A stretch of DNA of 64,000 nucleotides from Corynebacterium camporealensis (GTDB lineage Bacteria > Actinomycetota > Actinomycetes > Mycobacteriales > Mycobacteriaceae). The stretch lies in the NCBI RefSeq assembly GCF_000980815.1, contig NZ_CP011311.1, positions 1,098,571 to 1,162,570 on the forward strand, in the 5' to 3' direction. The notes beneath the pieces are model-generated. The model saw only the letters and a list, made by a program, of their open reading frames with translations, did no database searches and was not told the origin of the DNA. The position numbers and the translations under genes were made by a program. This document shows positions 1-64,000 of this stretch, one piece after another. The number at the start of each line of letters is the position of its first letter. The stretch's first letter is position 1.

Positions 1-1439
1 TCCGCGGCGTGACGATGCCGATTACTAAGCACAACTACATCGTCACTGACCCGAATGACATCCCGGGCGCGATTGCTGCGGCATTCCACCTGGCCTCGAC
101 TGGCCGTCCGGGCCCAGTCTTGGTGGATATTCCGAAAGACGTGCAGAACTCCACGCTGGAGTATCACTTCCCGCCAAAGCTGAACCTGCCAGGTTACAAG
201 CCGACGACCACCCCGCATCGTCGTCAGATCAACCAGGCAGTCAAGCTGATTGCTAAATCCAAGAAGCCAGTTCTCTACGTGGGCGGCGGCGTTATCAAGG
301 CCAACGCACACCGCGAGTTGCTGGAATTTGCTGAGTACACCGGCATCCCAGTGGTCACCACCCTCATGGCCCTGGGCGCTTTCCCAGAATCTCACCCACA
401 GTTCATGGGTATGCCAGGTATGCACGGCACCGTCCCGGCAGTGGCTGCACTGCAGCGCGCGGACCTCATTATTGCTGTGGGCGCGCGTTTCGATGACCGC
501 GTCACCGGTGACACCGAGACCTTCGCGCCGAAGGCTAAGGTCATCCACGCCGATGTCGACCCGGCAGAAATCGGCAAGATTCGCGAAGTCAATGTCCCTA
601 TCGTCGGCGATGCACGCGAGGTGCTGCTGCAGCTGACCAAGAACTACGAGCGCAACTCCGATCTCAACCCGCCGCGTCTCGATGACTGGATGCACTACCT
701 GGGCGACCTGCAGGATCGTTTCCCGCGGGGCTACACGCCTACCGATGACGGCCTGCTCAACCCGCAGTTCGTGCTGGAAAAGCTCAGCGAAACCGTCGGC
801 CCGGATGCCATCTACTGTGCAGGCGTGGGCCAGCACCAGATGTGGTCTGCACAGTTCATTGACTTTGAAAAGCCACGTTCCTGGATCAACTCCGGCGGTG
901 CCGGCACCATGGGCTATGCCGTTCCGGCAGCACTCGGTGCCAAGGCTGCGATGCCGGACAAGGAAGTCTGGGCCATCGACGGCGATGGTTGCTTCCAGAT
1001 GACCAACCAGGAGCTGACTACTGCTGCACTCGAAGGCTTCCCGTTCAAGGTTGCTGTCATTAACAACGGCAACCTGGGCATGGTTCGCCAGTGGCAGACC
1101 CTGTTCTTCGACAAGCACTACTCGAATACCAAGCTGCGCGAGAAGGACGTCTTCGTTCCGGACTTCGTTGGCCTGGCAGAAGCACTCGGCTGTGAAGCCA
1201 TCCGCGTGCGCACCGAGGAAGAAGTCGTACCGGCTATTGAGCGTGCCCGCGAAATCAACGACCGCCCAGTTGTCATCGACTTCATCGTCGATGAGGACGC
1301 ACAGGTGTGGCCGATGATTGGCGGCGGCGCCTCCAATGAGGAAATCCAGTACGCACTGGGTCTGCGCCCGCTTTTCGACGAATCCGAGTCCGCAGCCGAA
1401 GAACCGGCTGAAATCCACGATGCCATCGAGGAGGCCTAA
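1..1439 (+). CDS. ilvB: Acetolactate synthase large subunit (5' truncated by window)
   Basis: Catalytic subunit of acetolactate (acetohydroxyacid) synthase, the thiamine-diphosphate enzyme that condenses two pyruvates, or pyruvate with 2-oxobutyrate, in valine, leucine and isoleucine synthesis. The frame is open from the first base (codons [11 protein letters not shown]), so the N-terminal part, roughly 150 residues by comparison with a family length near 620, lies upstream. The GTG at 9 is an internal codon, not the start. The central domain ([10 protein letters not shown]) and the C-terminal ThDP-binding domain with [12 protein letters not shown] are clear. It is followed after 4 nt by ilvN, whose ribosome site GAGGAGG lies inside the end of this gene, so the two subunits are probably translationally coupled. 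Confidence 0.97.
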
Positions 1440-1443
1440 AACA

Positions 1444-1959
1444 ATGGCTGAGCAAGAAATCACCCGCCACACGCTTTCTGTACTCGTCGAGGACATCGAG
1501 GGCATCATCTCCCGCGTGGCCGGTATGTTTACCCGCCGCGGCTACAACCTTATTTCTCTGGTGTCCGCACGCACTGAGGTCAAAGGTATTAACCGCCTGA
1601 CCATCGTCATCGACGCTTCTGACGTCATCATCGAGCAGGTCACCAAGCAGCTCAACAAGATCATCCCGGTCATCAAGGTCGTCGAGCTGGATGAAAGCAC
1701 CACTGTCGCCCGCGCGATTATGTTGGTGAAGGTGGCAGCTGACAACAGCAACCGCCCGCAGGTTGTCGATGCCGTCAACATCTTCCGTGCCCGCATCGTC
1801 GATGTGGCACAAGAATCCGTGGTGGTGGAGGCCACCGGTACGCCGGGCAAGCTCAAGGCTTTGCTAGCAGTGCTGGAACCCTTCGGCATCAAGGAACTGG
1901 TCCAGTCTGGCCACGTCGCGTTGGCGCGCGGTCCGAAGTCCATGGCACCGACCAAATAA
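1444..1959 (+). CDS. ilvN: Acetolactate synthase small regulatory subunit
   Basis: Regulatory subunit of acetolactate synthase, which stimulates IlvB and carries the valine-feedback site. The 171-residue product begins MAEQEITRHTLSVLVEDIEG, followed by an N-terminal ACT domain with the segment GIISRVAGMFTRRGYNL and a C-terminal ALS small-subunit domain ending with GIKELVQSGHVAL. Length is normal for actinobacterial IlvN. The start at 1444 fits the homologous N-terminus; the longer open frame upstream (from 1318) only overlaps ilvB. Gene order ilvB-ilvN-ilvC is the standard operon. Confidence 0.97.
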   Translation: MAEQEITRHTLSVLVEDIEGIISRVAGMFTRRGYNLISLVSARTEVKGINRLTIVIDASDVIIEQVTKQLNKIIPVIKVVELDESTTVARAIMLVKVAADNSNRPQVVDAVNIFRARIVDVAQESVVVEATGTPGKLKALLAVLEPFGIKELVQSGHVALARGPKSMAPTK

Positions 1960-3077
<1,118 letters not shown>

Positions 3078-3120
3078 TAAATAGCGGCGTAGGAGCGCCC
3101 AGCACCCCTACATCTCCTCA

Positions 3121-3153
3121 AGGTGGGCTCCCAACCGGGAGCCCACCTTTTTG
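3121..3153 (+). terminator. Rho-independent terminator of ilvBNC
   Basis: Perfect 12-bp stem (3121-3132 with 3137-3148), tetraloop AACC and a T5 tail. It separates the ilv operon from the glycan cluster that follows. Confidence 0.93.
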
Positions 3154-3316
3154 CATGCCTAGACCTGCTTTCGTGAGAGAACTTTCATTTTCCCTGGGCC
3201 CAAGATGAAGAAGCTTTCATAGCGGAAAATTCCTGCAATTTGGCGTTTAACCTGCGAATTAGGAACAGAAAAACACGTCCACCACCAACGGTGACCATCT
3301 GGCAGGAGCAGGGAAC

Positions 3317-4540
3317 ATGAACTTTAGCGCCGACGCACACGACACCATCCGCGTGGTGTTGTATAGCCACGACTCCCAAGGCATGGGGCATGTCCGCCGC
3401 AACTTAGCCATCGCCCATGAACTAGCACGCACGTTGCCGGAGCTTAGCGGCAAGAAAGTCTCCGGACTTCTAATTTCCGGTGCGGTCAACGCCCAAGTCT
3501 TTGGGCTGCCGGAAGGCTTTGACTGGTTCTTTATCCCCAGCATCGCCAAAAGCCCGAAAGGCTATATTCCTCGCAATCTGGATGCCGACTGGAATACCCT
3601 CCGGGCAGTGCGCTCGCGTGCAATATCGGGTGCGTTGCGTGGCTTTAACCCAGACCTGGTCATCGTGGACCGCCACATCTACGGCGTCGACCACGAGCTG
3701 CGCATCCCGCTGCAGAAACTGCGCCAGCACAATCCAGAGACCAAGATCGTCCTGGGCATGCGCGAGGTTCTCGACTCACCACTTATCGCGCAACAAGAGT
3801 GGGACCAGCTGGGCGCACCGTGCGAAGTCGATGCGCTTATCGATGAAGTCTGGATCTACGGCGATAGCCGCATCCATGATCCAGTTCGCACCGGCGAGCT
3901 TCCCAGCTACTTAGCCGAAAAGGCGCGCTATACCGGTTACCTGTCTTTAGGCCGTGCCGAATCCGAAGCACCCACCGAACAGCCCTGGGACAAACCCTTC
4001 ATACTGACTACTGCCGGTGGTGGCGCCGATGGCCACCAACTACTCAGTGCCGCAGTAGCCATGGAGGTCCCTGCCGGACACCGCCACATCGTGGTCACCG
4101 GCCCGCACCTAAGCCAAGCAGAGTTTGATGAACTCAACGACGCTGCAAGTCCACACACGACCGTCTACCGCATGTGGCCTGGTTTAGCCGCTGTCATGGG
4201 GGAGGCCGCCGCGGTGATTTCCATGGGCGGCTACAACACCGTCGCAGAAATCCTTGCCACTGAAACCCCAGCGCTCATCGTCCCGCGGGAGTACCCACGC
4301 TTAGAACAACTCATCCGCGCATTAGCTCTGCAAAAGCACGCCGCACTCGATGTCTTACGGCCTTACTCGTTGACCCCAGAAGCACTCGCTGACTGGGCAC
4401 AGGCCAACGCCGGCAAGAAGGTGAACCGCACCCGCATTGAACGCGCTGGTCTTCAGCACGTAGGACAACTCGCTGCTGAGCTGCTGCGCGGGGAAGAACT
4501 CACCGCCGAATTAGCGCAACTCGTAGGAGCACAATCATGA
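3317..4540 (+). CDS. GT28/MurG-like glycosyltransferase, first gene of the glycan cluster
   Basis: Putative nucleotide-sugar glycosyltransferase of GT-B fold, 407 residues. The N-terminus has the motif SHDSQGMGHVRRNLAIA (about residues 17-33), like the glycine-rich acceptor loop of MurG/UGT-type enzymes. The C-terminal half has TTAGGGADG and the donor-site-like MGGYNTVAEILA, followed by TPALIVPREYPRLEQ. A ribosome site AGGAG lies 8 nt before the ATG. The stop overlaps the next gene in an ATGA. At least eight leucines use TTA, which is absent from ilvC, so codon use differs from the flanking operon. Donor and acceptor are unknown. No signal peptide or membrane segment is seen, so it is cytoplasmic or peripheral. 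Confidence 0.75.
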   Translation: MNFSADAHDTIRVVLYSHDSQGMGHVRRNLAIAHELARTLPELSGKKVSGLLISGAVNAQVFGLPEGFDWFFIPSIAKSPKGYIPRNLDADWNTLRAVRSRAISGALRGFNPDLVIVDRHIYGVDHELRIPLQKLRQHNPETKIVLGMREVLDSPLIAQQEWDQLGAPCEVDALIDEVWIYGDSRIHDPVRTGELPSYLAEKARYTGYLSLGRAESEAPTEQPWDKPFILTTAGGGADGHQLLSAAVAMEVPAGHRHIVVTGPHLSQAEFDELNDAASPHTTVYRMWPGLAAVMGEAAAVISMGGYNTVAEILATETPALIVPREYPRLEQLIRALALQKHAALDVLRPYSLTPEALADWAQANAGKKVNRTRIERAGLQHVGQLAAELLRGEELTAELAQLVGAQS

Positions 4541-5775
4541 ACAAGATCGCTTATATCGTGAAGGTTTACCCACGCTTTTCAGAAACCTTCATCGTCACCG
4601 AAATTCTTGGCCGCGAAGCACAAGGCGAAGACATCAGTATTTACGCCATGCGTCCGACCACGGATACCCGATTCCATCCGGAACTATCCCGAGTCAAAGC
4701 CCCGGTGTCCTGGATTCCACGGCCGCACAATGCACGGCGCTTTTGGAGCCAAGTCTCTGAAAGTCTCACTGACCCTGACATGGCAGCCCGTTTCGCCCAG
4801 ATTCTCCCGGAGCTGTCCCAACTTGCTGCCTCCGATGTCGCTCAAGGCGTGGCTTTAGCCCAGCGCGTGCGTGCCGATGGCATCACCCACCTACACGCTC
4901 ACTTCGCATCGCTATCCGGGCGAATGGCATGGATTGCCTCGCAGCTCACCGGCATTGGATACACCCTGACCACGCATGCCAAGGACATCTTCCACGACGA
5001 CGTCGATAAGACCTGGCTGCGCCGCATCTGCGCAGACGCCGACAACGTCATCGCGATTTCTCGATTCAACGAAAACTACCTGCGTGCTGAACTCGAAGGC
5101 ACCGGCGCCAACATCGTGCAGCGCTACAACGCATTAGAACTCGAACGCTTTCCGTTCACACCGCGTAGCGCATCCAGCTCCGCTCTACGCATTATCGCGG
5201 TGGGACGACTGGTCCCGAAGAAGGGCTTTAGTCACCTGCTGCAGGCCCTACGTCAGCTCACCGATCGTGGGGTAGAAGCACACCTGACCTTGGTAGGCGA
5301 AGGCGAACTGCAGGAGCAACTAGATCAAGAGGTTCACGACTTAGGCCTCGACGAGCACGTCACGATGCCCGGTGCACTTAATCAAGCAGAAGTCATTGAC
5401 TTACTTCAACAATCGGACGTCTTCGCTGCACCGTGTGTGCCAGCTGCCGACGGCAATCTCGATGGCTTGCCCACGGTGGTGCTGGAAGCAATGGCCTTAG
5501 GCACTCCAGTCCTTGCCACCGACGTCACGGGCTTGCCAGAAGTCGTCATCAATAACGACACCGGCGTGCTTATCACGCTTGATGAGGTGGAACCGGACTT
5601 GGCCACAGCGCTTGCCGATGCCCTCGAATCCTTCAGCAACGGCGATCCCGACACCGAAACCTTGACTCGTAATGCGCGCAGGCTTATCGAGGACAACTTC
5701 GACAACCGCCTGCAAGCCCAAGCCCTGTATGAACTGGAGGTGGGAAGCTCATGCGTATCGCTTACATCTGCGTAG
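4537..5775 (+). CDS. GT4-family glycosyltransferase
   Basis: Retaining glycosyltransferase of the GT4 type, 412 residues, GT-B fold. Visible marks are the N-terminal acceptor domain (THLHAHFASLSGRMAWIA), the domain-linker motif IIAVGRLVPKKGFSHLL near residue 225, and the donor site FAAPCVPAADGNLDGLPTVV followed by LEAMALGTPVLATD, which supplies the family's E-x7-E-like element. It starts at the ATGA overlap with the preceding gene and ends 25 nt inside the next, so the three glycosyltransferases are probably translated as a coupled set. The substrate cannot be deduced; transfer from UDP-glucuronate is possible given the dehydrogenase gene at the end of the cluster. Confidence 0.85.
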   Translation: MNKIAYIVKVYPRFSETFIVTEILGREAQGEDISIYAMRPTTDTRFHPELSRVKAPVSWIPRPHNARRFWSQVSESLTDPDMAARFAQILPELSQLAASDVAQGVALAQRVRADGITHLHAHFASLSGRMAWIASQLTGIGYTLTTHAKDIFHDDVDKTWLRRICADADNVIAISRFNENYLRAELEGTGANIVQRYNALELERFPFTPRSASSSALRIIAVGRLVPKKGFSHLLQALRQLTDRGVEAHLTLVGEGELQEQLDQEVHDLGLDEHVTMPGALNQAEVIDLLQQSDVFAAPCVPAADGNLDGLPTVVLEAMALGTPVLATDVTGLPEVVINNDTGVLITLDEVEPDLATALADALESFSNGDPDTETLTRNARRLIEDNFDNRLQAQALYELEVGSSCVSLTSA

Positions 5776-6899
5776 ATCCCGGCATTCCCATTTTCGGGAC
5801 CAAAGGCGCTTCCGTCCACGTTCAAGAAGTTATCCGAGAGTTGCGCAAAGCAGGCCACGACGTACATGTCTATGCCACCCGCGTGGGCACCGATGTCCCG
5901 GCGGACTTGCAGGATATTCCTGTCACCCGCTTCAAGTTGGGTACGAAGGAACCGGAAGCTCGTGAGAACGCCCAAATTCAAGCCAGTGCTGACATCGTTG
6001 CAGCCTTGACCGATGATGGTGCGGAGTTTGTTTACGAGCGCTACTCGTTGTTCTCCACGGCGTTGGCAGATTCTGGTCTGCCCGGAATCCTGGAAGTCAA
6101 TGCACCGCTTATCGATGAACAACGCACCCACCGCGTACTCATCAACGACTTAGCTGCACAGCGCGCACTGCAGGTACAGGTGCGCGCCGCACGCGCGGCC
6201 ATCTGTGTTTCTGAAGCCGTAGCCAATTGGGTGCGTGCTTCTGTCCCGAACACAGACAACGTGCACGCGATTGCCAATGGCGTGAACACCGATCGCATTC
6301 GACCACAGCCAGAAACACCGGGCGTGCCAGTTGTCACCTTCGTTGGAACGCTCAAGCCCTGGCATGGCACTGAATACCTCATCCGCGCGGCGGCACACGC
6401 GCAGCAGCAGTGGCGTTTGCGCATCATTGGTGATGGTCCTGAGCGCGAGCACCTCGAGTTCTTAGCACGCGGCCTCGGCCTCGAAGTCGACTTTTGTGGT
6501 GCCGTTCCACCAGAAGATATGCCGGCACAGCTGGCAGGTTCTGCTGTTGGTGTTGCGCCTTATCCTGCACCGAAAACTAACGATGCACATTACTTTTCAC
6601 CCCTAAAAGTCTACGAATACCTAGCTGCGGGACTGCCAGTTGTGGCTACACGTGTGGGGCAGGTTCCCGGCGCGCTCGGCGGCGTCGTCAAGCAGGAGGA
6701 TTCCGATCACCTAGAGGTCCGCGAAGCCGGGGTCATCGTGGAAGGTTCCTCCCCAGAGGCGTTGGCGCAGGCTATTGACTACCTCGTAACAGATGCGCAT
6801 CTGCGTGCCACAACGGGCGCACGCGCGCGTGAGTTGGCGGTGTCCCAGCACAGTTGGGCAGGAGTTGTATCCCAGATGTGGGAGCTGGCTCATGGCTAA
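5751..6899 (+). CDS. GT4-family glycosyltransferase (third in cluster)
   Basis: GT-B fold glycosyltransferase, 382 residues. The N-terminus MRIAYICVDPGIPIFGTKGA carries the acceptor-side loop, followed by a central AICVSEAVANWV segment and a donor domain with VTFVGTLKPWHGTEYLI, KTNDAHYFSPLKVYEYLAAG and LPVVATRVGQ. It overlaps the previous gene by 25 nt and the ABC gene by 8 nt. It is probably in the same pathway as its two neighbours, building an oligosaccharide or glycolipid on the inner leaflet before export. It could alternatively be a capsule or teichuronic-acid type enzyme. Confidence 0.85.
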   Translation: MRIAYICVDPGIPIFGTKGASVHVQEVIRELRKAGHDVHVYATRVGTDVPADLQDIPVTRFKLGTKEPEARENAQIQASADIVAALTDDGAEFVYERYSLFSTALADSGLPGILEVNAPLIDEQRTHRVLINDLAAQRALQVQVRAARAAICVSEAVANWVRASVPNTDNVHAIANGVNTDRIRPQPETPGVPVVTFVGTLKPWHGTEYLIRAAAHAQQQWRLRIIGDGPEREHLEFLARGLGLEVDFCGAVPPEDMPAQLAGSAVGVAPYPAPKTNDAHYFSPLKVYEYLAAGLPVVATRVGQVPGALGGVVKQEDSDHLEVREAGVIVEGSSPEALAQAIDYLVTDAHLRATTGARARELAVSQHSWAGVVSQMWELAHG

Positions 6900-8694
6900 G
6901 AAGTTGGAAAAGCGTGCGGTGCAACGCACGGTGTCGTTGGTGTGGCCGGATGTGAAACCCCATCGCACCTTGGCAATGGGTGGTGTGGTGGCACTGCTGT
7001 TTGAGGTTGCCTTCCGCGTGTTAGAGCCCTGGCCGTTGAAGTTCGTCGTGGACGCGGTGTCTGTCTCAATGGGCGTGGATCAGGAGGGCCGTCCGGCGAC
7101 GACCGGTTTGCTACTGGCTTGTGGCGTTGCAGTGATCCTCTTTGTTGGACTGCGCGCACTGTCGAATTACCTGGCCACGGTGGCTTTTGCCCTCGTGGGC
7201 TCAAGGGCATCCACGCGTTTGCGTGCGCGGGTCTTCCAGCATGTTCAGGGCCTGAGCATGCAGTATCACGCGAAGAATCGCTCGGCGGATACGGTCCAAC
7301 GCATTGTGGGCGATGTGGGCAAGCTGCAAGAAGTTGCTGTCACCGCGGGTCTGCCGTTGTTGGCGAACGTGGTCACCTTGGTGGTCATGCTGATTGTGAT
7401 GCTGGTGATGGACGCGTGGCTAGCGATGATCGTCGTTGCTGCCCTGTGCATCTTTCCGCTGTTATCGCTGACGACGACGAAGCGGATCACGAAGGCCTCA
7501 CGTAAGACTCGCAAAGCCGAAGGACAGCTGGCCAACACCGCCCAAGAAGCACTCAGTTCGATTACCGTCGTGCAGGCTTATGGCCTGGAAGAGCACTTGG
7601 GTGAGCGCTTTACCTTCGCAAACAAGAAATCGCTGAAAGATGGAGTGAAGGCACGTCGCCTGGCAGCGCGTTTGGAGCGCGGCACCGATGTCATTGTCGG
7701 TCTGGCAACCGCTGCCATCCTAATTGGCGGTGCCTACCGGGTTCTCGACGGCGTGATGACCATTGGTGACTTGGTGCTGTTTACGACCTACCTCAAGACC
7801 ACCATGAAGCCCCTGCGCGACTTAGCGAAGTACACCGGACGCATCGCGCGCGCTGCAGCCTCGGGTGAACGCGTTGCCGATTTGATGGACAAAGTCTCCG
7901 ACGTGCGCAGCCCTGCCGACCCGCATATCCACGACCGCTACTTAGGCTATGTGGAGTTCAACAACGTCAGCACCATGTATGGACGCCAGAAGGTCCTTCA
8001 CGGCGTGGACCTATTTATCCGCCCCGGTGAACACGTCGCCGTCATCGGCCCTTCGGGTGCGGGCAAGTCCACGCTGGTGTCCCTACTCGTGCGTGCCCAG
8101 GACCCCGCCTGGGGTGAAGTCACCATCGACGGCCACCCGTTAGAGGACCTGGAGTTAAGCCAACTGCGCCACAACATCTCTTTGTTGCATCAGGAAGCAG
8201 TGCTGTTTACCGGAACCGTGGCCGACAACATCCGCTTAGGGCGCTTCGATGCCACGGATTTCGAGATTGAAGAAGCTGCTGCAGCCGCCGGGGCGCATGC
8301 CTTCATCCAGGATCTGCCCGACGGCTATGACACCGTCGTCGGCGAACGCGGCGGCACGCTTTCTGGTGGCCAGCGCCAACGCATCGCGATTGCTCGAGCC
8401 CTGCTGCGCAATAGCCCTATCGTCATCCTCGACGAACCGACCACCGGACTGGATCCGGCATCGGCGCGTGGGGTGCTCAAGGGCATCGACAAGCTGGTCA
8501 ACGGTCGCACCACGCTTTCGGTCACCCATGACGCCGAGGTCGCCCTGCGTGCAAGCCGCGTGGTGTGGCTGGAAGCAGGCCAAGTGCTTTTCGATGCCCC
8601 ACCCAACGACCTACTCGAGAACAACGACACCTTCCAGCGCTGGGTCGCACAATCCACTACTGCCGAAGAGGTGAGACTCCTTGATGACGCTTAA
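6892..8694 (+). CDS. ABC exporter half-transporter (membrane domain fused to ATPase)
   Basis: Type IV ABC exporter of 600 residues, probably working as a homodimer. The N-terminal transmembrane domain (about residues 20-330) has around six hydrophobic segments, including two close together at VVTLVVMLIVMLVMDAWLAM. The ATPase has Walker A GPSGAGKST, Q-loop LLHQEAVLFTGT, signature LSGGQRQR, Walker B IVILDEPTTGLD and the H-loop SVTHD. I chose ATG 6892 (MAKKLEKRAV) over the longer frame from 6793 because the latter lies inside the preceding glycosyltransferase. It overlaps both neighbours (8 and 11 nt). Context suggests it flips or exports the product of the glycosyltransferases; a drug or peptide exporter cannot be excluded from sequence alone. 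Confidence 0.88.
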   Translation: MAKKLEKRAVQRTVSLVWPDVKPHRTLAMGGVVALLFEVAFRVLEPWPLKFVVDAVSVSMGVDQEGRPATTGLLLACGVAVILFVGLRALSNYLATVAFALVGSRASTRLRARVFQHVQGLSMQYHAKNRSADTVQRIVGDVGKLQEVAVTAGLPLLANVVTLVVMLIVMLVMDAWLAMIVVAALCIFPLLSLTTTKRITKASRKTRKAEGQLANTAQEALSSITVVQAYGLEEHLGERFTFANKKSLKDGVKARRLAARLERGTDVIVGLATAAILIGGAYRVLDGVMTIGDLVLFTTYLKTTMKPLRDLAKYTGRIARAAASGERVADLMDKVSDVRSPADPHIHDRYLGYVEFNNVSTMYGRQKVLHGVDLFIRPGEHVAVIGPSGAGKSTLVSLLVRAQDPAWGEVTIDGHPLEDLELSQLRHNISLLHQEAVLFTGTVADNIRLGRFDATDFEIEEAAAAAGAHAFIQDLPDGYDTVVGERGGTLSGGQRQRIAIARALLRNSPIVILDEPTTGLDPASARGVLKGIDKLVNGRTTLSVTHDAEVALRASRVVWLEAGQVLFDAPPNDLLENNDTFQRWVAQSTTAEEVRLLDDA

Positions 8695-9799
8695 CCCCAC
8701 ATCCCTGCACAAGCACCTGAACAACGCACTCGATAGCGAGTGGCTTAGCGAGCACGTCGGCTCCGAAGTCGCCCCGACATATCTGCGTATCAAACCACAC
8801 ACCAGCCTGGTTGTTGCCTGGGCAGCCAATCCAGGCAGCCCGGGCAGCGAAAGGTATGGGTGGGCGCGGATGCTGTGGCCCGGCGCGCAAGCCAAAGCCG
8901 CTAAGGCCGTGGACCATGCCCGCAAGGCAGGGCAGCGACTCACCGGTTGCTGGCTTGATGATGACATCTTGTTCCAAGCCGGCGACCTGTGTGCCGATCC
9001 GAAACTGAGCAAGCACATCCGCCATGCGCACTTGCTGGATGACGTGGAGGTCCTACGCTATAACCCGCTGCGCCGCGTTGTACTGGCCACCGCGGATACG
9101 GTCTACCGGATTAGTACCCACTTGCAGCTACCGGCAGAGACCTACCGGCTTATTAGCCAGGCAGTCAACGTGCCGGAAATGCTGAGCAATTCCCGCGATG
9201 GGCTGAAAAGCCGTGCGAAGCGTGTCGGCTGTGGCGACCTCAGTAATTATGCAGGCACTGCTGGTACCAGCAGGGAGCATCAGCTGCATGCCGAGGCCGG
9301 TCGCCAACTCGCACAGCTTCATAACGTGTGCTTGCCAGCACACGGGCACAGGCAGGCATGCTCCGGGCTTAAACAGCTCTACGCTCATGCAACTGTTCTC
9401 GACCACCTAGATAGTGAGCTTGCCCAGCGCGTTCGCACGGTCGCCGCACACCTGCCGTTGGTGGTGGGCGAGCCGGTTACCGTGCATGGCGATGCCTCAC
9501 CCGATCAGTTCCTTTACTCAGCAACCGGCGAGGTCTGGATGACTGACTTCGACCGCCTCGCTCTAGGACCAGCTGCACTCGACTTAGGTTCCTATCTTTC
9601 TGAGTGCTCCGATGCAGCTGGCGATTCCTTCTTGCAAGGCTACGAGGAACAGCGCCCGCTGCCGACTGAGTCTGAACTTCGCATCGCCCGTGCGCATTCC
9701 CTGGCAGCACGCCTGCTGACCCCGCTGCGGCAAGCACACTCCACCTGGCGCAGCGACATCACAACGCGCCTGGATGAAATGGAAGAGGTGCTGTCATGA
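8684..9799 (+). CDS. APH-fold phosphotransferase (putative sugar kinase) 1
   Basis: Protein of the aminoglycoside-phosphotransferase/choline-kinase fold, 371 residues. The C-terminal lobe has the catalytic loop VHGDASPDQFLY followed by the metal-binding WMTDFDRLALGP, and then ALDLGSYLSE. The usual Asn of the HGDxxxxN loop is Gln here, a change I remember from maltokinase-type sugar kinases. The N-terminal lobe is divergent. ATG 8684 is preferred to the adjoining TTG 8681; the gene overlaps the ABC gene by 11 nt and the next kinase gene by 4 nt. The context favours phosphorylation of a sugar or glycolipid over antibiotic resistance. Confidence 0.72.
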   Translation: MTLNPTSLHKHLNNALDSEWLSEHVGSEVAPTYLRIKPHTSLVVAWAANPGSPGSERYGWARMLWPGAQAKAAKAVDHARKAGQRLTGCWLDDDILFQAGDLCADPKLSKHIRHAHLLDDVEVLRYNPLRRVVLATADTVYRISTHLQLPAETYRLISQAVNVPEMLSNSRDGLKSRAKRVGCGDLSNYAGTAGTSREHQLHAEAGRQLAQLHNVCLPAHGHRQACSGLKQLYAHATVLDHLDSELAQRVRTVAAHLPLVVGEPVTVHGDASPDQFLYSATGEVWMTDFDRLALGPAALDLGSYLSECSDAAGDSFLQGYEEQRPLPTESELRIARAHSLAARLLTPLRQAHSTWRSDITTRLDEMEEVLS

Positions 9800-10800
9800 G
9801 TAAGGCACTCGAGGTACTCAACCAACTGCCACTGGTGCGACGGGGATGGCCGGGCAAGGCTGGCTCCATCCTGGTCGAGGCATTCGATAACCAACACCGC
9901 CTGCGCGCCGGGAAGATAGGCGCTGATGGCGATATCACTTGGGCGCAGTTCGGTGAAGACAGAAAGCTCCCGTCGTTCCAGGTAGATACTGGTGAGCTAC
10001 TCGTACACCGTTATGGCAAGCGCGCGGTAGTTCGTAGCGGCGACGTGATCACTAAGCACCTGCGTCCGGGCAAGGCACACGCAGTAGCGGAGAAGTCCAT
10101 TCAAATCCGCAGTGCCTGCCGTCGCATCGGTCTCGGTGCGGCACAAGTCGTCGACCACGATGATTCCTCGGTGACCTTTGCGCTGTTGCCAGGACGCAGC
10201 GTGCACACTCTAGGCGATGATGCGCTTCCTGCCTGGCAGCAGTTTCTGGAGCTGTGGCCAAAGTGGCAGGAGCTCAACGTGGCAGACTTGCCGATGTTTA
10301 GCGCCTTGGATGAAGCCGAGACTCTACGGACCTGGGTAGGACATGCCGTGCAGCACGAGGTCACCTATAGCGACGAGATTGAAGAAGCTGCCGAGATTGT
10401 CTGCGATCGCCTCATCCGTGACATGCCCGAACCCGGCGCGCCGGGGCATGGTTTGTTGCACCGGGACCTGCACGACAAGCAACTGCTGTGGGATGGCGAG
10501 GCTTTGAGTGTTCTCGATGTCGATACGGCAGCCTATGGCGAGGTGGCACTGGATATTGGGAACCTCACGACGCATGTGCGCTTGCGAGCGCTCCAAGGAG
10601 TGCTGAGTCCCGACTGCGCGAAGCAGGTGCTAGATGGCTTAGAGGCCTTAGCGCCACAGGAGCGAACGAAGGTCTATGCCGACTCGGCGGCACTGCGACT
10701 TGCGTGTGTGTATGCCTTCCGGCCCACTGCGGCGAGCTGGTGGAAGCAATGGACACTGCGCGTATTGGATGAACTACTCGATGAAGGACAAGCACAATGA
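9796..10800 (+). CDS. APH-fold phosphotransferase (putative sugar kinase) 2
   Basis: Second kinase-like protein, 334 residues. The catalytic loop is HRDLHDKQLLW, with Gln again in place of the usual Asn, and the DFG-equivalent is VLDVDTAAYGEVALDIGNL. A helical C-terminus follows. It overlaps both neighbours by 4 nt (ATGA at each end). It is only distantly similar to the preceding kinase, so the pair may have different substrates or form a heterodimer. No signal peptide or membrane segment is present. Functional assignment rests on fold motifs and neighbourhood only. Confidence 0.7.
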   Translation: MSKALEVLNQLPLVRRGWPGKAGSILVEAFDNQHRLRAGKIGADGDITWAQFGEDRKLPSFQVDTGELLVHRYGKRAVVRSGDVITKHLRPGKAHAVAEKSIQIRSACRRIGLGAAQVVDHDDSSVTFALLPGRSVHTLGDDALPAWQQFLELWPKWQELNVADLPMFSALDEAETLRTWVGHAVQHEVTYSDEIEEAAEIVCDRLIRDMPEPGAPGHGLLHRDLHDKQLLWDGEALSVLDVDTAAYGEVALDIGNLTTHVRLRALQGVLSPDCAKQVLDGLEALAPQERTKVYADSAALRLACVYAFRPTAASWWKQWTLRVLDELLDEGQAQ

Positions 10801-12125
10801 AGATTTCGGTGATTGGCTGCGGCTACCTCGGCGCGGTACACGCAGCATGTATGGCAAGCTTGGGACACGAGGTCATAGGTATCGATGTCGATGCGAGCCG
10901 CGTTGCGGCACTGAATGCGGGGCGCCCGCCGTTCTATGAACCGGGATTTCCGGAGGTACTTGGTGAAGCCCTAGCTACGGGGCGCCTACGCTTTGCGATG
11001 AACACTGACCCGGGCGTTATCGCCGATGCAGACGTGCACTTTATCGCTGTTGGTACGCCACAATCCTCGGATGGTGAAGCAGCTGATGTCTCCTACGTCG
11101 ATGCGGCGGTGGACTTCATTATGGAAGCTATTAAGCACAGCACTCGTGATAGGTCCACGCCACCGGTGGTCGTCGGTAAGTCGACAGTTCCGGTGGGAAC
11201 CGCAGCGCGTCTGCAGACGCGCCTGGATGCCGTTGGTGCACTGTTGGTGTGGAACCCGGAGTTCCTGCGGGAAGGGCATGCGGTTGCTGATACCTTGTGC
11301 CCGGACCGGATTGTTTACGGTCTGCCGGACAAGGGCGGGGAAGTAGCGCGCAGAGTACTCGATGAGGTCTACGCTGAGGCACTGTCGGCAGGTATACCGC
11401 AGGTGCTGACCGACTTCGCCACGGCAGAGTTGGTGAAGGTAGCGGCGAATTCGTTTCTTGCGACCAAGATCAGCTTTATCAACGCTATGGCGCAGTTGTG
11501 TGAGGCCACCGGTGGTGATGTCACGCAGCTGGCGGAAGCGATTGGGCATGATAAGCGCATCGGCAAGCATTTCCTGGGTGCCGGCATTGGCTTTGGCGGA
11601 GGCTGTTTGCCCAAAGACATCCGTGCTTTCGCCGCGCGCGCAGGGCAGTTAGACATCGCAGAAGTGGTGGACCTGCTGCACACCGTGGATGCGATTAACC
11701 ATCAGGCAATGCGCCGGGTGGTCGCTGCCTGTGAGCGCGAGCTTGGCGATGTCCACAGCACCCACATCGGAATCCTCGGCGGGGCGTTTAAGGCGAACTC
11801 CGATGACATTCGCGAATCCCCAGCCCTCCTGATTGCCAGCGAGCTGGCCGCCCGTGGTGCGAGAGTGAGTATCTACGACCCACAGGCAGGTTCCAACATC
11901 GCCGCCAAGTACCCGGCGCTTAACGTCGTGGACTCGCTAGACGAGGCTGTGACGGGAGCAGACATGACGTTAGTGCTGACCGAGTGGAAGGAGTTTCGGG
12001 AGCTGAGTCCTGCGGACATCGCAAAGCATGGTGCACGCAGGCGGATTCTGGACGGGCGCAACATTTTAGACCCAGCCGAGTGGAAGGATGCTGGTTGGAG
12101 CTATACCGGCATGGGGCGGGCCTAG
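10797..12125 (+). CDS. UDP-glucose/nucleotide-sugar 6-dehydrogenase
   Basis: NAD+-dependent four-electron oxidation of a UDP-sugar to the UDP-uronic acid, most likely UDP-glucose to UDP-glucuronate. The 442-residue product has the Rossmann motif VIGCGYLGAVHAACMASLGH at the N-terminus, the substrate-loop WNPEFLREGHAVADTL, the catalytic cysteine (residue 270) in GFGGGCLPKDIRAF, and the C-terminal ILGGAFKANSDDIRESPA. Length is typical for UGDH. It is the last of the overlapping cluster and presumably supplies the activated uronic acid for the three glycosyltransferases. UDP-ManNAc or UDP-GalNAc dehydrogenase activity cannot be ruled out. Confidence 0.9.
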   Translation: MKISVIGCGYLGAVHAACMASLGHEVIGIDVDASRVAALNAGRPPFYEPGFPEVLGEALATGRLRFAMNTDPGVIADADVHFIAVGTPQSSDGEAADVSYVDAAVDFIMEAIKHSTRDRSTPPVVVGKSTVPVGTAARLQTRLDAVGALLVWNPEFLREGHAVADTLCPDRIVYGLPDKGGEVARRVLDEVYAEALSAGIPQVLTDFATAELVKVAANSFLATKISFINAMAQLCEATGGDVTQLAEAIGHDKRIGKHFLGAGIGFGGGCLPKDIRAFAARAGQLDIAEVVDLLHTVDAINHQAMRRVVAACERELGDVHSTHIGILGGAFKANSDDIRESPALLIASELAARGARVSIYDPQAGSNIAAKYPALNVVDSLDEAVTGADMTLVLTEWKEFRELSPADIAKHGARRRILDGRNILDPAEWKDAGWSYTGMGRA

Positions 12126-12158
12126 ATTTTTCGCCGCGCGCCGGGGAAGGAGGCCGGG

Positions 12159-12171
12159 TAGGATTCGGGCC
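12159..12171 (+). promoter_or_regulatory. Leaderless promoter of the DUF262 gene
   Basis: -10 box TAGGAT (12159-12164) with 7 nt to the ATG at 12172. This layout is typical of leaderless actinobacterial genes and suggests transcription apart from the glycan cluster. Confidence 0.6.
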
Positions 12172-13965
12172 ATGGGTTTTACCACGCCGAGCTATTCCTT
12201 ATCCGACCTTTTCGCCCGGATTAACCGCGGCGATATCCAACTGCCCGACTTCCAACGCGCCTACTCCTGGGATGAAGACCGCATCCGTTCGCTGGTGGTG
12301 ACAGTCCTGCGCGGATACCCGGTGGGTGCGCTCATGGCGCTTGATACCCGTGATGAGCACATGCGCTTTCGGCCCCGTCCGTTGGAAGGTGCGCCGGATA
12401 GGGGAGTTAACCCGGGCATGTTGCTTCTCGATGGGCAGCAGCGGCTTACGACGATGTACCAGTGTCTGGCAGGGGAAGGGTGGGTTAAGACCCGCGATTT
12501 TCGATCCAAGAAGATCGAAAGGACCTTCTACATCGATATTCGCACCGCGGTGTCCGAAGAGATCGTGCCGGATGAAGCCGTCTTTGCCGTTAACCGTTCC
12601 GGCGAGATTCGCTCCCACTTCGGCCCTGCTATCGATGGGCCGCTGCTCACGCGTGACGATGCCATCGCTAACTACTGCCTGCCCGTAGCCAGCCTGCTGC
12701 AAGAAGAAGGCACGGCCATGCTCTTCGCCATGGTTGCCAATGCCGATGCGGAAACCCAACGCGACCTCGCAGCCTTCAACAACCGCGTCTTGCGACCCCT
12801 GGCCGGCTACGACGTGCCAATCATGCGGGTGTTCCGCGATACCCATCGCGCCGGGCTGGGTTCGATTTTCGTCCAGGCCAACTCGGCGGGCCTGCAGATG
12901 GATGTCTTTGATCTGCTTACTGCGGTCTTTGCGTCTGAAGACCCGGATTTCCACTTGTCGGAGAGCTGGGCTGAGTATGAATCTCAGCTGCGCGAGCACC
13001 CGGCCTTGGATGGGATTGGGCGTACGCAGTTTCTCTCGGCGGTCTCGCTGCTGGTCACAGCGGAGAAGGGCAACCCGGGTGGTCAGCGCGAGGATATTTT
13101 GAGTTTGAGCCTGGCTGACTATCAGCAGGCAGCACCGGTGGTGTGCAAGGCACTGGGCACGGTGGCGGAATTCTTGGCCGAGCGCTGCGTCTTCGCACTG
13201 GAGCAGGTCCCTTATACCGCGCAGATTATTCCCCTGGCAGTCATCCTGGCGCGCCTTGAGCAATCCCCGGGTGCGCTGGATTCGCAGAAGGCTTGGGATC
13301 GCCTGCACCAGTGGTTCTGGTGTGGCGTGTTTGGTGAGCTCTATGGTTCCTCGGCGGTCAAGCTGCGCGCGGCGCGCGATGTCGTCGAAGTCACCGACTG
13401 GGTCAAGGGCGAGACGAAGAAGGTGCCGAAGACCGTGGAGGATGCGAACTTCCGCGAGTCTAGGTTGTTGTCGGTCGATGAGACGTCCGGCGTCTGGCAT
13501 GGCCTGTATGCACTGCTGATGGCCCAAGGTGCGAAGGATTGGCGTACTGCACGCAAGTTCAACGAGGAATCCTATGAAGAACTTAAACCCGGATTCCACC
13601 GGATTTTCCCGGTCGCCTGGTGCCAGCGGAAGGGGCTTGGCGCAGAGGTAGCGAACTCGGTGTTGAACCACACCCCGTTGGGCAAGCGCACCGAGGTGGT
13701 TCTCGATGGCTATTCGCCAGAGCGTTACCTGGGTCGGGTACAGTCAAAGTCACTCATGGAAGACAGCGAGTTCGACGCCGTCTTAGCCACGCACAACTTG
13801 GATGTCGAGGCCTTGCACGAGGCCCGGGCAGCGGATTTCTTTGCAGATCGCCGGGCGCGGTTGGTCAAGGTGATCCAGCATGCCATCGGCAAGCAAGTGC
13901 TGCGTGATGTAGACGAGAAGAACTTCAGTGGCGGCGAGGAAGGTCCGGAGGCATTTGCGCGTTAG
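12172..13965 (+). CDS. DUF262 (GmrSD/ParB-like) domain protein
   Basis: Protein of 597 residues with an N-terminal DUF262 domain. FQRAYSWDEDRI near residue 25 and LLDGQQRLTTMYQ near residue 87 are the family's hallmark motifs, related to ParB/Srx-type nucleotide-binding folds. The C-terminal half ends with SVLNHTPLGKRTEV and SPERYLGRVQ, typical of full-length stand-alone members. I do not see a clear HNH-type (DUF1524) nuclease motif. GmrSD-type proteins cut modified DNA and many DUF262 proteins sit in defence islands, so a phage-defence role is possible but unproved. ATG 12172 was chosen over 12088 because of the leaderless -10 box and because 12088 lies inside the dehydrogenase gene. Confidence 0.82.
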   Translation: MGFTTPSYSLSDLFARINRGDIQLPDFQRAYSWDEDRIRSLVVTVLRGYPVGALMALDTRDEHMRFRPRPLEGAPDRGVNPGMLLLDGQQRLTTMYQCLAGEGWVKTRDFRSKKIERTFYIDIRTAVSEEIVPDEAVFAVNRSGEIRSHFGPAIDGPLLTRDDAIANYCLPVASLLQEEGTAMLFAMVANADAETQRDLAAFNNRVLRPLAGYDVPIMRVFRDTHRAGLGSIFVQANSAGLQMDVFDLLTAVFASEDPDFHLSESWAEYESQLREHPALDGIGRTQFLSAVSLLVTAEKGNPGGQREDILSLSLADYQQAAPVVCKALGTVAEFLAERCVFALEQVPYTAQIIPLAVILARLEQSPGALDSQKAWDRLHQWFWCGVFGELYGSSAVKLRAARDVVEVTDWVKGETKKVPKTVEDANFRESRLLSVDETSGVWHGLYALLMAQGAKDWRTARKFNEESYEELKPGFHRIFPVAWCQRKGLGAEVANSVLNHTPLGKRTEVVLDGYSPERYLGRVQSKSLMEDSEFDAVLATHNLDVEALHEARAADFFADRRARLVKVIQHAIGKQVLRDVDEKNFSGGEEGPEAFAR

Positions 13966-14863
13966 CGAGAATGCATCCCGAATCGGCGGGATGGCGCTGG
14001 TAGTAGCAAGCGCAGTAGTCTTAAGCGCCTGCGCGGCGTGGGGCGATGAAAACGTGGTGAGCAACCAGCTGCGCGACTTGTCGGCAGACGAGATTGATAT
14101 TGCCGAAGCGCGCGCGGAAAACACCAACCGCATTTTCGACCCGGAATTCGAAGGACGCATCGTGGTGATGAATGATGCCTCCGGTATTGAAAGCGCGCGC
14201 GAGCTATTTAGTGACAGCGGATCGTTGGTGCTTACCGATGACACCGACTCAGCCATTTTGCGCGGTGCGTCTATTGCGGTGAGCCAACACATCCCCATGG
14301 TGGTCTTCAACCCGGAAGAACGCCTGGAAGTACAGAGCTTGATTGCTGATTTAGGGGTTACTCGTCTGCTGGTGGTCGGCGATGTCCGCTGGGCCGAGCA
14401 GGAAGGTGAACTCAACGTTATCCGCGACCCAGGTTCGACGAAAGCCTTGGGCGATTACACCGCCTTTGTCTTTGAATCCAAGGTGGTGGCCAAGCCTTCG
14501 GATATGTTTGCTGATATCGTCTCGCTGGAGCCCGGTGGCAAGGTTGAGCTGAAACCAGCGTGGGAAAATCCGACCGTGAATACCGAACACGACAAGATGC
14601 CTGCCATCCCCGCGCAGTCCCGTCGTGATGGCGAAGTTGCGCCAAACATGGTAGCGACTGCACACACCCCACTGCCGAACCTCATCAATGCCCGGTCCTA
14701 TGGTGCAGAAGTGCTGGTCATGCCCAATGCTGACCCGCGGCACGATGAAGTTTCACACGCGATGGTGGCTGGGCTTTCCGACGGCCCATTGGTCGCCTTG
14801 GGCCCCGAATTCGGTTCCGTGAAAGAAATTTCTGAGAAGATTGCCCAAGCTGACGCTGAATAA
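13928..14863 (+). CDS. Secreted lipoprotein related to the N-terminal part of the product of 17685-19145
   Basis: Predicted lipoprotein of about 311 residues with a hydrophobic stretch [14 protein letters not shown] ending in a lipobox. The mature part contains repeated alpha/beta segments ([28 protein letters not shown]) and ends [20 protein letters not shown] followed by [12 protein letters not shown]. The same end pattern (SARAAGAPVEILPVGDPRAT, AAGPDFGSAEDF) occurs in the protein encoded at 17685, so the two are paralogous. The organisation resembles cell-wall-binding repeat 2 (CWB2) modules, from memory and at low certainty. The start is uncertain: GTG 13928 overlaps the DUF262 gene by 38 nt, whereas ATG 13991 would leave almost no n-region. 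The function is unknown. Confidence 0.68.
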
Positions 14864-14926
14864 CGTACTATCGCTCGATAGGTATTCAGATGTTTACCCT
14901 CGTGTAGTAGTAGTTTGAAGGAAAAG

Positions 14927-16513
14927 ATGTCTAAGCCAATCGTGCTCATTGCGGATAAGCTGGCCCCCTCCACTGTGGAGGCTCTGGGGGAGACCGTTGA
15001 GGTGCGCTGGGTGGATGGCCCGAACCGTCCAGAACTGTTGGAAGCCGTCAAGGATGCTGATGCACTCCTGGTGCGCTCTGCCACCACTGTGGATGAAGAG
15101 GTTTTGGAGGCTGCGCCCAACCTGAAGATCGTCGGTCGTGCCGGCGTTGGTCTGGACAACGTCAACATCCCCGCCGCCACCGACCGCGGTGTCATGGTAG
15201 TCAACGCGCCTACCTCGAATATTCACTCTGCTTGTGAGCAGGCCATCGCACTGTTGCTGGCTACTGCCCGCCAGGTTCCGGCAGCAGATCAGTCCCTGCG
15301 CGAAGGGGAGTGGAAGCGCTCCTCCTTCAAGGGTGTGGAAATCTTTGGCAAGACCATCGGCATCGTCGGCTTTGGCCACATTGGCCAGCTCTTTGCTAAG
15401 CGTCTGCAGGCTTTCGAGACCACCGTTATTGCTTATGACCCTTATGCCAACCCGGCACGCGCCGCGGCACTGGGCGTTGAGCTGGTTGAGCTGGAAGAGC
15501 TCATGGCGAAGTCCGACTTCGTGACCATCCACCTGCCGAAGACCTCCGAGACCGCCGGCATGTTCGATGCGGAGCTGCTGGCCAAGGCTAAGGAAGGTCA
15601 GATTCTCATCAACGCTGCCCGCGGCGGTCTGGTCGATGAGGCTGCGCTGGCTGAGTCCATCAAGTCCGGTCACCACCGTGGCGCTGGTTTCGACGTCTAC
15701 GAGACCGAGCCATGCACCGATTCGCCGCTGTTCGATCTGCCGCAGGTTACCGTCTCCCCGCACTTGGGTGCATCCACCGTCGAGGCGCAGGACCGCGCTG
15801 GTACCGACGTTGCAGAGTCCGTGCTCAAGGCTCTTAACGGCGAGTTCGTTGCCGATGCCGTGAACGTCTCCGGCGGCCGCGTGGGCGAAGAAGTTGCCGC
15901 ATGGCTGGATCTGGCCCGCAAGCTGGGCCTGACCGCCGGCAAGCTGCTGGAGCAAGCTCCCGTTGCCATCGAGGTCGTAGCCCTCGGCGAGCTGTCCTCT
16001 GAGGATCCTTCCGCACTCGGCCTGTCCGCAGTACGCGGTCTATTCTCCGGTGTGACCTCCCAGCCGGTGACTTTCGTGAACGCTATGCAGTTTGCTGAGT
16101 CCCGCGGTGTTGAGGTGCGCGTCGACACCGACGTCAACTCCAAGGGCCACCGTTCCTCCCTGCGCGTTAACGTGATTGGCAGCGACGGCAATGTCTTCTC
16201 CGTGACCGGTGCCCGTATCGGTGTCGATGGCGTGGAGAAGATCATCCGCATCAACAAGCGCGGTGTGGATATGCGCGCTACCGGCCGCAACCTCTTCTTC
16301 AGCTACGCCGATACCCCAGGCGCACTGGGCACCGTCGGCACCAAGCTGGGCGCAGCAGGCATCAACATCTCCGCTGCTGCTTTGACCCAGGGCAAGCAGG
16401 ATTCCGATGCCGTGCTGATTCTGCGCGTCGACCACGAGGTCCCAGACCACCTCATCGAGCAGATCAACGACTCGCTGAACGCTACCTGCCAGCAGCTGGA
16501 CCTGGACGCCTAA
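14927..16513 (+). CDS. serA: D-3-phosphoglycerate dehydrogenase
   Basis: First enzyme of serine synthesis, oxidising 3-phosphoglycerate with NAD+. The 528-residue product is of the long actinobacterial type. It has the N-terminal substrate domain ([16 protein letters not shown]), the nucleotide-binding domain with [16 protein letters not shown], the catalytic His segment [12 protein letters not shown], an intervening regulatory domain and a C-terminal ACT domain ([16 protein letters not shown]) for feedback by serine. ATG 14927 follows the ribosome site GAAGGA; a TTG at 14915 is in frame but overlaps that site. A terminator follows. Confidence 0.97.
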
Positions 16514-16543
16514 GGTTTCCGCCCGCATTTAGCGCATAACTTG

Positions 16544-16566
16544 AGCCCGGCTTCGGCCGGGCTTTT
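16544..16566 (+). terminator. Terminator of serA
   Basis: 8-bp GC stem (16544-16551 with 16556-16563), TTCG loop and a short T tract. Confidence 0.85.
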
Positions 16567-16637
16567 GTTATGCCTTTTGCGCCTGCGATTAATGCTAGAC
16601 TTAAAGTGACCACTATATGAGAAAGGTGTTTCGTAAC

Positions 16638-17657
16638 ATGAGACTGGCAGTGATTGGCGGAGACGGCATTGGCCCAGAGGTCACCGCAGAGGCAATTAAG
16701 GTTCTGCGTGCTGTACGCGATGATATCGAGACCACCGAGTACGACCTGGGCGCGCGTCGCTACCTGCGCAATGGCGAGCTGCTGCCGCAGGCAGACCTAG
16801 ATTCCCTGCGCGAGCACGACGCGATCCTGCTCGGCGCGATTGGCGCCCCGGGTGAAGTACCACCAGGTGTGCTGGAGCGCGGCTTGCTGCTGAAGATGCG
16901 CTTCGCATTGGACCACCACGTCAACCTGCGTCCGTCGAAGCTGTACCCGACCTCGACTTCGCCGCTGGTCAACCCGGGCGAGATTGACTTCGTCGTCGTC
17001 CGCGAAGGCACCGAGGGCCTGTACTGCGGCAACGGTGGTGTCCTGCGCGAGAACACCCCGCATGAGGTCGCCAGCGAGGTCTCCCAAAACACCCGCTTTG
17101 GTATCGAGCGCGTTGTCCGCGATGCTTTCGACCGTGCGAATAACCGTCGCAAGAAGCTCACCCTGGTCCACAAGACCAACGTGCTGGTCAACGCTGGCGG
17201 CCTGTGGGAGCGCACCGTCAACGAGGTGGCTGAGGAGTACCCGGAGGTTTCCGTGAACTACCAGCACATCGATGCCGCCACCATCTACATGGTGACCGAC
17301 CCAAGCCAGTACGACGTGATTGTTACCGACAACCTCTTCGGCGACATCCTCACCGACCTGGCTGGCGCTGTTACCGGCGGTATTGGTCTGGCAGCCTCGG
17401 GTAACATCGATGCCTCCAACACCAACCCGTCGATGTTCGAGCCAGTCCACGGCTCTGCACCCGATATCGCGGGTAAGGGTATCGCCGACCCGACCGCGGC
17501 AATTTTGTCTGCTGCCATGCTGCTGCGCCACCTTGGCGATGACGACAATGCCCAGCGCATCGAGCAAGCTGTATCCGACGATGTTTCCAACCGCGGTGAC
17601 GAGCAAATCAAGACCGTCGAAGTAGGCGAGAGAATCGCGGCCGCATTAAAGGCCTAG
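16638..17657 (+). CDS. leuB: 3-isopropylmalate dehydrogenase
   Basis: Oxidative decarboxylation of 3-isopropylmalate in leucine synthesis, using NAD+ and Mg2+. The product of 339 residues starts [20 protein letters not shown]. It contains the substrate-binding [16 protein letters not shown], the catalytic-Tyr region [11 protein letters not shown], and the metal and NAD segments [13 protein letters not shown] and [18 protein letters not shown] 16638 fits the family start; the in-frame ATG at 16617 precedes the ribosome site AAAGG. A -10-like TAGACT is seen at 16596-16601. It is separated from leuC-leuD, which lie at 34121, as usual in corynebacteria. Confidence 0.97.
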
Positions 17658-17672
17658 TGCTTTCAGGCGGGT

Positions 17673-17684
17673 TACCATGGTGCA
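17673..17684 (+). promoter_or_regulatory. Leaderless promoter of the lipoprotein gene at 17685
   Basis: -10 box TACCAT (17673-17678) ending 6 nt before the ATG; no Shine-Dalgarno sequence is seen. Confidence 0.55.
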
Positions 17685-19145
17685 ATGATTTCTCCGCGTA
17701 CCAAACTTTCTGCCACCCGCCGCGTCGTTGCCCTTGCTACGGGCGTGGCTTTGACTGCTAGCCTCGCCGTTGCTTGCGGCAACGATTCCGATTCCGGCGG
17801 CTCTGCCCAGGAGCAACAGGCTGCTGAGAATCCGCCCGCTGACCCCGAGCTGGTCAACGATGTTCCGGGCCGCTATTTCGATAACCCGGAGCAGGCAGTA
17901 GTCGCAGCTGACGACGAAGCCGCCCAGGTCGCTGCCGCCCACTATGCAGTAGAAAATGGTATTCCCTTCTTGCCCGTTGACGCGCTGGCAGAAAGCTCGG
18001 TATCTCAGGTGACCACCTTTGGTTCTGTGGACGCAGAAGCACTGGGCGATGCCGAGGTCACCGAAGGCGAGATGACCGAAGAGCACCCGGTCGAGTCCGT
18101 CTACCAGGACATCGCGGAGAAGGACACCGACGCCGAGAGCAGCTTTACCCTGCTGGCCACCGAAAACACCCCGCTTTACGATGTCGCCTCCGCCCGCGCC
18201 GCAGGAGCCCCCGTCGAAATCCTGCCCGTAGGCGACCCGCGTGCGACCTCTGAATCCATTGCCGCCGTCGAGGCCGGCAACGTCCTGGCTGCCGGCCCGG
18301 ACTTTGGCAGCGCCGAGGACTTCAACGAGCGCGTGGAACTGGCTGGCAACGGCGAGCTGCCAGGCGGTGGCGGACTGGTCTTCCCGGGCCGTCGCATGAT
18401 TGCGCTCTACGGACATCCTTCCGGACCTGCACTCGGCGTGATGGGCGAGCAGGACCCAGAAGCCGCCGTCGATCGCGTGAACAAGCTGGTGGAGGAGTAC
18501 CAGCAGTACTCCGACCAAAAGATCATCCCGGCGTTTGAAATCATCGCCACGGTAGCCTCCGACGCACCAGGCCCGGACGGCGACTACTCCAACGAAGCAG
18601 ACCCGGCAGAGCTGGAGCCTTATATCGACGCCATCGTCGATGCCGGCGGTTACGCCTTCCTCGACCTGCAGCCGGGCCGCGCATCCCTGCTGGATCAGGC
18701 AAAGATCTACGAAGACCTGCTCAAGCGTCCGAACGTCGGCCTAGCACTGGACCCAGAGTGGAAGATCGGCCCAGACGAGCAGCCTATGACCAACATCGGC
18801 CACGTCGAAGCCCACGAGGTCGACGAAGTCGCCGATTGGCTGGCGCAGCTGGTCCGCGACAACAACATCCCGCAAAAGGGCTTGATCTTGCACCAGTTCC
18901 AGCTGCAGATGATTCGCGACCGCGAGCAGATCAACACCGACCACCCAGAGCTCTCCTTCATCCTGCATGCCGACGGCCACGGCCCAACGGACGTGAAGAT
19001 GGATACCTGGAACGTCATGCAGCAGGACTTGAGCGATGACTACTTCATGGCATGGAAGAACTTCATCGATGAAGATACCCCCATGCTCAACCCAGAGCAG
19101 ACTTATTCTGTCGAACCTCGCCCATGGTTTGTCAGCTACCAGTAA
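17685..19145 (+). CDS. Secreted lipoprotein, CWB2-like N-terminus plus conserved actinobacterial C-terminal domain
   Basis: Predicted lipoprotein of 486 residues: basic n-region, hydrophobic core and lipobox SLAVAC near residue 30. The N-terminal half (to about residue 230) resembles the lipoprotein encoded at 13928. The C-terminal half, from RRMIALYGHPSGPALGVMG to the end PWFVSYQ, is an extracellular domain that I remember in many actinobacterial proteins of unknown function. It carries AFLDLQPGRASLL, VGLALDPEWKIGP and GLILHQFQLQMI, with acidic residues at strand ends as in (beta/alpha)-barrel hydrolases. An envelope glycan hydrolase is a guess only. Its location next to leuB and its leaderless promoter suggest separate expression. 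Confidence 0.75.
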   Translation: MISPRTKLSATRRVVALATGVALTASLAVACGNDSDSGGSAQEQQAAENPPADPELVNDVPGRYFDNPEQAVVAADDEAAQVAAAHYAVENGIPFLPVDALAESSVSQVTTFGSVDAEALGDAEVTEGEMTEEHPVESVYQDIAEKDTDAESSFTLLATENTPLYDVASARAAGAPVEILPVGDPRATSESIAAVEAGNVLAAGPDFGSAEDFNERVELAGNGELPGGGGLVFPGRRMIALYGHPSGPALGVMGEQDPEAAVDRVNKLVEEYQQYSDQKIIPAFEIIATVASDAPGPDGDYSNEADPAELEPYIDAIVDAGGYAFLDLQPGRASLLDQAKIYEDLLKRPNVGLALDPEWKIGPDEQPMTNIGHVEAHEVDEVADWLAQLVRDNNIPQKGLILHQFQLQMIRDREQINTDHPELSFILHADGHGPTDVKMDTWNVMQQDLSDDYFMAWKNFIDEDTPMLNPEQTYSVEPRPWFVSYQ

Positions 19146-19156
19146 CGTAGCTCACT

Positions 19157-21028
19157 ATGAGCGCCCCTAATTCCCGCGGTTCTACCGTCGAGCTCGAAGA
19201 AATCCACAGCTTCCTCGAGCAGCACGAGCCCTTTTCGCACCTGCCCGAGCCCGTGTTAAGCACGCTGGTGGCCGAAATGGTCATCCGCTATGTGCGCCGC
19301 GGGGATGTACTTTTCGATGTCGACGACATCAACGACGAGCTGTTCATCATCCGATCCGGCGCCGTCGACGTCTTAAGCCCCGAAGGCACACTGGTCGACC
19401 GCCGTGGCACCGGCTCCACCCTGGGCTATTCCACTCTCGTCGGGCACCACGAGAGTAACTACCGCATGGAGGTCGTCGAGGACAGTCTCGTGCTCGTGCT
19501 TGCCCGCGAGCCTTTCACCCAGGCCTGCGAAGAACACGACGACCTCGCGCGCTTTTTCTCCACCGAGACCCGCCGTACCTCTGCCGCCGTCCGCGAGTTG
19601 GAAGAAGACTCCACCGAGTTACTGCGCAGCCCAGTCGGCGAGATGTCCCTGGCGCCTGCACTGACCATCAGCAGCACCAGCACCATCGCTGAAGCTGCCC
19701 AAGCCATGACGGAGCAGGGAAGGTCTTCCGCGCTCGTGCTTGACGACGACCTCCGCGGCATCGTCACCGACCGCGACCTGCGCGCCCGCGTCCTGGCTGC
19801 CGGCCTCGACCCGCAGTCGCCCGTGACTGAGATTATGACCTCCCAACCGGTCACCGTCGCCCCGCACACCATGGCCATGGAGGTCATGCTGCTGATGACC
19901 GAGCGCGGCTTCCACCACGTGCCAGTAGTCGACGGGGCAGAGGTGCTAGGCATCGTCAGCCAGTCCGATATTGCACGCCTGCTTCACGATGACCCCATCT
20001 TCATCGCCGCCGACCTCCGCTCCAAAAACAGCGTCGAAGACCTGCGCGGCGCCTTCAGCCAAGCCGCCCAGGTGGCCGTGCGCTACATCGACCGCGGTTC
20101 CTCCCCACAGGAGGTCGCCAACATCATCACCATGGTCGCCGACGCGCTGGCACGCCGCCTGTGCACCCTGGCCGAAGAAAAGCTCGGACCGCCGCCCGTG
20201 CCATACGCCTTCGTCGTCGTTGGCTCCCAAGGCCGCCGCGAGATGGGTCTGGCCTCCGACCAGGACAACGCACTTGTGCTGGACGATGCCTACGACGAAA
20301 CCCAGCACGGCGACTATTTCCAGCAACTTAGCGACTTCGTCTGCGTCGGCCTCGACCAGGGCGGCCAGGTACTGTGCCCAGGTGACATGATGGCCTCGAA
20401 CCCCGAATGGCGCATGACCGTGAGCCAATGGGAGGAAACCTTCAGCAACTGGGTTGCCGCCCCACAGCCCGACGCCCTGCTGCACACTCAGGTCTTCTTC
20501 GACCTGCGCACCGTCGCTGGTGAGGCCAGCTTGGGTGACCGCGTGCATCGTCATGCAGTGCGTGCTGCGAAGGCCTCCAACCGCGCCCAAGCCCACATGG
20601 CCAGCCTGGCTGCCCGTCGCGAGCCGCCACTGACCTTCTTCCGCGGCCTGGTGGTTGAGCGCAACGGTGAGCACGTCAATACCCTCAACATAAAGAAGGG
20701 CGGTACTGCGGCCATCGTCCAGATTGCCCGCCTCTACGCCCTGGCCGGCGGCTACACCGACACCGAGTCTGATGCCCGCCTGGCAGAAGCAGCAGGGGAT
20801 ACCTTGAGCAAGCAAGGTGCCGCCGAGCTTGGCGATGCCCACACCTACCTCCGCAGCCTTACCCTTCGCCACCAGGCCAACCAGGTGCGTCAAGGCCTCG
20901 ACCCGGACTATCAGGTCGACCCACGCACGCTCTCGCGCATGGAACGCGAGCACCTACGCGATGCCTTCCGCATCATCAAAGGTATGCAAAGTGCTCTGGC
21001 CACCAAGTACCCGGTCCGCAATATCTAG
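19157..21028 (+). CDS. cNMP-binding/CBS/DUF294 nucleotidyltransferase signalling protein
   Basis: Multidomain cytoplasmic protein of 623 residues. A cyclic-nucleotide-binding-like domain (about residues 15-135; LFIIRSGAVDVLSPEG) is followed by a pair of CBS domains (about 165-285), then a DUF294/GlnD-like nucleotidyltransferase domain with GSQGRREMGLASDQDNALVL near residue 355, and a DUF294 C-terminal helical domain. Known relatives often neighbour acetate/cation symporters and an exonuclease gene; here only the exonuclease follows, 2 nt after the stop. The target of nucleotidylation is unknown. The start at 19157 is 11 nt after the lipoprotein stop. Confidence 0.88.
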   Translation: MSAPNSRGSTVELEEIHSFLEQHEPFSHLPEPVLSTLVAEMVIRYVRRGDVLFDVDDINDELFIIRSGAVDVLSPEGTLVDRRGTGSTLGYSTLVGHHESNYRMEVVEDSLVLVLAREPFTQACEEHDDLARFFSTETRRTSAAVRELEEDSTELLRSPVGEMSLAPALTISSTSTIAEAAQAMTEQGRSSALVLDDDLRGIVTDRDLRARVLAAGLDPQSPVTEIMTSQPVTVAPHTMAMEVMLLMTERGFHHVPVVDGAEVLGIVSQSDIARLLHDDPIFIAADLRSKNSVEDLRGAFSQAAQVAVRYIDRGSSPQEVANIITMVADALARRLCTLAEEKLGPPPVPYAFVVVGSQGRREMGLASDQDNALVLDDAYDETQHGDYFQQLSDFVCVGLDQGGQVLCPGDMMASNPEWRMTVSQWEETFSNWVAAPQPDALLHTQVFFDLRTVAGEASLGDRVHRHAVRAAKASNRAQAHMASLAARREPPLTFFRGLVVERNGEHVNTLNIKKGGTAAIVQIARLYALAGGYTDTESDARLAEAAGDTLSKQGAAELGDAHTYLRSLTLRHQANQVRQGLDPDYQVDPRTLSRMEREHLRDAFRIIKGMQSALATKYPVRNI

Positions 21029-21030
21029 CC

Positions 21031-21639
21031 ATGTTCTTTTCCAAGAAACTGGTCATTGACCAGCCCGCGAAAAACACCCCCGTGGCAGACGTGCCTTTTC
21101 TCGCCGTCGATTTTGAGACCACCGGCACGGACCCGCGCCGCGACCATATCGTGTCCATGGGTTGGATACCGCTGCAAGGCTCCGAGATTCATCTCGGCGG
21201 TGCGGGTTATCACGTCATCAAAGGTGCTGCGGTAGGAGAGTCCGCGCTCATCCACGGCCTGACCGATACCGACGTCGCCAGTGGCGTGAGCCTCGAAGAA
21301 GGCCTCGACGAACTGCTGGCCGCACTGGATGGCCGCATCCTCTTGGCACACTTTGCAGGCTTGGAATTGGGCTTTTTACGCAAAGCTGTCGACGAGGTAC
21401 ACAATAAGAAACTGCAGCTGCGTGCTGTCGATACCTTCGCGTTGGAGCGTCGCCACATGGAACGCATGGGCACCTATCCGCGCGGTGAAGACCTGCGTCT
21501 GCAAAGGGTCTGTGAACGCTATGGCCTGCCCAAACACGGCGCCCACAACGCAGCTGGCGATGCCCTGGCGTGTGCCGAATTATTCCTAGCCCAACAGACC
21601 CGCACCAAGGCCCGTACGCTGGCGGATTTGCTCACCTAG
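21031..21639 (+). CDS. DnaQ-like 3'-5' exonuclease (DEDDh)
   Basis: 202-residue exonuclease-fold protein with the DEDDh motifs: Exo I AVDFETTGTDP near residue 27, Exo II region LLAHFAGLELGFL near residue 107, and Exo III HGAHNAAGDALACAELF near residue 170. It is far shorter than a replicative epsilon subunit with its tail and is paired with the DUF294 gene, a common gene pair in actinobacteria and proteobacteria. It probably degrades nucleic-acid or nucleotide substrates in the same unknown signalling unit. Confidence 0.88.
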   Translation: MFFSKKLVIDQPAKNTPVADVPFLAVDFETTGTDPRRDHIVSMGWIPLQGSEIHLGGAGYHVIKGAAVGESALIHGLTDTDVASGVSLEEGLDELLAALDGRILLAHFAGLELGFLRKAVDEVHNKKLQLRAVDTFALERRHMERMGTYPRGEDLRLQRVCERYGLPKHGAHNAAGDALACAELFLAQQTRTKARTLADLLT

Positions 21640-21704
21640 CGGTGTATGCAGCTGCGCTAATGATGCCAAGGTGGGGTTAACAATGCTGCAAATCTGTCAG
21701 CGGG

Positions 21705-21717
21705 TAGTATGTCCGCT
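21705..21717 (+). promoter_or_regulatory. Leaderless promoter of the FAH-family gene
   Basis: TAGTAT (21705-21710) ends 7 nt before ATG 21718. The box overlaps an upstream in-frame ATG at 21709, which argues that 21718 is the real start. Confidence 0.6.
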
Positions 21718-22515
21718 ATGCGTTTAGGACGAATTGCTCACCCAGAAGGACTGTGTTTTGCGATCATCGAGGGCGAACCTGGATCGCTAGTTGCCAAGGA
21801 GATTGCTGGCACCCCATTTACTCCGCCGGAGCCCACCGGCCGTGAGTTTGAAGAGGGCCAGTTCCGCCTCCTCGCACCGACTCTGCCCACCAAGGTTGTG
21901 GCTCTTGGCCGTAACTACGCCGACCACGTTGCGGAGGTCTTCAAGGAATCCGCTGAGCACCTGCCGCCGACCATCTTCATTAAGCCGTCCACCTCCGTTA
22001 TCGGCCCGGACGCCCCGATTAAGATTCCGGACTTCGCCACCAACGTTGAGTTCGAAGGCGAGCTGGCCGTGGTCATTTCCAAGCCGTCGAAGAACATCCA
22101 GCCGGAGAACTGGAAGGATCACGTTCTCGGCTTTACCATTTGCAACGACGTCTCTTCCCGTGACCTGCAGTTCCAGGACGGCCAGTGGGCCCGCGCGAAG
22201 GGCATCGATACCTTCTGCCCGCTGGGTCCGTGGATCGACACTGACCTGGACAAGCTGAACCTGGATGACCAGAAGATCAACGCCTACCTCACTCACGATG
22301 GCAAGCGTGAGCAGAAGCAGGATTCCAACACCGATCAGATGATCGTCAAGATGGGCGGCATCTTGGCTGAAATCTCGGCTTCCTACACTCTGCTGCCTGG
22401 CGATGTCGTCACCACCGGCTCCCCAGCCGGCACCGCACCGATGGTTCCTGGCGACCACATCGAAATCGAAATCCCAGGCATCGGCTCGCTGAACAACCCC
22501 ATCGAGCGCGCCTAA
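21718..22515 (+). CDS. Fumarylacetoacetate hydrolase family protein
   Basis: 265-residue FAH-superfamily enzyme: the N-terminal cap is followed by the core motif VVALGRNYADHVAE, the metal-binding glutamates in NVEFEGELAVVISK, and GFTICNDVSSRDLQ plus DVVTTGSPAGTAPM near the C-terminus. Such proteins act as 2-hydroxyhepta-2,4-dienedioate isomerases, acylpyruvases or oxaloacetate decarboxylases; the sequence does not decide which. It does not belong to a visible aromatic-degradation operon. It neighbours gltX in other corynebacteria as I remember. ATG 21718 is supported by the leaderless -10 box. Confidence 0.88.
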   Translation: MRLGRIAHPEGLCFAIIEGEPGSLVAKEIAGTPFTPPEPTGREFEEGQFRLLAPTLPTKVVALGRNYADHVAEVFKESAEHLPPTIFIKPSTSVIGPDAPIKIPDFATNVEFEGELAVVISKPSKNIQPENWKDHVLGFTICNDVSSRDLQFQDGQWARAKGIDTFCPLGPWIDTDLDKLNLDDQKINAYLTHDGKREQKQDSNTDQMIVKMGGILAEISASYTLLPGDVVTTGSPAGTAPMVPGDHIEIEIPGIGSLNNPIERA

Positions 22516-22533
22516 CTCTTCGCCGCCAAACAT

Positions 22534-22566
22534 CGCCCCACGCACCCCGCGGGGCGTTTCTAGTTT
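22534..22566. terminator. Probable bidirectional terminator
   Basis: The inverted repeat CGCCCC (22534-22539) and GGGGCG (22551-22556) lies between two convergent genes and is followed by T-rich sequence on the + strand. Confidence 0.5.
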
Positions 22567-22593
22567 TTGCTTCCTGACCCCACGCTGAACCTG

Positions 22594-23697
22594 TCAAAGG
22601 TTCAGCGCTCGGAGCATGGTCCGCAACTTCGCCGTCGTCTCTGCCAACTCCGCGCTCGGGTCGGAGTCGATTACGATGCCGCCGCCGGCCCACGCGCGTG
22701 CCGATAGGCCATCGCCGCTGACTTCCGCACAGCGAATTGCGACCATGTACTCGCCGTCTCCGGTGGCGTCGCACCAGCCAACGGCTCCGGAGTAGAAGCC
22801 GCGGTCGGTTTCGGCGGTCTCGATGAGGGCGCGGGCGGCATCGGTAGGCGTGCCGCAGATAGCGGGTGTCGGATGCACCGCCAGCGCCAGCTCCAGCGCG
22901 GTCAAGTCAGAATCCTTGAGAGTGCCGACAATCGGGGTGCCGAGGTGCCACATCTCGTTCGTGCTTACCAACTGCGGGCGTTCCGGCACATCGAGGCGCT
23001 CGCACAGTGGTTCCAACGCCTGCCGCAGGTGATCGACGACGAAGGCGTGCTCCTGCATATCCTTCGTCGAGTGCAGCAAGTCCTGGCCGGCGATCTGGTC
23101 GTGGGCAGCATTTGCCTGACGAGGTGCCGAACCAGCCAGCGGAAAAGCTGACACAGTCGAGCCTTGACGCTTGACTAGCACCTCCGGCGAAGAACCCACC
23201 AGCATCGAACCGGGACGCCCCGCAGGGCTCAAATCGGCAATGAAGCCGTCGCGGTTGGCCGACAAATCAATCAAACGCGCTGCCACCAAACGTGGGTCGA
23301 CAGGCGCGAAGAACTCAATGTCCACCGCACGAGCCAGGACAACCTTGCTGAGCTTCGAGTTATCAATCGTGGCGATGGCCGCCTCAATGCGGCGCAGATG
23401 CTCTTCTGGCTCCGGATCAAAGCCAGTGATGCGCGCATTCAGCGTGCCATTGCGGTAGTAGGCGGGAGGCTCTAGCGGTCCGTCCTCGCGAATGATGCTG
23501 CGCGGAACCGTCAGGGCAGCGGGGGTGTCCGCATCGAAAGGAATGGCACCGACCACCATCTCAGCTTCGCCGCCCCGCAGCGCATCGATGGCAGCGTCGG
23601 CGTTGTCGAAGGTGCGCAACGCTCCCTGAGTGCGCACAGAACCGTTTGCTCGAGAGAGCAAAAAGTCTGGCGCGGTGGAAGGTCGGGTTTCATGCAT
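22594..23697 (-). CDS. Isochorismate synthase
   Basis: Chorismate-binding enzyme converting chorismate to isochorismate, the entry to menaquinone or to catecholate siderophores. The 367-residue product (starting MHETRPSTAP) shows the family C-terminus: LSKVVLARAVDIEF, the catalytic region HAFVVDHLRQALEPLCERL, VHPTPAICGTPTDAARALI, RGFYSGAVGW and RAWAGGGIVIDSDP. The MenF/EntC/DhbC choice cannot be settled; with no siderophore genes nearby, menaquinone is the simpler reading. The start ATG 23697 has a TAAGGT -10 box (23711-23706 on the minus strand) 8 nt upstream, suggesting a leaderless message. Confidence 0.9.
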   Translation of the reverse strand: MHETRPSTAPDFLLSRANGSVRTQGALRTFDNADAAIDALRGGEAEMVVGAIPFDADTPAALTVPRSIIREDGPLEPPAYYRNGTLNARITGFDPEPEEHLRRIEAAIATIDNSKLSKVVLARAVDIEFFAPVDPRLVAARLIDLSANRDGFIADLSPAGRPGSMLVGSSPEVLVKRQGSTVSAFPLAGSAPRQANAAHDQIAGQDLLHSTKDMQEHAFVVDHLRQALEPLCERLDVPERPQLVSTNEMWHLGTPIVGTLKDSDLTALELALAVHPTPAICGTPTDAARALIETAETDRGFYSGAVGWCDATGDGEYMVAIRCAEVSGDGLSARAWAGGGIVIDSDPSAELAETTAKLRTMLRALNL

Positions 23698-23773
23698 AAG
23701 CAAACACCTTAGTTGTTAAGGCGTTTTCGTCAGAATCGCGTGTGTTACCTGTTATCTGAGTGAATTATGTGAC

Positions 23774-23786
23774 TAGTGTGTTTCCT
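23774..23786 (+). promoter_or_regulatory. Leaderless promoter of the interrupted esterase gene
   Basis: TAGTGT (23774-23779) ends 7 nt before the in-frame GTG at 23787, 21 nt before the ATG that opens the obvious signal peptide. Confidence 0.5.
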
Positions 23787-24803
23787 GTGAAATTACTCAG
23801 TGCTGCTATGAAACGTTCCCTATCCGCTCTCGCAGCTGGTCTTATCCTTAGCGCGGGCATCGCTGCCCCTGCGGCCGCGCAAGAAGCTCCACCTGCACCG
23901 CCTGCCGATGGCTCCCACCTCGTGCCCGAAGGCGCCCACGAGTCCACCCCGGAAGGCGCCCCGGCACCGGAAACCGACCCGGAAATGCATCCGGAACCGG
24001 AACCGCAGGTCGACGAGACCATTAACCCGAACCCGCCCGTGGGCAACGGTCAGACCGTGAATGTCCAATGGGAGCACGAGGGCAAGATGCGTCGTTACCT
24101 CATGCGCGTGCCGGACAACTACAACCCGCAGCACCCCGCACCGATTCTCTTCGGCTTCGGCGGCTGGCAGGATAGCCCCGAGAACTTCTCTTCCTATGCT
24201 CGCATGTGGACGACGAATGCGCATCGCGACGCCATTATTATTTACCCCGAAGGCTACGAGCGCGCCTGGGAAGCAGCACCTTATGCCAAGACCGGCCCGG
24301 GTGAGGACATCCGCTTTATCAAGCGCATTATCGATGCCGTCGATGCCGACTACCACATCGACCGCAACCGCATTTACGCCATGGGCATCTCCAACGGTGG
24401 CGGCTTTACTTCCGTGTTGGGCTGCCACGCCTAAGACACCTTTGCCGCGGTAGCGATGGTCTCTGCGGCCTTCTACAAGCCGGTCGAAAACGGCTGCGGC
24501 GACAAGCCTATTGCCACCTTCATCATGCACGGCGTCAACGACGAGATGATGATGTACGAAGGCGGCACCCGCCACAAGGCGGAGTTCCTGCCCGTGCGCA
24601 CCGTGCTGGGCGGCTACCTTAACCGCAACAAGTGCGACATGAGCTTCCGCGCCGAGCCGGCCCCGGGTGGCTCCGAGCGTCTGCACTTCAACAACTGCCA
24701 GCGCGAAACCCAGCTGCTGAAGGTTCCAGACATCCACACCTGGTTCTGGGCACCCGATGCCGCCAACGAGGTCTGGGACTTCCTGTCCCGCCAGAACAAG
24801 TAA
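23787..24803 (+). pseudogene. Secreted PHB-depolymerase/LpqC-like esterase interrupted by an in-frame stop
   Basis: Secreted alpha/beta-hydrolase of the polyhydroxybutyrate-depolymerase/LpqC/feruloyl-esterase type. It has a signal peptide (MKRSLSALAAGLILSAG ... APAAAQ), a Pro/Glu-rich linker, then RRYLMRVPDNYNPQHPAPIL, the oxyanion region FGFGGWQDSPENF, and the nucleophile elbow GISNGGGF. A TAA at 24432-24434 interrupts the frame right after VLGCHA. The same frame then continues with DTFAAVAMVSAAFYKP, the acid/His region TFIMHGVNDEMM, and a normal C-terminus with IHTWFWAPDAANEVW. No frameshift is involved. Codon use is coherent on both sides, so this is a recent nonsense mutation or a sequencing error. 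The product would lack its catalytic acid and histidine unless the stop is read through. Confidence 0.85.
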
Positions 24804-24837
24804 CCCGCCTGGTGATCCGCGAGCGCGCGTGCTGAAC

Positions 24838-24850
24838 TACCATGAAGTCC
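24838..24850 (+). promoter_or_regulatory. Leaderless promoter of gltX
   Basis: TACCAT (24838-24843) followed by 7 nt to ATG 24851. The box includes the alternative ATG at 24842, making 24851 the likelier start. Confidence 0.6.
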
Positions 24851-26338
24851 ATGACTTCAAGCACCCGCGTACGTTTTTGTCCGTCGCCGACCGGCACCCC
24901 GCACGTCGGCATGGTTCGCACCGCGTTGTTTAACTGGGCCTACGCCCGACACACCGGTGGCAAGCTGATATTCCGCATCGAAGATACCGACGCCCAGCGT
25001 GACTCCGAGGAGTCTTACCAGGCGATCATCGACTCCCTGGACTGGCTGGGCCTCGGCTGGGATGAGGGCGTAAACGTCGGCGGCCCGCACGAGCCTTACC
25101 GTCAGTCCCAGCGCATGGACATCTACGCCGATGTCCTGGAAAAGCTCAAGGAAGCCGGTCTGGTCTACCCGGCTTACTCCACCGCGCAGGAGGTCGAGGA
25201 GCGCCACAAGGCAGCTGGCCGCGACCCGAAGCTGGGCTACGACAACTACGACCGCGAGCTCACCGATGACCAAATCGCCGTTTTCGAGGCCGAGGGCCGC
25301 AAACCGGTCTGGCGTCTGCGCATGCCGGAAAAGGACTGGACCTGGACCGACCTGGTCCGCGGCGAAATGACTTTCAAGGCCGAGACTCAGCCGGACTACG
25401 TCGTCGCCCGTTCCAACGGTGCACCGCTCTACACGCTGGTCAACCCGGTCGACGACGCCCTTATGGGCATCACCCACGTCCTGCGCGGCGAGGACCTGCT
25501 GTCCTCGACCCCGCGTCAGCTCGCGCTTTACGATGCCCTGCAGCAAATCGGCATCACCGACTTCACCCCGCAGTTCGGTCACCTGCCTTTCGTAATGGGC
25601 GAGGGCAACAAGAAGCTGTCCAAGCGTGACCCGCAGTCCAACCTGTTCAACCACCGCGACAAGGGCATCATCCCCGAGGGCATGCTCAACTACCTGTCGC
25701 TGCTGGGCTGGTCCCTGTCTGCTGACCAGGACATCTTCTCCGTCGACGAGCTCATCGAGAACTTCGACGTTAAGGACGTACTCGGCAACCCGGCTCGTTT
25801 CGACCAGAAGAAGCTCGAAGCCATCAATGCTGACCACATCCGTCTGCTGGAGCCAGAAGAGTTCGCGTTCCGTCTGCGCAACTACCTGACCGAATACACC
25901 GACTTCCCGGCTGACTACGAACCGGAGAAGTTCGCGTTTGCGGCAGACTTGGTCCAGACCCGCATCAAGACGCTTTCCGATGCCTACGACCTCATGAGCT
26001 TCCTCGTCACCCCAGATAACGAACTGGAACTGGAAGAAAAGCCAGCGCGCAAGAACCTCAAGGAAGAGGCGATCCAGCCGCTGGAGGAGGGCATCAAGGC
26101 CCTGGAAGCTGTCGATGAGTGGAAGACTGACAACATCGAAGCAGCCCTGTCCAAGGCCCTCATCGAGGACCTCGAGTTGAAGCCGCGCAAGGCCTACGGC
26201 GCATTGCGCGTGGGTATCTCCGGCAAGCAGGTATCCCCGCCGCTGTTTGAGTCCATGGAGCTGCTGGGCAAGGAATCCACCCTTAACCGTCTGCGCGCCG
26301 CCCGCGAGCAGACCCCGTGGCAAACTGACAACGCCTAA
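24851..26338 (+). CDS. gltX: Glutamyl-tRNA synthetase
   Basis: Class I aminoacyl-tRNA synthetase, 495 residues. The HIGH-type motif is [10 protein letters not shown] near residue 11 and the KMSKS-type motif is KKLSKRD near residue 255. The anticodon-binding C-terminal domain contains [19 protein letters not shown]. Actinobacteria generally lack glutaminyl-tRNA synthetase, so this enzyme is expected to be non-discriminating and to charge both tRNA-Glu and tRNA-Gln, with GatCAB correcting the latter. Consistent with that, tRNA-Gln and tRNA-Glu genes follow directly downstream. A hairpin follows at 26374. Confidence 0.97.
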
Positions 26339-26373
26339 AAGCCACGCGCTCTAGCGCGAGACAACCCGGCAGG

Positions 26374-26411
26374 AAAGCGGTCGAAGTACATCCGTGTAGT
26401 TCGACCGCTTT
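26374..26411 (+). terminator. Hairpin after gltX
   Basis: 12-bp inverted repeat (26374-26385 with 26400-26411, AAAGCGGTCGAA and its complement) with a 14-nt loop. There is only a short T tract, so efficiency is uncertain. Confidence 0.55.
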
Positions 26412-26565
26412 ATCACTGTCTAAAACCACCACTAAAACTCACTAAAAATATGAGATAACCTCGCGATTTGCTTGGTTTAAGGGTAGGTGGTTATAGTTAT
26501 AAACCGTTGCAGCGAGCAAGGGAGCAAGCGCGAACAGCGTGAAGCAAAATTGCAGCTAGCGATGA

Positions 26566-26637
26566 TGGCCTATGGTGTAATTGGCAACACAACGGTTTCT
26601 GGTACCGTCATTCTAGGTTCGAGTCCTGGTAGGCCAG
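26566..26637 (+). tRNA. tRNA-Gln (anticodon CTG)
   Basis: 72-nt cloverleaf: acceptor TGGCCTA (26566-26572) with TAGGCCA (26630-26636), anticodon stem ACGGT/ACCGT around loop TTCTGGT (anticodon CTG), and T arm CTAGG-TTCGAGT-CCTGG. Discriminator G at 26637, followed by CA; a complete CCA is not encoded. Confidence 0.93.
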
Positions 26638-26676
26638 CAGTGATAACTGCTAGTAAAGCAGAAGTCACAGTTCTAT

Positions 26677-26749
26677 GCCCCGTTCGTCTAGCGGCCTAGG
26701 ACGCCGGCCTCTCACGCCGGTAACACGGGTTCAAATCCCGTACGGGGTA
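26677..26749 (+). tRNA. tRNA-Glu (anticodon CTC), copy 1
   Basis: 73-nt cloverleaf: acceptor GCCCCGT with ACGGGGT (first pair G-U), anticodon stem CCGGC/GCCGG around CTCTCAC (anticodon CTC), and T arm CGGGT-TCAAATC-CCG. It is identical over its whole length to 27321-27393. Confidence 0.95.
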
Positions 26750-26756
26750 CAAAATT

Positions 26757-26779
26757 CCTCCGCAACGCGGAGGGTTTTT
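26757..26779 (+). terminator. Terminator after tRNA-Gln/tRNA-Glu
   Basis: Stem CCTCCGC (26757-26763) with GCGGAGG (26767-26773), 3-nt loop and a T5 tract. Confidence 0.88.
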
Positions 26780-27320
26780 CATTGCGTCTGCCGTTTCGGC
26801 AGGCGCAATTTTGCGTTCACTGGTCTTATTTCCACCCCTCACCGGTTCGACATTGTTCCTGAACCGAAGCATTCGGTTCATATGACCAGGGGAGTGACCA
26901 CTACTAGATTGGCCAAGGTGCTTCCAGTGTGTATGTTCCGGGCCTACACTGCAGGTAACACCTCATAGTCAGCAGACAGGAGATTAGATGAACGCAAGTC
27001 CAAAGTATCTTCCCGCATCCTGTAGCTCTAGGCCCGCATAGCATTAATCCTGACTTCCCAAGACCAACTTTTGAGCGAAGCAAAGGAGCCTGAAGCGGAT
27101 GCAGATGGATGCACAGCGATATCCGGGCACCATGAATCTCTAGGACCTTGCTATCTACAGATTGCTCGCGGAATAACCACTGATTCGATCCGCACCCACA
27201 CCTTCAGAGACATGGTGACCGGATTTTTATGCTCAAAAACCCCTGAAAATTAGCTGTGTAGTGCGGATTTGTAGAATTATCTGCACGTAGTTTAGGCTTA
27301 ACGAGTCCGCAACGGAACGC
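26780..27320. other. Gene-poor region between the two tRNA-Glu copies
   Basis: No recognisable gene. It contains alternating inverted copies of CGGTTC/GAACCG (26843-26848, 26861-26866, 26874-26879). The last two form an 8-bp palindrome, TGAACCGA-AGCAT-TCGGTTCA (26860-26880). A promoter-like TACACT and a ribosome-site-like GGAG lie before a 17-codon frame (26988-27041, MNASPKYLPASCSSRPA). A 60-codon open frame at 27071-27253 has no recognised relatives or good start context. The stretch looks like decayed sequence. Confidence 0.4.
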
Positions 27321-27393
27321 GCCCCGTTCGTCTAGCGGCCTAGGACGCCGGCCTCTCACGCCGGTAACACGGGTTCAAATCCCGTACGGGGTA
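27321..27393 (+). tRNA. tRNA-Glu (anticodon CTC), copy 2
   Basis: Identical in all 73 positions to 26677-26749. The sequences diverge immediately before the acceptor stem and within about 4 nt after the discriminator, so only the gene itself is duplicated. Confidence 0.95.
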
Positions 27394-27400
27394 CAACGAT

Positions 27401-27431
27401 AAGACCAAGCTTTAAAGCTTGGTCTTTTTCT
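27401..27431 (+). terminator. Terminator after second tRNA-Glu
   Basis: Strong palindrome AAGACCAAGCTT-TAAAGCTTGGTCTT followed by T tracts. Confidence 0.9.
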
Positions 27432-27497
27432 TTTCCAGGCAGCCCTAGCTAACCCGGGTACTTCCGGGCGGCTGGGTTGTTTCGCTCCAAGAGCTCG

Positions 27498-28457
27498 TCA
27501 ATAGAACGACGGCGGGACCCATTGGACTTCGCCTCTAATTCTTAACAGGCACCCATATCTGGGAACCCCATCGTCATCGTTTCTGCCGTTGTGGAACTTA
27601 CAGGCGGTGGTGAGGTTGCTTTGATTGGTCTCGCCGCCGTATTTCCAGGCCACTATGTGGTGAACCTGACACTCATCAGCGCCTTTCAGGCAGTCTTTCC
27701 ACGGACAGACCGGATTTTCAGCCGCTGCCATCATTCTTTGCTTCCAGCTGGCCTGTCGCTGCGTCCGGTAGAGGTTCACCGGTCCCTCGACAGGGTGGAT
27801 CAACGTGGCGTAGCCGTGATCGGTAAACATCTGCTGCACTAATTGGGCACCAGTTAGCTTGGCACCGTTGGTCATCTGCAGCACGACGTCATCGCCCTCG
27901 CCGTCAACGATCTTGTCCAGCTCGTCGAGCTTGATCACCACGTTGGTGGTCACAGCAGTGCCCTTGGTCGTACCGGTCTGCAGGAATTCATCGACGGCTT
28001 CGGTATCGGGGAAGGCATCGTTGAGCTTAGAAATCAGCTCCGAACGGCCAGTGACACTCCAGGACCACTTATCGGTCTTGGATCGTTTCATCTTGGTGCC
28101 CTCTTTGGGCTCCGGCGGTGGAGGCAGGAATTCCTTTGCTACGGCGTTGATGTCGTCTTCGTGGACCTCGGCGCAGGCGATGCGGAACTTATAGCGCTGG
28201 ACGGGGTCCTTGATGCGACGAGCTTTGTTTTCGATGTCCTTCAGGACGAGGAGGGAGTGTGGGGTGTTGCGGGCCGTGGCTTGGAGGCGGGTGTAGGGCG
28301 TCTGGCCGAAGTAGACGTCAGCCAGGGACATCAGGGCGGTGATTTCTTTTTGCGGCAGTCCTTCGAGTTGCAAGTGGGCACGCGTCAGCATGGCCACCTC
28401 GGACAGGATGTCCATCGGGGTGGCAAGCGATGCTGCGTATGCCTTGACTGCTTTCAT
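27498..28457 (-). CDS. DUF222/13E12-type HNH endonuclease-domain protein
   Basis: 319-residue protein with an N-terminal DUF222-like helical region and a C-terminal HNH nuclease domain: CPWKDCLKGADECQVHHIVA with a paired Cys/Cys-His arrangement, then GGETNQSNLTTACKFHNGR. This is the abundant actinobacterial 13E12-repeat family, often multicopy and of unknown biological role; some members are associated with mobile DNA. It is on the short side for the family (often 350-500 residues). A TAGCTT -10 box (28470-28465 on the minus strand) lies 7 nt before the ATG, consistent with a leaderless message. It lies just beyond the duplicated tRNA-Glu, a usual spot for acquired genes. Confidence 0.85.
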   Translation of the reverse strand: MKAVKAYAASLATPMDILSEVAMLTRAHLQLEGLPQKEITALMSLADVYFGQTPYTRLQATARNTPHSLLVLKDIENKARRIKDPVQRYKFRIACAEVHEDDINAVAKEFLPPPPEPKEGTKMKRSKTDKWSWSVTGRSELISKLNDAFPDTEAVDEFLQTGTTKGTAVTTNVVIKLDELDKIVDGEGDDVVLQMTNGAKLTGAQLVQQMFTDHGYATLIHPVEGPVNLYRTQRQASWKQRMMAAAENPVCPWKDCLKGADECQVHHIVAWKYGGETNQSNLTTACKFHNGRNDDDGVPRYGCLLRIRGEVQWVPPSFY

Positions 28458-28574
28458 ACCTCTAAAGCTAAAAGAGATGTGTCAAGACCCGCTAGAGGAA
28501 ATTTCCAAACCTGTGGATAACTGCCCCTTTTTCGCAAAAGTTGGTATTTGCCCTGGTTACGGACTGTGGATAAC

Positions 28575-30731
28575 CTATTGCATGACGCCGGTTTTGGCCA
28601 TGCCGGTCTGCACGCGGTTGATGTAGCTGTCCAGGAGACGACGTCCCCACAGTCCCAAGATGAGAATCGGGATGGTAAACAGCAACAGCATGCCGAGGTT
28701 CTTGAAGATATCGCCTTCGTAGACGCCCGCAATGGCGCTTCGCAGCGCATCGATGGCGTAGGTGGCAGGCAACCAGGGACTGATGCTTTGGAACCACTCA
28801 GGCAGCAGTGGCAGCGGATAGGCGCCACCTGCACTTGAGACCTGGAAGACCAACAGCAACACCGAGATTGCCTTGCCGGCGCTGTCGAAAGATATCACCA
28901 GCGTGTAGATAATCAGCATGAACACCAGCGAGATGACCCACGCTGCGCCCATCAACAAGAACGGATGCGCAGGGTTGATTTCCAGGAAGAAAATCAGGCA
29001 CAGCACCAGGAATGTGGACTGCGCGAGCCCCAGCAGCGCCATGGTGGCGTAGCGGCCCAAGTAGGCCTGGTTGCGGGTGAAGTCGCTGTCCTCGCCAAGA
29101 TATTCGTCCTCGACGTTGGTCTTCATCAGCACCGAGGCAATCAGTGCACCAATCCAGAGCGCCAGCGTGGCGTAGAACGGCGCCATGCCTACACCGAAGG
29201 AAGAGACCTCATAGACCGGTTCACGGTCCACGGCAACAGGTGCAGAAAGACGCGAGGCGAGTAGCTCAGGGTCGTTGCCGACGATATCGGCAAGCTGTGA
29301 CAGGTCACCGGTATCGCGGGCTTCAGCGATCTTGACCTGCAGCTCCTGGAAGTCGCGAGCCTGCTCTTGTAGCTCGTCGGCAAGCCCGTTGGCAGCATCG
29401 CGCATGGTGACCAAGCTCGAACCGTCACCGGTATCCAGCATGGCTCGCAGTTGGTCGACCTCGCCCTTAACCGAGCGGATGCCATCGGCGACAATGCCGA
29501 CGTTACGACCCAGCTCCTGCAGCTGCGGTTGGACGTCTTGCTCGAAGTTCGTGCGGGCATTCTCGACGGCCTGCCGGGCCTCAGCTAAAGCGTTACGGCT
29601 ATCGGACGCGGCATCGGCGGAGTTGCGTTGGCCGGAGGCGATGTCGTCGGCGGCATCGCTAAGCGCAGTGTGCAGCGCATCGCTTTGACCAATCGCAGCA
29701 TCCAGCTGTGCGTTGAACCCAGCCAGAGCGGATCGTGCTGGGCCGGGTAGGGCGGTGTTGTCGGCCTGGGAGTTGACGGCATCGCGAAGCTCGCGCATCG
29801 CAGCGGTCTGCTGGTCGACGCGCTCTGCAGCCGAACGGTAGGACTCCGCGGCCTGGGAGCGGGTGGCATCCGCGCGGTCGAGCAGCTCACTGAGCTCATC
29901 TTCTACCGCGGAGTAGCTGCCGACGGTCGCCTCCAGCGCACCACCCAGCGAGCCTGTGGAGCCAGAGACCGTGTTGTCGACCTCCGGAACGTTGCTGTCA
30001 GCGGTCTGGTTGCCGGCAGCAGTCAGGATGTTATCGGCAGCCTGGGCGAGCGGAATCGTGCCATCCAGCAGGCTAGAGAGTGAACGCACGGTATCGGAAG
30101 CACCGTTAAGGCGGGTGGCCGTGGTGTCCATGCGTTGCTCGATGGTGCCAAACGCCGACTGAGTTTCGTCGTCGTTAAGGAAGTCCTCCAGATTGGACAC
30201 AGCGCCAATACCAACGCTGGCGACGACCTGCGTGAAGCTTTCGTCGATGCTTTGCACCACGCCCATGGCACCCTGCTGGGTAATCGTGGTCGACAGCGCG
30301 TTCTTCTTCTCATTGGTATACAGCTGCAGCTTGGTCGGCTCAGTGCCCTCGAAATAGAAGGTCAGCAGGTCCTGGCTGAAGTCCGGAGGCAGGACGATGC
30401 CGGCGTAGTACTCACCAGAGCGCGTGCCTTCGATGGCGTCATCGGTGTTGGTGAGCACCCAATCGATGTTCTCATTGCGGCTGAGCTGCGATAACACCTC
30501 ATCGCCCAAGTTGAGTTCTAGGGGAGCGAGGTCGCTTTCGTAGCCTTCGTCGTCGCTAGCAACGGCGATTTCTAGCTGGTCGGTGTTGCCGAAAGGATCC
30601 CAGCTAGCCAGGACGTTAAACGCGGTAAACAGCAGCGGGATAATCGCGATGCCGAATAAGATGATCGCGGTCATCACGTTGTTGCGCACCGAGCGCAGGT
30701 CATTGCGGAGAATCGTCAGGATGTTTTTCAT
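28575..30731 (-). CDS. YhgE/Pip family membrane protein 1
   Basis: 718-residue membrane protein with the YhgE/Pip layout. One N-terminal transmembrane segment (ILFGIAIIPLLFTAFNVLAS) is followed by a periplasm-facing domain starting with the conserved WDPFGNTDQLEIAVASDDEG, a long helical coiled-coil region (about residues 190-500), and a C-terminal block of five to six membrane helices related to ABC-2 type permeases. Its start overlaps the end of the other Pip gene by 4 nt, so the two are cotranslated. Relatives include a phage-infection protein of Gram-positive bacteria and ESX/type VII-linked YueB-like proteins. Its own substrate is unknown. Confidence 0.88.
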   Translation of the reverse strand: MKNILTILRNDLRSVRNNVMTAIILFGIAIIPLLFTAFNVLASWDPFGNTDQLEIAVASDDEGYESDLAPLELNLGDEVLSQLSRNENIDWVLTNTDDAIEGTRSGEYYAGIVLPPDFSQDLLTFYFEGTEPTKLQLYTNEKKNALSTTITQQGAMGVVQSIDESFTQVVASVGIGAVSNLEDFLNDDETQSAFGTIEQRMDTTATRLNGASDTVRSLSSLLDGTIPLAQAADNILTAAGNQTADSNVPEVDNTVSGSTGSLGGALEATVGSYSAVEDELSELLDRADATRSQAAESYRSAAERVDQQTAAMRELRDAVNSQADNTALPGPARSALAGFNAQLDAAIGQSDALHTALSDAADDIASGQRNSADAASDSRNALAEARQAVENARTNFEQDVQPQLQELGRNVGIVADGIRSVKGEVDQLRAMLDTGDGSSLVTMRDAANGLADELQEQARDFQELQVKIAEARDTGDLSQLADIVGNDPELLASRLSAPVAVDREPVYEVSSFGVGMAPFYATLALWIGALIASVLMKTNVEDEYLGEDSDFTRNQAYLGRYATMALLGLAQSTFLVLCLIFFLEINPAHPFLLMGAAWVISLVFMLIIYTLVISFDSAGKAISVLLLVFQVSSAGGAYPLPLLPEWFQSISPWLPATYAIDALRSAIAGVYEGDIFKNLGMLLLFTIPILILGLWGRRLLDSYINRVQTGMAKTGVMQ

Positions 30732-33331
30732 GACTTTTCTCCTTCCGCCTGCACGGGCATTTCTTTAGTGTCGTCGTCTGCTAAGCGGTTCGTCTGGCTG
30801 CTTTGTTGCTTGAGGTGCTCGCTCAGCTCATCCTCGCTCAGATCCGCCAGGCGTTCATCGTTGGCCAGGGACTGCTTGATGTACTCGAGGAAGGCAATCA
30901 CGCCGATGGTAATCAGCGTGACCAGGCAGGCCAGGCCGAACGCGAGGGCTTTTTCCTCGGGGCGGATTTGGGCGAAAATACCCAAGCCCAACAGCAGTAC
31001 CGTGCCGACGGCGACCGCAATCTTCATAAACAGCGGGAAACGGCCGCGCAGCGAACTCCAGCGCGATTCCATGTTCTCCTGGTAGCCCTCGCGGTCCTGC
31101 AGGGCCTGCAGGATATCCGTGACGCGGTAACGGCTGCCGACGAGGTGTACTTGCTCATTGATGATGAGCTTGCCCTTGGCCAGCTCGTCGTTGACCAGCA
31201 TGTTGACGTTCGAGAGCCCGCGGCGTAGGAACGTACCCATGAGGAAGGCGACTGCCGCCATAAACAGCAGCGCGCCCAGGTTGCCCCAGTAGTGCGTGTC
31301 GTAGAAACCGCCGACGGTCTCACGCATAGCACCGATGCCGTACGTGAAAGGCAAGAAGGGGTGGATGGCCCGGAAGAAATCCGGGGTCATCTCAATGGGG
31401 TAGAGGCCCGAGGCACCAGGAATCTGGATAAACGCCAGTACCACGGCGATGACTCTGCCGACATGGCCAAAGATGGAGACAAGTCCGTAGACGATACTCA
31501 AGTAGCACAGGCCAATAAATACGGTTGTGCCGACGTAGAGCAGCGGGTTGATGTTCTCCACGCCAATGACCAGGTTGCCAATGGACACGATGAGGGCCTG
31601 GCCAATGGCGAAGGTGGCCAGCAGCAAGAATCGGCCGAGGTAGGCGTTGGCGACGGTGATGTTGCGTATGCCCTTGGGCTCAACTTCGGCGCGGAAGATG
31701 ATCATCAACATGAACGCGCCAATCCACAGCGTCAGGGACGTAAACAGCGAGGACATGCCCGAGCCATAGCTATCGACGGGGAAGATGGCGTTGGATTCCA
31801 TCGTCGCAGGCGAGGCCAGGAAGCTGGAGACCTCATCCGGGTCGAGGTCCTCCACGGTCGTGAGCAGGGGAGTATCGGTCACGGAGTTGGCCACGGCGAG
31901 CACGTCGGTGCGTGCGGTGCGCAGGCCATCTTCGATGCCGGACAGGTCGCCTTGGAAGCTGCTGACGACGCCTTGGGCATCGACAAGCTGCTGGTCCACG
32001 CCATCGAGCAGACCGCGGGTTTCACCGAGCAGGGTCTTCTGTGTTTCCAGCGACGCCGCCAAGCGTCCTGCAGTCGAGCCCAGAGTGTTGACCGCCGAAG
32101 TCAACGCCGGGGCATCGTTATTCAGCGAGTCACGCAGCTGCTGGGAGTTCTCGCGGGTGTTGGAGGTGGCATCGGCAAGCGCTGCAGCAGTATTTTCTAG
32201 CTGCTCCAAAGTGGCAGCAGAGTCAGACTGCAGCTGCGAGAGATTGCCAATTACTTCCTGGTTCTGCGCATTGCGGTCAGCCAAGTCATCGAGGGCTTGG
32301 CGCAGCGGCGCGGTGATCTCCGAGGGCAGCACCGGGTTGTCCACCACGCGGCGTAGGTCTGCGATGGCCTCATCGGACTGCTCGGCTACGCGCTCAGCAC
32401 CAGAGGTGGCAGCATCGACGCGACCCAGCGCGCCCTGGAGCTGACCGGTAGCCTCATTGACGGAAGCGTTCGCTGACGCCGCACCTTCGGCCAGGGCGGT
32501 AGTACCCGCGACGTAAGCCTCGGAGGCATCGGCAGTAAACTCGGTAATCAGATTCTGCACGCTGGTCGTGGTGTCTTCGACCTGGCGCAGCGCGTCCTGG
32601 GAGGACTCAATGGTCCCGTTGACCGAGTCCAGAGTCGACTGCGCCTGGGAGACCGCCGGACGGTAGTCCTCAATGCGCTGTTGGAGGTTGTTCAGGCGCT
32701 CCCGCGAACCAGCGACAGTATCGGCAGTCTCGGTAAAAGAATCAGCCGAGTCGCCCGCCGCGTTGGCGATACGGTTGGACAAATCAGTGCCGGAATCGCG
32801 CAGCTCAGTAGCAACGGCCTCCGAGACCTGCTTGTTAAAAGTTGAGCTAATCACGCTGTCGAGCGTGGATGCGCCCTGGTCAGTAATCTTCGGCGAAATC
32901 GCGTTGAGCTTTTCATTAACGGCGTAGTCAATGGTCGGCTGCGAATACTCGCCTTCAAAAATACTGATGAAGTCAGAAGAAAAATCCGGCGGAATAAGGA
33001 TAGTGGCGAAGACGTCGCCGCTTCTTAACGCGTCTTCGGCGTCTTGTTCGTTCATGAACTGCCAGCCGAGCCCGCCGGCCTCGTCTAGTTGGTCGACCAG
33101 CTCACCGCCGACATCTATTTCCCCGGTCAGATCCGAGTTCGTACCTTCATCTTGGTTGGTAACTGCAACCCGAATCTGGTCGGTGTTTTCATAAGGATCC
33201 CAGAAGGCGGATACGTTGACCCACGAGTACAACGCTGGAGTAATCATGATGCCGATGAGGATGATCCAAATCTGCGGTGTGCGCAGCAGGCGCTTTATAT
33301 CCCGGCAGTAGATTTTCCAACTAGTTCTCAC
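30728..33331 (-). CDS. YhgE/Pip family membrane protein 2
   Basis: 867-residue member of the same family: N-terminal membrane helix (IWIILIGIMITPALYSWVNV), the motif AFWDPYENTDQIRVAVTNQD, and a very long Ser/Ala/Gln-rich coiled-coil extracytoplasmic region (about residues 170-540). A multi-helix C-terminal domain follows, then an extra cytoplasmic loop and two more helices (FMKIAVAVGTVLLLGLGIFA), and a charged, Gln-rich tail. It is the first gene of the two-gene unit. The partner architecture suggests a heteromeric envelope complex, possibly an exporter. It is convergent with nothing and starts 55 bp beyond the end of the ltbR-like gene, which lies upstream on the same strand. Confidence 0.88.
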   Translation of the reverse strand: MRTSWKIYCRDIKRLLRTPQIWIILIGIMITPALYSWVNVSAFWDPYENTDQIRVAVTNQDEGTNSDLTGEIDVGGELVDQLDEAGGLGWQFMNEQDAEDALRSGDVFATILIPPDFSSDFISIFEGEYSQPTIDYAVNEKLNAISPKITDQGASTLDSVISSTFNKQVSEAVATELRDSGTDLSNRIANAAGDSADSFTETADTVAGSRERLNNLQQRIEDYRPAVSQAQSTLDSVNGTIESSQDALRQVEDTTTSVQNLITEFTADASEAYVAGTTALAEGAASANASVNEATGQLQGALGRVDAATSGAERVAEQSDEAIADLRRVVDNPVLPSEITAPLRQALDDLADRNAQNQEVIGNLSQLQSDSAATLEQLENTAAALADATSNTRENSQQLRDSLNNDAPALTSAVNTLGSTAGRLAASLETQKTLLGETRGLLDGVDQQLVDAQGVVSSFQGDLSGIEDGLRTARTDVLAVANSVTDTPLLTTVEDLDPDEVSSFLASPATMESNAIFPVDSYGSGMSSLFTSLTLWIGAFMLMIIFRAEVEPKGIRNITVANAYLGRFLLLATFAIGQALIVSIGNLVIGVENINPLLYVGTTVFIGLCYLSIVYGLVSIFGHVGRVIAVVLAFIQIPGASGLYPIEMTPDFFRAIHPFLPFTYGIGAMRETVGGFYDTHYWGNLGALLFMAAVAFLMGTFLRRGLSNVNMLVNDELAKGKLIINEQVHLVGSRYRVTDILQALQDREGYQENMESRWSSLRGRFPLFMKIAVAVGTVLLLGLGIFAQIRPEEKALAFGLACLVTLITIGVIAFLEYIKQSLANDERLADLSEDELSEHLKQQSSQTNRLADDDTKEMPVQAEGEKS

Positions 33332-33386
33332 CCCAGTGACGGTATCATCCAGAGGGATTAGTTAGGTAGTTCAACTTTCGGTGAAT

Positions 33387-34070
33387 TTAGAGGCGGGCGC
33401 GCAGGCGGGTGGCGGCATCGAGAAGCAGGTCCGCGTACTTTTCCGCAGGGGAGGGGCGGAAGCGCTCAGCCGAACCAGAAATAGAAAGCACGGCTAAGAA
33501 AGTGCCCTGCGAGTCCACAACCGGGGCAGAAATAGAAGCCAAGCCCGCTTCACGTTCCTCAATGGATTCGGAGTAGCCCTGCTTTTTGGCCGCGGCGACA
33601 TCCTCGGCGGTGTACAGCGCATCGGGGACAGAGACATCCGCGAAGGCGGCAATCACGCGCGCAGCAGAACCCGAATTTAAAGGCAGCTGCCGACCCACCG
33701 GCACCACGTTGTGCAGTCCAGATTCCGGCTCGCGGGTGGCAATGCAGGTACGCGTGTTGCCGGAGAGCTCATACAGCTGCACCGATTCGCCGGTGGCCTC
33801 CAGCAGCTCGTCCATGACGGGGCCCGCGGCTTCCAAGAGGTGGTCGCGATTGCCGGGCAGGGCAGGGCCCGCGCCCCATTTGCCGTCCTCGGTACGCGTG
33901 AGGATGCGGTGGGCCTCTAGAGCAGTTGCTAAACGATGCGCCGTCGCGCGGGGCAGGCCAGTAGTTTCGCACAACTCATTGAGGCTGGATGGCCGGTTGG
34001 CCGCAGCCATCATGATGGCGACGGCCCGATCAAGTACCTTGATTCCAGATACTGCGCTATACTCTCCCAT
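33387..34070 (-). CDS. ltbR: IclR-family regulator, LtbR type
   Basis: 227-residue IclR-family repressor divergent from leuC. The N-terminal winged helix ([40 protein letters not shown]) is followed by an IclR effector domain with [12 protein letters not shown] and [20 protein letters not shown]. In C. glutamicum the equivalent protein LtbR represses leuB, leuCD and trp genes. ATG 34070 ([13 protein letters not shown]) is chosen because a TAGATT -10 box (34083-34078, minus strand) lies 7 nt upstream; the longer frame from 34106 would run through the promoter and operator. Confidence 0.9.
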
Positions 34071-34074
34071 ATAG

Positions 34075-34105
34075 TGAAATCTACGTTCCAATTTATGAGA
34101 TTTCA
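34075..34105. promoter_or_regulatory. Putative LtbR operator in the ltbR/leuC divergent promoter
   Basis: Perfect 8-bp inverted repeat TGAAATCT (34075-34082) and AGATTTCA (34098-34105) with a 15-bp spacer. It overlaps the ltbR -10 box and ends just upstream of the leuC ribosome site (GGAG 34109-34112). It is a good candidate for autoregulation plus leuCD repression. Confidence 0.6.
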
Positions 34106-34120
34106 AGTGGAGTGATTGAA

Positions 34121-35533
34121 ATGAAGTTAACTTTGGCCGAGAAGGTCTGGCGTGATCATATCGTCACCGAAGGTGATGCTGGGGCACCGGACCTGATCTA
34201 CATCGATTTCCAGCTGCTGCACGAAGTGACCAGCCCGCAGGCATTCGACGGCCTGCGTCTGTCCGGTCGCAAGATGCGCCACCCGGAGCAGCACCTGGCA
34301 ACCGAGGACCATAACGTCCCGACCGTCGGTATCAAGACCGGCAACCTGTTGGAGATTAAGGACGAGATTTCGCGCACCCAGGTCTCTACGCTGCGTAAGA
34401 ATTGTGAAGAGTTCGGTGTGCGCCTGCACGCCATGGGCGATGAACAGCAGGGCATTGTCCACACCGTGGGACCGCAGCTGGGTATTACTCAGCCGGGTAT
34501 GACCATTGTCTGTGGTGACTCCCATACCTCGACTCACGGTGCATTCGGCTCCATCGCGATGGGCATTGGTACCTCTGAGGTTGAGCATGTCATGGCGACC
34601 CAGACCCTGTCGCTCAAGCCTTTTAAGACCATGGCCATTGAGGTCACCGGTGAGCTGCGCGAGGGCGTGACTGCAAAGGACTTGATTCTGGCGATCATCG
34701 CCAAGATTGGCACCGGCGGCGGCCAGGGCCACATCATCGAATATCGCGGCGAAGCTATCCGCAAGATGTCGATGGAAGCACGCATGACCATCTGCAACAT
34801 GTCGATTGAGGCTGGCGCCCGCGCCGGCATGGTCGCCCCGGACCAGACCACCTTCGATTACGTTGAAGGCCGCGAGTTCGCGCCAAAGGGCAAGGACTGG
34901 GACGAAGCCGTCGAGTACTGGAAGACCCTGCCTACCGACGAGGGTGCTGAGTTCGACACCGTCGTCGAAATCGATGGCTCCGCGCTGACCCCATTCGTTA
35001 CCTGGGGTACTAACCCGGGCCAAGGCTTGCCGTTGGCAGAGTCCGTCCCGAACCCAGAGGATTTCGGCGACGAGAACCAGAAGGCCTCCGTCCAGAAGGC
35101 ACTGGAGTACATGGATCTCAAGCCGGGTACTCCGCTGCGCGATATCAAGATCGACACTGTCTTCGTTGGTTCCTGCACCAACGCCCGCATCGAGGACCTG
35201 CGTGCAGCAGCCGATGTCGTCCGCGGCCGCAGCATCGCACCGGATACCCGCATGATGGTGGTGCCATCGTCAGCTGCGGTGAAGCTGCAGGCCGAAGAAG
35301 AAGGACTGGACAAGGTCTTTCAGGACTTCGGCGCTGAGTGGCGCACCGCTGGTTGCTCGATGTGCCTGGGCATGAACCCAGACCAGCTGCGCCCGGGTGA
35401 GCGCTCCGCCTCGACCTCGAACCGTAACTTCGAAGGCCGCCAGGGCCCGGGTGGCCGTACCCACCTGGTCTCCCCGCCAGTTGCCGCCGCCACCGCGGTC
35501 ACCGGCTACTTGAGCTCCCCGGCCGACCTGTAG
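34121..35533 (+). CDS. leuC: 3-isopropylmalate dehydratase large subunit
   Basis: Aconitase-family isomerase converting 2-isopropylmalate to 3-isopropylmalate with LeuD. The product of 470 residues begins [15 protein letters not shown]. It contains [14 protein letters not shown], the first cluster cysteine in [13 protein letters not shown], and the other two in [13 protein letters not shown] (4Fe-4S ligands), followed by [15 protein letters not shown] [23 protein letters not shown] 34121 lies 8 nt after GGAG; the in-frame GTG at 34112 overlaps that ribosome site. leuD follows after 24 bp. Confidence 0.97.
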
Positions 35534-35557
35534 ACCACGCAGAAAGGAACCAACGTC

Positions 35558-36142
35558 ATGGAAAAATTCACCACGCACACCGGCATCGGCGTTCCGCTGC
35601 GTGCCACCAACGTCGACACGGACCAGATCATCCCGGCTCGCTACCTCAAGTCGGTCAAGCGCACCGGCTTTTCTGACGGCCTGTTCTCCAACTGGCGCAG
35701 CGATGAGAACTTCATCCTGAACCAGGAGCCTTTCAACAACGGCTCCGTGCTCTTTGCCGGCGAGGACTTCGGCACCGGATCCTCCCGTGAGCACGCCGTG
35801 TGGGCTCTTGCCGAATTCGGCTTCAAGGCCGTCTTTTCTTCCCGCTTCGCGGATATCTTCCGCGGCAACTCCGGTAAGGCAGGCCTGCTGACCGGCCTGA
35901 TGGAGCAAGAAGATATTGAGCTGATTTGGAAGCAGCTCGAAACAGGCGAGACCGAGGTTACCGTCGACCTCGAGGCCCGCAAGGTTACCGTGGGCGGCAA
36001 CGACTACAGCTTCGACATCGACGACTACACCCGCTGGCGCCTGATGGAAGGCCTCGATGACATCGGGCTGACCCTGCGCGATGAGGGTGCCATCGATGCC
36101 TACGAGGCCAAGCGACCGGCCTTCAAGCCGGCCGTCAGCTAG
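35558..36142 (+). CDS. leuD: 3-isopropylmalate dehydratase small subunit
   Basis: 194-residue swivel-domain subunit of isopropylmalate isomerase. Hallmarks are [15 protein letters not shown] near the N-terminus and [20 protein letters not shown], which binds the substrate. A ribosome site AGAAAGGA precedes the ATG. The stop codon overlaps the 3' end of the convergent MutT1-like gene by 4 bp, so the two messages run into each other with no visible terminator between. Confidence 0.97.
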
Positions 36143-37137
36143 CGCACAGGAAGGGGGCTGGCCAGGTAATCTGCACCGGTCAGCTCACCTTCGTTAAAGG
36201 ACAGCACCCACACAGAGGCCTTCTTAAACCGCAGGTCCTCGAGCTTGTCTTTCAGGAACTTCGGGGCGGCATCGGCAATAATGGCCGGAATCGTCTCACC
36301 CTGGCTGACAATGACTGGCACACCGCCGCGCTCGACGACGCGATAGAAGGCCTTTTTTGCTGCCTTAAAGTTCGAAGAGGTGACCTCATCGCCAAAGTTG
36401 CGGTTGACTGCCAGGTCGAAGCCTAGTTCATCGGCAAGCGGTGCGGCAGTCTGCTGGCAACGGTGCGGCTGCGCAGAATAAATAGCCGTGGGGTGGTAGG
36501 CAGACAGCAGCGGCACGAGCATTTCTGCTTGACGACGCCCCTTCTTATCCAGCGGGCGCAAATCATCATCACCGTCCCACTTGTGGCGGGCATGCGCACG
36601 GGCATGGCGGACGTAGAGCACGCGGGTGGTCGGTGCCAGGCGCAGGCGCTTCTTAGCCTTGGTGAGTACCTCCGAGTCGAGTTCGTAGGTCAGCAGCTTC
36701 TTGGCTTCATCGATAGGCAGCCAGCGAATCTCATCGACCTCGCTGTTTTTCTTGAACTTGCCGCTGGTGACCTTGGCTACCCAGTAGTAGACGACCTTGG
36801 TACGGCCCTGGACGGGGTAGGTAACCTTGCCAATTAGCTTGCCGAGCTTGACCTCAAAACCAGTTTCCTCAGTAATTTCGCGCACGGCGGTCACCGGCAG
36901 GGACTCGCCTGGGTCGACCTTGCCCTTGGCCAGGGACCAATCGTCGTAATGCGGGCGGTGGATGACAGCGACTTCCGGATCGTGGGGATCGCCGCGCCAC
37001 AACACCGCACCGGCGGCGAGAGTGGTGCGCTTAAACTCCGCAGCTGGGTCGACCGGGATTTCTTGCAGGCGACCCGACATAAAGACCTCCGACTGGATGT
37101 CCTTATCCGTTTCGTGGAAGTTTTTCGGTTTCGGCAT
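36139..37137 (-). CDS. MutT1-like NUDIX hydrolase fused to a histidine phosphatase domain
   Basis: 332-residue two-domain protein. An N-terminal NUDIX domain with the box [22 protein letters not shown] is joined to a C-terminal histidine-phosphatase (RHG) domain, [14 protein letters not shown] with the phosphorylatable His. This fusion is the mycobacterial MutT1 type, which hydrolyses 8-oxo-(d)GTP and diadenosine polyphosphates; the family sits between leuD and gpsA in mycobacteria too. ATG 37137 (MPKPKNF) follows AGGAGA closely; a longer frame from 37164 precedes the ribosome site, and MSGRLQE at 37080 is an alternative shorter start. Confidence 0.9.
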
Positions 37138-37272
37138 GACTCTCCTCATTAGACGATCTATCAACCCCGTATTTTCCTCTAAAACTGCCGAGAATGCATT
37201 TTCATCCTGTCAGTTTCGTAATATGCATTACTGTTGTTGAGGAAAGTTCAGTCTGGGAAGGTGGTCATAACA

Positions 37273-38271
37273 ATGGTCAACGTCGCTGTGATGGGCGCAG
37301 GTTCGTGGGGTACGACCCTGGCGAAAGTCTTTGCCGACGCAGGTCAGAAAGTCCGGCTGTGGGCCCGCCGCCCCGAGATGGCCGAGACCATCAATTCCCA
37401 GCACCGCAACATGGATTACCTGCCTGAGGTCGCGCTGCCCGAATCCATCGTGACGACCACCGACCCGGCGGAAGCTTTGGAGGACGCCGCGATCGTGGTC
37501 TTCGGTGTGCCTTCGCAGACTCTGCGCAGCAACGTTGAGGCCTGGGCGAAGCATTTGCCTGACGATGCCACCTTGGTCTCCATCTCCAAAGGTGTCGAGA
37601 CCTCCACCTTGCAACGCATGAGCGAAGTCATTGCGGCAGCTGCCGATGTCAGCCCCGACCACGTTGCCGTGCTTTCTGGTCCGAACCTGGCGAAGGAAAT
37701 CGCCGACGAGCAAGCTGCTGCCACCGTTATTGCCTGCTCGGATGAAGAGCGCGCCAAGCGCGTGCAGGCTGCCGTGGCCACTCCGTACCTGCGCCCGTAC
37801 ACCAACACCGATGTCATCGGTGCGGAGATTGGCGGTGCGTGTAAGAACGTCATCGCGCTGGCCTGCGGTATGGCCTCTGGTAAGGGACTGGGTAACAACA
37901 CGATTGCCACGCTGATTACCCGCGGTCTGGCAGAAATTACCCGCCTGGGCACCGCTTTGGGCGCCGACCCGTTTACCTTCTCCGGCCTGGCTGGCCTGGG
38001 CGACTTGGTGGCTACCTGCAACTCGACGCTGTCGCGTAACCGCACCTTCGGTTACCGCTTGGGCCAGGGCGGCACACTGGAAGAAGCCAAGGCTGCGACC
38101 AATGGCCAGGTGGCGGAGGGCGTGTACTCCTCGGAGTCGATTTACCGCCTGGCCCAGGATGCCGGTGTGGAAATGCCGCTGACCGAAGCTGTTTACGGCG
38201 TGTGCCACCGCGGCGTCAACGTCGACGACATGGTCGTTGCCCTGATGGGTCGTACAAAGAAGTCGGAATAA
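37273..38271 (+). CDS. gpsA: Glycerol-3-phosphate dehydrogenase [NAD(P)+]
   Basis: Reduces dihydroxyacetone phosphate to sn-glycerol-3-phosphate for phospholipid synthesis. The product of 332 residues starts [20 protein letters not shown] (Rossmann GxGxxG). It contains [15 protein letters not shown], the catalytic lysine region [20 protein letters not shown], and [15 protein letters not shown] 37273 matches the family N-terminus; the ribosome site GGAAGG lies some 15 nt upstream, so its spacing is long. A TAATAT -10-like box is at 37219-37224. ddlA follows after 21 bp. Confidence 0.96.
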
Positions 38272-38278
38272 AAGGCAG

Positions 38279-38292
38279 TAGGATCTTTCCTC
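38279..38292 (+). promoter_or_regulatory. Possible leaderless promoter of ddlA
   Basis: TAGGAT (38279-38284) ends 8 nt before ATG 38293. ddlA may thus be transcribed apart from gpsA. Confidence 0.45.
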
Positions 38293-39354
38293 ATGACTGA
38301 AAAAATCCGCGTCGCCGTCGTCTACGGCGGCCGCAGCTCTGAACACTCCGTGTCCTGCGTCTCGGCAGGGGCTATCATGCACAATCTTGATCCGGAGAAA
38401 TACGAGGTCATCCCGATTGGCATTACCCAGGACGGCGCCTGGACTCAGGGCACGACTGAGGGGCTAGAAATCGTCGATGGCAAACTGCCCGTCGTGGAAC
38501 TGCGCGACGAGCTTGCACTTTCGCTCAACCCGGCGACCAAGGGTCGTTTCCACAATGTGAGCCAGCATCGCCACGAAGTCGAAGCCGACGTCATCTTCCC
38601 GGTCCTGCACGGTCCTTTCGGCGAAGACGGCACCGTCCAAGGTCTGTTTGAACTCTCCGGTATCCCGTACGTTGGCCCGGGTGTTCTGGCGTCTGCAGCC
38701 GGTATGGACAAAGAGTTCACCAAGAAGCTGCTCGTGGCCGAAGGCCTGCCCGTGGCCGAAGAGGTCATCCTGCGCGACCGCACTGAGCTGACCGAGGAAG
38801 AGAAGGACAAGCTGGGCCTGCCGGTCTTCGTCAAGCCTGCCCGCGGTGGTTCCTCGATTGGTGTCTCCAAGGTCAGCGACTGGGCCGATTTCCCGGCCGC
38901 GGTCAAACAAGCCCACGAGTCTGACACCAAGGTGCTCGTCGAAGCAGAAATGGTCGGCGATGAGGTCGAGGTCGGTGTCCTGGAGTATCCGGACGGCCGC
39001 ATTGAAGCCTCCGTGCCCTCCCTGCTGACTGGCATCGAAGAATCCGAGGAGGGTTTCTATGGCTTTGAAACCAAGTACCTCGACAACGTGGTCTCCGCGA
39101 AGATCCCGGCACCTTTTGAGCCGGAGGTCACCGCGCAGCTACAAGAAATGTCCATCCACGCCTTCAAGGCCCTGGGTTGTGAGGGACTGACCCGCGTGGA
39201 CTTCTTCGTCACCGACGACGGCCTGCGCATCAATGAGGTCAACACCCTGCCGGGCTTTACCCCCATCTCCATGTACCCGCAGGTCCTCGCCGCTTCCGGT
39301 GTGGATTACCCGACGCTGCTGGACACCCTGGTCCAGCAGGCGCTGGCAAAGTAG
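38293..39354 (+). CDS. ddlA: D-alanine--D-alanine ligase
   Basis: ATP-grasp enzyme making D-Ala-D-Ala for peptidoglycan. The 353-residue product has VVYGGRSSEHSVSCVSAGAI at the N-terminus and LHGPFGEDGTVQGLFEL. The ATP-grasp core has PVFVKPARGGSSIGVSK and LVEAEMVGDEVEVGVLEY, and the C-terminal GLTRVDFFVTDDGLRINEVN and LPGFTPISMYPQ. Length is typical of the DdlA/VanA group. It is the target of D-cycloserine. Its 3' end faces the convergent DUF3515 gene. Confidence 0.97.
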   Translation: MTEKIRVAVVYGGRSSEHSVSCVSAGAIMHNLDPEKYEVIPIGITQDGAWTQGTTEGLEIVDGKLPVVELRDELALSLNPATKGRFHNVSQHRHEVEADVIFPVLHGPFGEDGTVQGLFELSGIPYVGPGVLASAAGMDKEFTKKLLVAEGLPVAEEVILRDRTELTEEEKDKLGLPVFVKPARGGSSIGVSKVSDWADFPAAVKQAHESDTKVLVEAEMVGDEVEVGVLEYPDGRIEASVPSLLTGIEESEEGFYGFETKYLDNVVSAKIPAPFEPEVTAQLQEMSIHAFKALGCEGLTRVDFFVTDDGLRINEVNTLPGFTPISMYPQVLAASGVDYPTLLDTLVQQALAK

Positions 39355-39384
39355 CGGGGCCACAAGGCTCCGGGGAAACGGAAG

Positions 39385-40284
39385 TTACTGCTCTTCCGTG
39401 TGTTCGGCGAGCAGGTTGCTCATGGTGACTAGTACGTCGCCGGAAACGTCTTGTGGGGAGTGGACGGCGAGGTCGTTTTCGCGGCCTAAGGCGAACCAGG
39501 AGCCAGCGGTGGTGCCACCTGCCAGGGTGGTGTCTTCGAACCAGGGGACGTCGTTGATTTGCTGTAGCTGTGCGCCGGCTTCGTAGTTCTCGGGTGGGGC
39601 AACGCCACAGCGCATGACGATTTCCTCGCGTCCCGGTGCGCCCCAGACGTAGGTGTTTTCTTCGTCGATGTCGCGGCGTTCGTAGCCTTCGGCGAGTTCA
39701 TCGGGAAGCTCTGCTTCCAGTCCGCGGCACATCTCATCCGGGCCGGCTTCCAGCTGCGATAGCGGTGCCGGGTGCGGGTCGTGCTTGTCCTGTTCCAAGG
39801 TGCCCAGGGCGTCCTTGAGGCCTTCCGGGCGGGAATCATCAAAGAAGGTCACCGCGACGACTGGTTCGCGGTCGGTGGTGTACCAGGTGTGCAGGTTCGA
39901 GTTCGGGGTCATGTCGTTGACCTGCAGCCACTCGGTGCCTTCGATGTCTTCGGTCTGGGAGTACTCGGTGTACTGGAAGGGCAGGTCGACACCGCAGCGC
40001 AGTGTGATGGACTCAGTCGAGTTCGATGCCCAGGCGGCGGCACCTTCCGGTACCGGTTCGGCGATTTCTGCCCGCGGGTGGCCCTGGAAGTCGTCGGGGA
40101 GGGCATCGAGAAGCGCGCGGCATTCTGCGGAGTCTGCCTTTTCCGACGGGAAATCTGACATGGCTACCGGCGCTTTCGCGGTAGAGTTATACACCCAGTA
40201 GGCTCCGCCGAAAACGCCCACGACCATTGCAATCGCGATCGCTAATGAGATGTAGATTGCGGTGCGGTTAAATTGGGTTGTCAT
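39385..40284 (-). CDS. DUF3515 family protein with an internally duplicated domain
   Basis: 299-residue membrane-anchored protein. An N-terminal helix (TAIYISLAIAIAMVVGVFGG) is followed by an extracytoplasmic part with two similar halves. Half one runs from ECRALLDALPDDFQG through ESITLRCGVDLPFQYTE to WLQVNDM; half two from MCRGLEAELPDELAEG through EIVMRCGVAPPENYEAG to LQQINDVPW. Each has a Cys...RCGV pair that could form a disulfide. Mycobacterial DUF3515 proteins, also located between ddl and thiL, are as I recall single-domain. ATG 40284 has a TACTAT -10 box 8 nt upstream; the longer frame to 40644 runs into thiL. The function is unknown. Confidence 0.85.
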   Translation of the reverse strand: MTTQFNRTAIYISLAIAIAMVVGVFGGAYWVYNSTAKAPVAMSDFPSEKADSAECRALLDALPDDFQGHPRAEIAEPVPEGAAAWASNSTESITLRCGVDLPFQYTEYSQTEDIEGTEWLQVNDMTPNSNLHTWYTTDREPVVAVTFFDDSRPEGLKDALGTLEQDKHDPHPAPLSQLEAGPDEMCRGLEAELPDELAEGYERRDIDEENTYVWGAPGREEIVMRCGVAPPENYEAGAQLQQINDVPWFEDTTLAGGTTAGSWFALGRENDLAVHSPQDVSGDVLVTMSNLLAEHTEEQ

Positions 40285-40292
40285 AAGCGCTA

Positions 40293-40312
40293 ATAGTATC
40301 GAAAGGCTCTTC
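40293..40312. promoter_or_regulatory. Overlapping divergent -10 boxes for the DUF3515 gene and thiL
   Basis: TACTAT on the minus strand (40298-40293) and TAGTAT on the plus strand (40294-40299) share five base pairs. The first is 8 nt from the minus ATG; the second is 13 nt from GTG 40313. Confidence 0.5.
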
Positions 40313-41269
40313 GTGCACCTAAGCAAGACGCTCGCCGACGTCGGTGAGGCCAACGTCATCCAAGAGATCACCGCAGCAGCGCCGAGCAATCTCAACGGCG
40401 ATGATGCCGCAGTACTCTTCCCGGCAGCACCTAATTCCCGCACGGTGGCCTCGACGGACACGATGGTGGAAGGGCGGCACTTTACCCGCACCTGGTCCAC
40501 GCCCGCTGAGATTGGGCAAAAGGCCATTGTGGCGAATTTCGCAGACATCGAAGCCATGGGCGCCCGCCCGACTGCGGCATTGCTCGCCGTGATTGCCCCG
40601 AAGAACACCCCGCTGGCTTTGGTCCGCGGGATTGCTGAGGGCATCGCGAGCCGCTGCGCGCATTACCAGGCTGAACTCGTCGGCGGTGACGTTAGTGCCG
40701 GTTCGGAGCTGGTCATCACGGTGACCGCCATTGGCTCTCTGGGTGGCAGTCTGCCGCCGCTGACCCTGGATGCCGCCCGTGTCAGCCAAAAGGTCGTCGC
40801 CCACGGCAAGATTGGGCATTCCGCCGCAGGCTTTGCGTTGCTGCAGCGCTTTGGCCGCAGCCTGCCCACACAATACGAGGATCTCTGGCCGCTTATCGAT
40901 GCCCACTGCGCTCCCTGGATCCAACCCGGCCGCGGCGTGATTGCCCGCTCCACTGGGGCAACCGCCATGACTGATAACTCCGATGGTCTTATCCACGACG
41001 TCGGAATGCTGGCCAAGCGCTCCGGTGTGCGCATCGATTTACACAAAGACGCCCTGCAACCAGACCCGCTGTTGCAGGCCGCCGGTGCCGTCTTAGACAC
41101 AGACCCCTGGGAGTGGGTCTTAAGCGGCGGCGAGGACCACACCTTGATTGCCACCACGCACAAAGACGCGCCTTCTGGTTTCCGCGTCATCGGCGATGTA
41201 CACCGCGGTGAAGGTATCACCGTGGATGGAGGACCTGCCGCCTATAGCGCTAGTTGGGAGAGTTTCTAA
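40313..41269 (+). CDS. thiL: Thiamine-monophosphate kinase
   Basis: Phosphorylates thiamine monophosphate to the diphosphate cofactor. The product of 318 residues is of the PurM/SelD fold: [41 protein letters not shown] (metal-binding Asp), [11 protein letters not shown], and [16 protein letters not shown] near the C-terminus, then [14 protein letters not shown] chose GTG 40313, preceded by GAAAGG, instead of 40262, which lies within the divergent gene. The ung start is 1 nt after the stop, so they are coexpressed. Confidence 0.93.
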
Positions 41270-41270
41270 C

Positions 41271-41909
41271 GTGCATCCGACCTATCACCCGTCCTGGGCA
41301 CCGGCTTTGGCCCCCGCATTAGGGGAGCACTGGCCACACATCCGGACTGAGCTAGAAAAGGGCGATTTCCTGCCTGCTGCAGAAAACATCTTCCGTGCCT
41401 TCGACATGCCACTCGATGAAGTCAAGGTGCTCATCGTGGGCCAAGACCCGTATCCGACACCAGGCCATGCGATGGGGCTGTCCTTTTCCACCCAGCCGGG
41501 CGTAAAACCACCGCGTTCCTTGGTGAATATCTACCAGGAACTCCATGACGACCTTGGGATTGCACCCCGTCAAGACGGCGACCTGACCGGCTGGTTTCAC
41601 CAGGGCGTGCTGTTGCTCAACCGCGTGCTGACGGTCGCCCCGGGCAATGCGGGGTCGCATCGCAAGTTAGGGTGGCAGGCCATTACTGAAGCTGCCATTC
41701 GCGCGCTTGATGGTCGGCCCATCGTGGCTATTTTGTGGGGCAAGGATGCCCAAGGCTGCCAGCAGTTTATTCCCAACGTGCCGTGCATTACCTCGCCGCA
41801 CCCGTCGCCGTTGTCAGCCCGGCGTGGATTCTTCGGCTCTAGGCCTTTTTCGAAAGCCAATGAACTTTTAGAGCAACAGGGTGTGCCGCCGGTGGATTGG
41901 CAACTGTAG
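41271..41909 (+). CDS. ung: Uracil-DNA glycosylase
   Basis: Family 1 uracil-DNA glycosylase, 212 residues, that removes uracil arising from cytosine deamination. The active-site water-activating motif [18 protein letters not shown] is near residue 55, [11 protein letters not shown] in the centre, and the DNA-intercalation motif [17 protein letters not shown] near the C-terminus. The start is GTG 41271 (VHPTYHPSW); the longer open frame begins within thiL. A ribosome site GGGAG lies about 10 nt upstream, inside thiL. The stop codon TAG forms part of the -10 box of the next gene. Confidence 0.95.
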
Positions 41910-41919
41910 AATTACCGCC
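41907..41919 (+). promoter_or_regulatory. Leaderless promoter of the DAK2-domain gene, overlapping the ung stop
   Basis: TAGAAT (41907-41912) includes the ung stop codon TAG and ends 7 nt before ATG 41920. Confidence 0.58.
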
Positions 41920-43269
41920 ATGACATTTCCCAGTGCGTTGGATTCGACAGGCCTCTACGGTTGGGCCACCCGCGCCGTCGGCGAATTAAACCAGCGCCGC
42001 GCGGAGATTAACGCACTCAACGTCTTCCCGGTCCCGGACTCGGATACTGGCTCCAACATGGCCCACACCATGGAAGCCGCCCTTGCTGAAGCCGATAAGG
42101 GTGGCGATGTCGCAGCAGCCCTAGCGCTGGGCTCTGTCCGTGGCGCCCGCGGCAACTCCGGCATGGTGCTCTCGCAGGTCCTGCGCGCAGTAGCTGATTC
42201 CACGAGCGATTCGCTTGTCGATGCCCCCATCTTCGCCCAAGCCATGGATCTCGCTGTGGAACTGGTCGACCGCGCCATTGCTGAACCTGTCGAAGGCACC
42301 GTTATTTCCGTGCTGCGTGCTGCGGCTGCTGCCTCGCGCGATGCCGTGGATACCGAACAACCACTGCACCCCACCGTGGCAGCAACGGTCACTGCGGCCC
42401 GTCGTGCGCTGCGCGATACGCCTTCGCAGTTGGCCGTGCTGCGCGAAGCAGGCGTTGTCGATGCCGGTGGCGCCGGCCTGGTCATTCTGTTGGAATGCTT
42501 GCTCGCAGAAATCGAAGGCACTGACGTAGCAAACGTCGATATGCACGTACCTGACGAGCAGGGCCCAGAACTAGAGATTATGTTCTTCTACCACGGCGAC
42601 CTGGAAGGGCTCGAAGAAGAACTGCGCCCTATGGGCAATAGCCTGGTCATTGCGCGAGCTAGCGATGACAGCGGCAGCGTGCACATTCACTCCCGCGTTG
42701 CCGGCCCGGTTATCGAGAAGGCCTATGCGCTCGGCGACGTCAGCCAGCTGCGCCTGGAAGTCCTTCCCGAGCACGTCGCCGAGATTCAATCTGAGCAGCC
42801 CGTGCGTCGCGTCGTCGTCGTGGTGCCGGAAGGCGGGATGTCGGAGTTGTTCTCCTCGGTGGGAGCAACCGTTCTGCGTCCAGGAACCAGTCTTGATGAC
42901 CCCAGCGCTGATGACATCGTGATTACCAACGGACTGGATATCGAGGCCGGTGCTGCACAGATCATCGACAATGCCTCGTTCATTTCCGGGCTGGCTGCCT
43001 TGTCGGTTTACGAGGTAGGCCATCCCGATACCGCAGCGATGGTGGAGACCATGCGCGATGTGGAACGCTCCATGCGCGTTGCCCATCCGGCAGAAGAAAC
43101 TCTGGATTCTGTGCGCGAGACCGCCCAGCAGCTGCTTAAAGAAGGCGGCGAACAAGTCTCGCTGCTAACCTCACTGCCAGTAGATACCGCAGCACTCGAA
43201 GAAGAACTCGGCGTGCAGGTAGGTGCAGTAACGATGGCGAATATCGCAACGGAAGTAGGAGTGGAATAA
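41920..43269 (+). CDS. DAK2 (DhaL)-domain protein, YloV/FakA-like
   Basis: 449-residue protein with an N-terminal DhaL/DAK2 nucleotide-binding domain containing NVFPVPDSDTGSNMAHTMEA (Asp residues for Mg-ADP), GSVRGARGNSGMVLSQVLR and DAGGAGLVILLEC, and a C-terminal DegV-like/DUF1949 region with HIHSRVAG and VVVPEGGMSELF. Firmicute relatives are fatty-acid kinase subunit FakA. Whether the corynebacterial protein phosphorylates fatty acids is not shown, and no FakB (DegV) gene is in the window. recG follows 3 nt downstream, a conserved pairing in Gram-positives. ATG 41920 is supported by its -10 box. Confidence 0.88.
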   Translation: MTFPSALDSTGLYGWATRAVGELNQRRAEINALNVFPVPDSDTGSNMAHTMEAALAEADKGGDVAAALALGSVRGARGNSGMVLSQVLRAVADSTSDSLVDAPIFAQAMDLAVELVDRAIAEPVEGTVISVLRAAAAASRDAVDTEQPLHPTVAATVTAARRALRDTPSQLAVLREAGVVDAGGAGLVILLECLLAEIEGTDVANVDMHVPDEQGPELEIMFFYHGDLEGLEEELRPMGNSLVIARASDDSGSVHIHSRVAGPVIEKAYALGDVSQLRLEVLPEHVAEIQSEQPVRRVVVVVPEGGMSELFSSVGATVLRPGTSLDDPSADDIVITNGLDIEAGAAQIIDNASFISGLAALSVYEVGHPDTAAMVETMRDVERSMRVAHPAEETLDSVRETAQQLLKEGGEQVSLLTSLPVDTAALEEELGVQVGAVTMANIATEVGVE

Positions 43270-43272
43270 GCC

Positions 43273-45348
43273 ATGCTCGGGTGGCGAGACGACCGACCCT
43301 TGGATGCTGTCCTGGATAAAAAGGACGCAAAGAAGATCACTCGCTACCTTGGCTATACAACCTGCGGTGAGCTGCTGCGCCATTATCCGCGTGACTACGT
43401 CCGCCATAACAAAGACGTCGGCCTGCACACTGCAGAAGAAGGTGAAATCGTCACGGTCACCGGCATCGTGGGTGGCATCAACACGAAGCGTGCCCGCAAC
43501 ACCACGATTTACCAGCTCAACCTCCAGAATGGCATCAGCGCCAGCTTCTTTAACGCCCACTGGATCCAGAAGGTGCTTTTTCCGGGCGTGCGCGTGATGT
43601 TGTCGGGCAAGCTGAAGTGGTTCCGCAGTCGGCCACAGTTGCAGCACCCGGATTTCGTAGTCATCGATAACTATGGCGGCAACGCGCCTTCGACCGGGTC
43701 GCTGCGCAGTCTGTCGCAATTCGGCGACATTGAAGAACTACTGGTCAACCGCGAGTGGATTCCCATCTACCCAGCCACCGCGAAGCTGACGTCTTGGTAC
43801 ATCATGGGTGCCATTCACAAGGTCTTGGCGGAAACCCCGCACATCCCTGAGCCGCTCGATGTCAAGATGCTTACCAGCATGGATGAGGCCATCCGTAGCG
43901 TTCACGAACCAGGGCCGGACGGCCCATACCGCGCGATTCATCGCCTCAAATACAACGAGGCTCTCGCCATCGGTTTGGTGATGGCGCTGCGCCAACGCGA
44001 TGCCGAATCGCACACCGCCGACGCCTTGCCCGCTCGTCGCGATGGCTTCCGTGCACACTTGCTGAACCACCTGCCCTTTGAACTTACCGATGGCCAAAGG
44101 CAGGTCATCACCGAAATCGAAGCAGACCTAGAAGAGACCCTGCCAATGATGCGCCTGCTCCAAGGCGAAGTCGGTTCGGGTAAGACCATGGTGGCCACGT
44201 GCGCGATGCTGCAAGCTGTCGATGCCGGCAAACAAGCAGCCCTACTCGCCCCGACAGAAGTGCTGGCCTCGCAGCACGCATCCTCGATTAGTCTGAGCGT
44301 GCCCGAAGGCGTCAAGGTCACCTTGCTGACCGGTTCGATGCGCGTGGCCGAAAAGCGCCAGGCTCTCCTCGATATCGTCAGCGGTACTGCGGACATCGTC
44401 ATCGGTACCCACGCCATCATTCAAGAAACCGTTGAGTTCTTTGAACTGGGCCTCGTGGTCGTTGACGAGCAACACCGCTTCGGCGTCGAGCAACGCGATA
44501 GCTTGCGCTCCAAGACCCCAGAAGGCATGAGCCCACACGTGCTGGTCATGACCGCAACGCCGATTCCACGCACCATCGCGATGACCGTTTTCGGCGATTT
44601 GGCTGTGTCCACGTTGAAGGAGCTGCCCGGTGGGCGTCGGCCTATCCAATCCTCGGTGGTGCCGGAGTGGGCGCCGTCGTGGACGCAGCGTGCGTGGGAA
44701 CGCATTCGCGAAGAAGTCGATAAAGGACACCAGGCCTACGTCGTATGCCCACGCATTGATGGCGAAGGCGGCGTATTAGAACTTGCCGCACAGCTAGAGG
44801 CCGGACCGCTGCAGGGCCTTAATGTCGATATCTTGCATGGTCGCATGAAAGATAAAGACGACGTCATGGCCGCGTTTAGCAGGGGAGAGACCGATGTTCT
44901 GGTCTCCACCACGGTCATTGAGGTCGGTGTCGACGTGCCGAATGCGACGGTGATGCTCATCCGCGAGTCCGAGAGTTTCGGCGTTTCCCAGCTGCACCAG
45001 TTGCGCGGTCGCGTCGGTCGTGGCGGTAATGCCTCGCTGTGTCTTTTCCACACCCTGGTCGCCGAAGACCACCCGGCGTTCGAGCGCATCCAAAAGATCG
45101 CTGCGACCACCAGTGGTTTCGACTTGGCCGAACTGGACCTGGAGACCCGCCAGGAAGGCGACATTTTGGGTACCTCGCAGTCTGGTACCCGCCGCACGCT
45201 GCAGCTGCTGCATCTGGCCGAAGATCGCGACATCATCGAGCGCACCCACGACGATGCTTTCGCGCTGGTGCGTCGCAATCCTGAACTCGCTGTGGAGCTC
45301 GTGGTTGACCTCACCGAATCCGAACAGGAGTACCTGGAAAAGACCTAA
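43273..45348 (+). CDS. recG: ATP-dependent DNA helicase RecG
   Basis: Superfamily 2 branch-migration helicase that remodels stalled replication forks, 691 residues. An N-terminal wedge/OB domain (VTVTGIVGGINTKRARNTTI) is followed by helicase motif I RLLQGEVGSGKTMVATCAML near residue 295, motif II VVDEQHRFGVEQRD, motif III VMTATPIPRTIAM, and C-terminal motifs including STTVIEVGVDVPNATVM and QLHQLRGRVGRGG. Length is normal. It is coupled to the preceding DAK2 gene. Confidence 0.97.
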   Translation: MLGWRDDRPLDAVLDKKDAKKITRYLGYTTCGELLRHYPRDYVRHNKDVGLHTAEEGEIVTVTGIVGGINTKRARNTTIYQLNLQNGISASFFNAHWIQKVLFPGVRVMLSGKLKWFRSRPQLQHPDFVVIDNYGGNAPSTGSLRSLSQFGDIEELLVNREWIPIYPATAKLTSWYIMGAIHKVLAETPHIPEPLDVKMLTSMDEAIRSVHEPGPDGPYRAIHRLKYNEALAIGLVMALRQRDAESHTADALPARRDGFRAHLLNHLPFELTDGQRQVITEIEADLEETLPMMRLLQGEVGSGKTMVATCAMLQAVDAGKQAALLAPTEVLASQHASSISLSVPEGVKVTLLTGSMRVAEKRQALLDIVSGTADIVIGTHAIIQETVEFFELGLVVVDEQHRFGVEQRDSLRSKTPEGMSPHVLVMTATPIPRTIAMTVFGDLAVSTLKELPGGRRPIQSSVVPEWAPSWTQRAWERIREEVDKGHQAYVVCPRIDGEGGVLELAAQLEAGPLQGLNVDILHGRMKDKDDVMAAFSRGETDVLVSTTVIEVGVDVPNATVMLIRESESFGVSQLHQLRGRVGRGGNASLCLFHTLVAEDHPAFERIQKIAATTSGFDLAELDLETRQEGDILGTSQSGTRRTLQLLHLAEDRDIIERTHDDAFALVRRNPELAVELVVDLTESEQEYLEKT

Positions 45349-45404
45349 GCTAACCCACGCGCTAGGGTAAGGAGGTTAAGAGACGAAAGGGAGCTGAAAA
45401 TACA

Positions 45405-45983
45405 ATGACGCGCATCATTGCGGGCGAGGCCCGTGGTCGCACCATCAAAGTACCTGCCAGCGGCACCCGGCCCACAGCAGATCGCGCCCGCGAGGGTCTT
45501 TTTTCTTCCCTGGACGTGCGCTGGGGTTTCCAAGGCTCCAAGGTCTTAGACCTCTTTGCCGGTTCCGGCGCGCTGGGCTTAGAGGCCGCCAGCCGCGGGG
45601 CGGAGGAGGTTGTCCTCGTCGAAGATAATCCGGCGGCGGTGAAGGTGATTGAGCACAACATTGGCGTCGTCAAGCATCCGCGCTTGACCGTTCGCGAGAC
45701 CAAAGTTGGCACCTTCTTGGCCGGCGCACCGAAGGGTTACTTTGACTTGGTGCTCGCCGATCCGCCCTATTCTTTCGACGACATCGATGGGTTGTTAGAA
45801 GCCTTAGAGCCCACGCTTGCCGATGCCGCCATGGTCGTCATCGAACGCCCCCGCGAAGCCGCCGAAACCCAGTGGCCGGAAGGCTTTGAACCAACGAAAC
45901 AAAAATTAAAGAAGCGAACCTTCGGTATTGCCCGGATGGACATGGCAATATATACCCGTCCCGGTTCCAAGGAGGAAGATTAG
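45405..45983 (+). CDS. rsmD: 16S rRNA (guanine(966)-N(2))-methyltransferase
   Basis: 192-residue SAM-dependent methyltransferase acting on G966 of 16S rRNA in assembled 30S subunits. It starts MTRIIAGEARGRTIKVPA, with RPTADRAREGLFSSL, the SAM-binding VLDLFAGSGALGLEAASRGA and the catalytic LVLADPPYSFDD. coaD begins 2 bp after the stop; the rsmD-coaD pairing is widespread. A stretch AAAGGGAG precedes the ATG. Confidence 0.95.
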   Translation: MTRIIAGEARGRTIKVPASGTRPTADRAREGLFSSLDVRWGFQGSKVLDLFAGSGALGLEAASRGAEEVVLVEDNPAAVKVIEHNIGVVKHPRLTVRETKVGTFLAGAPKGYFDLVLADPPYSFDDIDGLLEALEPTLADAAMVVIERPREAAETQWPEGFEPTKQKLKKRTFGIARMDMAIYTRPGSKEED

Positions 45984-45985
45984 TC

Positions 45986-46459
45986 ATGACTAAAGCTGTA
46001 TGCCCTGGTTCCTTCGACCCCATCACGTTGGGTCACCTGGATATCTTCACCCGTGCCAGCGAGCTTTTCGACGAAGTCACCGTCCTGGTCACCGGCAACC
46101 CCGATAAGCCCTCAGGCCTGTTCACCGTTGAAGAGCGCATGGAACTCATCCGTGGCGCAGTGGATCCGTCCATCAAGGTCGACTTCTGTGCCGGCCTGTT
46201 GGTTGATTACACCACCGAGCACAACATCGACACCCTGGTCAAGGGCCTGCGTTCCTCGCTCGACTACGAGTACGAACTGCCCATGGCGCAGATGAACCGA
46301 CGCCTTTCCGGCATCGATACCGTGTTCTTGCTGACTGATGAAAAGTACGGCTACATCAGCTCCTCGCTGTGCAAGGAGGTCGCACGCTTCGGCGGCGATA
46401 TCACCGGAATGTTCCCGCCGAACGTCGGCGCTGCCGTGATGGAGAAGTACCAGTCATGA
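45986..46459 (+). CDS. coaD: Phosphopantetheine adenylyltransferase
   Basis: Penultimate step of coenzyme A synthesis: 4'-phosphopantetheine plus ATP to dephospho-CoA. The product of 157 residues has the nucleotidyltransferase motif VCPGSFDPITLGHLDIFTRA at the N-terminus, KGLRSSLDYEYELPMAQMNR, and the ISSSLCKEVARFGGD end motif. A strong ribosome site AAGGAGG lies in the rsmD end. Its stop overlaps the next start by 4 nt (ATGA). coaE, the last CoA enzyme, is at 56848. Confidence 0.97.
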   Translation: MTKAVCPGSFDPITLGHLDIFTRASELFDEVTVLVTGNPDKPSGLFTVEERMELIRGAVDPSIKVDFCAGLLVDYTTEHNIDTLVKGLRSSLDYEYELPMAQMNRRLSGIDTVFLLTDEKYGYISSSLCKEVARFGGDITGMFPPNVGAAVMEKYQS

Positions 46460-47193
46460 TGACAGCCGTAGCCATCATGCTTACGGTGGCCTTCGGCTCT
46501 AGTCTTCAGCGCATCTCCGGCATGGGCCTAGGGCTCGTGGGCGGACCGATTCTCACTCTGTTGTTGGGCCCTGTGCAGGGCATCATGGTCATCAATGTGC
46601 TGGCGTGCCTCAACGCCGCGCTGACGACCTATACCGTGCGCGAATGGGTGGACTGGAAAAAGTTCGCGCTGATTTCCTCCGTCATGGTCATCGGCTCGAT
46701 TCCGGCCGCGGTGCTGGTATCACGCGTGGAAAGCTCCACGCTGTTGATTATCGTGGGCGCCTCGCTGCTGATTGCACTGAGCATCGTCGTGTTCGGCAAT
46801 CGCTTTGTCCCGCGTACAGAAGGAAAAACGCCTGCCGTGGTGGCAGGCGTGATTGGTGGTTTCACCAACACCTTGGCTGGTATTGCTGGCCCGGTGATTA
46901 CCGTCTATGCGCAGGCAGCGCGCTGGCCGCAGCAGATGTATGCCGCGACCTTGCAGCCGATCTTTATGGTCGGCGGTGCGGTGTCCTTCATCGTGAAGGG
47001 CCTGGCCGGTGCCGGTGGTGGCTTTAGCACTGACTGGCTGATTTGGCCGGCAGGTATTGCTGGCATGGTCATTGGTGTCACACTCGGCAACCTGCTGGCG
47101 GGCAAGGTCTCGCGCACTTTGGCGCATCGGTTGTCGCTGATTGTGGCCTTCGGTGGTGCCGCGAGTGCGCTCATCCGCGGCATCGTTAGCTAA
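46456..47193 (+). CDS. TauE/SafE-family membrane permease
   Basis: 245-residue integral membrane protein with about eight hydrophobic helices in two repeats. It starts [20 protein letters not shown], with [18 protein letters not shown] and, in the second half, [20 protein letters not shown], a pair of similar glycine-rich motifs typical of TauE/SafE (DUF81) transporters. The family exports sulfite, sulfoacetate or related anions; the substrate here is unknown. ATG 46456 overlaps the coaD stop. Its 3' end overlaps that of the convergent ABC ATPase gene by 4 bp. Confidence 0.87.
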
Positions 47194-47954
47194 AGCAGCG
47201 AGGCCAGGAAGTCCTGGGTGCGCTGGTGCTGGGGGTTTTCCAGCACCTCTTCGGGAGTACCGACCTCGACGATCTGGCCGCCGTCCATGAAGACGATCTT
47301 GTCGGCTACCTCGCGCGCAAAGCCCATCTCGTGGGTAACCACCAGCATGGTCATGCCATCGGCAGCCAGCTGCTTCATGACGCGGAGTACTTCGCCGACC
47401 AGCTCGGGGTCGAGGGCGGAGGTGGGCTCATCGAAAAGCATGAGCTTTGGCTCCATGGCAACCGCGCGGGCAATGGCCACGCGCTGCTGCTGGCCACCAG
47501 AAAGCTGCACCGGATAAGCATCTGCCTTGTGCGCCAAGCCGACCTGCTCGAGTAGTTCCATGGCCTTCTTCTTGGCCTTATCGGCCGGGACCTTTTTCAC
47601 CTGGATGGGAGCCTCGATGATGTTCTCGAGCACGGTGCGGTGGGAGAAAAGGTTGAAGGACTGGAAGACCATGCCGATGTCAGAGCGCTGCTGAGCGGCC
47701 TGCTTTTCGGTGATCTCGTAGAGGGTGCCGTTCTTTTCCTCGTAGCCAATCAGGGTGCCATCGACATAGATGCGTCCGGCATTGATGGTTTCCAGGTGGT
47801 TGACGCAACGCAGGAAGGTCGACTTACCGGAACCTGACGGGCCCAGCAAACAGGTGACCTCGCCCGGGGCGACCTCTAGGTCGATGCCTTTAAGCACCTC
47901 GAGGCGACCGAAGGACTTGTGGACGTTTTGAGCAGAAATCATCGGGGTAGTCAT
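47190..47954 (-). CDS. Polar amino-acid ABC transporter ATPase
   Basis: 254-residue ATPase of the GlnQ/HisP type: Walker [19 protein letters not shown]-loop [20 protein letters not shown], signature [14 protein letters not shown], Walker [21 protein letters not shown], and the H-loop [14 protein letters not shown]. It starts directly at the permease stop (TAGATG). With the upstream permease and binding protein it forms a complete importer. Glutamine, glutamate or another polar amino acid is the likely substrate class, by family. Confidence 0.94.
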
Positions 47955-48890
47955 CTACTTGTCCTCCTGGACGACGTTGACGTTGCGCGGGATGTTGCCC
48001 TCAGCATCAGCCAGGGAAGCCAGCTGGCGGGCGGTGAGTTCACGGGTAGCGCCGCGTTCGAAGCGCTTTTCCAGGAAGTGCTGGCCAACCATGAGCAGCG
48101 AGGTAATCGCCAGGTACCAAGTAGCAGCCACCAGCAGCAGCGGAATCGGTTCGAAGAGCGCGGCGGAGATATCGGTGGCACGGCCGAAGATTTCGTGAGT
48201 GTAGGGAATAGCGACCACCAGGGAGGAGGTCTTCAGCAAAGAAATGAACTCGTTGCCGGTGGGCGGGATGATAATACGCATCGCCTGCGGCAGCACCGTA
48301 CGGCGCATGGTCATCCACCAGCCCATGCCCAGCGCAACGGAGGCTTCCTTCTGGCCTTCAGGAACCGCAGAGATACCGGAGCGGACAATTTCGGCCATGT
48401 AGGCGGCCTCGTTCATGCCCAGACCAAGCACGGCGAGCAGGAAGGCGTTGGTGAGCACGGCCTCGAGTGAGACCTCCGTGAAGCCTAAGTTGATGGTCTG
48501 GTAAATCGCAGACAGCAGGCCCCAGAAGACCAGCTGGACGTAAATTGGGGTGCCACGGAATACCCAGAGGAAAATCCAGGACACCGCCCGGAAGATTGGG
48601 TTGGGCGACATGCGCATCACGGCAAGCAGCACGCCGCCGACGACGCCGATAATCATCGCCAGCAGAGTAATAGCGATGGTGTGCAGCGCCGCAATAGCGA
48701 TGCGGGTATCCAGCAGGTACTGGAAGTAAGTAGACCAGCCGAAGGCCTCGTTGCGAGCGGAGCTAATCACGAACCAGATGGCCAGCAGGACCACGATGCC
48801 TGCGCAGACCCACCGCCACGGGTGGCGCAATGGTTTCGCTTCAATCTTGCCGGGCTTGGAATCCCCGGCTGGGGTAGCGGTATTAGTCAT
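47955..48890 (-). CDS. Polar amino-acid ABC transporter permease
   Basis: 311-residue HisM/GlnP-type permease with a hydrophobic N-terminal helix (WRWVCAGIVVLLAIWFVISS) and about five core helices. The EAA loop is in GQKEASVALGMGWWMTMRRT followed by VLPQAMRIIIPPTGNEFI. An N-terminal cytoplasmic extension and a charged C-terminal tail are present. It overlaps the binding-protein gene by 8 nt and abuts the ATPase gene, giving a tight SBP-permease-ATPase operon with a single permease that would homodimerise. Confidence 0.93.
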   Translation of the reverse strand: MTNTATPAGDSKPGKIEAKPLRHPWRWVCAGIVVLLAIWFVISSARNEAFGWSTYFQYLLDTRIAIAALHTIAITLLAMIIGVVGGVLLAVMRMSPNPIFRAVSWIFLWVFRGTPIYVQLVFWGLLSAIYQTINLGFTEVSLEAVLTNAFLLAVLGLGMNEAAYMAEIVRSGISAVPEGQKEASVALGMGWWMTMRRTVLPQAMRIIIPPTGNEFISLLKTSSLVVAIPYTHEIFGRATDISAALFEPIPLLLVAATWYLAITSLLMVGQHFLEKRFERGATRELTARQLASLADAEGNIPRNVNVVQEDK

Positions 48891-49770
48891 TGATCGGCCT
48901 TTCGTTAATCATGGCTTCATCGATTAGTCCGTCTTCGATGCCCCACTGGGCGAGGATCTTTGCGTAATCACCGGTGTCAATCAGGTGCTGCAACGCTGCG
49001 GCCAGTGCCGGGCCCAACTCAGAGTCTTTGGGAACGGCAAAGCCGTAGGGAGCGGCGTCGAACATCTCACCGACTTGCTGGAGCTTGTCGTCAGAGCGGT
49101 TGACCGCCCAGCCAGTGACCGGGGAGTCAGCCGATAGTGCATCGGCGCGGCCCATCAACACCGCTAGCGCGGCGTTGTCGCTGGTGTCATAGGACAGGAC
49201 GGTCAAGTCGCCGTCGCAGGCTTCCTGCTTGGGGCGCACGTCATCAGTTTCAGAAACGGTCGTGCGCTGGACGGCGACGGTCAGACCGCAGGGATTATCC
49301 GGGTCGACGTCGCGGGGGCCATCGGTACGTTCTGCCCACTGGATGCCGGCGTAGAGGTGATTGACGAAGTCAAAGTTCTCGCGGCGTTCCTCAGTATCGG
49401 TAAAGCCGGAGCCGCCCATATCCAGCTGGCCGGCTTCGACGGCGGGAAGGATCATCGCAAAGTCTTGCTCTACTGGACGAAACTCCAGGCCTAAGACATC
49501 TGCCACAGCATTCGCCAGGTCCATCTCGGCACCGACGATGTTGCCGTGGCTGTCCTTCAATTCGAAAGGCGCAAAAGGTGGGTTGGTGCCCACCGTAAGG
49601 ACTCCGTCGGCGTCGTCGTAAAGCGCGGCAATCTCCGGTACCTCATCGATGGTTGGTTCTTGCCAACCCTCCGGCACGGATTCTTCTGTGTTGGTAACAC
49701 AGCCGCTCAGCATTGCGGCGCTGAGTAGGACAGCACCACACGCCCGGCGACGTCCGACGGGGAAAATCAT
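48883..49770 (-). CDS. Polar amino-acid ABC transporter binding lipoprotein
   Basis: 295-residue solute-binding lipoprotein. The signal peptide ends in the lipobox LSGC near residue 24 (AAMLSGCVTNTEE). The mature type II binding fold has VLTVGTNPPFAPFELKDSHG, EMDLANAVADVLGLEF and SGFTDTEERRENFDFVNHL. Two cysteines later in the mature part (DNPCGLTV and KQEACDGDL) could form a disulfide. ATG 49770 follows the DUF368 stop directly (TAAATG), indicating cotranscription with that gene. Confidence 0.92.
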   Translation of the reverse strand: MIFPVGRRRACGAVLLSAAMLSGCVTNTEESVPEGWQEPTIDEVPEIAALYDDADGVLTVGTNPPFAPFELKDSHGNIVGAEMDLANAVADVLGLEFRPVEQDFAMILPAVEAGQLDMGGSGFTDTEERRENFDFVNHLYAGIQWAERTDGPRDVDPDNPCGLTVAVQRTTVSETDDVRPKQEACDGDLTVLSYDTSDNAALAVLMGRADALSADSPVTGWAVNRSDDKLQQVGEMFDAAPYGFAVPKDSELGPALAAALQHLIDTGDYAKILAQWGIEDGLIDEAMINERPIND

Positions 49771-50604
49771 TTAACTATCAGCCTTTGCTTTGTATTTCTT
49801 AGCCTGCTGGGCATCAATCCAGATAAAGAAGCCCACGATGATCACGCCCAGGAAGAACACACCAATGATCGGGAGAGTGCCGGCGTCCTGGCCCTCACCA
49901 AACGGCCACAGTGCGCGCAGGGAGCCGAGCATGAAACCGGCCATCGCAGCCAGGGTGACGTTGCGGTGGTGGTGCAGCAGCCAGTTCAGCAGCTTCACAA
50001 ACGCCGCCAGGCCACACAGTGCGCCCAGAGCGAAGACGGCGACAGTACCCATTTCACGATCCGAGACCGCGCCAATGATCGGCTGGTAAAGACCCATGGT
50101 CAGCAGGATCAGGGAACCGGACACGCCCGGCAGAATCAACGCGCAGACCGCAATGGCTGCGGCGAAGAAGACGACGATGAGGCTCGGATCATCGACAGGT
50201 TCAGAAGTAAAACCAGTAACGATGAAGATGACTGCTGCCGCAATCAGAAAAGTGATGATGGACTTACCCGTCAGGCGGGCAGACTTATCCATCATCGCAA
50301 TCGGCACGAAGATGGAAATAGCCACCATGCCCATAAACAGGGCGCTCGAAATCGAGACCTGGTTTTCAACGAAGTTGGACAGGATGGTCGACAGGCCAAA
50401 AATGGCTACGAACATACCGATGGCCACAGTGGCCAGGAAGGCCCAGTCGACCTTCTTGAAGCGGCCCGAAATCAGGTCATTGCCGTTTTCGAGCGCGCGC
50501 TCGTAGATACCGACGATCAGAGCAATTGTGCCGCCGGAGATACCCGGGACGAGCTCAGCCGAACCAATGAGTGCGCCACGCAGGACGTTAAGTAGATATT
50601 GCAT
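49771..50604 (-). CDS. DUF368 family membrane protein
   Basis: 277-residue polytopic membrane protein. The N-terminus LRGALIGSAELVPGISGGTI is the DUF368 signature, repeated in the second half as ALILPGVSGSLILLTMGLYQ, giving an inverted-repeat-like transporter topology of about eight to nine helices. Relatives (PopT/UptA-like) have been linked to undecaprenyl-phosphate recycling, from memory, so a lipid-carrier flippase role is possible. ATG 50604 (MQYLLNVLRGALIG) has a TAATTT -10 box 7 nt upstream; the longer frame to 50658 is unsupported. The amino-acid ABC genes follow with no gap. Confidence 0.87.
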   Translation of the reverse strand: MQYLLNVLRGALIGSAELVPGISGGTIALIVGIYERALENGNDLISGRFKKVDWAFLATVAIGMFVAIFGLSTILSNFVENQVSISSALFMGMVAISIFVPIAMMDKSARLTGKSIITFLIAAAVIFIVTGFTSEPVDDPSLIVVFFAAAIAVCALILPGVSGSLILLTMGLYQPIIGAVSDREMGTVAVFALGALCGLAAFVKLLNWLLHHHRNVTLAAMAGFMLGSLRALWPFGEGQDAGTLPIIGVFFLGVIIVGFFIWIDAQQAKKYKAKADS

Positions 50605-50617
50605 AGAAGAAAAATTA

Positions 50618-51026
50618 ATGGGAAGCCCACCGCAGCACAGGTTGCCAAGCCGGTACAACGCGGGTTTCTCGGTCAGGGAATGTTAGCCAAACAACACTTG
50701 CTTGCATAACATTCATGGACTGATTCTAACCATAACACCGATTGTGGAACAATTAGACGATATTCACTAAGGTTACGCCCCGAATCAGCGAAACCCCCGC
50801 GCCCAGCCGGAGTGTTGAAAAATATGCGCAGCGCGAACAATTATTAAGCAAACGTCCAACGTGTGACGCGCCACAGTCGCGGGGGCTGATGGTGGGTTTA
50901 TCGAACGCTCGGCTGCAAGCCTGAGGAATGCCTTTGAAAGCAGGCCAGGGTGACCCTAGGCCAATGCATACCGCCCGACCCATTACGCCTAATAAATAGT
51001 CAATTAATGGACTCGTTGCGGGAATA
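50618..51026. other. Intergenic region upstream of the DUF368 gene, no gene recognised
   Basis: About 410 bp, A+T-richer than the surroundings, with stops in all frames at short range. An open frame antisense to the tRNA (50753-51097) was rejected. It should hold the promoter region of the DUF368-ABC operon; nothing else is recognised. Confidence 0.4.
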
Positions 51027-51062
51027 GAAAAAGACCAGAAGGAGTGAATGTCTTTCTGGTCT
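51027..51062 (-). terminator. Terminator of the tRNA-Leu gene
   Basis: On the minus strand AGACCAGAA and TTCTGGTCT form a 9-bp stem with a 13-nt loop, followed by TTTTTC. Confidence 0.85.
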
Positions 51063-51072
51063 GGGTGTTTGG

Positions 51073-51146
51073 TGCCCCTGGTGAGACTCGAACTCACACT
51101 GAACGGGTTTTGAATCCGTTGCCTCTGCCAATTGGGCTACAGGGGC
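51073..51146 (-). tRNA. tRNA-Leu (anticodon CAA) with a short variable loop; CCA encoded
   Basis: On the minus strand the acceptor GCCCCTG pairs with CAGGGGC, the D-stem is GCC/GGC, and the anticodon loop TTCAAAA gives CAA. The T arm is GTGAG-TTCGAGT-CTCAC, discriminator A, with CCA encoded at 51072-51070. The variable loop is only about 5 nt (TCAGT) rather than the long class II arm normal for leucine. The closing pair of the anticodon stem is an A-C mismatch. Confidence 0.85.
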
Positions 51147-51237
51147 CAAGCTTCTGCCTGACTGAGATGAAATCATAGCGCACAGTTTTTGCTGCGGCCT
51201 AATTGGGTGGTTGGTGTCGTGTGTCGGGCAGGTTCTC

Positions 51238-51250
51238 TAAGATGGGGCGG
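51238..51250 (+). promoter_or_regulatory. Leaderless promoter of polA
   Basis: TAAGAT (51238-51243) ends 7 nt before GTG 51251. No Shine-Dalgarno sequence lies between them. Confidence 0.6.
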
Positions 51251-53887
51251 GTGACTTCTTCGAAACCGCGTTTATTGCTTGTTGATGGCCACTCGATGGC
51301 ATTTCGTGCCTTTTACGCCCTGCCGGCCGCGAATTTCTCGACCACGGGTGGGCAACATACGAATGCCGTGTATGGGTTTTTGTCGATGTTGTCCAACATC
51401 GTCAACGAGGAAAAGCCCGACCGTATTGCAGTAGCTTTCGATGTCGGCCGCAAGACCTTCCGCACGGATATGTTCCCGGAGTACAAGGCCCAGCGCGAGT
51501 CCGCGCCCGAGGAATTCAAGGGCCAGGTCGAGCTTATTCGCCAGACCTTGGACATCCTGGGTGTTACGACGCTGTCGGAGGAGAACTACGAGGCCGACGA
51601 CATTCTGGCCACTCTGGCTACCGAGGCCACGGACCACGACACGCTGATTGTCACCGGCGACCGCGATTACCTGCAGCTGGTCAACGGCACCACGACGGTG
51701 TTGTACCCGAAGAAGGGCGTGTCGACGCTGCACCGCTTTACCCCGGCAGCCGTGGAGGAAAAGTACGGCCTGACCCCGGAGCAGTACCCGGATTTCGCGG
51801 CACTGCGCGGCGACCCGTCGGATAACCTACCGAACGTACCGAAGGTGGGCGAGAAGACCGCCACCAAATGGATTGTGCAGTACGGCAGCCTGCAGGATCT
51901 CATTGACCACGCCGACGAAATCAAGGGCGTCGCCGGCCAGAACTTCCGCGATCGCATTGAGCAGGTGCAGATGAACCGGAAGCTCACCCAGATGATCACT
52001 GACATGGATCTACCGGTCAAGGTCAAGGATCTGGACTTTCACAACGCCAAGGTTGCTGATGTTGCCGCGCGTTTCGATGAGCTGGAGTTCGGCGCCAACC
52101 TGCGCGACCGCGTGCTGGCTGCATTCCCGAACGATGGTGGCGAGGTCCCCGAAGAAGAGGCCAAGCCCGCCGTGGAGATCGCCATCGATGATGAGCCGCT
52201 CGCGCAGTGGCTCGACGGCAAGTCCGGCGTTGCTGTCTATGTACAGGGCACCGGCACTCCTTACCAGGGCGATGCATCGGCGCTCGCGCTTATCGATGAC
52301 TCCTACCACGGCCTCCAAGTAGAGCTCAGCGAGCTATCTGCCGACGACGACAAGGCGCTGGCCGAGTGGCTCGAATCGGATGCAGAGAAATACCTGCACG
52401 AGGCAAAGGCAGTCTTCCACATGCTTGCCGGCCGCGGCATCAAGCTTCGTGGCATCGCACACGATACGGCCATCGCTGCCTACTTGCTGCGTCCGGGCCA
52501 GCGCACCTACGAGCTTTCCGATGTCTACCAGCGCCACCTGCAGAAAACCTTGAGCGCACCAGGGGAGCAGATGTCGCTTCTCGACGACAACTCCCTGGTT
52601 ACTCAAGCTGCCGCCATCATGGAGTTGACCGAAAAGCTCACTGAGGACCTACAGGAGATCGACGCCTTCGAGCTCTACACCGACCTCGAACTGCCCTTGG
52701 TGTCCATCCTCGCGCAGATGGAAGCCACCGGTATCGCAGTCGATATCGACGTGCTGGAAACCCAGCGCGATGCCTTCATCAATAAGGTCGACGAGCAGGA
52801 GCAGGCCGCCCGCGAACTGGCTGGCGATGACAAGCTCAACCTGAATTCTCCGAAGCAACTGCAGTCCGTACTCTTTGAGACCTTCGATCTGCCGAAGACG
52901 AAGAAGACCAAGACCGGCTATTCCACTGCGGCTAAGGAAATTGAGCAGCTCGCTGCTAAGAATCCGCACCCGTTCTTAGACCACCTGCTCGCACACCGCG
53001 AGTACCAGAAGATGAAGACCACGCTTGAGGGCCTCATCAAGACTGTCCAGGCTGACGGCCGTATTCACACCACCTTCAACCAGACGGTGGCATCAACCGG
53101 TCGTCTTTCTTCGACCGAACCGAACCTGCAGAACATCCCAGTGCGTACCGAAGCCGGTCGCCAGATCCGTTCCGCGTTCGTCGTCGGCGAAGGCTTCGAA
53201 GAACTCATCACCGCTGACTACTCGCAGATTGAAATGCGCGTGATGGCACACCTCTCCGAGGACCCGGGCCTGATCGAGGCCTACAAAGAAGGCGAGGACC
53301 TGCACAACTACGTCGGTTCCAAGGTCTTTGACGTGCCGGTCAACGAGGTCACTCCGGAACTGCGCCGTCGCGTCAAGGCCATGTCCTATGGTCTCGTCTA
53401 CGGCCTGTCCGCCTTTGGCCTGTCCCAGCAGCTCAACATCCCCGCTGGTGAAGCAAAGAGCATCATGGAAAGCTACTTCCAGCGTTTCGGTGGCGTAAAG
53501 CGCTACCTCGACGAGGTCGTCGTCAAGGCTCGCCAGGATGGCTATACCTCAACTCTGTTTGGTCGTCGCCGCTACTTGCCTGAGCTGAACTCCGATAACC
53601 GCATGGCCCGCGAGAATGCCGAGCGCGCAGCGCTCAATGCTCCGATCCAGGGCAGCGCTGCCGACATCATTAAGGTCGCCATGATTCGCGTGGACCGCGC
53701 TTTTGCTGACCTGAAGTCTCGCGTCCTTCTACAGGTCCACGACGAATTGGTCGTCGAGGTCGCCCCGGGCGAAGCCGAGCAGGTCGAAGAGATTCTGCAG
53801 CGCGAGATGGATTCAGCCATTAAGCTGCGCGTACCGCTCGAGGTTTCTGCCGGTAAGGGCAAGAACTGGGACGAAGCGGCGCATTAA
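51251..53887 (+). CDS. polA: DNA polymerase I
   Basis: 878-residue family A polymerase for Okazaki-fragment processing and repair synthesis. The N-terminal 5'-3' exonuclease begins LLLVDGHSMAFRAFYALP and has NYEADDILATLA and LRGDPSDNLPNVPKVGEKTA. The middle 3'-5' exonuclease-like domain shows no DxE metal motif (region EIAIDDEPLAQWLDG onward) and should be inactive, as in other actinobacteria. The polymerase domain has TADYSQIEMRVMAHLSEDP (motif A), RRRVKAMSYGLVYGLSAFGL (motif B) and LLQVHDELVVEVAPGE (motif C). The start is GTG 51251, supported by the -10 box; the frame open to 51203 is upstream of the likely transcription start. Confidence 0.96.
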   Translation: MTSSKPRLLLVDGHSMAFRAFYALPAANFSTTGGQHTNAVYGFLSMLSNIVNEEKPDRIAVAFDVGRKTFRTDMFPEYKAQRESAPEEFKGQVELIRQTLDILGVTTLSEENYEADDILATLATEATDHDTLIVTGDRDYLQLVNGTTTVLYPKKGVSTLHRFTPAAVEEKYGLTPEQYPDFAALRGDPSDNLPNVPKVGEKTATKWIVQYGSLQDLIDHADEIKGVAGQNFRDRIEQVQMNRKLTQMITDMDLPVKVKDLDFHNAKVADVAARFDELEFGANLRDRVLAAFPNDGGEVPEEEAKPAVEIAIDDEPLAQWLDGKSGVAVYVQGTGTPYQGDASALALIDDSYHGLQVELSELSADDDKALAEWLESDAEKYLHEAKAVFHMLAGRGIKLRGIAHDTAIAAYLLRPGQRTYELSDVYQRHLQKTLSAPGEQMSLLDDNSLVTQAAAIMELTEKLTEDLQEIDAFELYTDLELPLVSILAQMEATGIAVDIDVLETQRDAFINKVDEQEQAARELAGDDKLNLNSPKQLQSVLFETFDLPKTKKTKTGYSTAAKEIEQLAAKNPHPFLDHLLAHREYQKMKTTLEGLIKTVQADGRIHTTFNQTVASTGRLSSTEPNLQNIPVRTEAGRQIRSAFVVGEGFEELITADYSQIEMRVMAHLSEDPGLIEAYKEGEDLHNYVGSKVFDVPVNEVTPELRRRVKAMSYGLVYGLSAFGLSQQLNIPAGEAKSIMESYFQRFGGVKRYLDEVVVKARQDGYTSTLFGRRRYLPELNSDNRMARENAERAALNAPIQGSAADIIKVAMIRVDRAFADLKSRVLLQVHDELVVEVAPGEAEQVEEILQREMDSAIKLRVPLEVSAGKGKNWDEAAH

Positions 53888-53896
53888 CTTCGCGCG

Positions 53897-54346
53897 TTAA
53901 TCTGCGGTCGGCCGCCGTTCGACGAGGCGGCCGGCCAGTACGTCGAAGGGTGTCTGGCCGATGGCCAGTACGGAGATGCCCATGATTGCCAGCAGGATGG
54001 CTTCGACGTTGGGCCAGCCGGTGAGTGCCAGCAAGGTGAGTAGTAGCCAGGAGTTGCGGATGGCCGCGCCCCACCAGCCAGGGTGTTCGGAGACGACGAT
54101 AAGGCCCAGCGACCATTTGCCGAGTGAGGTGGACCAGCGGGCTTCGACGATGACGCGGTAGATGTAGAACACCAGCGCAAGTGCAGCGATGTCGTAGATG
54201 GCTCCGCTCTGACCAACCAGGGGTGGGGTGGCAGCTATGGCGTTGATGGTCCAGCGGACCACGATGATGATGGCTGCAGCCAAGAAGGCGTCGATCCACC
54301 AGGCCACTGCGCGGCGGCCGAAAATACCGAGTCGCTCCATGAACAT
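53897..54346 (-). CDS. RDD family membrane protein
   Basis: About 149-residue membrane protein with three hydrophobic segments. The RDD core starts GRRAVAWWIDAFLAAAIIIV (the family's R and D residues), with ARWSTSLGKWSLGLIVVS in the middle and an amphipathic tail. The function of RDD proteins is poorly defined; some are Na+/H+ antiporter-like. ATG 54346 has a TAGGCT -10 box 8 nt upstream, which also contains the stop codon of the upstream methyltransferase; ATG 54340 is an alternative. It is convergent with polA. Confidence 0.8.
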   Translation of the reverse strand: MFMERLGIFGRRAVAWWIDAFLAAAIIIVVRWTINAIAATPPLVGQSGAIYDIAALALVFYIYRVIVEARWSTSLGKWSLGLIVVSEHPGWWGAAIRNSWLLLTLLALTGWPNVEAILLAIMGISVLAIGQTPFDVLAGRLVERRPTAD

Positions 54347-54357
54347 GGTTGCCAAGC

Positions 54358-55089
54358 CTACTTCACGTTCAGGCAGCTAAAAATAATGGTGCCGGGAAAT
54401 AGCCTGCCGCGTTTCGGTGACCACTGGCCCCAGGTGACATTGAGATCTTCCGGCCACTCGGGTTCGAGGCAGTTCTGGATGAGGAAGTTACCGCGGACCT
54501 GTAGTGCTTGGATCCATTCGCTGATGCTGCGATGGAATTCGACGTACGTCATCTCGCCGTCTTCGGTGAATTCGGCGTAACCCTCTTCGAAGTAGGAGAT
54601 TTCGGCCTGCAGGTCGTTCGGATCATCAGGGAAGACCCAGCGCATGGGGTGGGTGGTCGAGAAGACGAAGGTGCCCCCGGGTTTGGTGACGCGAGAGATT
54701 TCAGCCAGGGCGTCGTCAATATCGCCGATGAATGGAAGCGCACCGAAGGCGGAGAAAGACTTATCGAAGCTGTCATCGGCGTAGGGGAGAGTCAGCGCAT
54801 CGGCTTGCACGAGTGGTTGGCCAGGTTGTGCGCGTTGCAGCATGCCGCGGGAGATGTCGAAGCCGGTGGCAAAAGCTGCACGCTCCTGAAGCCACTGTGT
54901 ACAGGGTGCCGAGCCGCAGCCGATTTCGAGTATGGAGTCGGAGGAGACATCGCCAAGCAAGTGTGCTTGTTCCTCATGGAGCATTTCCGGGCACCAGTAG
55001 AAGGACTCAAGATACTCAGGATGACTAGAGTGATAGTTCGCGGCATCGGCGTCCCAGTGGTGGCGGTTGGCTTGGGATGGGGTCTGCAT
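54358..55089 (-). CDS. Class I SAM-dependent methyltransferase
   Basis: 243-residue methyltransferase of UbiE/Methyltransf_11 type: SAM-binding motif I ILEIGCGSAPCTQWLQERA, ATGFDISRGML, LPYADDSFDKSFSAFGALPF, and TKPGGTFVFSTTHPMRWVF. The aromatic-rich N-terminus (HHWDADAANYHSSHPEYLES) and a C-terminal extension are also seen in corynebacterial relatives next to polA. The substrate is unknown. ATG 55089 has the ribosome site AAAGGAG 9 nt upstream, so the longer frame to 55134 is not used. Confidence 0.87.
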   Translation of the reverse strand: MQTPSQANRHHWDADAANYHSSHPEYLESFYWCPEMLHEEQAHLLGDVSSDSILEIGCGSAPCTQWLQERAAFATGFDISRGMLQRAQPGQPLVQADALTLPYADDSFDKSFSAFGALPFIGDIDDALAEISRVTKPGGTFVFSTTHPMRWVFPDDPNDLQAEISYFEEGYAEFTEDGEMTYVEFHRSISEWIQALQVRGNFLIQNCLEPEWPEDLNVTWGQWSPKRGRLFPGTIIFSCLNVK

Positions 55090-55134
55090 AGCCGAAAACT
55101 CCTTTGTGTGTTGAATTTGCCCGGTTAGCTGCAA

Positions 55135-55323
55135 GGATGTAGAGTTAAGCGGGCGTGTCTATGCCTCGGGTTGTTCTTGGTCGCAGTAGGAGGGCCTTAA
55201 ACAATCGCGGGCGGGATCGCATCCTCCCTAATCTTTACTGCTCAGGCGGCTAATTTCAGGGTGCGAGAGACACGTAACTGTCCAATTTCGATCTCCTACT
55301 GCAATTCGGAGCATTTTATAAAT
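55135..55323 (+). promoter_or_regulatory. rpsA leader/promoter region
   Basis: Region between the divergent methyltransferase gene and rpsA. There is no strong Shine-Dalgarno sequence within 12 nt of ATG 55324; the only GGAG is at 55307-55310 and could pair with CTCC 17 nt earlier. An A/T-rich TTTTATAAAT precedes the start. A structured S1 leader with autoregulation is possible by analogy with other bacteria. Confidence 0.35.
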
Positions 55324-56781
55324 ATGCCATCTACTAACACCCCTCAGGTTGCGATCAACGATATCGGAACCGCAGAGGACTTCCTCGCAGCAGTTGACGC
55401 CACCATCAAGTACTTCAACGATGGTGACATCGTCGAGGGCACCGTCGTCAAGGTCGATCACGACGAGGTCCTGCTGGACATCGGATACAAGACCGAAGGT
55501 GTAATCCCTTCCCGCGAGCTGTCCATCAAGCACGACGTCAACCCGGACGAGGTTGTTGAGGTCGGCGACGAGATCGACGCCCTGGTTCTCACCAAGGAGG
55601 ACAAGGAAGGCCGCCTCATCCTGTCCAAGAAGCGCGCACAGTACGAGCGTGCTTGGGGCGCCATCGAGGAGCTGCAGGCCAAGGAAGAGCCGGTTACCGG
55701 CACCGTCATCGAGGTCGTCAAGGGCGGCCTGATCCTGGACATCGGCCTGCGCGGCTTCCTGCCGGCTTCCCTGGTCGAGATGCGCCGCGTCCGCGACCTG
55801 GAGCCGTACATCGGCCAGGAGCTCGAGGCCAAGATCATTGAGCTGGACAAGCAGCGCAACAACGTTGTTCTGTCCCGCCGTGCATACCTGGAGCAGACCC
55901 AGTCCGAGGTCCGTTCCGAGTTCCTGCACCAGCTGCAGAAGGGCCAGGTCCGCAAGGGCGTTGTCTCTTCCATCGTCAACTTCGGCGCCTTCGTCGATCT
56001 CGGCGGTGTCGACGGCCTGGTTCACGTTTCCGAGCTGTCCTGGAAGCACATCGACCACCCGTCTGAGGTTGTCACCGTGGGCGATGAGGTCACCGTTGAG
56101 GTTCTCGACGTCGACCTGGACCGCGAGCGCGTGTCCCTGTCCCTGAAGGCAACCCAGGAAGATCCGTGGCGCGTCTTCGCCCGCACCCACGCTGTGGGCC
56201 AGATCGTTCCGGGCAAGGTCACCAAGTTGGTTCCGTTCGGTGCGTTCGTCCGCGTCGAAGAGGGTATCGAGGGCCTGGTTCACATCTCCGAGCTGGCTCA
56301 GCGCCACGTCGAGGTTCCGGACCAGGTTGTTACCGTTGGCCAGGAAGTTATGGTCAAGGTCATCGACATCGATCTCGAGCGTCGTCGTATCTCCCTGTCC
56401 GTTAAGCAGGCAGATGAGGACTACACCGAAGAGTTCGATCCGTCCAAGTACGGCATGGCTGACTCCTACGACGAGCAGGGCAACTACGTGTTCCCGGAGG
56501 GCTTCGACCCGGAGACCAACGAGTGGCTCGAGGGCTACGACGAGCAGCGCCAGGCTTGGGAGGCTCGCTACGCCGAGTCCGAGCGTCGCTTCAACCTGCA
56601 CACCCAGCAGATCGAGCGCAACCGCGCCGCTGCTGCCGAGGCTGCAGAAAATGCACAGGCTTCCAACTACTCTTCCGAGTCCGCAGATGCAGCTCCGGCA
56701 TCTGCACCGGAGAGCACCTCTGGTTCCCTGGCATCCGACGAGCAGCTCGCCGCACTGCGCGACAAGCTCGCTGGTAACTAA
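55324..56781 (+). CDS. rpsA: 30S ribosomal protein S1
   Basis: 485-residue RNA-binding ribosomal protein with four S1 domains: DIVEGTVVKVDHDEVLLDIG, VTGTVIEVVKGGLILDIGLR, RKGVVSSIVNFGAFVDLGGV and VPGKVTKLVPFGAFVRVEEG, then an acidic Ala/Ser-rich C-terminal tail (from about residue 380). Four repeats are typical of actinobacterial S1 (six in E. coli). Start MPSTNTPQVAINDIG at 55324 matches the family; the open frame from 55261 lies in the leader. Codon use is strongly biased to CTG/CTC, as expected for high expression. Confidence 0.97.
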   Translation: MPSTNTPQVAINDIGTAEDFLAAVDATIKYFNDGDIVEGTVVKVDHDEVLLDIGYKTEGVIPSRELSIKHDVNPDEVVEVGDEIDALVLTKEDKEGRLILSKKRAQYERAWGAIEELQAKEEPVTGTVIEVVKGGLILDIGLRGFLPASLVEMRRVRDLEPYIGQELEAKIIELDKQRNNVVLSRRAYLEQTQSEVRSEFLHQLQKGQVRKGVVSSIVNFGAFVDLGGVDGLVHVSELSWKHIDHPSEVVTVGDEVTVEVLDVDLDRERVSLSLKATQEDPWRVFARTHAVGQIVPGKVTKLVPFGAFVRVEEGIEGLVHISELAQRHVEVPDQVVTVGQEVMVKVIDIDLERRRISLSVKQADEDYTEEFDPSKYGMADSYDEQGNYVFPEGFDPETNEWLEGYDEQRQAWEARYAESERRFNLHTQQIERNRAAAAEAAENAQASNYSSESADAAPASAPESTSGSLASDEQLAALRDKLAGN

Positions 56782-56796
56782 TCTTTAGTTACTACT

Positions 56797-56832
56797 AAGG
56801 CCGCGTTCCCTTCATTGGGGCGCGGCCTTTTC
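56797..56832 (+). terminator. Terminator of rpsA
   Basis: 9-bp stem AAGGCCGCG (56797-56805) with CGCGGCCTT (56821-56829) and a 15-nt loop, followed by Ts. Confidence 0.85.
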
Positions 56833-56835
56833 GCG

Positions 56836-56847
56836 TAAGGTGTGGGC
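56836..56847 (+). promoter_or_regulatory. Leaderless promoter of coaE
   Basis: TAAGGT (56836-56841) ends 6 nt before ATG 56848; it follows the rpsA terminator directly. Confidence 0.55.
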
Positions 56848-57441
56848 ATGAAACTCATTGGTCTTACAGGCGGTATCGGTAGCGGTAAATCCACGCTGGC
56901 TAAGCTTTTGGCCGCCCGGGGCTGGGAGCTTGTCGATGCCGACCAGATCGCCCGTGACATCGTCGCCCCCGGGGAACCTGCCTTGGCAGAGCTTTCCGAT
57001 GCCTTTGGCTCCGACATCCTGCAAGCCGATGGCACCTTAAACCGCGGTGAGCTTGCCTCCCGCGCGTTTAGTTCGCCGGAGAAGACCGAGCTGTTGAACT
57101 CGATTACGCATCCGCGGATTAATGAAGAAACGCAGCGGCGCTTCGATGCTGCGCGTGAGGCCGGCGAAGACTTCGTCGTCTATGACATGCCGTTGTTGGT
57201 GGACAAGGGCCTGCACAAGGACATGGACGTCACCATTGTCGTCGACGTTGAGGTGGAAGAACGCGTGCGCCGCCTGGTGGAATACCGGGGTCTGGATGCT
57301 GACGATGCCCGCCGTCGCATCAAGGCCCAAATCTCTGATGACAAGCGCCTGGCTGCTGCCGATTATGTCGTCGACAATAATGGTCCGGAGTCCGAATTGG
57401 AAGGCAAGGTCGCAGAGATCGCCCGCGCGATTGAGGACTAA
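56848..57441 (+). CDS. coaE: Dephospho-CoA kinase
   Basis: Last step of coenzyme A synthesis, phosphorylating the 3'-OH of dephospho-CoA. The 197-residue product has the P-loop IGLTGGIGSGKSTLAKLLAA at the N-terminus, DADQIARDIVAPGEPAL with the substrate-binding aspartates, ITHPRINEETQRRF, and the lid region RLVEYRGLDADDARRRI. ATG 56848 is favoured over the in-frame GTG 56842 by the -10 spacing. It lacks the long C-terminal GrpB-like (DUF) extension found in mycobacterial CoaE. Confidence 0.95.
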   Translation: MKLIGLTGGIGSGKSTLAKLLAARGWELVDADQIARDIVAPGEPALAELSDAFGSDILQADGTLNRGELASRAFSSPEKTELLNSITHPRINEETQRRFDAAREAGEDFVVYDMPLLVDKGLHKDMDVTIVVDVEVEERVRRLVEYRGLDADDARRRIKAQISDDKRLAAADYVVDNNGPESELEGKVAEIARAIED

Positions 57442-57452
57442 ACCTTTGCGGC

Positions 57453-57465
57453 TATGCTGGGTGGC
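57453..57465 (+). promoter_or_regulatory. Leaderless promoter of uvrB
   Basis: TATGCT (57453-57458) ends 7 nt before ATG 57466. It covers the alternative in-frame ATG at 57454. Confidence 0.6.
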
Positions 57466-59553
57466 ATGGCTTTTGCAGCTGAACATCCCTTATTGCCCCA
57501 GTCCGAACACCGCCCAGTAGGCGAGGTGGAGCGTCGCTCGAAAGAATTCGAGGTCGTTTCCGAATACCAACCGGCTGGTGACCAGCCCACCGCGATTGCG
57601 GAGCTGGATGAACGCCTCTCCCGTGGGGAGCGCGATGTCGTGCTCATGGGTGCGACTGGTACGGGTAAGTCGGCGACGGCGGCGTGGCTCATCGAAAAGC
57701 AGCAGCGCCCGACGCTGGTGATGGCGCCGAATAAGACCCTGGCTGCCCAGCTGGCCAACGAGCTGCGCCAGCTGCTGCCGAATAACGCGGTCGAGTACTT
57801 CGTGTCCTACTACGACTACTACCAACCAGAGGCGTATATCGCGCAGACCGATACCTACATTGAGAAGGATTCCTCGATTAACGAGGACGTGGAGCGTCTG
57901 CGCCACTCAGCGACCTCGGCGCTGCTGTCGCGTCGCGATGTCGTCGTGGTGTCTTCCGTATCCTGCATCTACGGCCTGGGTACGCCGCAGTCTTATCTGG
58001 ACCGCTCTGTGGTGCTGGGCGTGGGCGAAGAGATTGACCGTGACCGCTTCCTGCGCCTGCTGGTCGATATCCAGTACGAGCGCAACGACGTCGGCTTTAC
58101 CCGCGGCGCTTTCCGCGTCAAGGGTGACACCGTGGACATCATTCCGGCCTACGAGGAGCGCGCGGTTCGCATCGAGTTCTTCGGCGATGAGGTCGACGAG
58201 CTTTATTACATCCACCCGGTGACCGGCAACGTGTTGGAACAGGTCGACGAGGTCCGTATCTTCCCGGCGACCCACTACGTGGCGGGCCCGGAGCGCATGG
58301 AAAAGGCCGTCGCGGACATCAAGGCGGAGCTCGCCGACCGCCTGGCCGACCTGGAGAACCGCGGCAAGCTGCTTGAGGCACAGCGTCTGCGCATGCGCAC
58401 CGAATACGACCTAGAGATGATCGAGCAGGTTGGATTCTGTTCCGGTATTGAGAACTATTCGCGCCACATCGACGGCCGCCCGGCCGGCAGTGCACCGGCA
58501 ACCCTGCTGGACTATTTCCCGGAAGACTTCCTCACCATTATCGACGAGTCCCACGTGACCGTCCCGCAGATTGGCGGCATGTACGAAGGCGATATGTCGC
58601 GTAAGCGCAACCTCGTCGAATTTGGTTTCCGCCTGCCTTCTGCGGTGGATAACCGCCCGCTGACTTTTGATGAGTTCGAAGAGCGCGTGGGCCAATCCGT
58701 TTATTTGTCGGCAACGCCGGGTGACTACGAGCTGGCCGCCTCCGGAGGCGAGTTTGTTGAGCAGGTCATTCGCCCGACCGGCCTGGTCGACCCGAAGGTC
58801 ACGGTCAGCCCGACCAAGGGTCAGATCGATGACCTTATCGAGCAGGTGCGCAAGCGCGTCGGCAACAAGGAACGAGTCTTGGTCACCACGTTGACCAAGC
58901 GCATGGCCGAGGATTTGACCGACTACTTGCTCGAAAACGGCATTAAGGTCCGCTACTTGCACTCGGACATCGATACGCTGCAGCGCGTGGAGTTGCTGCG
59001 CCAGCTGCGCATGGGCGAGTTCGACGTCCTGGTCGGCATTAACCTCCTGCGCGAAGGCCTCGACCTGCCGGAGGTGTCCCTGGTGGCTATCCTCGATGCG
59101 GACAAGGAAGGCTTCCTGCGTTCGACCACCTCGCTTATCCAGACCATTGGTCGTGCTGCGCGTAATGTTTCTGGCGAGGTCATCATGTACGCCGACAAGA
59201 TCACCGACTCGATGCAGCAAGCCATCGACGAGACCGAGCGCCGCCGCGAAAAGCAGATCGCGTACAACAAAGAACACGGTATCGACCCGCAGCCGCTGCG
59301 CAAGAAGATTGCCGATATCCTCGACCAGGTCTACGAGGGCGAAGACGAGCACGACGCCGACCCAGCCGCCATGGTCGAGCGCCCCGACGTGGCCAACATG
59401 GCTGCCGATGAGGTGCAAAAGCTTATCGATGACCTCACCGCCCAAATGAAAGAAGCCGCCCGCGATCTCAAATTCGAGCTCGCCGGCCGTTTGCGCGATG
59501 AAATCCAGGACCTCAAGAAGGAAGCCCGCGGCCTGAAGGAAGCCGGGATTTAG
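57466..59553 (+). CDS. uvrB: Excinuclease ABC subunit B
   Basis: Damage-verification helicase of nucleotide excision repair, 695 residues. Walker A is [20 protein letters not shown]. The beta-hairpin region has [20 protein letters not shown] with [16 protein letters not shown]. Helicase motif [19 protein letters not shown] and motifs [23 protein letters not shown] and QTIGRAARN follow, and the C-terminal UVR motif ([20 protein letters not shown]) contacts UvrC/UvrA. ATG 57466 ([10 protein letters not shown]) is chosen by the leaderless box. Confidence 0.97.
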
Positions 59554-59562
59554 GCGCGCGTC

Positions 59563-59614
59563 TATAATGGCAGCGTCGAATTCATCCCTTTTTGTTTTTG
59601 CGTGAAGGAGAGCA
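59563..59614 (+). promoter_or_regulatory. Promoter and ribosome site of the first universal-stress gene
   Basis: Consensus -10 TATAAT (59563-59568), about 45 bp before the ATG at 59615, with the ribosome site AAGGAG close to the start. Confidence 0.6.
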
Positions 59615-60067
59615 ATGCTTACCTATAATGCGATCGCCGTGGGCACCGACGGATCGGAAACGTCCCTGCGTGCGGTACGCACCGCCGCGTCGATGGCACG
59701 GGCATATGATGCCAAGCTGTACATCGTGTCGGCCTTCTACAATCACTCCGCATCGATGTTGGGTGCACCCAGCTCAGAAGATGCACGCTTGCCGGTAGTC
59801 AGCGAGGACATGGCGGAATCCTTCCTCAGTAAGGCAGCGGAGTTATCCCAGGCAGAAGGTGCCAAGCACATCGAGGTCATCGCGAAGTCGGGCGACCCGG
59901 TGAAGGCCCTGCTAGAGGTAGGCTCTGACTATGACGTCGACATTTTCGTTGTGGGCAACAAGGGAATGAACTCCGTGCGCGGTCGCGTATTCGGTTCTGT
60001 TCCGACTGAGTTGACTCGCAAGGCCAAGGTTGATGTTGTGGTAGTCAACACTTCAGAAGAACGATAA
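59615..60067 (+). CDS. Universal stress protein (UspA family) 1
   Basis: 150-residue single-domain Usp. The N-terminal strand and loop are AIAVGTDGSETSLRAVRTAA; the C-terminal ATP-binding motif is VGNKGMNSVRGRVFGSVP (G-2x-G-9x-G-S pattern), so it is of the ATP-binding subclass. It is separated by 49 bp from a second Usp gene in the same direction. Corynebacterial homologues also follow uvrB. It has its own promoter, so stress regulation is plausible. Confidence 0.93.
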   Translation: MLTYNAIAVGTDGSETSLRAVRTAASMARAYDAKLYIVSAFYNHSASMLGAPSSEDARLPVVSEDMAESFLSKAAELSQAEGAKHIEVIAKSGDPVKALLEVGSDYDVDIFVVGNKGMNSVRGRVFGSVPTELTRKAKVDVVVVNTSEER

Positions 60068-60116
60068 GCCAGAACGTTGTTAGACTGGTCGATAACCGTC
60101 CAATAGAAAGGTCACC

Positions 60117-60557
60117 ATGAGCGATTACTCCAAGATTGTCGTCGGCACCGACGGCTCGAAGTCTTCTCTGCTCGCCGTAGAGCGCGCCGCTAAGATTGCT
60201 GCTGCATTCGACGCCACTCTCATTATTGGCTGCGCATACTACGAGAACCAGGAAGAGGCTTCCAAGACCCTGCGTCAGGATTCTGTTACCATTCTGGGCG
60301 ACGAGAAGGCGCAGGCTAACCTGGCTTCGGGCAAGGAGCACGCTGAGAAGTTCGGTGTCTCCAAGGTCGAGACCGCTGTTCGCCCGGGTACCCCGGTGCA
60401 GGCTCTGATGTCCATTGTTAACGACAATCAGGCTGACCTGCTCATCGTTGGTAACCGTGGCATCAACTCGCTGACTGGTCGCCTGCTGGGCTCCGTGCCT
60501 GCCGATGTCGCCCGTCAGTCCGACTGCGACGTCATGATCGTCCACACCGTGAGCTAA
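60117..60557 (+). CDS. Universal stress protein (UspA family) 2
   Basis: 146-residue single-domain Usp with KIVVGTDGSKSSLLAVERAA at the N-terminus and the ATP-binding VGNRGINSLTGRLLGSVP at the C-terminus. It is a paralogue of the preceding protein with the same layout but strong divergence in the middle. A -10-like TAGACT (60080-60085) and ribosome site AGAAAGG precede ATG 60117, so it may be expressed separately from its neighbour. A strong terminator follows. Confidence 0.93.
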   Translation: MSDYSKIVVGTDGSKSSLLAVERAAKIAAAFDATLIIGCAYYENQEEASKTLRQDSVTILGDEKAQANLASGKEHAEKFGVSKVETAVRPGTPVQALMSIVNDNQADLLIVGNRGINSLTGRLLGSVPADVARQSDCDVMIVHTVS

Positions 60558-60570
60558 ACGCTTGACGATG

Positions 60571-60600
60571 AAGGCCGGGTCTTTCGACCCGGCCTTATTT
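60571..60600. terminator. Bidirectional terminator between usp2 and the App1 gene
   Basis: 10-bp stem AAGGCCGGGT (60571-60580) with ACCCGGCCTT (60587-60596), flanked by A- and T-rich sequence on both sides of convergent genes. Confidence 0.9.
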
Positions 60601-61623
60601 TTATGCCCGCACCTTGTGCAGAATCTGGCGGAACTTCTTTGCCAACTGATGTCCCGTGGCGCCCTGAATGAGCGGGACGGTGATTTGGCCTTCCTCGTTG
60701 GCTTCAGCCAGCGGTTTCATACTGCCGTGGGAAAGCAGCTGCTCCTGCGGACTCAAGTTGCGGATGGCAACGGAGTGAATGCGGTTCGGGTGGTCGTTGG
60801 CCGCATTGCCGTAGGTCAATGGGTCGTGCTGACCGTCATCGCCGATGAGAATCCAGTTCATGTCGGGGTAGTTGATAAACAGATTGCGCAGCTGGACTTT
60901 CTTGTGCTCCTGGCCGCTGCGGAACAAACCGGTTGGCGTGGGACCCCAGTCGGTGAGCAGCATCGGTCCACGCGGGTAGCCGTTCTGGGCCATGAAGCTC
61001 TTTAAGGTGGGGTAGGTGTTCCAGGCGCCCGTCGACAGGTAAAACACCGGTGCGTCCGGGTAGTGCTCGTGCAGTTCGTGGAAGAACGCCGTCATACCCT
61101 CGACTGGCTGGCGAGTGTTGGTGCGCTTGACCCAAGAGTTCCACGCCGCAGTCATAACGCGCGGCAGCCAGGTGACCATGATGGTGTCGTCAATATCGCT
61201 GATAATGCCCGTCTTGGTTGCCGGGTCCACGATGAGAACGTCGGTGGTGATGGTCTCCATGCCTTCAGAGGAGATGGTGACTTCCTGCCAACCCGGCTCC
61301 AGGCCGTGGTCGTAGATGAGCAGGTCGAAGTAGCCATTGGCGTTGGTGGTGCCAGAAATGGTCTGCTTGCCAGCCTGCGCGGTGACCGGGTGGCCACCGA
61401 CCTGGATGGTGAAGAATTGCTTGTAGCCGCGTTGTGCCCAGTTATCGGTGTTTTCGCTGTCTGGGTCTTGCATCAACACACGCCCCAGCACGTGGACGTG
61501 CTCGGTGGTGCCGTAGCCGGCGTAGCCGGTGAACTGCGGCTTCCAGCCTTTACTCGTGCTGCGCTTTACACCGACGCGGTTGATGGTTTTTTCTACTTTG
61601 CGGGCAATATCAGAAAGGGCCAT
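60601..61623 (-). CDS. App1 (DUF2183) domain phosphatase
   Basis: 340-residue protein. The N-terminal part is beta-rich (VHVLGRVLMQDPDSENTD, SGTTNANGYFDLLIYDH), probably an Ig-like/transthyretin-like fold. The C-terminal App1 phosphatidate-phosphatase-like HAD domain has the catalytic motif ISDIDDTIMVTW near residue 150, and later GPMLLTDWGPTPTGLF and NWILIGDDGQHDP. The yeast family member is a Mg2+-dependent phosphatidate phosphatase; bacterial roles are unclear. ATG 61623 has a TATCCT -10 box 7 nt upstream. The gene overlaps the 3' end of the HelR-like gene by 14 nt. Confidence 0.87.
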   Translation of the reverse strand: MALSDIARKVEKTINRVGVKRSTSKGWKPQFTGYAGYGTTEHVHVLGRVLMQDPDSENTDNWAQRGYKQFFTIQVGGHPVTAQAGKQTISGTTNANGYFDLLIYDHGLEPGWQEVTISSEGMETITTDVLIVDPATKTGIISDIDDTIMVTWLPRVMTAAWNSWVKRTNTRQPVEGMTAFFHELHEHYPDAPVFYLSTGAWNTYPTLKSFMAQNGYPRGPMLLTDWGPTPTGLFRSGQEHKKVQLRNLFINYPDMNWILIGDDGQHDPLTYGNAANDHPNRIHSVAIRNLSPQEQLLSHGSMKPLAEANEEGQITVPLIQGATGHQLAKKFRQILHKVRA

Positions 61624-63796
61624 AGGGTAGAGGATACCTAGAGACAATGGTGAGCGTTTGGGTCGCGCGGGTAATCGCCACGTAAAGGTTCTGCAGACCC
61701 TGCGGCGAGGCGTCGATAATCTCTTGCGGTTCCACCACCGTGACGTGGTCGTATTCCAAGCCCTTTGCTTCTTCGACGTTCTCGGCAGTAATCACCGCTG
61801 ACAAGCGCCCATCCTCGACCTCCGGGACCTCGTCCAGGTTTTCGACAAAGCGCACTGGCTCGCCTTCGCGAATCGCCGTTGCCGGTTCGGCATCCGGGTT
61901 GATTTCTTCGAGAATCTGATCCGCCACCTCCGCAATCGGCTGTGGCGTGCGGTAGTTGACCGTCAGCGAGTGCTGGCTGAAACGCTTTCCGACGAACTCC
62001 TCCAGCGCATCCGCCCACACATCCACACCATTTGGCGCACTGGTCTGAGCGGGGTCACCGACGATGGTCATCCAGCGCGACGGGCAGCGGCGAAACACCA
62101 TGCGCCACTCCATGGGGCTAAGCTCCTGTGCCTCATCAATGACCACGTGACCATAGGCCCACGTGTGGTCCTGGCGTGCGCGCTCCGCGGTGGTGCGTTG
62201 GTCGCGCACTTCCTGACGACGCGCCAACGTCTCCGCATCAATCACATCGTGTGCGGAAAGAATCTCGGCTTCGAACATGTCGTCATCGTTGTCCGTCGAA
62301 TCTGAGGAAGTCAGAATATCCAGCGCGTCCTCGGCCTCGGCGACCTGTTCGCGCCACGCAGCATCTTCCTTATCGCGCGCTGAGTCGGGATCGGGCATTC
62401 CGATGAGTTGGGCGAGTTCATCGAGAAGCGCTGCATCCGCCGCAGTCCAGGCCGCGCCCTCCTCGCGGTAGAGCGCCTCCTGGGTTTCCTCGTCGTAGGC
62501 GTGCGCGGCAAGAGCGATGAAACCCCGATCACCGAGCAAGTCCGCCAACACCTGCTGCGGGCTAATCTCTGGCCAAAACTCCGCCAACAACCCCGTGACG
62601 GCTGGTTCTTCAGCAAGATCATCGTGGAGCTGGTCCACGTCTGCCTGCGAGAGCAGATTCTCACCACCGAGCGGATCACTGCCGATAAGATGCGCCATCT
62701 GGCGTGCCAATGCATCGATGAGGTGTTCTGCGAACGCACCGCGGGCATCGTTATGCGGCTTGCGCGAACGGCGAGCACGCGTGCGGGCCGCCTTGACCAT
62801 ATCCGCGGTGACCTTCAGCTCCAGCGACTCGATGCGAATCCTGCGGGTTGCCTCCGGTAGCACCTGATACGCCTTGACGGCTTCTTTGAGAATTTCCACC
62901 ATCGCCGCCGATCCCTTGACCTCGCGCGCAGCCAAAGAATCCTGCGCCACGGGTGTCACACCAGGGAAGAGCTCACCGACGGTGGAAAGGACCACGCCGG
63001 TCTCGCCGAGTTCGGGCAGCACACGGGAGATGTAGTCGAGGAAGGAGCTATTCGGACCCACAATCAGCACACCGGTCGACGACAGTCGCTCGCGGTGGTT
63101 GTAGAGCAAATACGCCACGCGGTGTAGCGCGACCGCGGTCTTACCGGTGCCCGGACCGCCCTCGACGACCATCACGCCGCGGTTGTTGTCGCGGATGATC
63201 TCGTCTTGTTCGCGCTGGATGGTCTCCACGATAGAAGCCATGTGCCCGGTGCGGGGCTGCTGCATCGCGTGATGCAGAGCCGACTCGCTGGCCACACCGG
63301 AACGCTCCTGCGTGGTATGGGAACCGGACAAGACCTCATCCTGGACATCTGTCACCGTGCGACCGGAGGTGCGAATGTGGCGGCGGACCTCCACGCCTTC
63401 CGGCTGCGCGGTGGTGGCCAGGTAGAAAGGCCGCGCCATCGGTGCGCGCCAGTCCAGCAGCAGGGTGCGGTAGTCCTCTTCGCGGGCATCGAGTCCCATG
63501 CGGCCGATGTAGCGGCGGTCGAGGCCTTCTTCAGTTGGATTATCGCCGGGGGCATCGACATCAATGCGCCCAAAGACTAGACCCAGCTGGGCGATATTCA
63601 GGCGGTCGAGCTTGCTTTGTAGCCCGTGGTACTCGGTTTCACGGCGCACGAGGGCATCCGGGTCAGGGGTGGCCGGGTCAACGGCAGCTTGAACTTCGTT
63701 GAGGCGTTCGTTTGCCGCGGCAACTTCGGCATCGAGGCGTTCGAAAAGGCCGTCGACGTATTCTTGCTCAGCAGCAATTTGTGGGTCGTGATTCAC
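61610..63796 (-). CDS. helR: HelD/HelR-like RNA polymerase recycling ATPase
   Basis: 728-residue superfamily 1 helicase-like protein. The N-terminal antiparallel coiled coil (AEQEYVDGLFERLDAEVAAA and following) reaches into RNA polymerase in the HelD family. Walker A is VVEGGPGTGKTAVALHRVAY, followed by a long insertion, Walker B HVVIDEAQELSPMEWRM, the GDPAQTSAPNG motif, and the C-terminal AKGLEYDHVTVVEP and NLYVAITRATQTL. HelR proteins displace rifamycins and rescue stalled RNA polymerase in Streptomyces and mycobacteria. GTG 63796 is preceded by AGGAG at 6 nt; the longer frame from TTG 63808 overlaps that site. Confidence 0.9.
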   Translation of the reverse strand: MNHDPQIAAEQEYVDGLFERLDAEVAAANERLNEVQAAVDPATPDPDALVRRETEYHGLQSKLDRLNIAQLGLVFGRIDVDAPGDNPTEEGLDRRYIGRMGLDAREEDYRTLLLDWRAPMARPFYLATTAQPEGVEVRRHIRTSGRTVTDVQDEVLSGSHTTQERSGVASESALHHAMQQPRTGHMASIVETIQREQDEIIRDNNRGVMVVEGGPGTGKTAVALHRVAYLLYNHRERLSSTGVLIVGPNSSFLDYISRVLPELGETGVVLSTVGELFPGVTPVAQDSLAAREVKGSAAMVEILKEAVKAYQVLPEATRRIRIESLELKVTADMVKAARTRARRSRKPHNDARGAFAEHLIDALARQMAHLIGSDPLGGENLLSQADVDQLHDDLAEEPAVTGLLAEFWPEISPQQVLADLLGDRGFIALAAHAYDEETQEALYREEGAAWTAADAALLDELAQLIGMPDPDSARDKEDAAWREQVAEAEDALDILTSSDSTDNDDDMFEAEILSAHDVIDAETLARRQEVRDQRTTAERARQDHTWAYGHVVIDEAQELSPMEWRMVFRRCPSRWMTIVGDPAQTSAPNGVDVWADALEEFVGKRFSQHSLTVNYRTPQPIAEVADQILEEINPDAEPATAIREGEPVRFVENLDEVPEVEDGRLSAVITAENVEEAKGLEYDHVTVVEPQEIIDASPQGLQNLYVAITRATQTLTIVSRYPLPYGPF

Positions 63797-63815
63797 TACA
63801 CTCCTCAAACAAGAA

Positions 63816-63840
63816 ACGGCCCAGCGAAAATGCTGGGCCG
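63816..63840 (-). terminator. Terminator of the partial Lys/Ala-rich gene
   Basis: On the minus strand the stem CGGCCCAGC/GCTGGGCCG (9 bp, loop ATTTTC on that strand) is followed by TTTCTT. Confidence 0.82.
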
Positions 63841-63855
63841 CGGTGCGATTAGTGC

Positions 63856-64000
63856 TTAAGCGAGCTTATCGCCGTACTTCTTGTAGGCGCGATCCAGAGC
63901 CTTGGTGGCATCCTTCTGCAGCTTCTCAGCCTGCTTGTTGGCACGCTTTGCCAGACGCTTGCCGTCGACATCCTGTGCCTTCTTGGCAGCCTTCTCGGCG
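63856..64000 (-). CDS. Lys/Ala-rich protein, C-terminal end only (DUF6474-like)
   Basis: Minus-strand frame open from the window edge to a TAA at 63858-63856. The 48 visible codons encode a highly charged helical tail, AEKAAKKAQDVDGKRLAKRA and onward, ending RAYKKYGDKLA. The composition (Lys, Ala, Asp) and its position upstream of a HelR-like gene recall the small corynebacterial DUF6474 proteins, from memory. The 5' part lies outside the window, so neither length nor domains can be given. Confidence 0.6.
   Translation of the reverse strand, partial: AEKAAKKAQDVDGKRLAKRANKQAEKLQKDATKALDRAYKKYGDKLA

Follow-up and report, generated by a model that had tools for sequence, protein, structure and literature searches.

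A putative six-gene glycan module with twin APH-fold kinases and an MsbA-type exporter, joined in Corynebacterium camporealensis by a predicted UDP-glucose 6-dehydrogenase

The window analysed here is a 64,000-nucleotide stretch of the Corynebacterium camporealensis genome (contig NZ_CP011311.1). Its open reading frame list contains seven reading frames, g1–g7, on the same strand between positions 3317 and 12125, and each overlaps the next, by 4, 25, 8, 11, 4 and 4 nt. The g4–g5 overlap is 11 nt when counted from the ATG of g5 at 8684 and 14 nt from the TTG at 8681. The first-pass annotation had described this run with the same overlaps, which the coordinates bear out, and had seen in it three GT-B glycosyltransferases, an ABC exporter, two APH-fold kinases and a UDP-sugar dehydrogenase. 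These families were confirmed with Pfam, and for g6 by a genome search and by its fold.

g1, 3317..4540, + strand: GT28-like GT-B glycosyltransferase, C-terminal half MurG-like
g2, 4537..5775, + strand: GT4 glycosyltransferase (EpsE/WcaL/TuaC-like)
g3, 5751..6899, + strand: second GT4 glycosyltransferase
g4, 6892 (ATG)..8694, + strand: MsbA-type ABC exporter, membrane domain and ATPase in a single chain
g5, 8684 (ATG; or TTG 8681)..9799, + strand: APH1, an APH-fold kinase with an N-terminal extension and HGDASPDQ and DFD loops
g6, 9796..10800, + strand: APH2, a divergent APH-fold kinase with HRDLHDKQ and DVD loops
g7, 10797..12125, + strand: predicted UDP-glucose 6-dehydrogenase (UGDH) of the TuaD/AglM type, accessory to the six-gene core

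The GC content of g1–g7 (57–61%) is similar to that of the window (59.8%). For this reason the contrast in TTA codons between g1 (8) and ilvC (0), which had been counted correctly, carries little weight and was dropped as an argument. A scan for promoters and terminators gave no excess over shuffled sequences.

The first gene product matches Glyco_tran_28_C (PF04101) with 35 bits, and its best solved relative is MurG (1f0k, E = 2.5e-8). Positions of the MGGYN and PRxxxRxEQ type are invariant among 12 aligned sequences, including that of the window. The two GT4 enzymes score 122 bits against PF00534 (g2) and 88 bits against PF13692 (g3); in NCBIfam, g2 reaches 158 bits for EpsE, 120 for WcaL and 97 for TuaC, and g3 61 bits for TuaH, all below the cut-offs (550 bits for both Tua families). 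The exporter g4 has ABC_membrane (PF00664, 147 bits) and ABC_tran (PF00005, 117 bits) in one chain and falls short of the NCBIfam cut-offs for MsbA_rel (TIGR02204, 382.5 against 780 bits), MsbA_lipidA (368 against 602) and the glucan exporter (325 against 733). It is ~50–80% identical to the ABC proteins of the genus relatives, where the copy in locus L031 is in pieces.

Both kinases belong to the APH family by cut-off, HxD and DxD motifs and fold. Against PF01636 (cut-off 23.2), g5 scores 48.1 bits and g6 28.7 bits in the genome search, although g6 had no match in the first Pfam scan; its AlphaFold2 model (pLDDT 92.9) has the APH fold. HGD/HRD and DxD are invariant in the aligned kinases. Counting only kinases in which HxD is followed five places on by Q or N and then by DxD, 109 of 110 motifs 3' of the ABC gene in L071–L150 (the best 80 of at least 588 g1 relatives) read HxDxxxxQ, one of these (L084) resembling a chance match. 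The same loop is found in maltokinase, where the equivalent Gln binds Mg according to PMC4306142, and in glucosamine kinase, where it reads HGDFHVGQ (PMC6520443). For maltokinase, PMC4306142 also names Lys and Tyr residues, close to the C terminus, as binding maltose. The shared Gln alone makes no maltokinase of these predicted enzymes, and it leaves their substrate undefined. By fold, g6 matches, among others, the structures of maltokinase and glucosamine kinase. The best VIA match of g5 (tied) is the lanthipeptide kinase LxmK, and N-acetylhexosamine kinases are also among the VIA-align rows of g5, which indicate APH-type folds only and in which the absence of a family excludes nothing. The actinobacterial glucosamine kinase signature, Q-x2-RE-x2-YA-x3-LP-x-W (PMC6520443), occurs in none of 162 tblastn-aligned stretches and none of 41 proteins.

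Natural fusions join one kinase to the other, or a kinase to the exporter. Both kinases form one reading frame in three of the 12 genus carriers (L030, L032 and L033; L031 is undecidable owing to a run of N), and a kinase–kinase fusion is also seen in Paracoccus. ABC–APH fusions occur inside the module in L058 and L065 and also in proteins P0040–P0043. A supposed ABC–APH fusion in L061 was dropped, as the long frame differs from the ABC frame and contains 0 Pfam families.

The last gene product, g7, has all three UDPG_MGDP_dh domains and scores 394 bits against TIGR03026 (cut-off 189.8) and 333 bits against TuaD (cut-off 700). Its Cys loop reads GFGGGCLPKD, and CLPKD is found in 19 of the 19 listed module UGDHs; with the domains and the loop in place, g7 is predicted to be a UDP-glucose 6-dehydrogenase. 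UGDHs adjoining the module fall into two subfamilies, which occur in different phyla: the TuaD/AglM type of the window and the Ugd type of the copies from Aggregatibacter and the E. coli plasmid. Another UGDH is encoded next to a dcd-like gene in the C. camporealensis genome, and the module UGDH is therefore an extra copy. Corynebacterium uses UDP-glucuronate in the GlcAGroAc2 glycolipid and lipomannan pathway, which the other UGDH could serve.

The genes keep together well beyond this genome. Within the genus the module is patchy and horizontally spread, with carriers in 12 of 151 genomes. All seven genes stand in order in eight carriers; the other four, including L031 with its run of N within the module, keep the order while the UGDH does not adjoin. 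The same tight order is seen in 11 genus relatives, with protein identities of 27–80% (ABC highest, APH1 lowest), and is therefore not due to chance. A core of six genes (GT28-like, GT4, GT4, MsbA-type ABC exporter, APH1, APH2) recurs in the same order in Actinomycetota, Pseudomonadota, Cyanobacteriota, Planctomycetota and Chloroflexota. The first-pass annotation had called the genes one unit and suggested a search for them as a block in relatives, and both the order in all 12 carriers and the core order across phyla uphold that view. The system is not confined to corynebacteria but extends across phyla. As to independent occurrence, APH1 and APH2 share their distribution, 13 of 151 genus genomes (E ≤ 1e-8), so that the kinases are confined to the 12 g1 carriers but for one incomplete genome (G119), which has GT4b-APH1-APH2-UGDH without GT28, GT4a and ABC at that place. 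GT28–GT4a pairs without an adjoining ABC gene or kinases also exist, e.g., L139 and L145.

In a set of 107 loci, which includes the best 80 of at least 588 g1 relatives (L071–L150) and hence leans to close kin, the run GT28>GT4a>GT4b>ABC is contiguous in 89. Both kinases are present in 71 of these 89 core loci, nine have a single kinase type although the contig continues, and no kinase is visible in two from Planctomycetales. The UGDH is present in 19 and absent from 70; it is thus accessory to the six-gene core, and uronic acid is no general feature. One locus of the set, L077, lies on the same contig as L029. The four-gene run is missing from 18 loci, namely L060, L064, L065, L099, L105, L113, L118, L124, L125, L136, L137, L139, L141, L142, L145, L146, L148 and L150, some of which are short contigs or split matches. 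Outside the set are the phylum loci L044, L059, L066, L067 and L068, a further stretch of E. coli DNA (L152) and L153. The phylum search gave at least 18 of 396, with up to four candidates scored per genome. Of the 89 core loci, the tree comprised all but L031, L056, L069, L077, L085 and L110 (83 loci), with 11 rows in the genus group. Across 68 loci, the ranking of pairwise identities is similar for all six genes (Spearman 0.76–0.90), as for genes that travel together. A search of genome contigs with APH1 alone found no relative, while the g1 alignment did. Matches on Rhizobium and Shinella plasmids were not counted as the module, since their genes are arranged differently (a 900-aa ABC protein, a cNMP-binding protein and no annotated APH), and many neighbour clusters were left unused, since by eye they resemble antisense frames of module genes.

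Known export routes were also considered. Profiles for WbaP-type starters (PF02397), Wzx (PF01943) and Wzy (PF04932) found nothing in g1–g7 or genome-wide at E ≤ 0.001, with a positive result for all three in the C. glutamicum control; such searches may overlook divergent proteins. The unit has no ABC-2 exporter of the KpsMT or Wzm/Wzt kind, g4 being a single chain with both domains, and no GT2 synthase is found among g1–g7. AlgE-like genes (PF13372) come after APH2 in loci from Mixta, Competibacteraceae and the E. coli plasmid. Together with a betaproteobacterial copy they were found in five proteobacterial loci and in none of the others examined, and outer-membrane export is thus not general. 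Sulfotransferase and two-component genes were counted with profiles made from the neighbours themselves; of these, Pfam bore out a sulfotransferase (L143), a response regulator and two histidine kinases.

We consider it probable (roughly 60%) that the module is a self-contained machinery which makes, phosphorylates and exports an anionic, sometimes uronate-containing glycan without Wzx/Wzy. The UGDH would provide UDP-glucuronate in the lineages that have it, the GT28-like and the two GT4 enzymes would carry out the cytoplasmic assembly of a short oligosaccharide (or repeat) on an acceptor, both APH kinases would add phosphate to the glycan or its acceptor, and the MsbA-type protein would carry the phosphorylated product over the membrane. 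In some proteobacteria the product might then exit via the AlgE-like barrel. The substrates, the step order, polymer or oligomer, and kinase action on the exported product are what we infer here; alternatively, the kinases could act on precursors. The AlgE-like genes and the two UGDH subfamilies fit an acidic exported glycan. Of the uronic-acid pathway and glucuronate envelope glycan proposed at first, the predicted UGDH is upheld and an acidic, exported product remains the favoured reading, but the uronate does not hold generally. More speculatively, and in our opinion rather doubtful, two successive phosphorylations by Mak-like kinases, docked on or fused to the MsbA-type exporter, may license the product of a three-transferase line for export. 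This would be a further, undescribed glycan secretion route beside Wzx/Wzy, ABC-2 and synthase, with add-ons swapped by phylum: UGDH for uronates, sulfotransferases, the AlgE-like barrel and two-component control.

Whether the product leaves the cell is the point on which the most serious alternative differs. A wall- or lipid-anchored glycan that remains in the envelope, for instance a polymer like teichuronic acid or a phosphoglycolipid, is a distinct possibility, though not the one we favour; it is compatible with most of the reading above, and the confidences overlap. It would agree with the likeness of g2, g3 and g7 to TuaC, TuaH and TuaD (all below the NCBIfam cut-offs), with the distant kinship of g1 to the lipid-acceptor enzyme MurG, with the resemblance of g4 to MsbA-type lipid exporters and with the nearest relatives, which among the matches listed are Gram-positive actinobacteria. 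The AlgE-like exporters of the five proteobacterial loci suggest instead that the product leaves the cell there, and the module is without a Wzy-type polymerase. Lineages could also differ, some anchoring the product and others secreting it.

The remaining alternatives are less probable. The kinases might be ordinary sugar kinases that turn free sugars into precursors of nucleotide sugars, much as maltokinase and glucosamine kinase supply pathways of their own, with no export role, as the maltokinase and glucosamine kinase matches of g6 with their common HxDxxxxQ loop and the N-acetylhexosamine kinases in the g5 rows would allow. We regard this as unlikely, as no nucleotidyltransferase or sugar-phosphate mutase is found among the seven genes, the ABC–APH fusions point to the exporter and the kinase pair is so widely retained in the core loci. 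Drug modification and efflux are typical roles of APH, GT-B and ABC proteins, and the neighbour g8 is GmrSD-like, so one might think of a self-resistance or defence island which inactivates and expels a toxic compound. Such a role is very improbable: UGDH and AlgE-like partners are ill-suited to drug inactivation, PADLOC gave no match for g1–g3 and g5–g7 and covered only ATPase parts of g4, and the 18-kb surroundings of the module in the 11 genus relatives contain no match to g8 or g9. That unrelated genes are neighbours by chance is scarcely credible given the order kept across phyla, the shared inheritance and the fusions, even with the patchy presence in the genus and the partial sets.

No description of the gene set was found in the open-licence PMC literature with mostly narrow queries. 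With copies in actinobacteria, cyanobacteria, planctomycetes and on E. coli plasmids, the module would imply an overlooked surface sugar of many known bacteria. If the kinases gate export, it would offer a simple system in which to study the recognition of a completed sugar chain by an ABC exporter, and the natural operon forms, with or without UGDH and with kinases fused or separate, raise questions open to comparative testing.

Among known systems, the teichuronic acid pathway of Bacillus subtilis (TuaA-H) resembles g1–g7 in its UGDH and GT4 enzymes, with the sub-threshold matches given above. The module differs in lacking a Wzx-like flippase, a Wzy-like polymerase and a WbaP-type starter and has two kinases and an MsbA-type exporter instead. 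Alginate secretion shares the AlgE-like gene with a few proteobacterial copies, but g1–g7 contain no GT2-type synthase. MsbA-type and NdvA/ChvA exporters, which move a glycolipid or a glucan, have the one-chain architecture of membrane domain and ATPase also seen in g4; the module exporter scores below their equivalog cut-offs and is fused to APH in some lineages. Maltokinase (Mak) and glucosamine kinase (GlcNK) share the APH-type fold, HxDxxxxQ and the DxD or DxE loops, whereas the module kinases lack the GlcNK signature and usually adjoin a glycan exporter as a pair. WbdD, the chain-terminating kinase of O-antigen export, works with the two-part Wzm/Wzt transporter rather than an MsbA-type exporter, and may serve as a working analogy only, a kinase there labelling the completed glycan for export by an ABC transporter.

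The genome of Corynebacterium camporealensis is available as a single contig of 2.45 Mb with a completeness rating of 100%. Seven same-strand genes, g1–g7, are placed in the window between ilvC and a GmrSD-like gene. The first-pass annotation had described these seven genes as overlapping at all six junctions, which was confirmed by the open frames and by reading of the sequence. The features in this part of the window are:

3317–12125, plus strand: seven genes encoding in order a GT28-like glycosyltransferase (g1, GT28), two GT4 glycosyltransferases (g2 and g3, GT4a and GT4b), a one-chain ABC exporter (g4, ABC), two APH-fold kinases (g5 and g6, APH1 and APH2) and a UDP-glucose dehydrogenase (g7, UGDH)
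12172–13965: GmrSD_N-containing gene (g8), 46 nt 3' of g7; its PADLOC matches are candidate defence proteins
13928–14863: gene for a protein with a lipoprotein-like start, overlapping g8 and directly preceding serA; no match in Pfam or NCBIfam

The second kinase, g6, is divergent: it was missed by hmmscan, yet scored above the Pfam cut-off in the genome search, and its confident AlphaFold2 model has the APH fold. The use of TTA codons noted earlier (eight in g1, none in ilvC) is correct, but the genes do not stand out as foreign in their base composition.

Within the genus, g1 is present in 12 of 151 genomes, including that of the window (E ≤ 1e-20), and in eight of these 12 carriers the seven-gene order is complete. 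The remaining four (L030–L033) retain g1–g4 and the kinases, and no UGDH was seen within their 18-kb stretches. In L030, L032 and L033 both kinases are encoded by a single ORF of 648–685 codons; L031 was left out of this judgement because of a run of N in the module. At E ≤ 1e-8, each of the two kinases (APH1 and APH2) had matches in the same 13 of the 151 genomes, namely the 12 carriers of g1 and G119, a 53%-complete genome. G119 has GT4b-APH1-APH2-UGDH, and GT28, GT4a and ABC are absent at this site of the incomplete genome (L153); partial sets of the module thus exist.

The module copies occupy several chromosomal sites in the genus. Flanking genes are common to L025–L027, and different flanks are common to L028 and L029. 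The flanking genes ilvC and serA and the genes after g7 (g8 and g9) have no match in the stretches of any of the 11 genus relatives, so that no counterpart of g8 was found near their modules. In a quick g1–g4 tree of 83 loci the 11 genus rows do not form one clade (at least three changes needed; AU test, p ~1e-56). With copies at several sites and genus rows that are not one clade, the module has evidently moved horizontally.

Matches to a g1 profile were found in 2 of 201 genomes of the family and in at least 18 of 396 genomes of the phylum, the window's own being counted in both. Against the GTDB genomes at least 588 stretches matched, the best 80 of which were kept (L071–L150). The order GT28, GT4a, GT4b, ABC in a row was seen in 89 of the 107 loci examined. 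Carriers of this four-gene core include the actinobacterial genera Arachnia, Rothia, Actinomyces, Kocuria, Arthrobacter, Brevibacterium and Nesterenkonia, a Chloroflexia MAG, several cyanobacteria, Planctomycetota and Gemmatimonadota, as well as Jannaschia, Paracoccus, Thiohalocapsa, Aggregatibacter kilianii and Mixta. Both kinases are shown by 71 of the 89 core loci. Harmless carriers with both kinases include Brevibacterium aurantiacum (L092), a cheese bacterium, and Micrococcus terreus (L093), and UGDH is carried by Rothia endophytica (L072). Among the 18 without both, seven stop at contig ends ≤400 bases after the last match, nine have a single kinase type according to BLAST (with two hits of it in L058), and two from Planctomycetales (L121 and L123) showed neither kinase by BLAST. 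Pairwise identities of any two of the six genes rank alike (Spearman 0.76–0.90 over the 68 loci with all six). The set is rare in E. coli, where it occurs in 18 of 5,426 genomes, always on plasmids and with ≥99% identity over 10.2 kb. The proposed search for the gene block across genomes thus shows an order that is widely kept, with a block of six genes over several phyla. Judged from sequence, this six-gene core is a cross-phylum module and no corynebacterial peculiarity. A related GT28-GT4 cluster lies on rhizobial plasmids (L009 and L010), where it comes with an ABC importer, a cNMP-binding protein and an unusual ABC protein of 900 aa.

The earlier outline of a putative unit that would make, phosphorylate and export a glucuronate-containing envelope glycan holds, as does the observation of seven genes, except that UGDH is an optional add-on, located downstream on the same strand in 19 of the 89 core loci. 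The window UGDH belongs to the TuaD/AglM type, for which it scores 333 and 334 bits, and reaches 132 bits against PRK15057. In the copies from E. coli and Aggregatibacter, by contrast, UGDH belongs to the Ugd type, with 568 and 580 bits against PRK15057 (cut-off 757, not reached). Two subfamilies with the same module suggest that UGDH joined it on at least two separate occasions; the UGDH label requires six changes on the tree. The Cys loop is kept in all 19 module UGDHs listed. As the other UGDH of the window's genome adjoins a dcd-like gene (dcd recognised by eye), the module UGDH is an additional copy.

Most partner genes are those that would be expected for an anionic surface glycan. In both of the plasmid copies from E. 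coli that were read, APH2 is followed by an AlgE-like gene and then UGDH. AlgE-like genes occur in five loci (L151, L152, L135, L116 and L118), with Alginate_exp confirmed by Pfam in all three tested (L152, L116 and L135). Sulfotransferase-like genes, up to three per locus, adjoin the module in six loci (L060, L064, L123, L131, L134 and L143) and weakly in a seventh, which suggests that some lineages make a sulfated product. Genes for both a histidine kinase and a response regulator are present in 33 of 108 loci; part of this association may be chance, such regulators being common. Genes of two shared families adjoin the module in the actinobacterial L059, L064 and L069, the L064 members being a TPR-CHAT protease and an S8 subtilase. 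In L058, a vitamin K-dependent gamma-carboxylase-like gene (5403–6881; HTTM and lumenal domain) lies immediately upstream of the module.

Fusions were found between APH1 and APH2 and between APH and the ABC exporter (L058 and L065, and proteins P0040–P0043). They tie the kinases to each other and to the exporter, and most simply both would act on the exporter's cargo. For APH1 and APH2 alike, however, the best fold matches are a varied set of kinases for antibiotics, peptides and small molecules, and a fold with such varied matches says little about the substrate; this variety would count against phosphorylation of the cargo.

In the best 80 of the at least 588 g1 relatives, the pattern HxD-x4-[Q/N] ... 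DxD was found 110 times 3' of ABC. Gln was present in 109, one of which (L084) resembles a chance match, and the only exception was the APH2 of L116. Canonical APH enzymes instead have Asn at this position. Titles of the fold matches to APH(4)-Ia mutants name D198 and N203, which have the same spacing and which we take to be loop residues. The loop Gln binds Mg in maltokinase (PMC4306142) and the glucosamine kinase loop is HGDFHVGQ (PMC6520443). The glucosamine-kinase signature was found in 0 of 162 aligned stretches, which rules out membership of the module kinases in that family. In the APH1 alignment, column 187 (R143 of g5) is an invariant Arg, at about the position expected for the phosphate-binding Lys of such kinases, and we infer that it would replace this Lys.

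No account of the module was found in open-licence PMC papers, and it may be described elsewhere or under another name. Among known export routes, neither an ABC-2 transporter part nor a GT2 synthase is present among the seven genes. The WbaP-type transferase, Wzx and Wzy families have no match in the window's genome, rated 100% complete, while the C. glutamicum control gave matches for all three.
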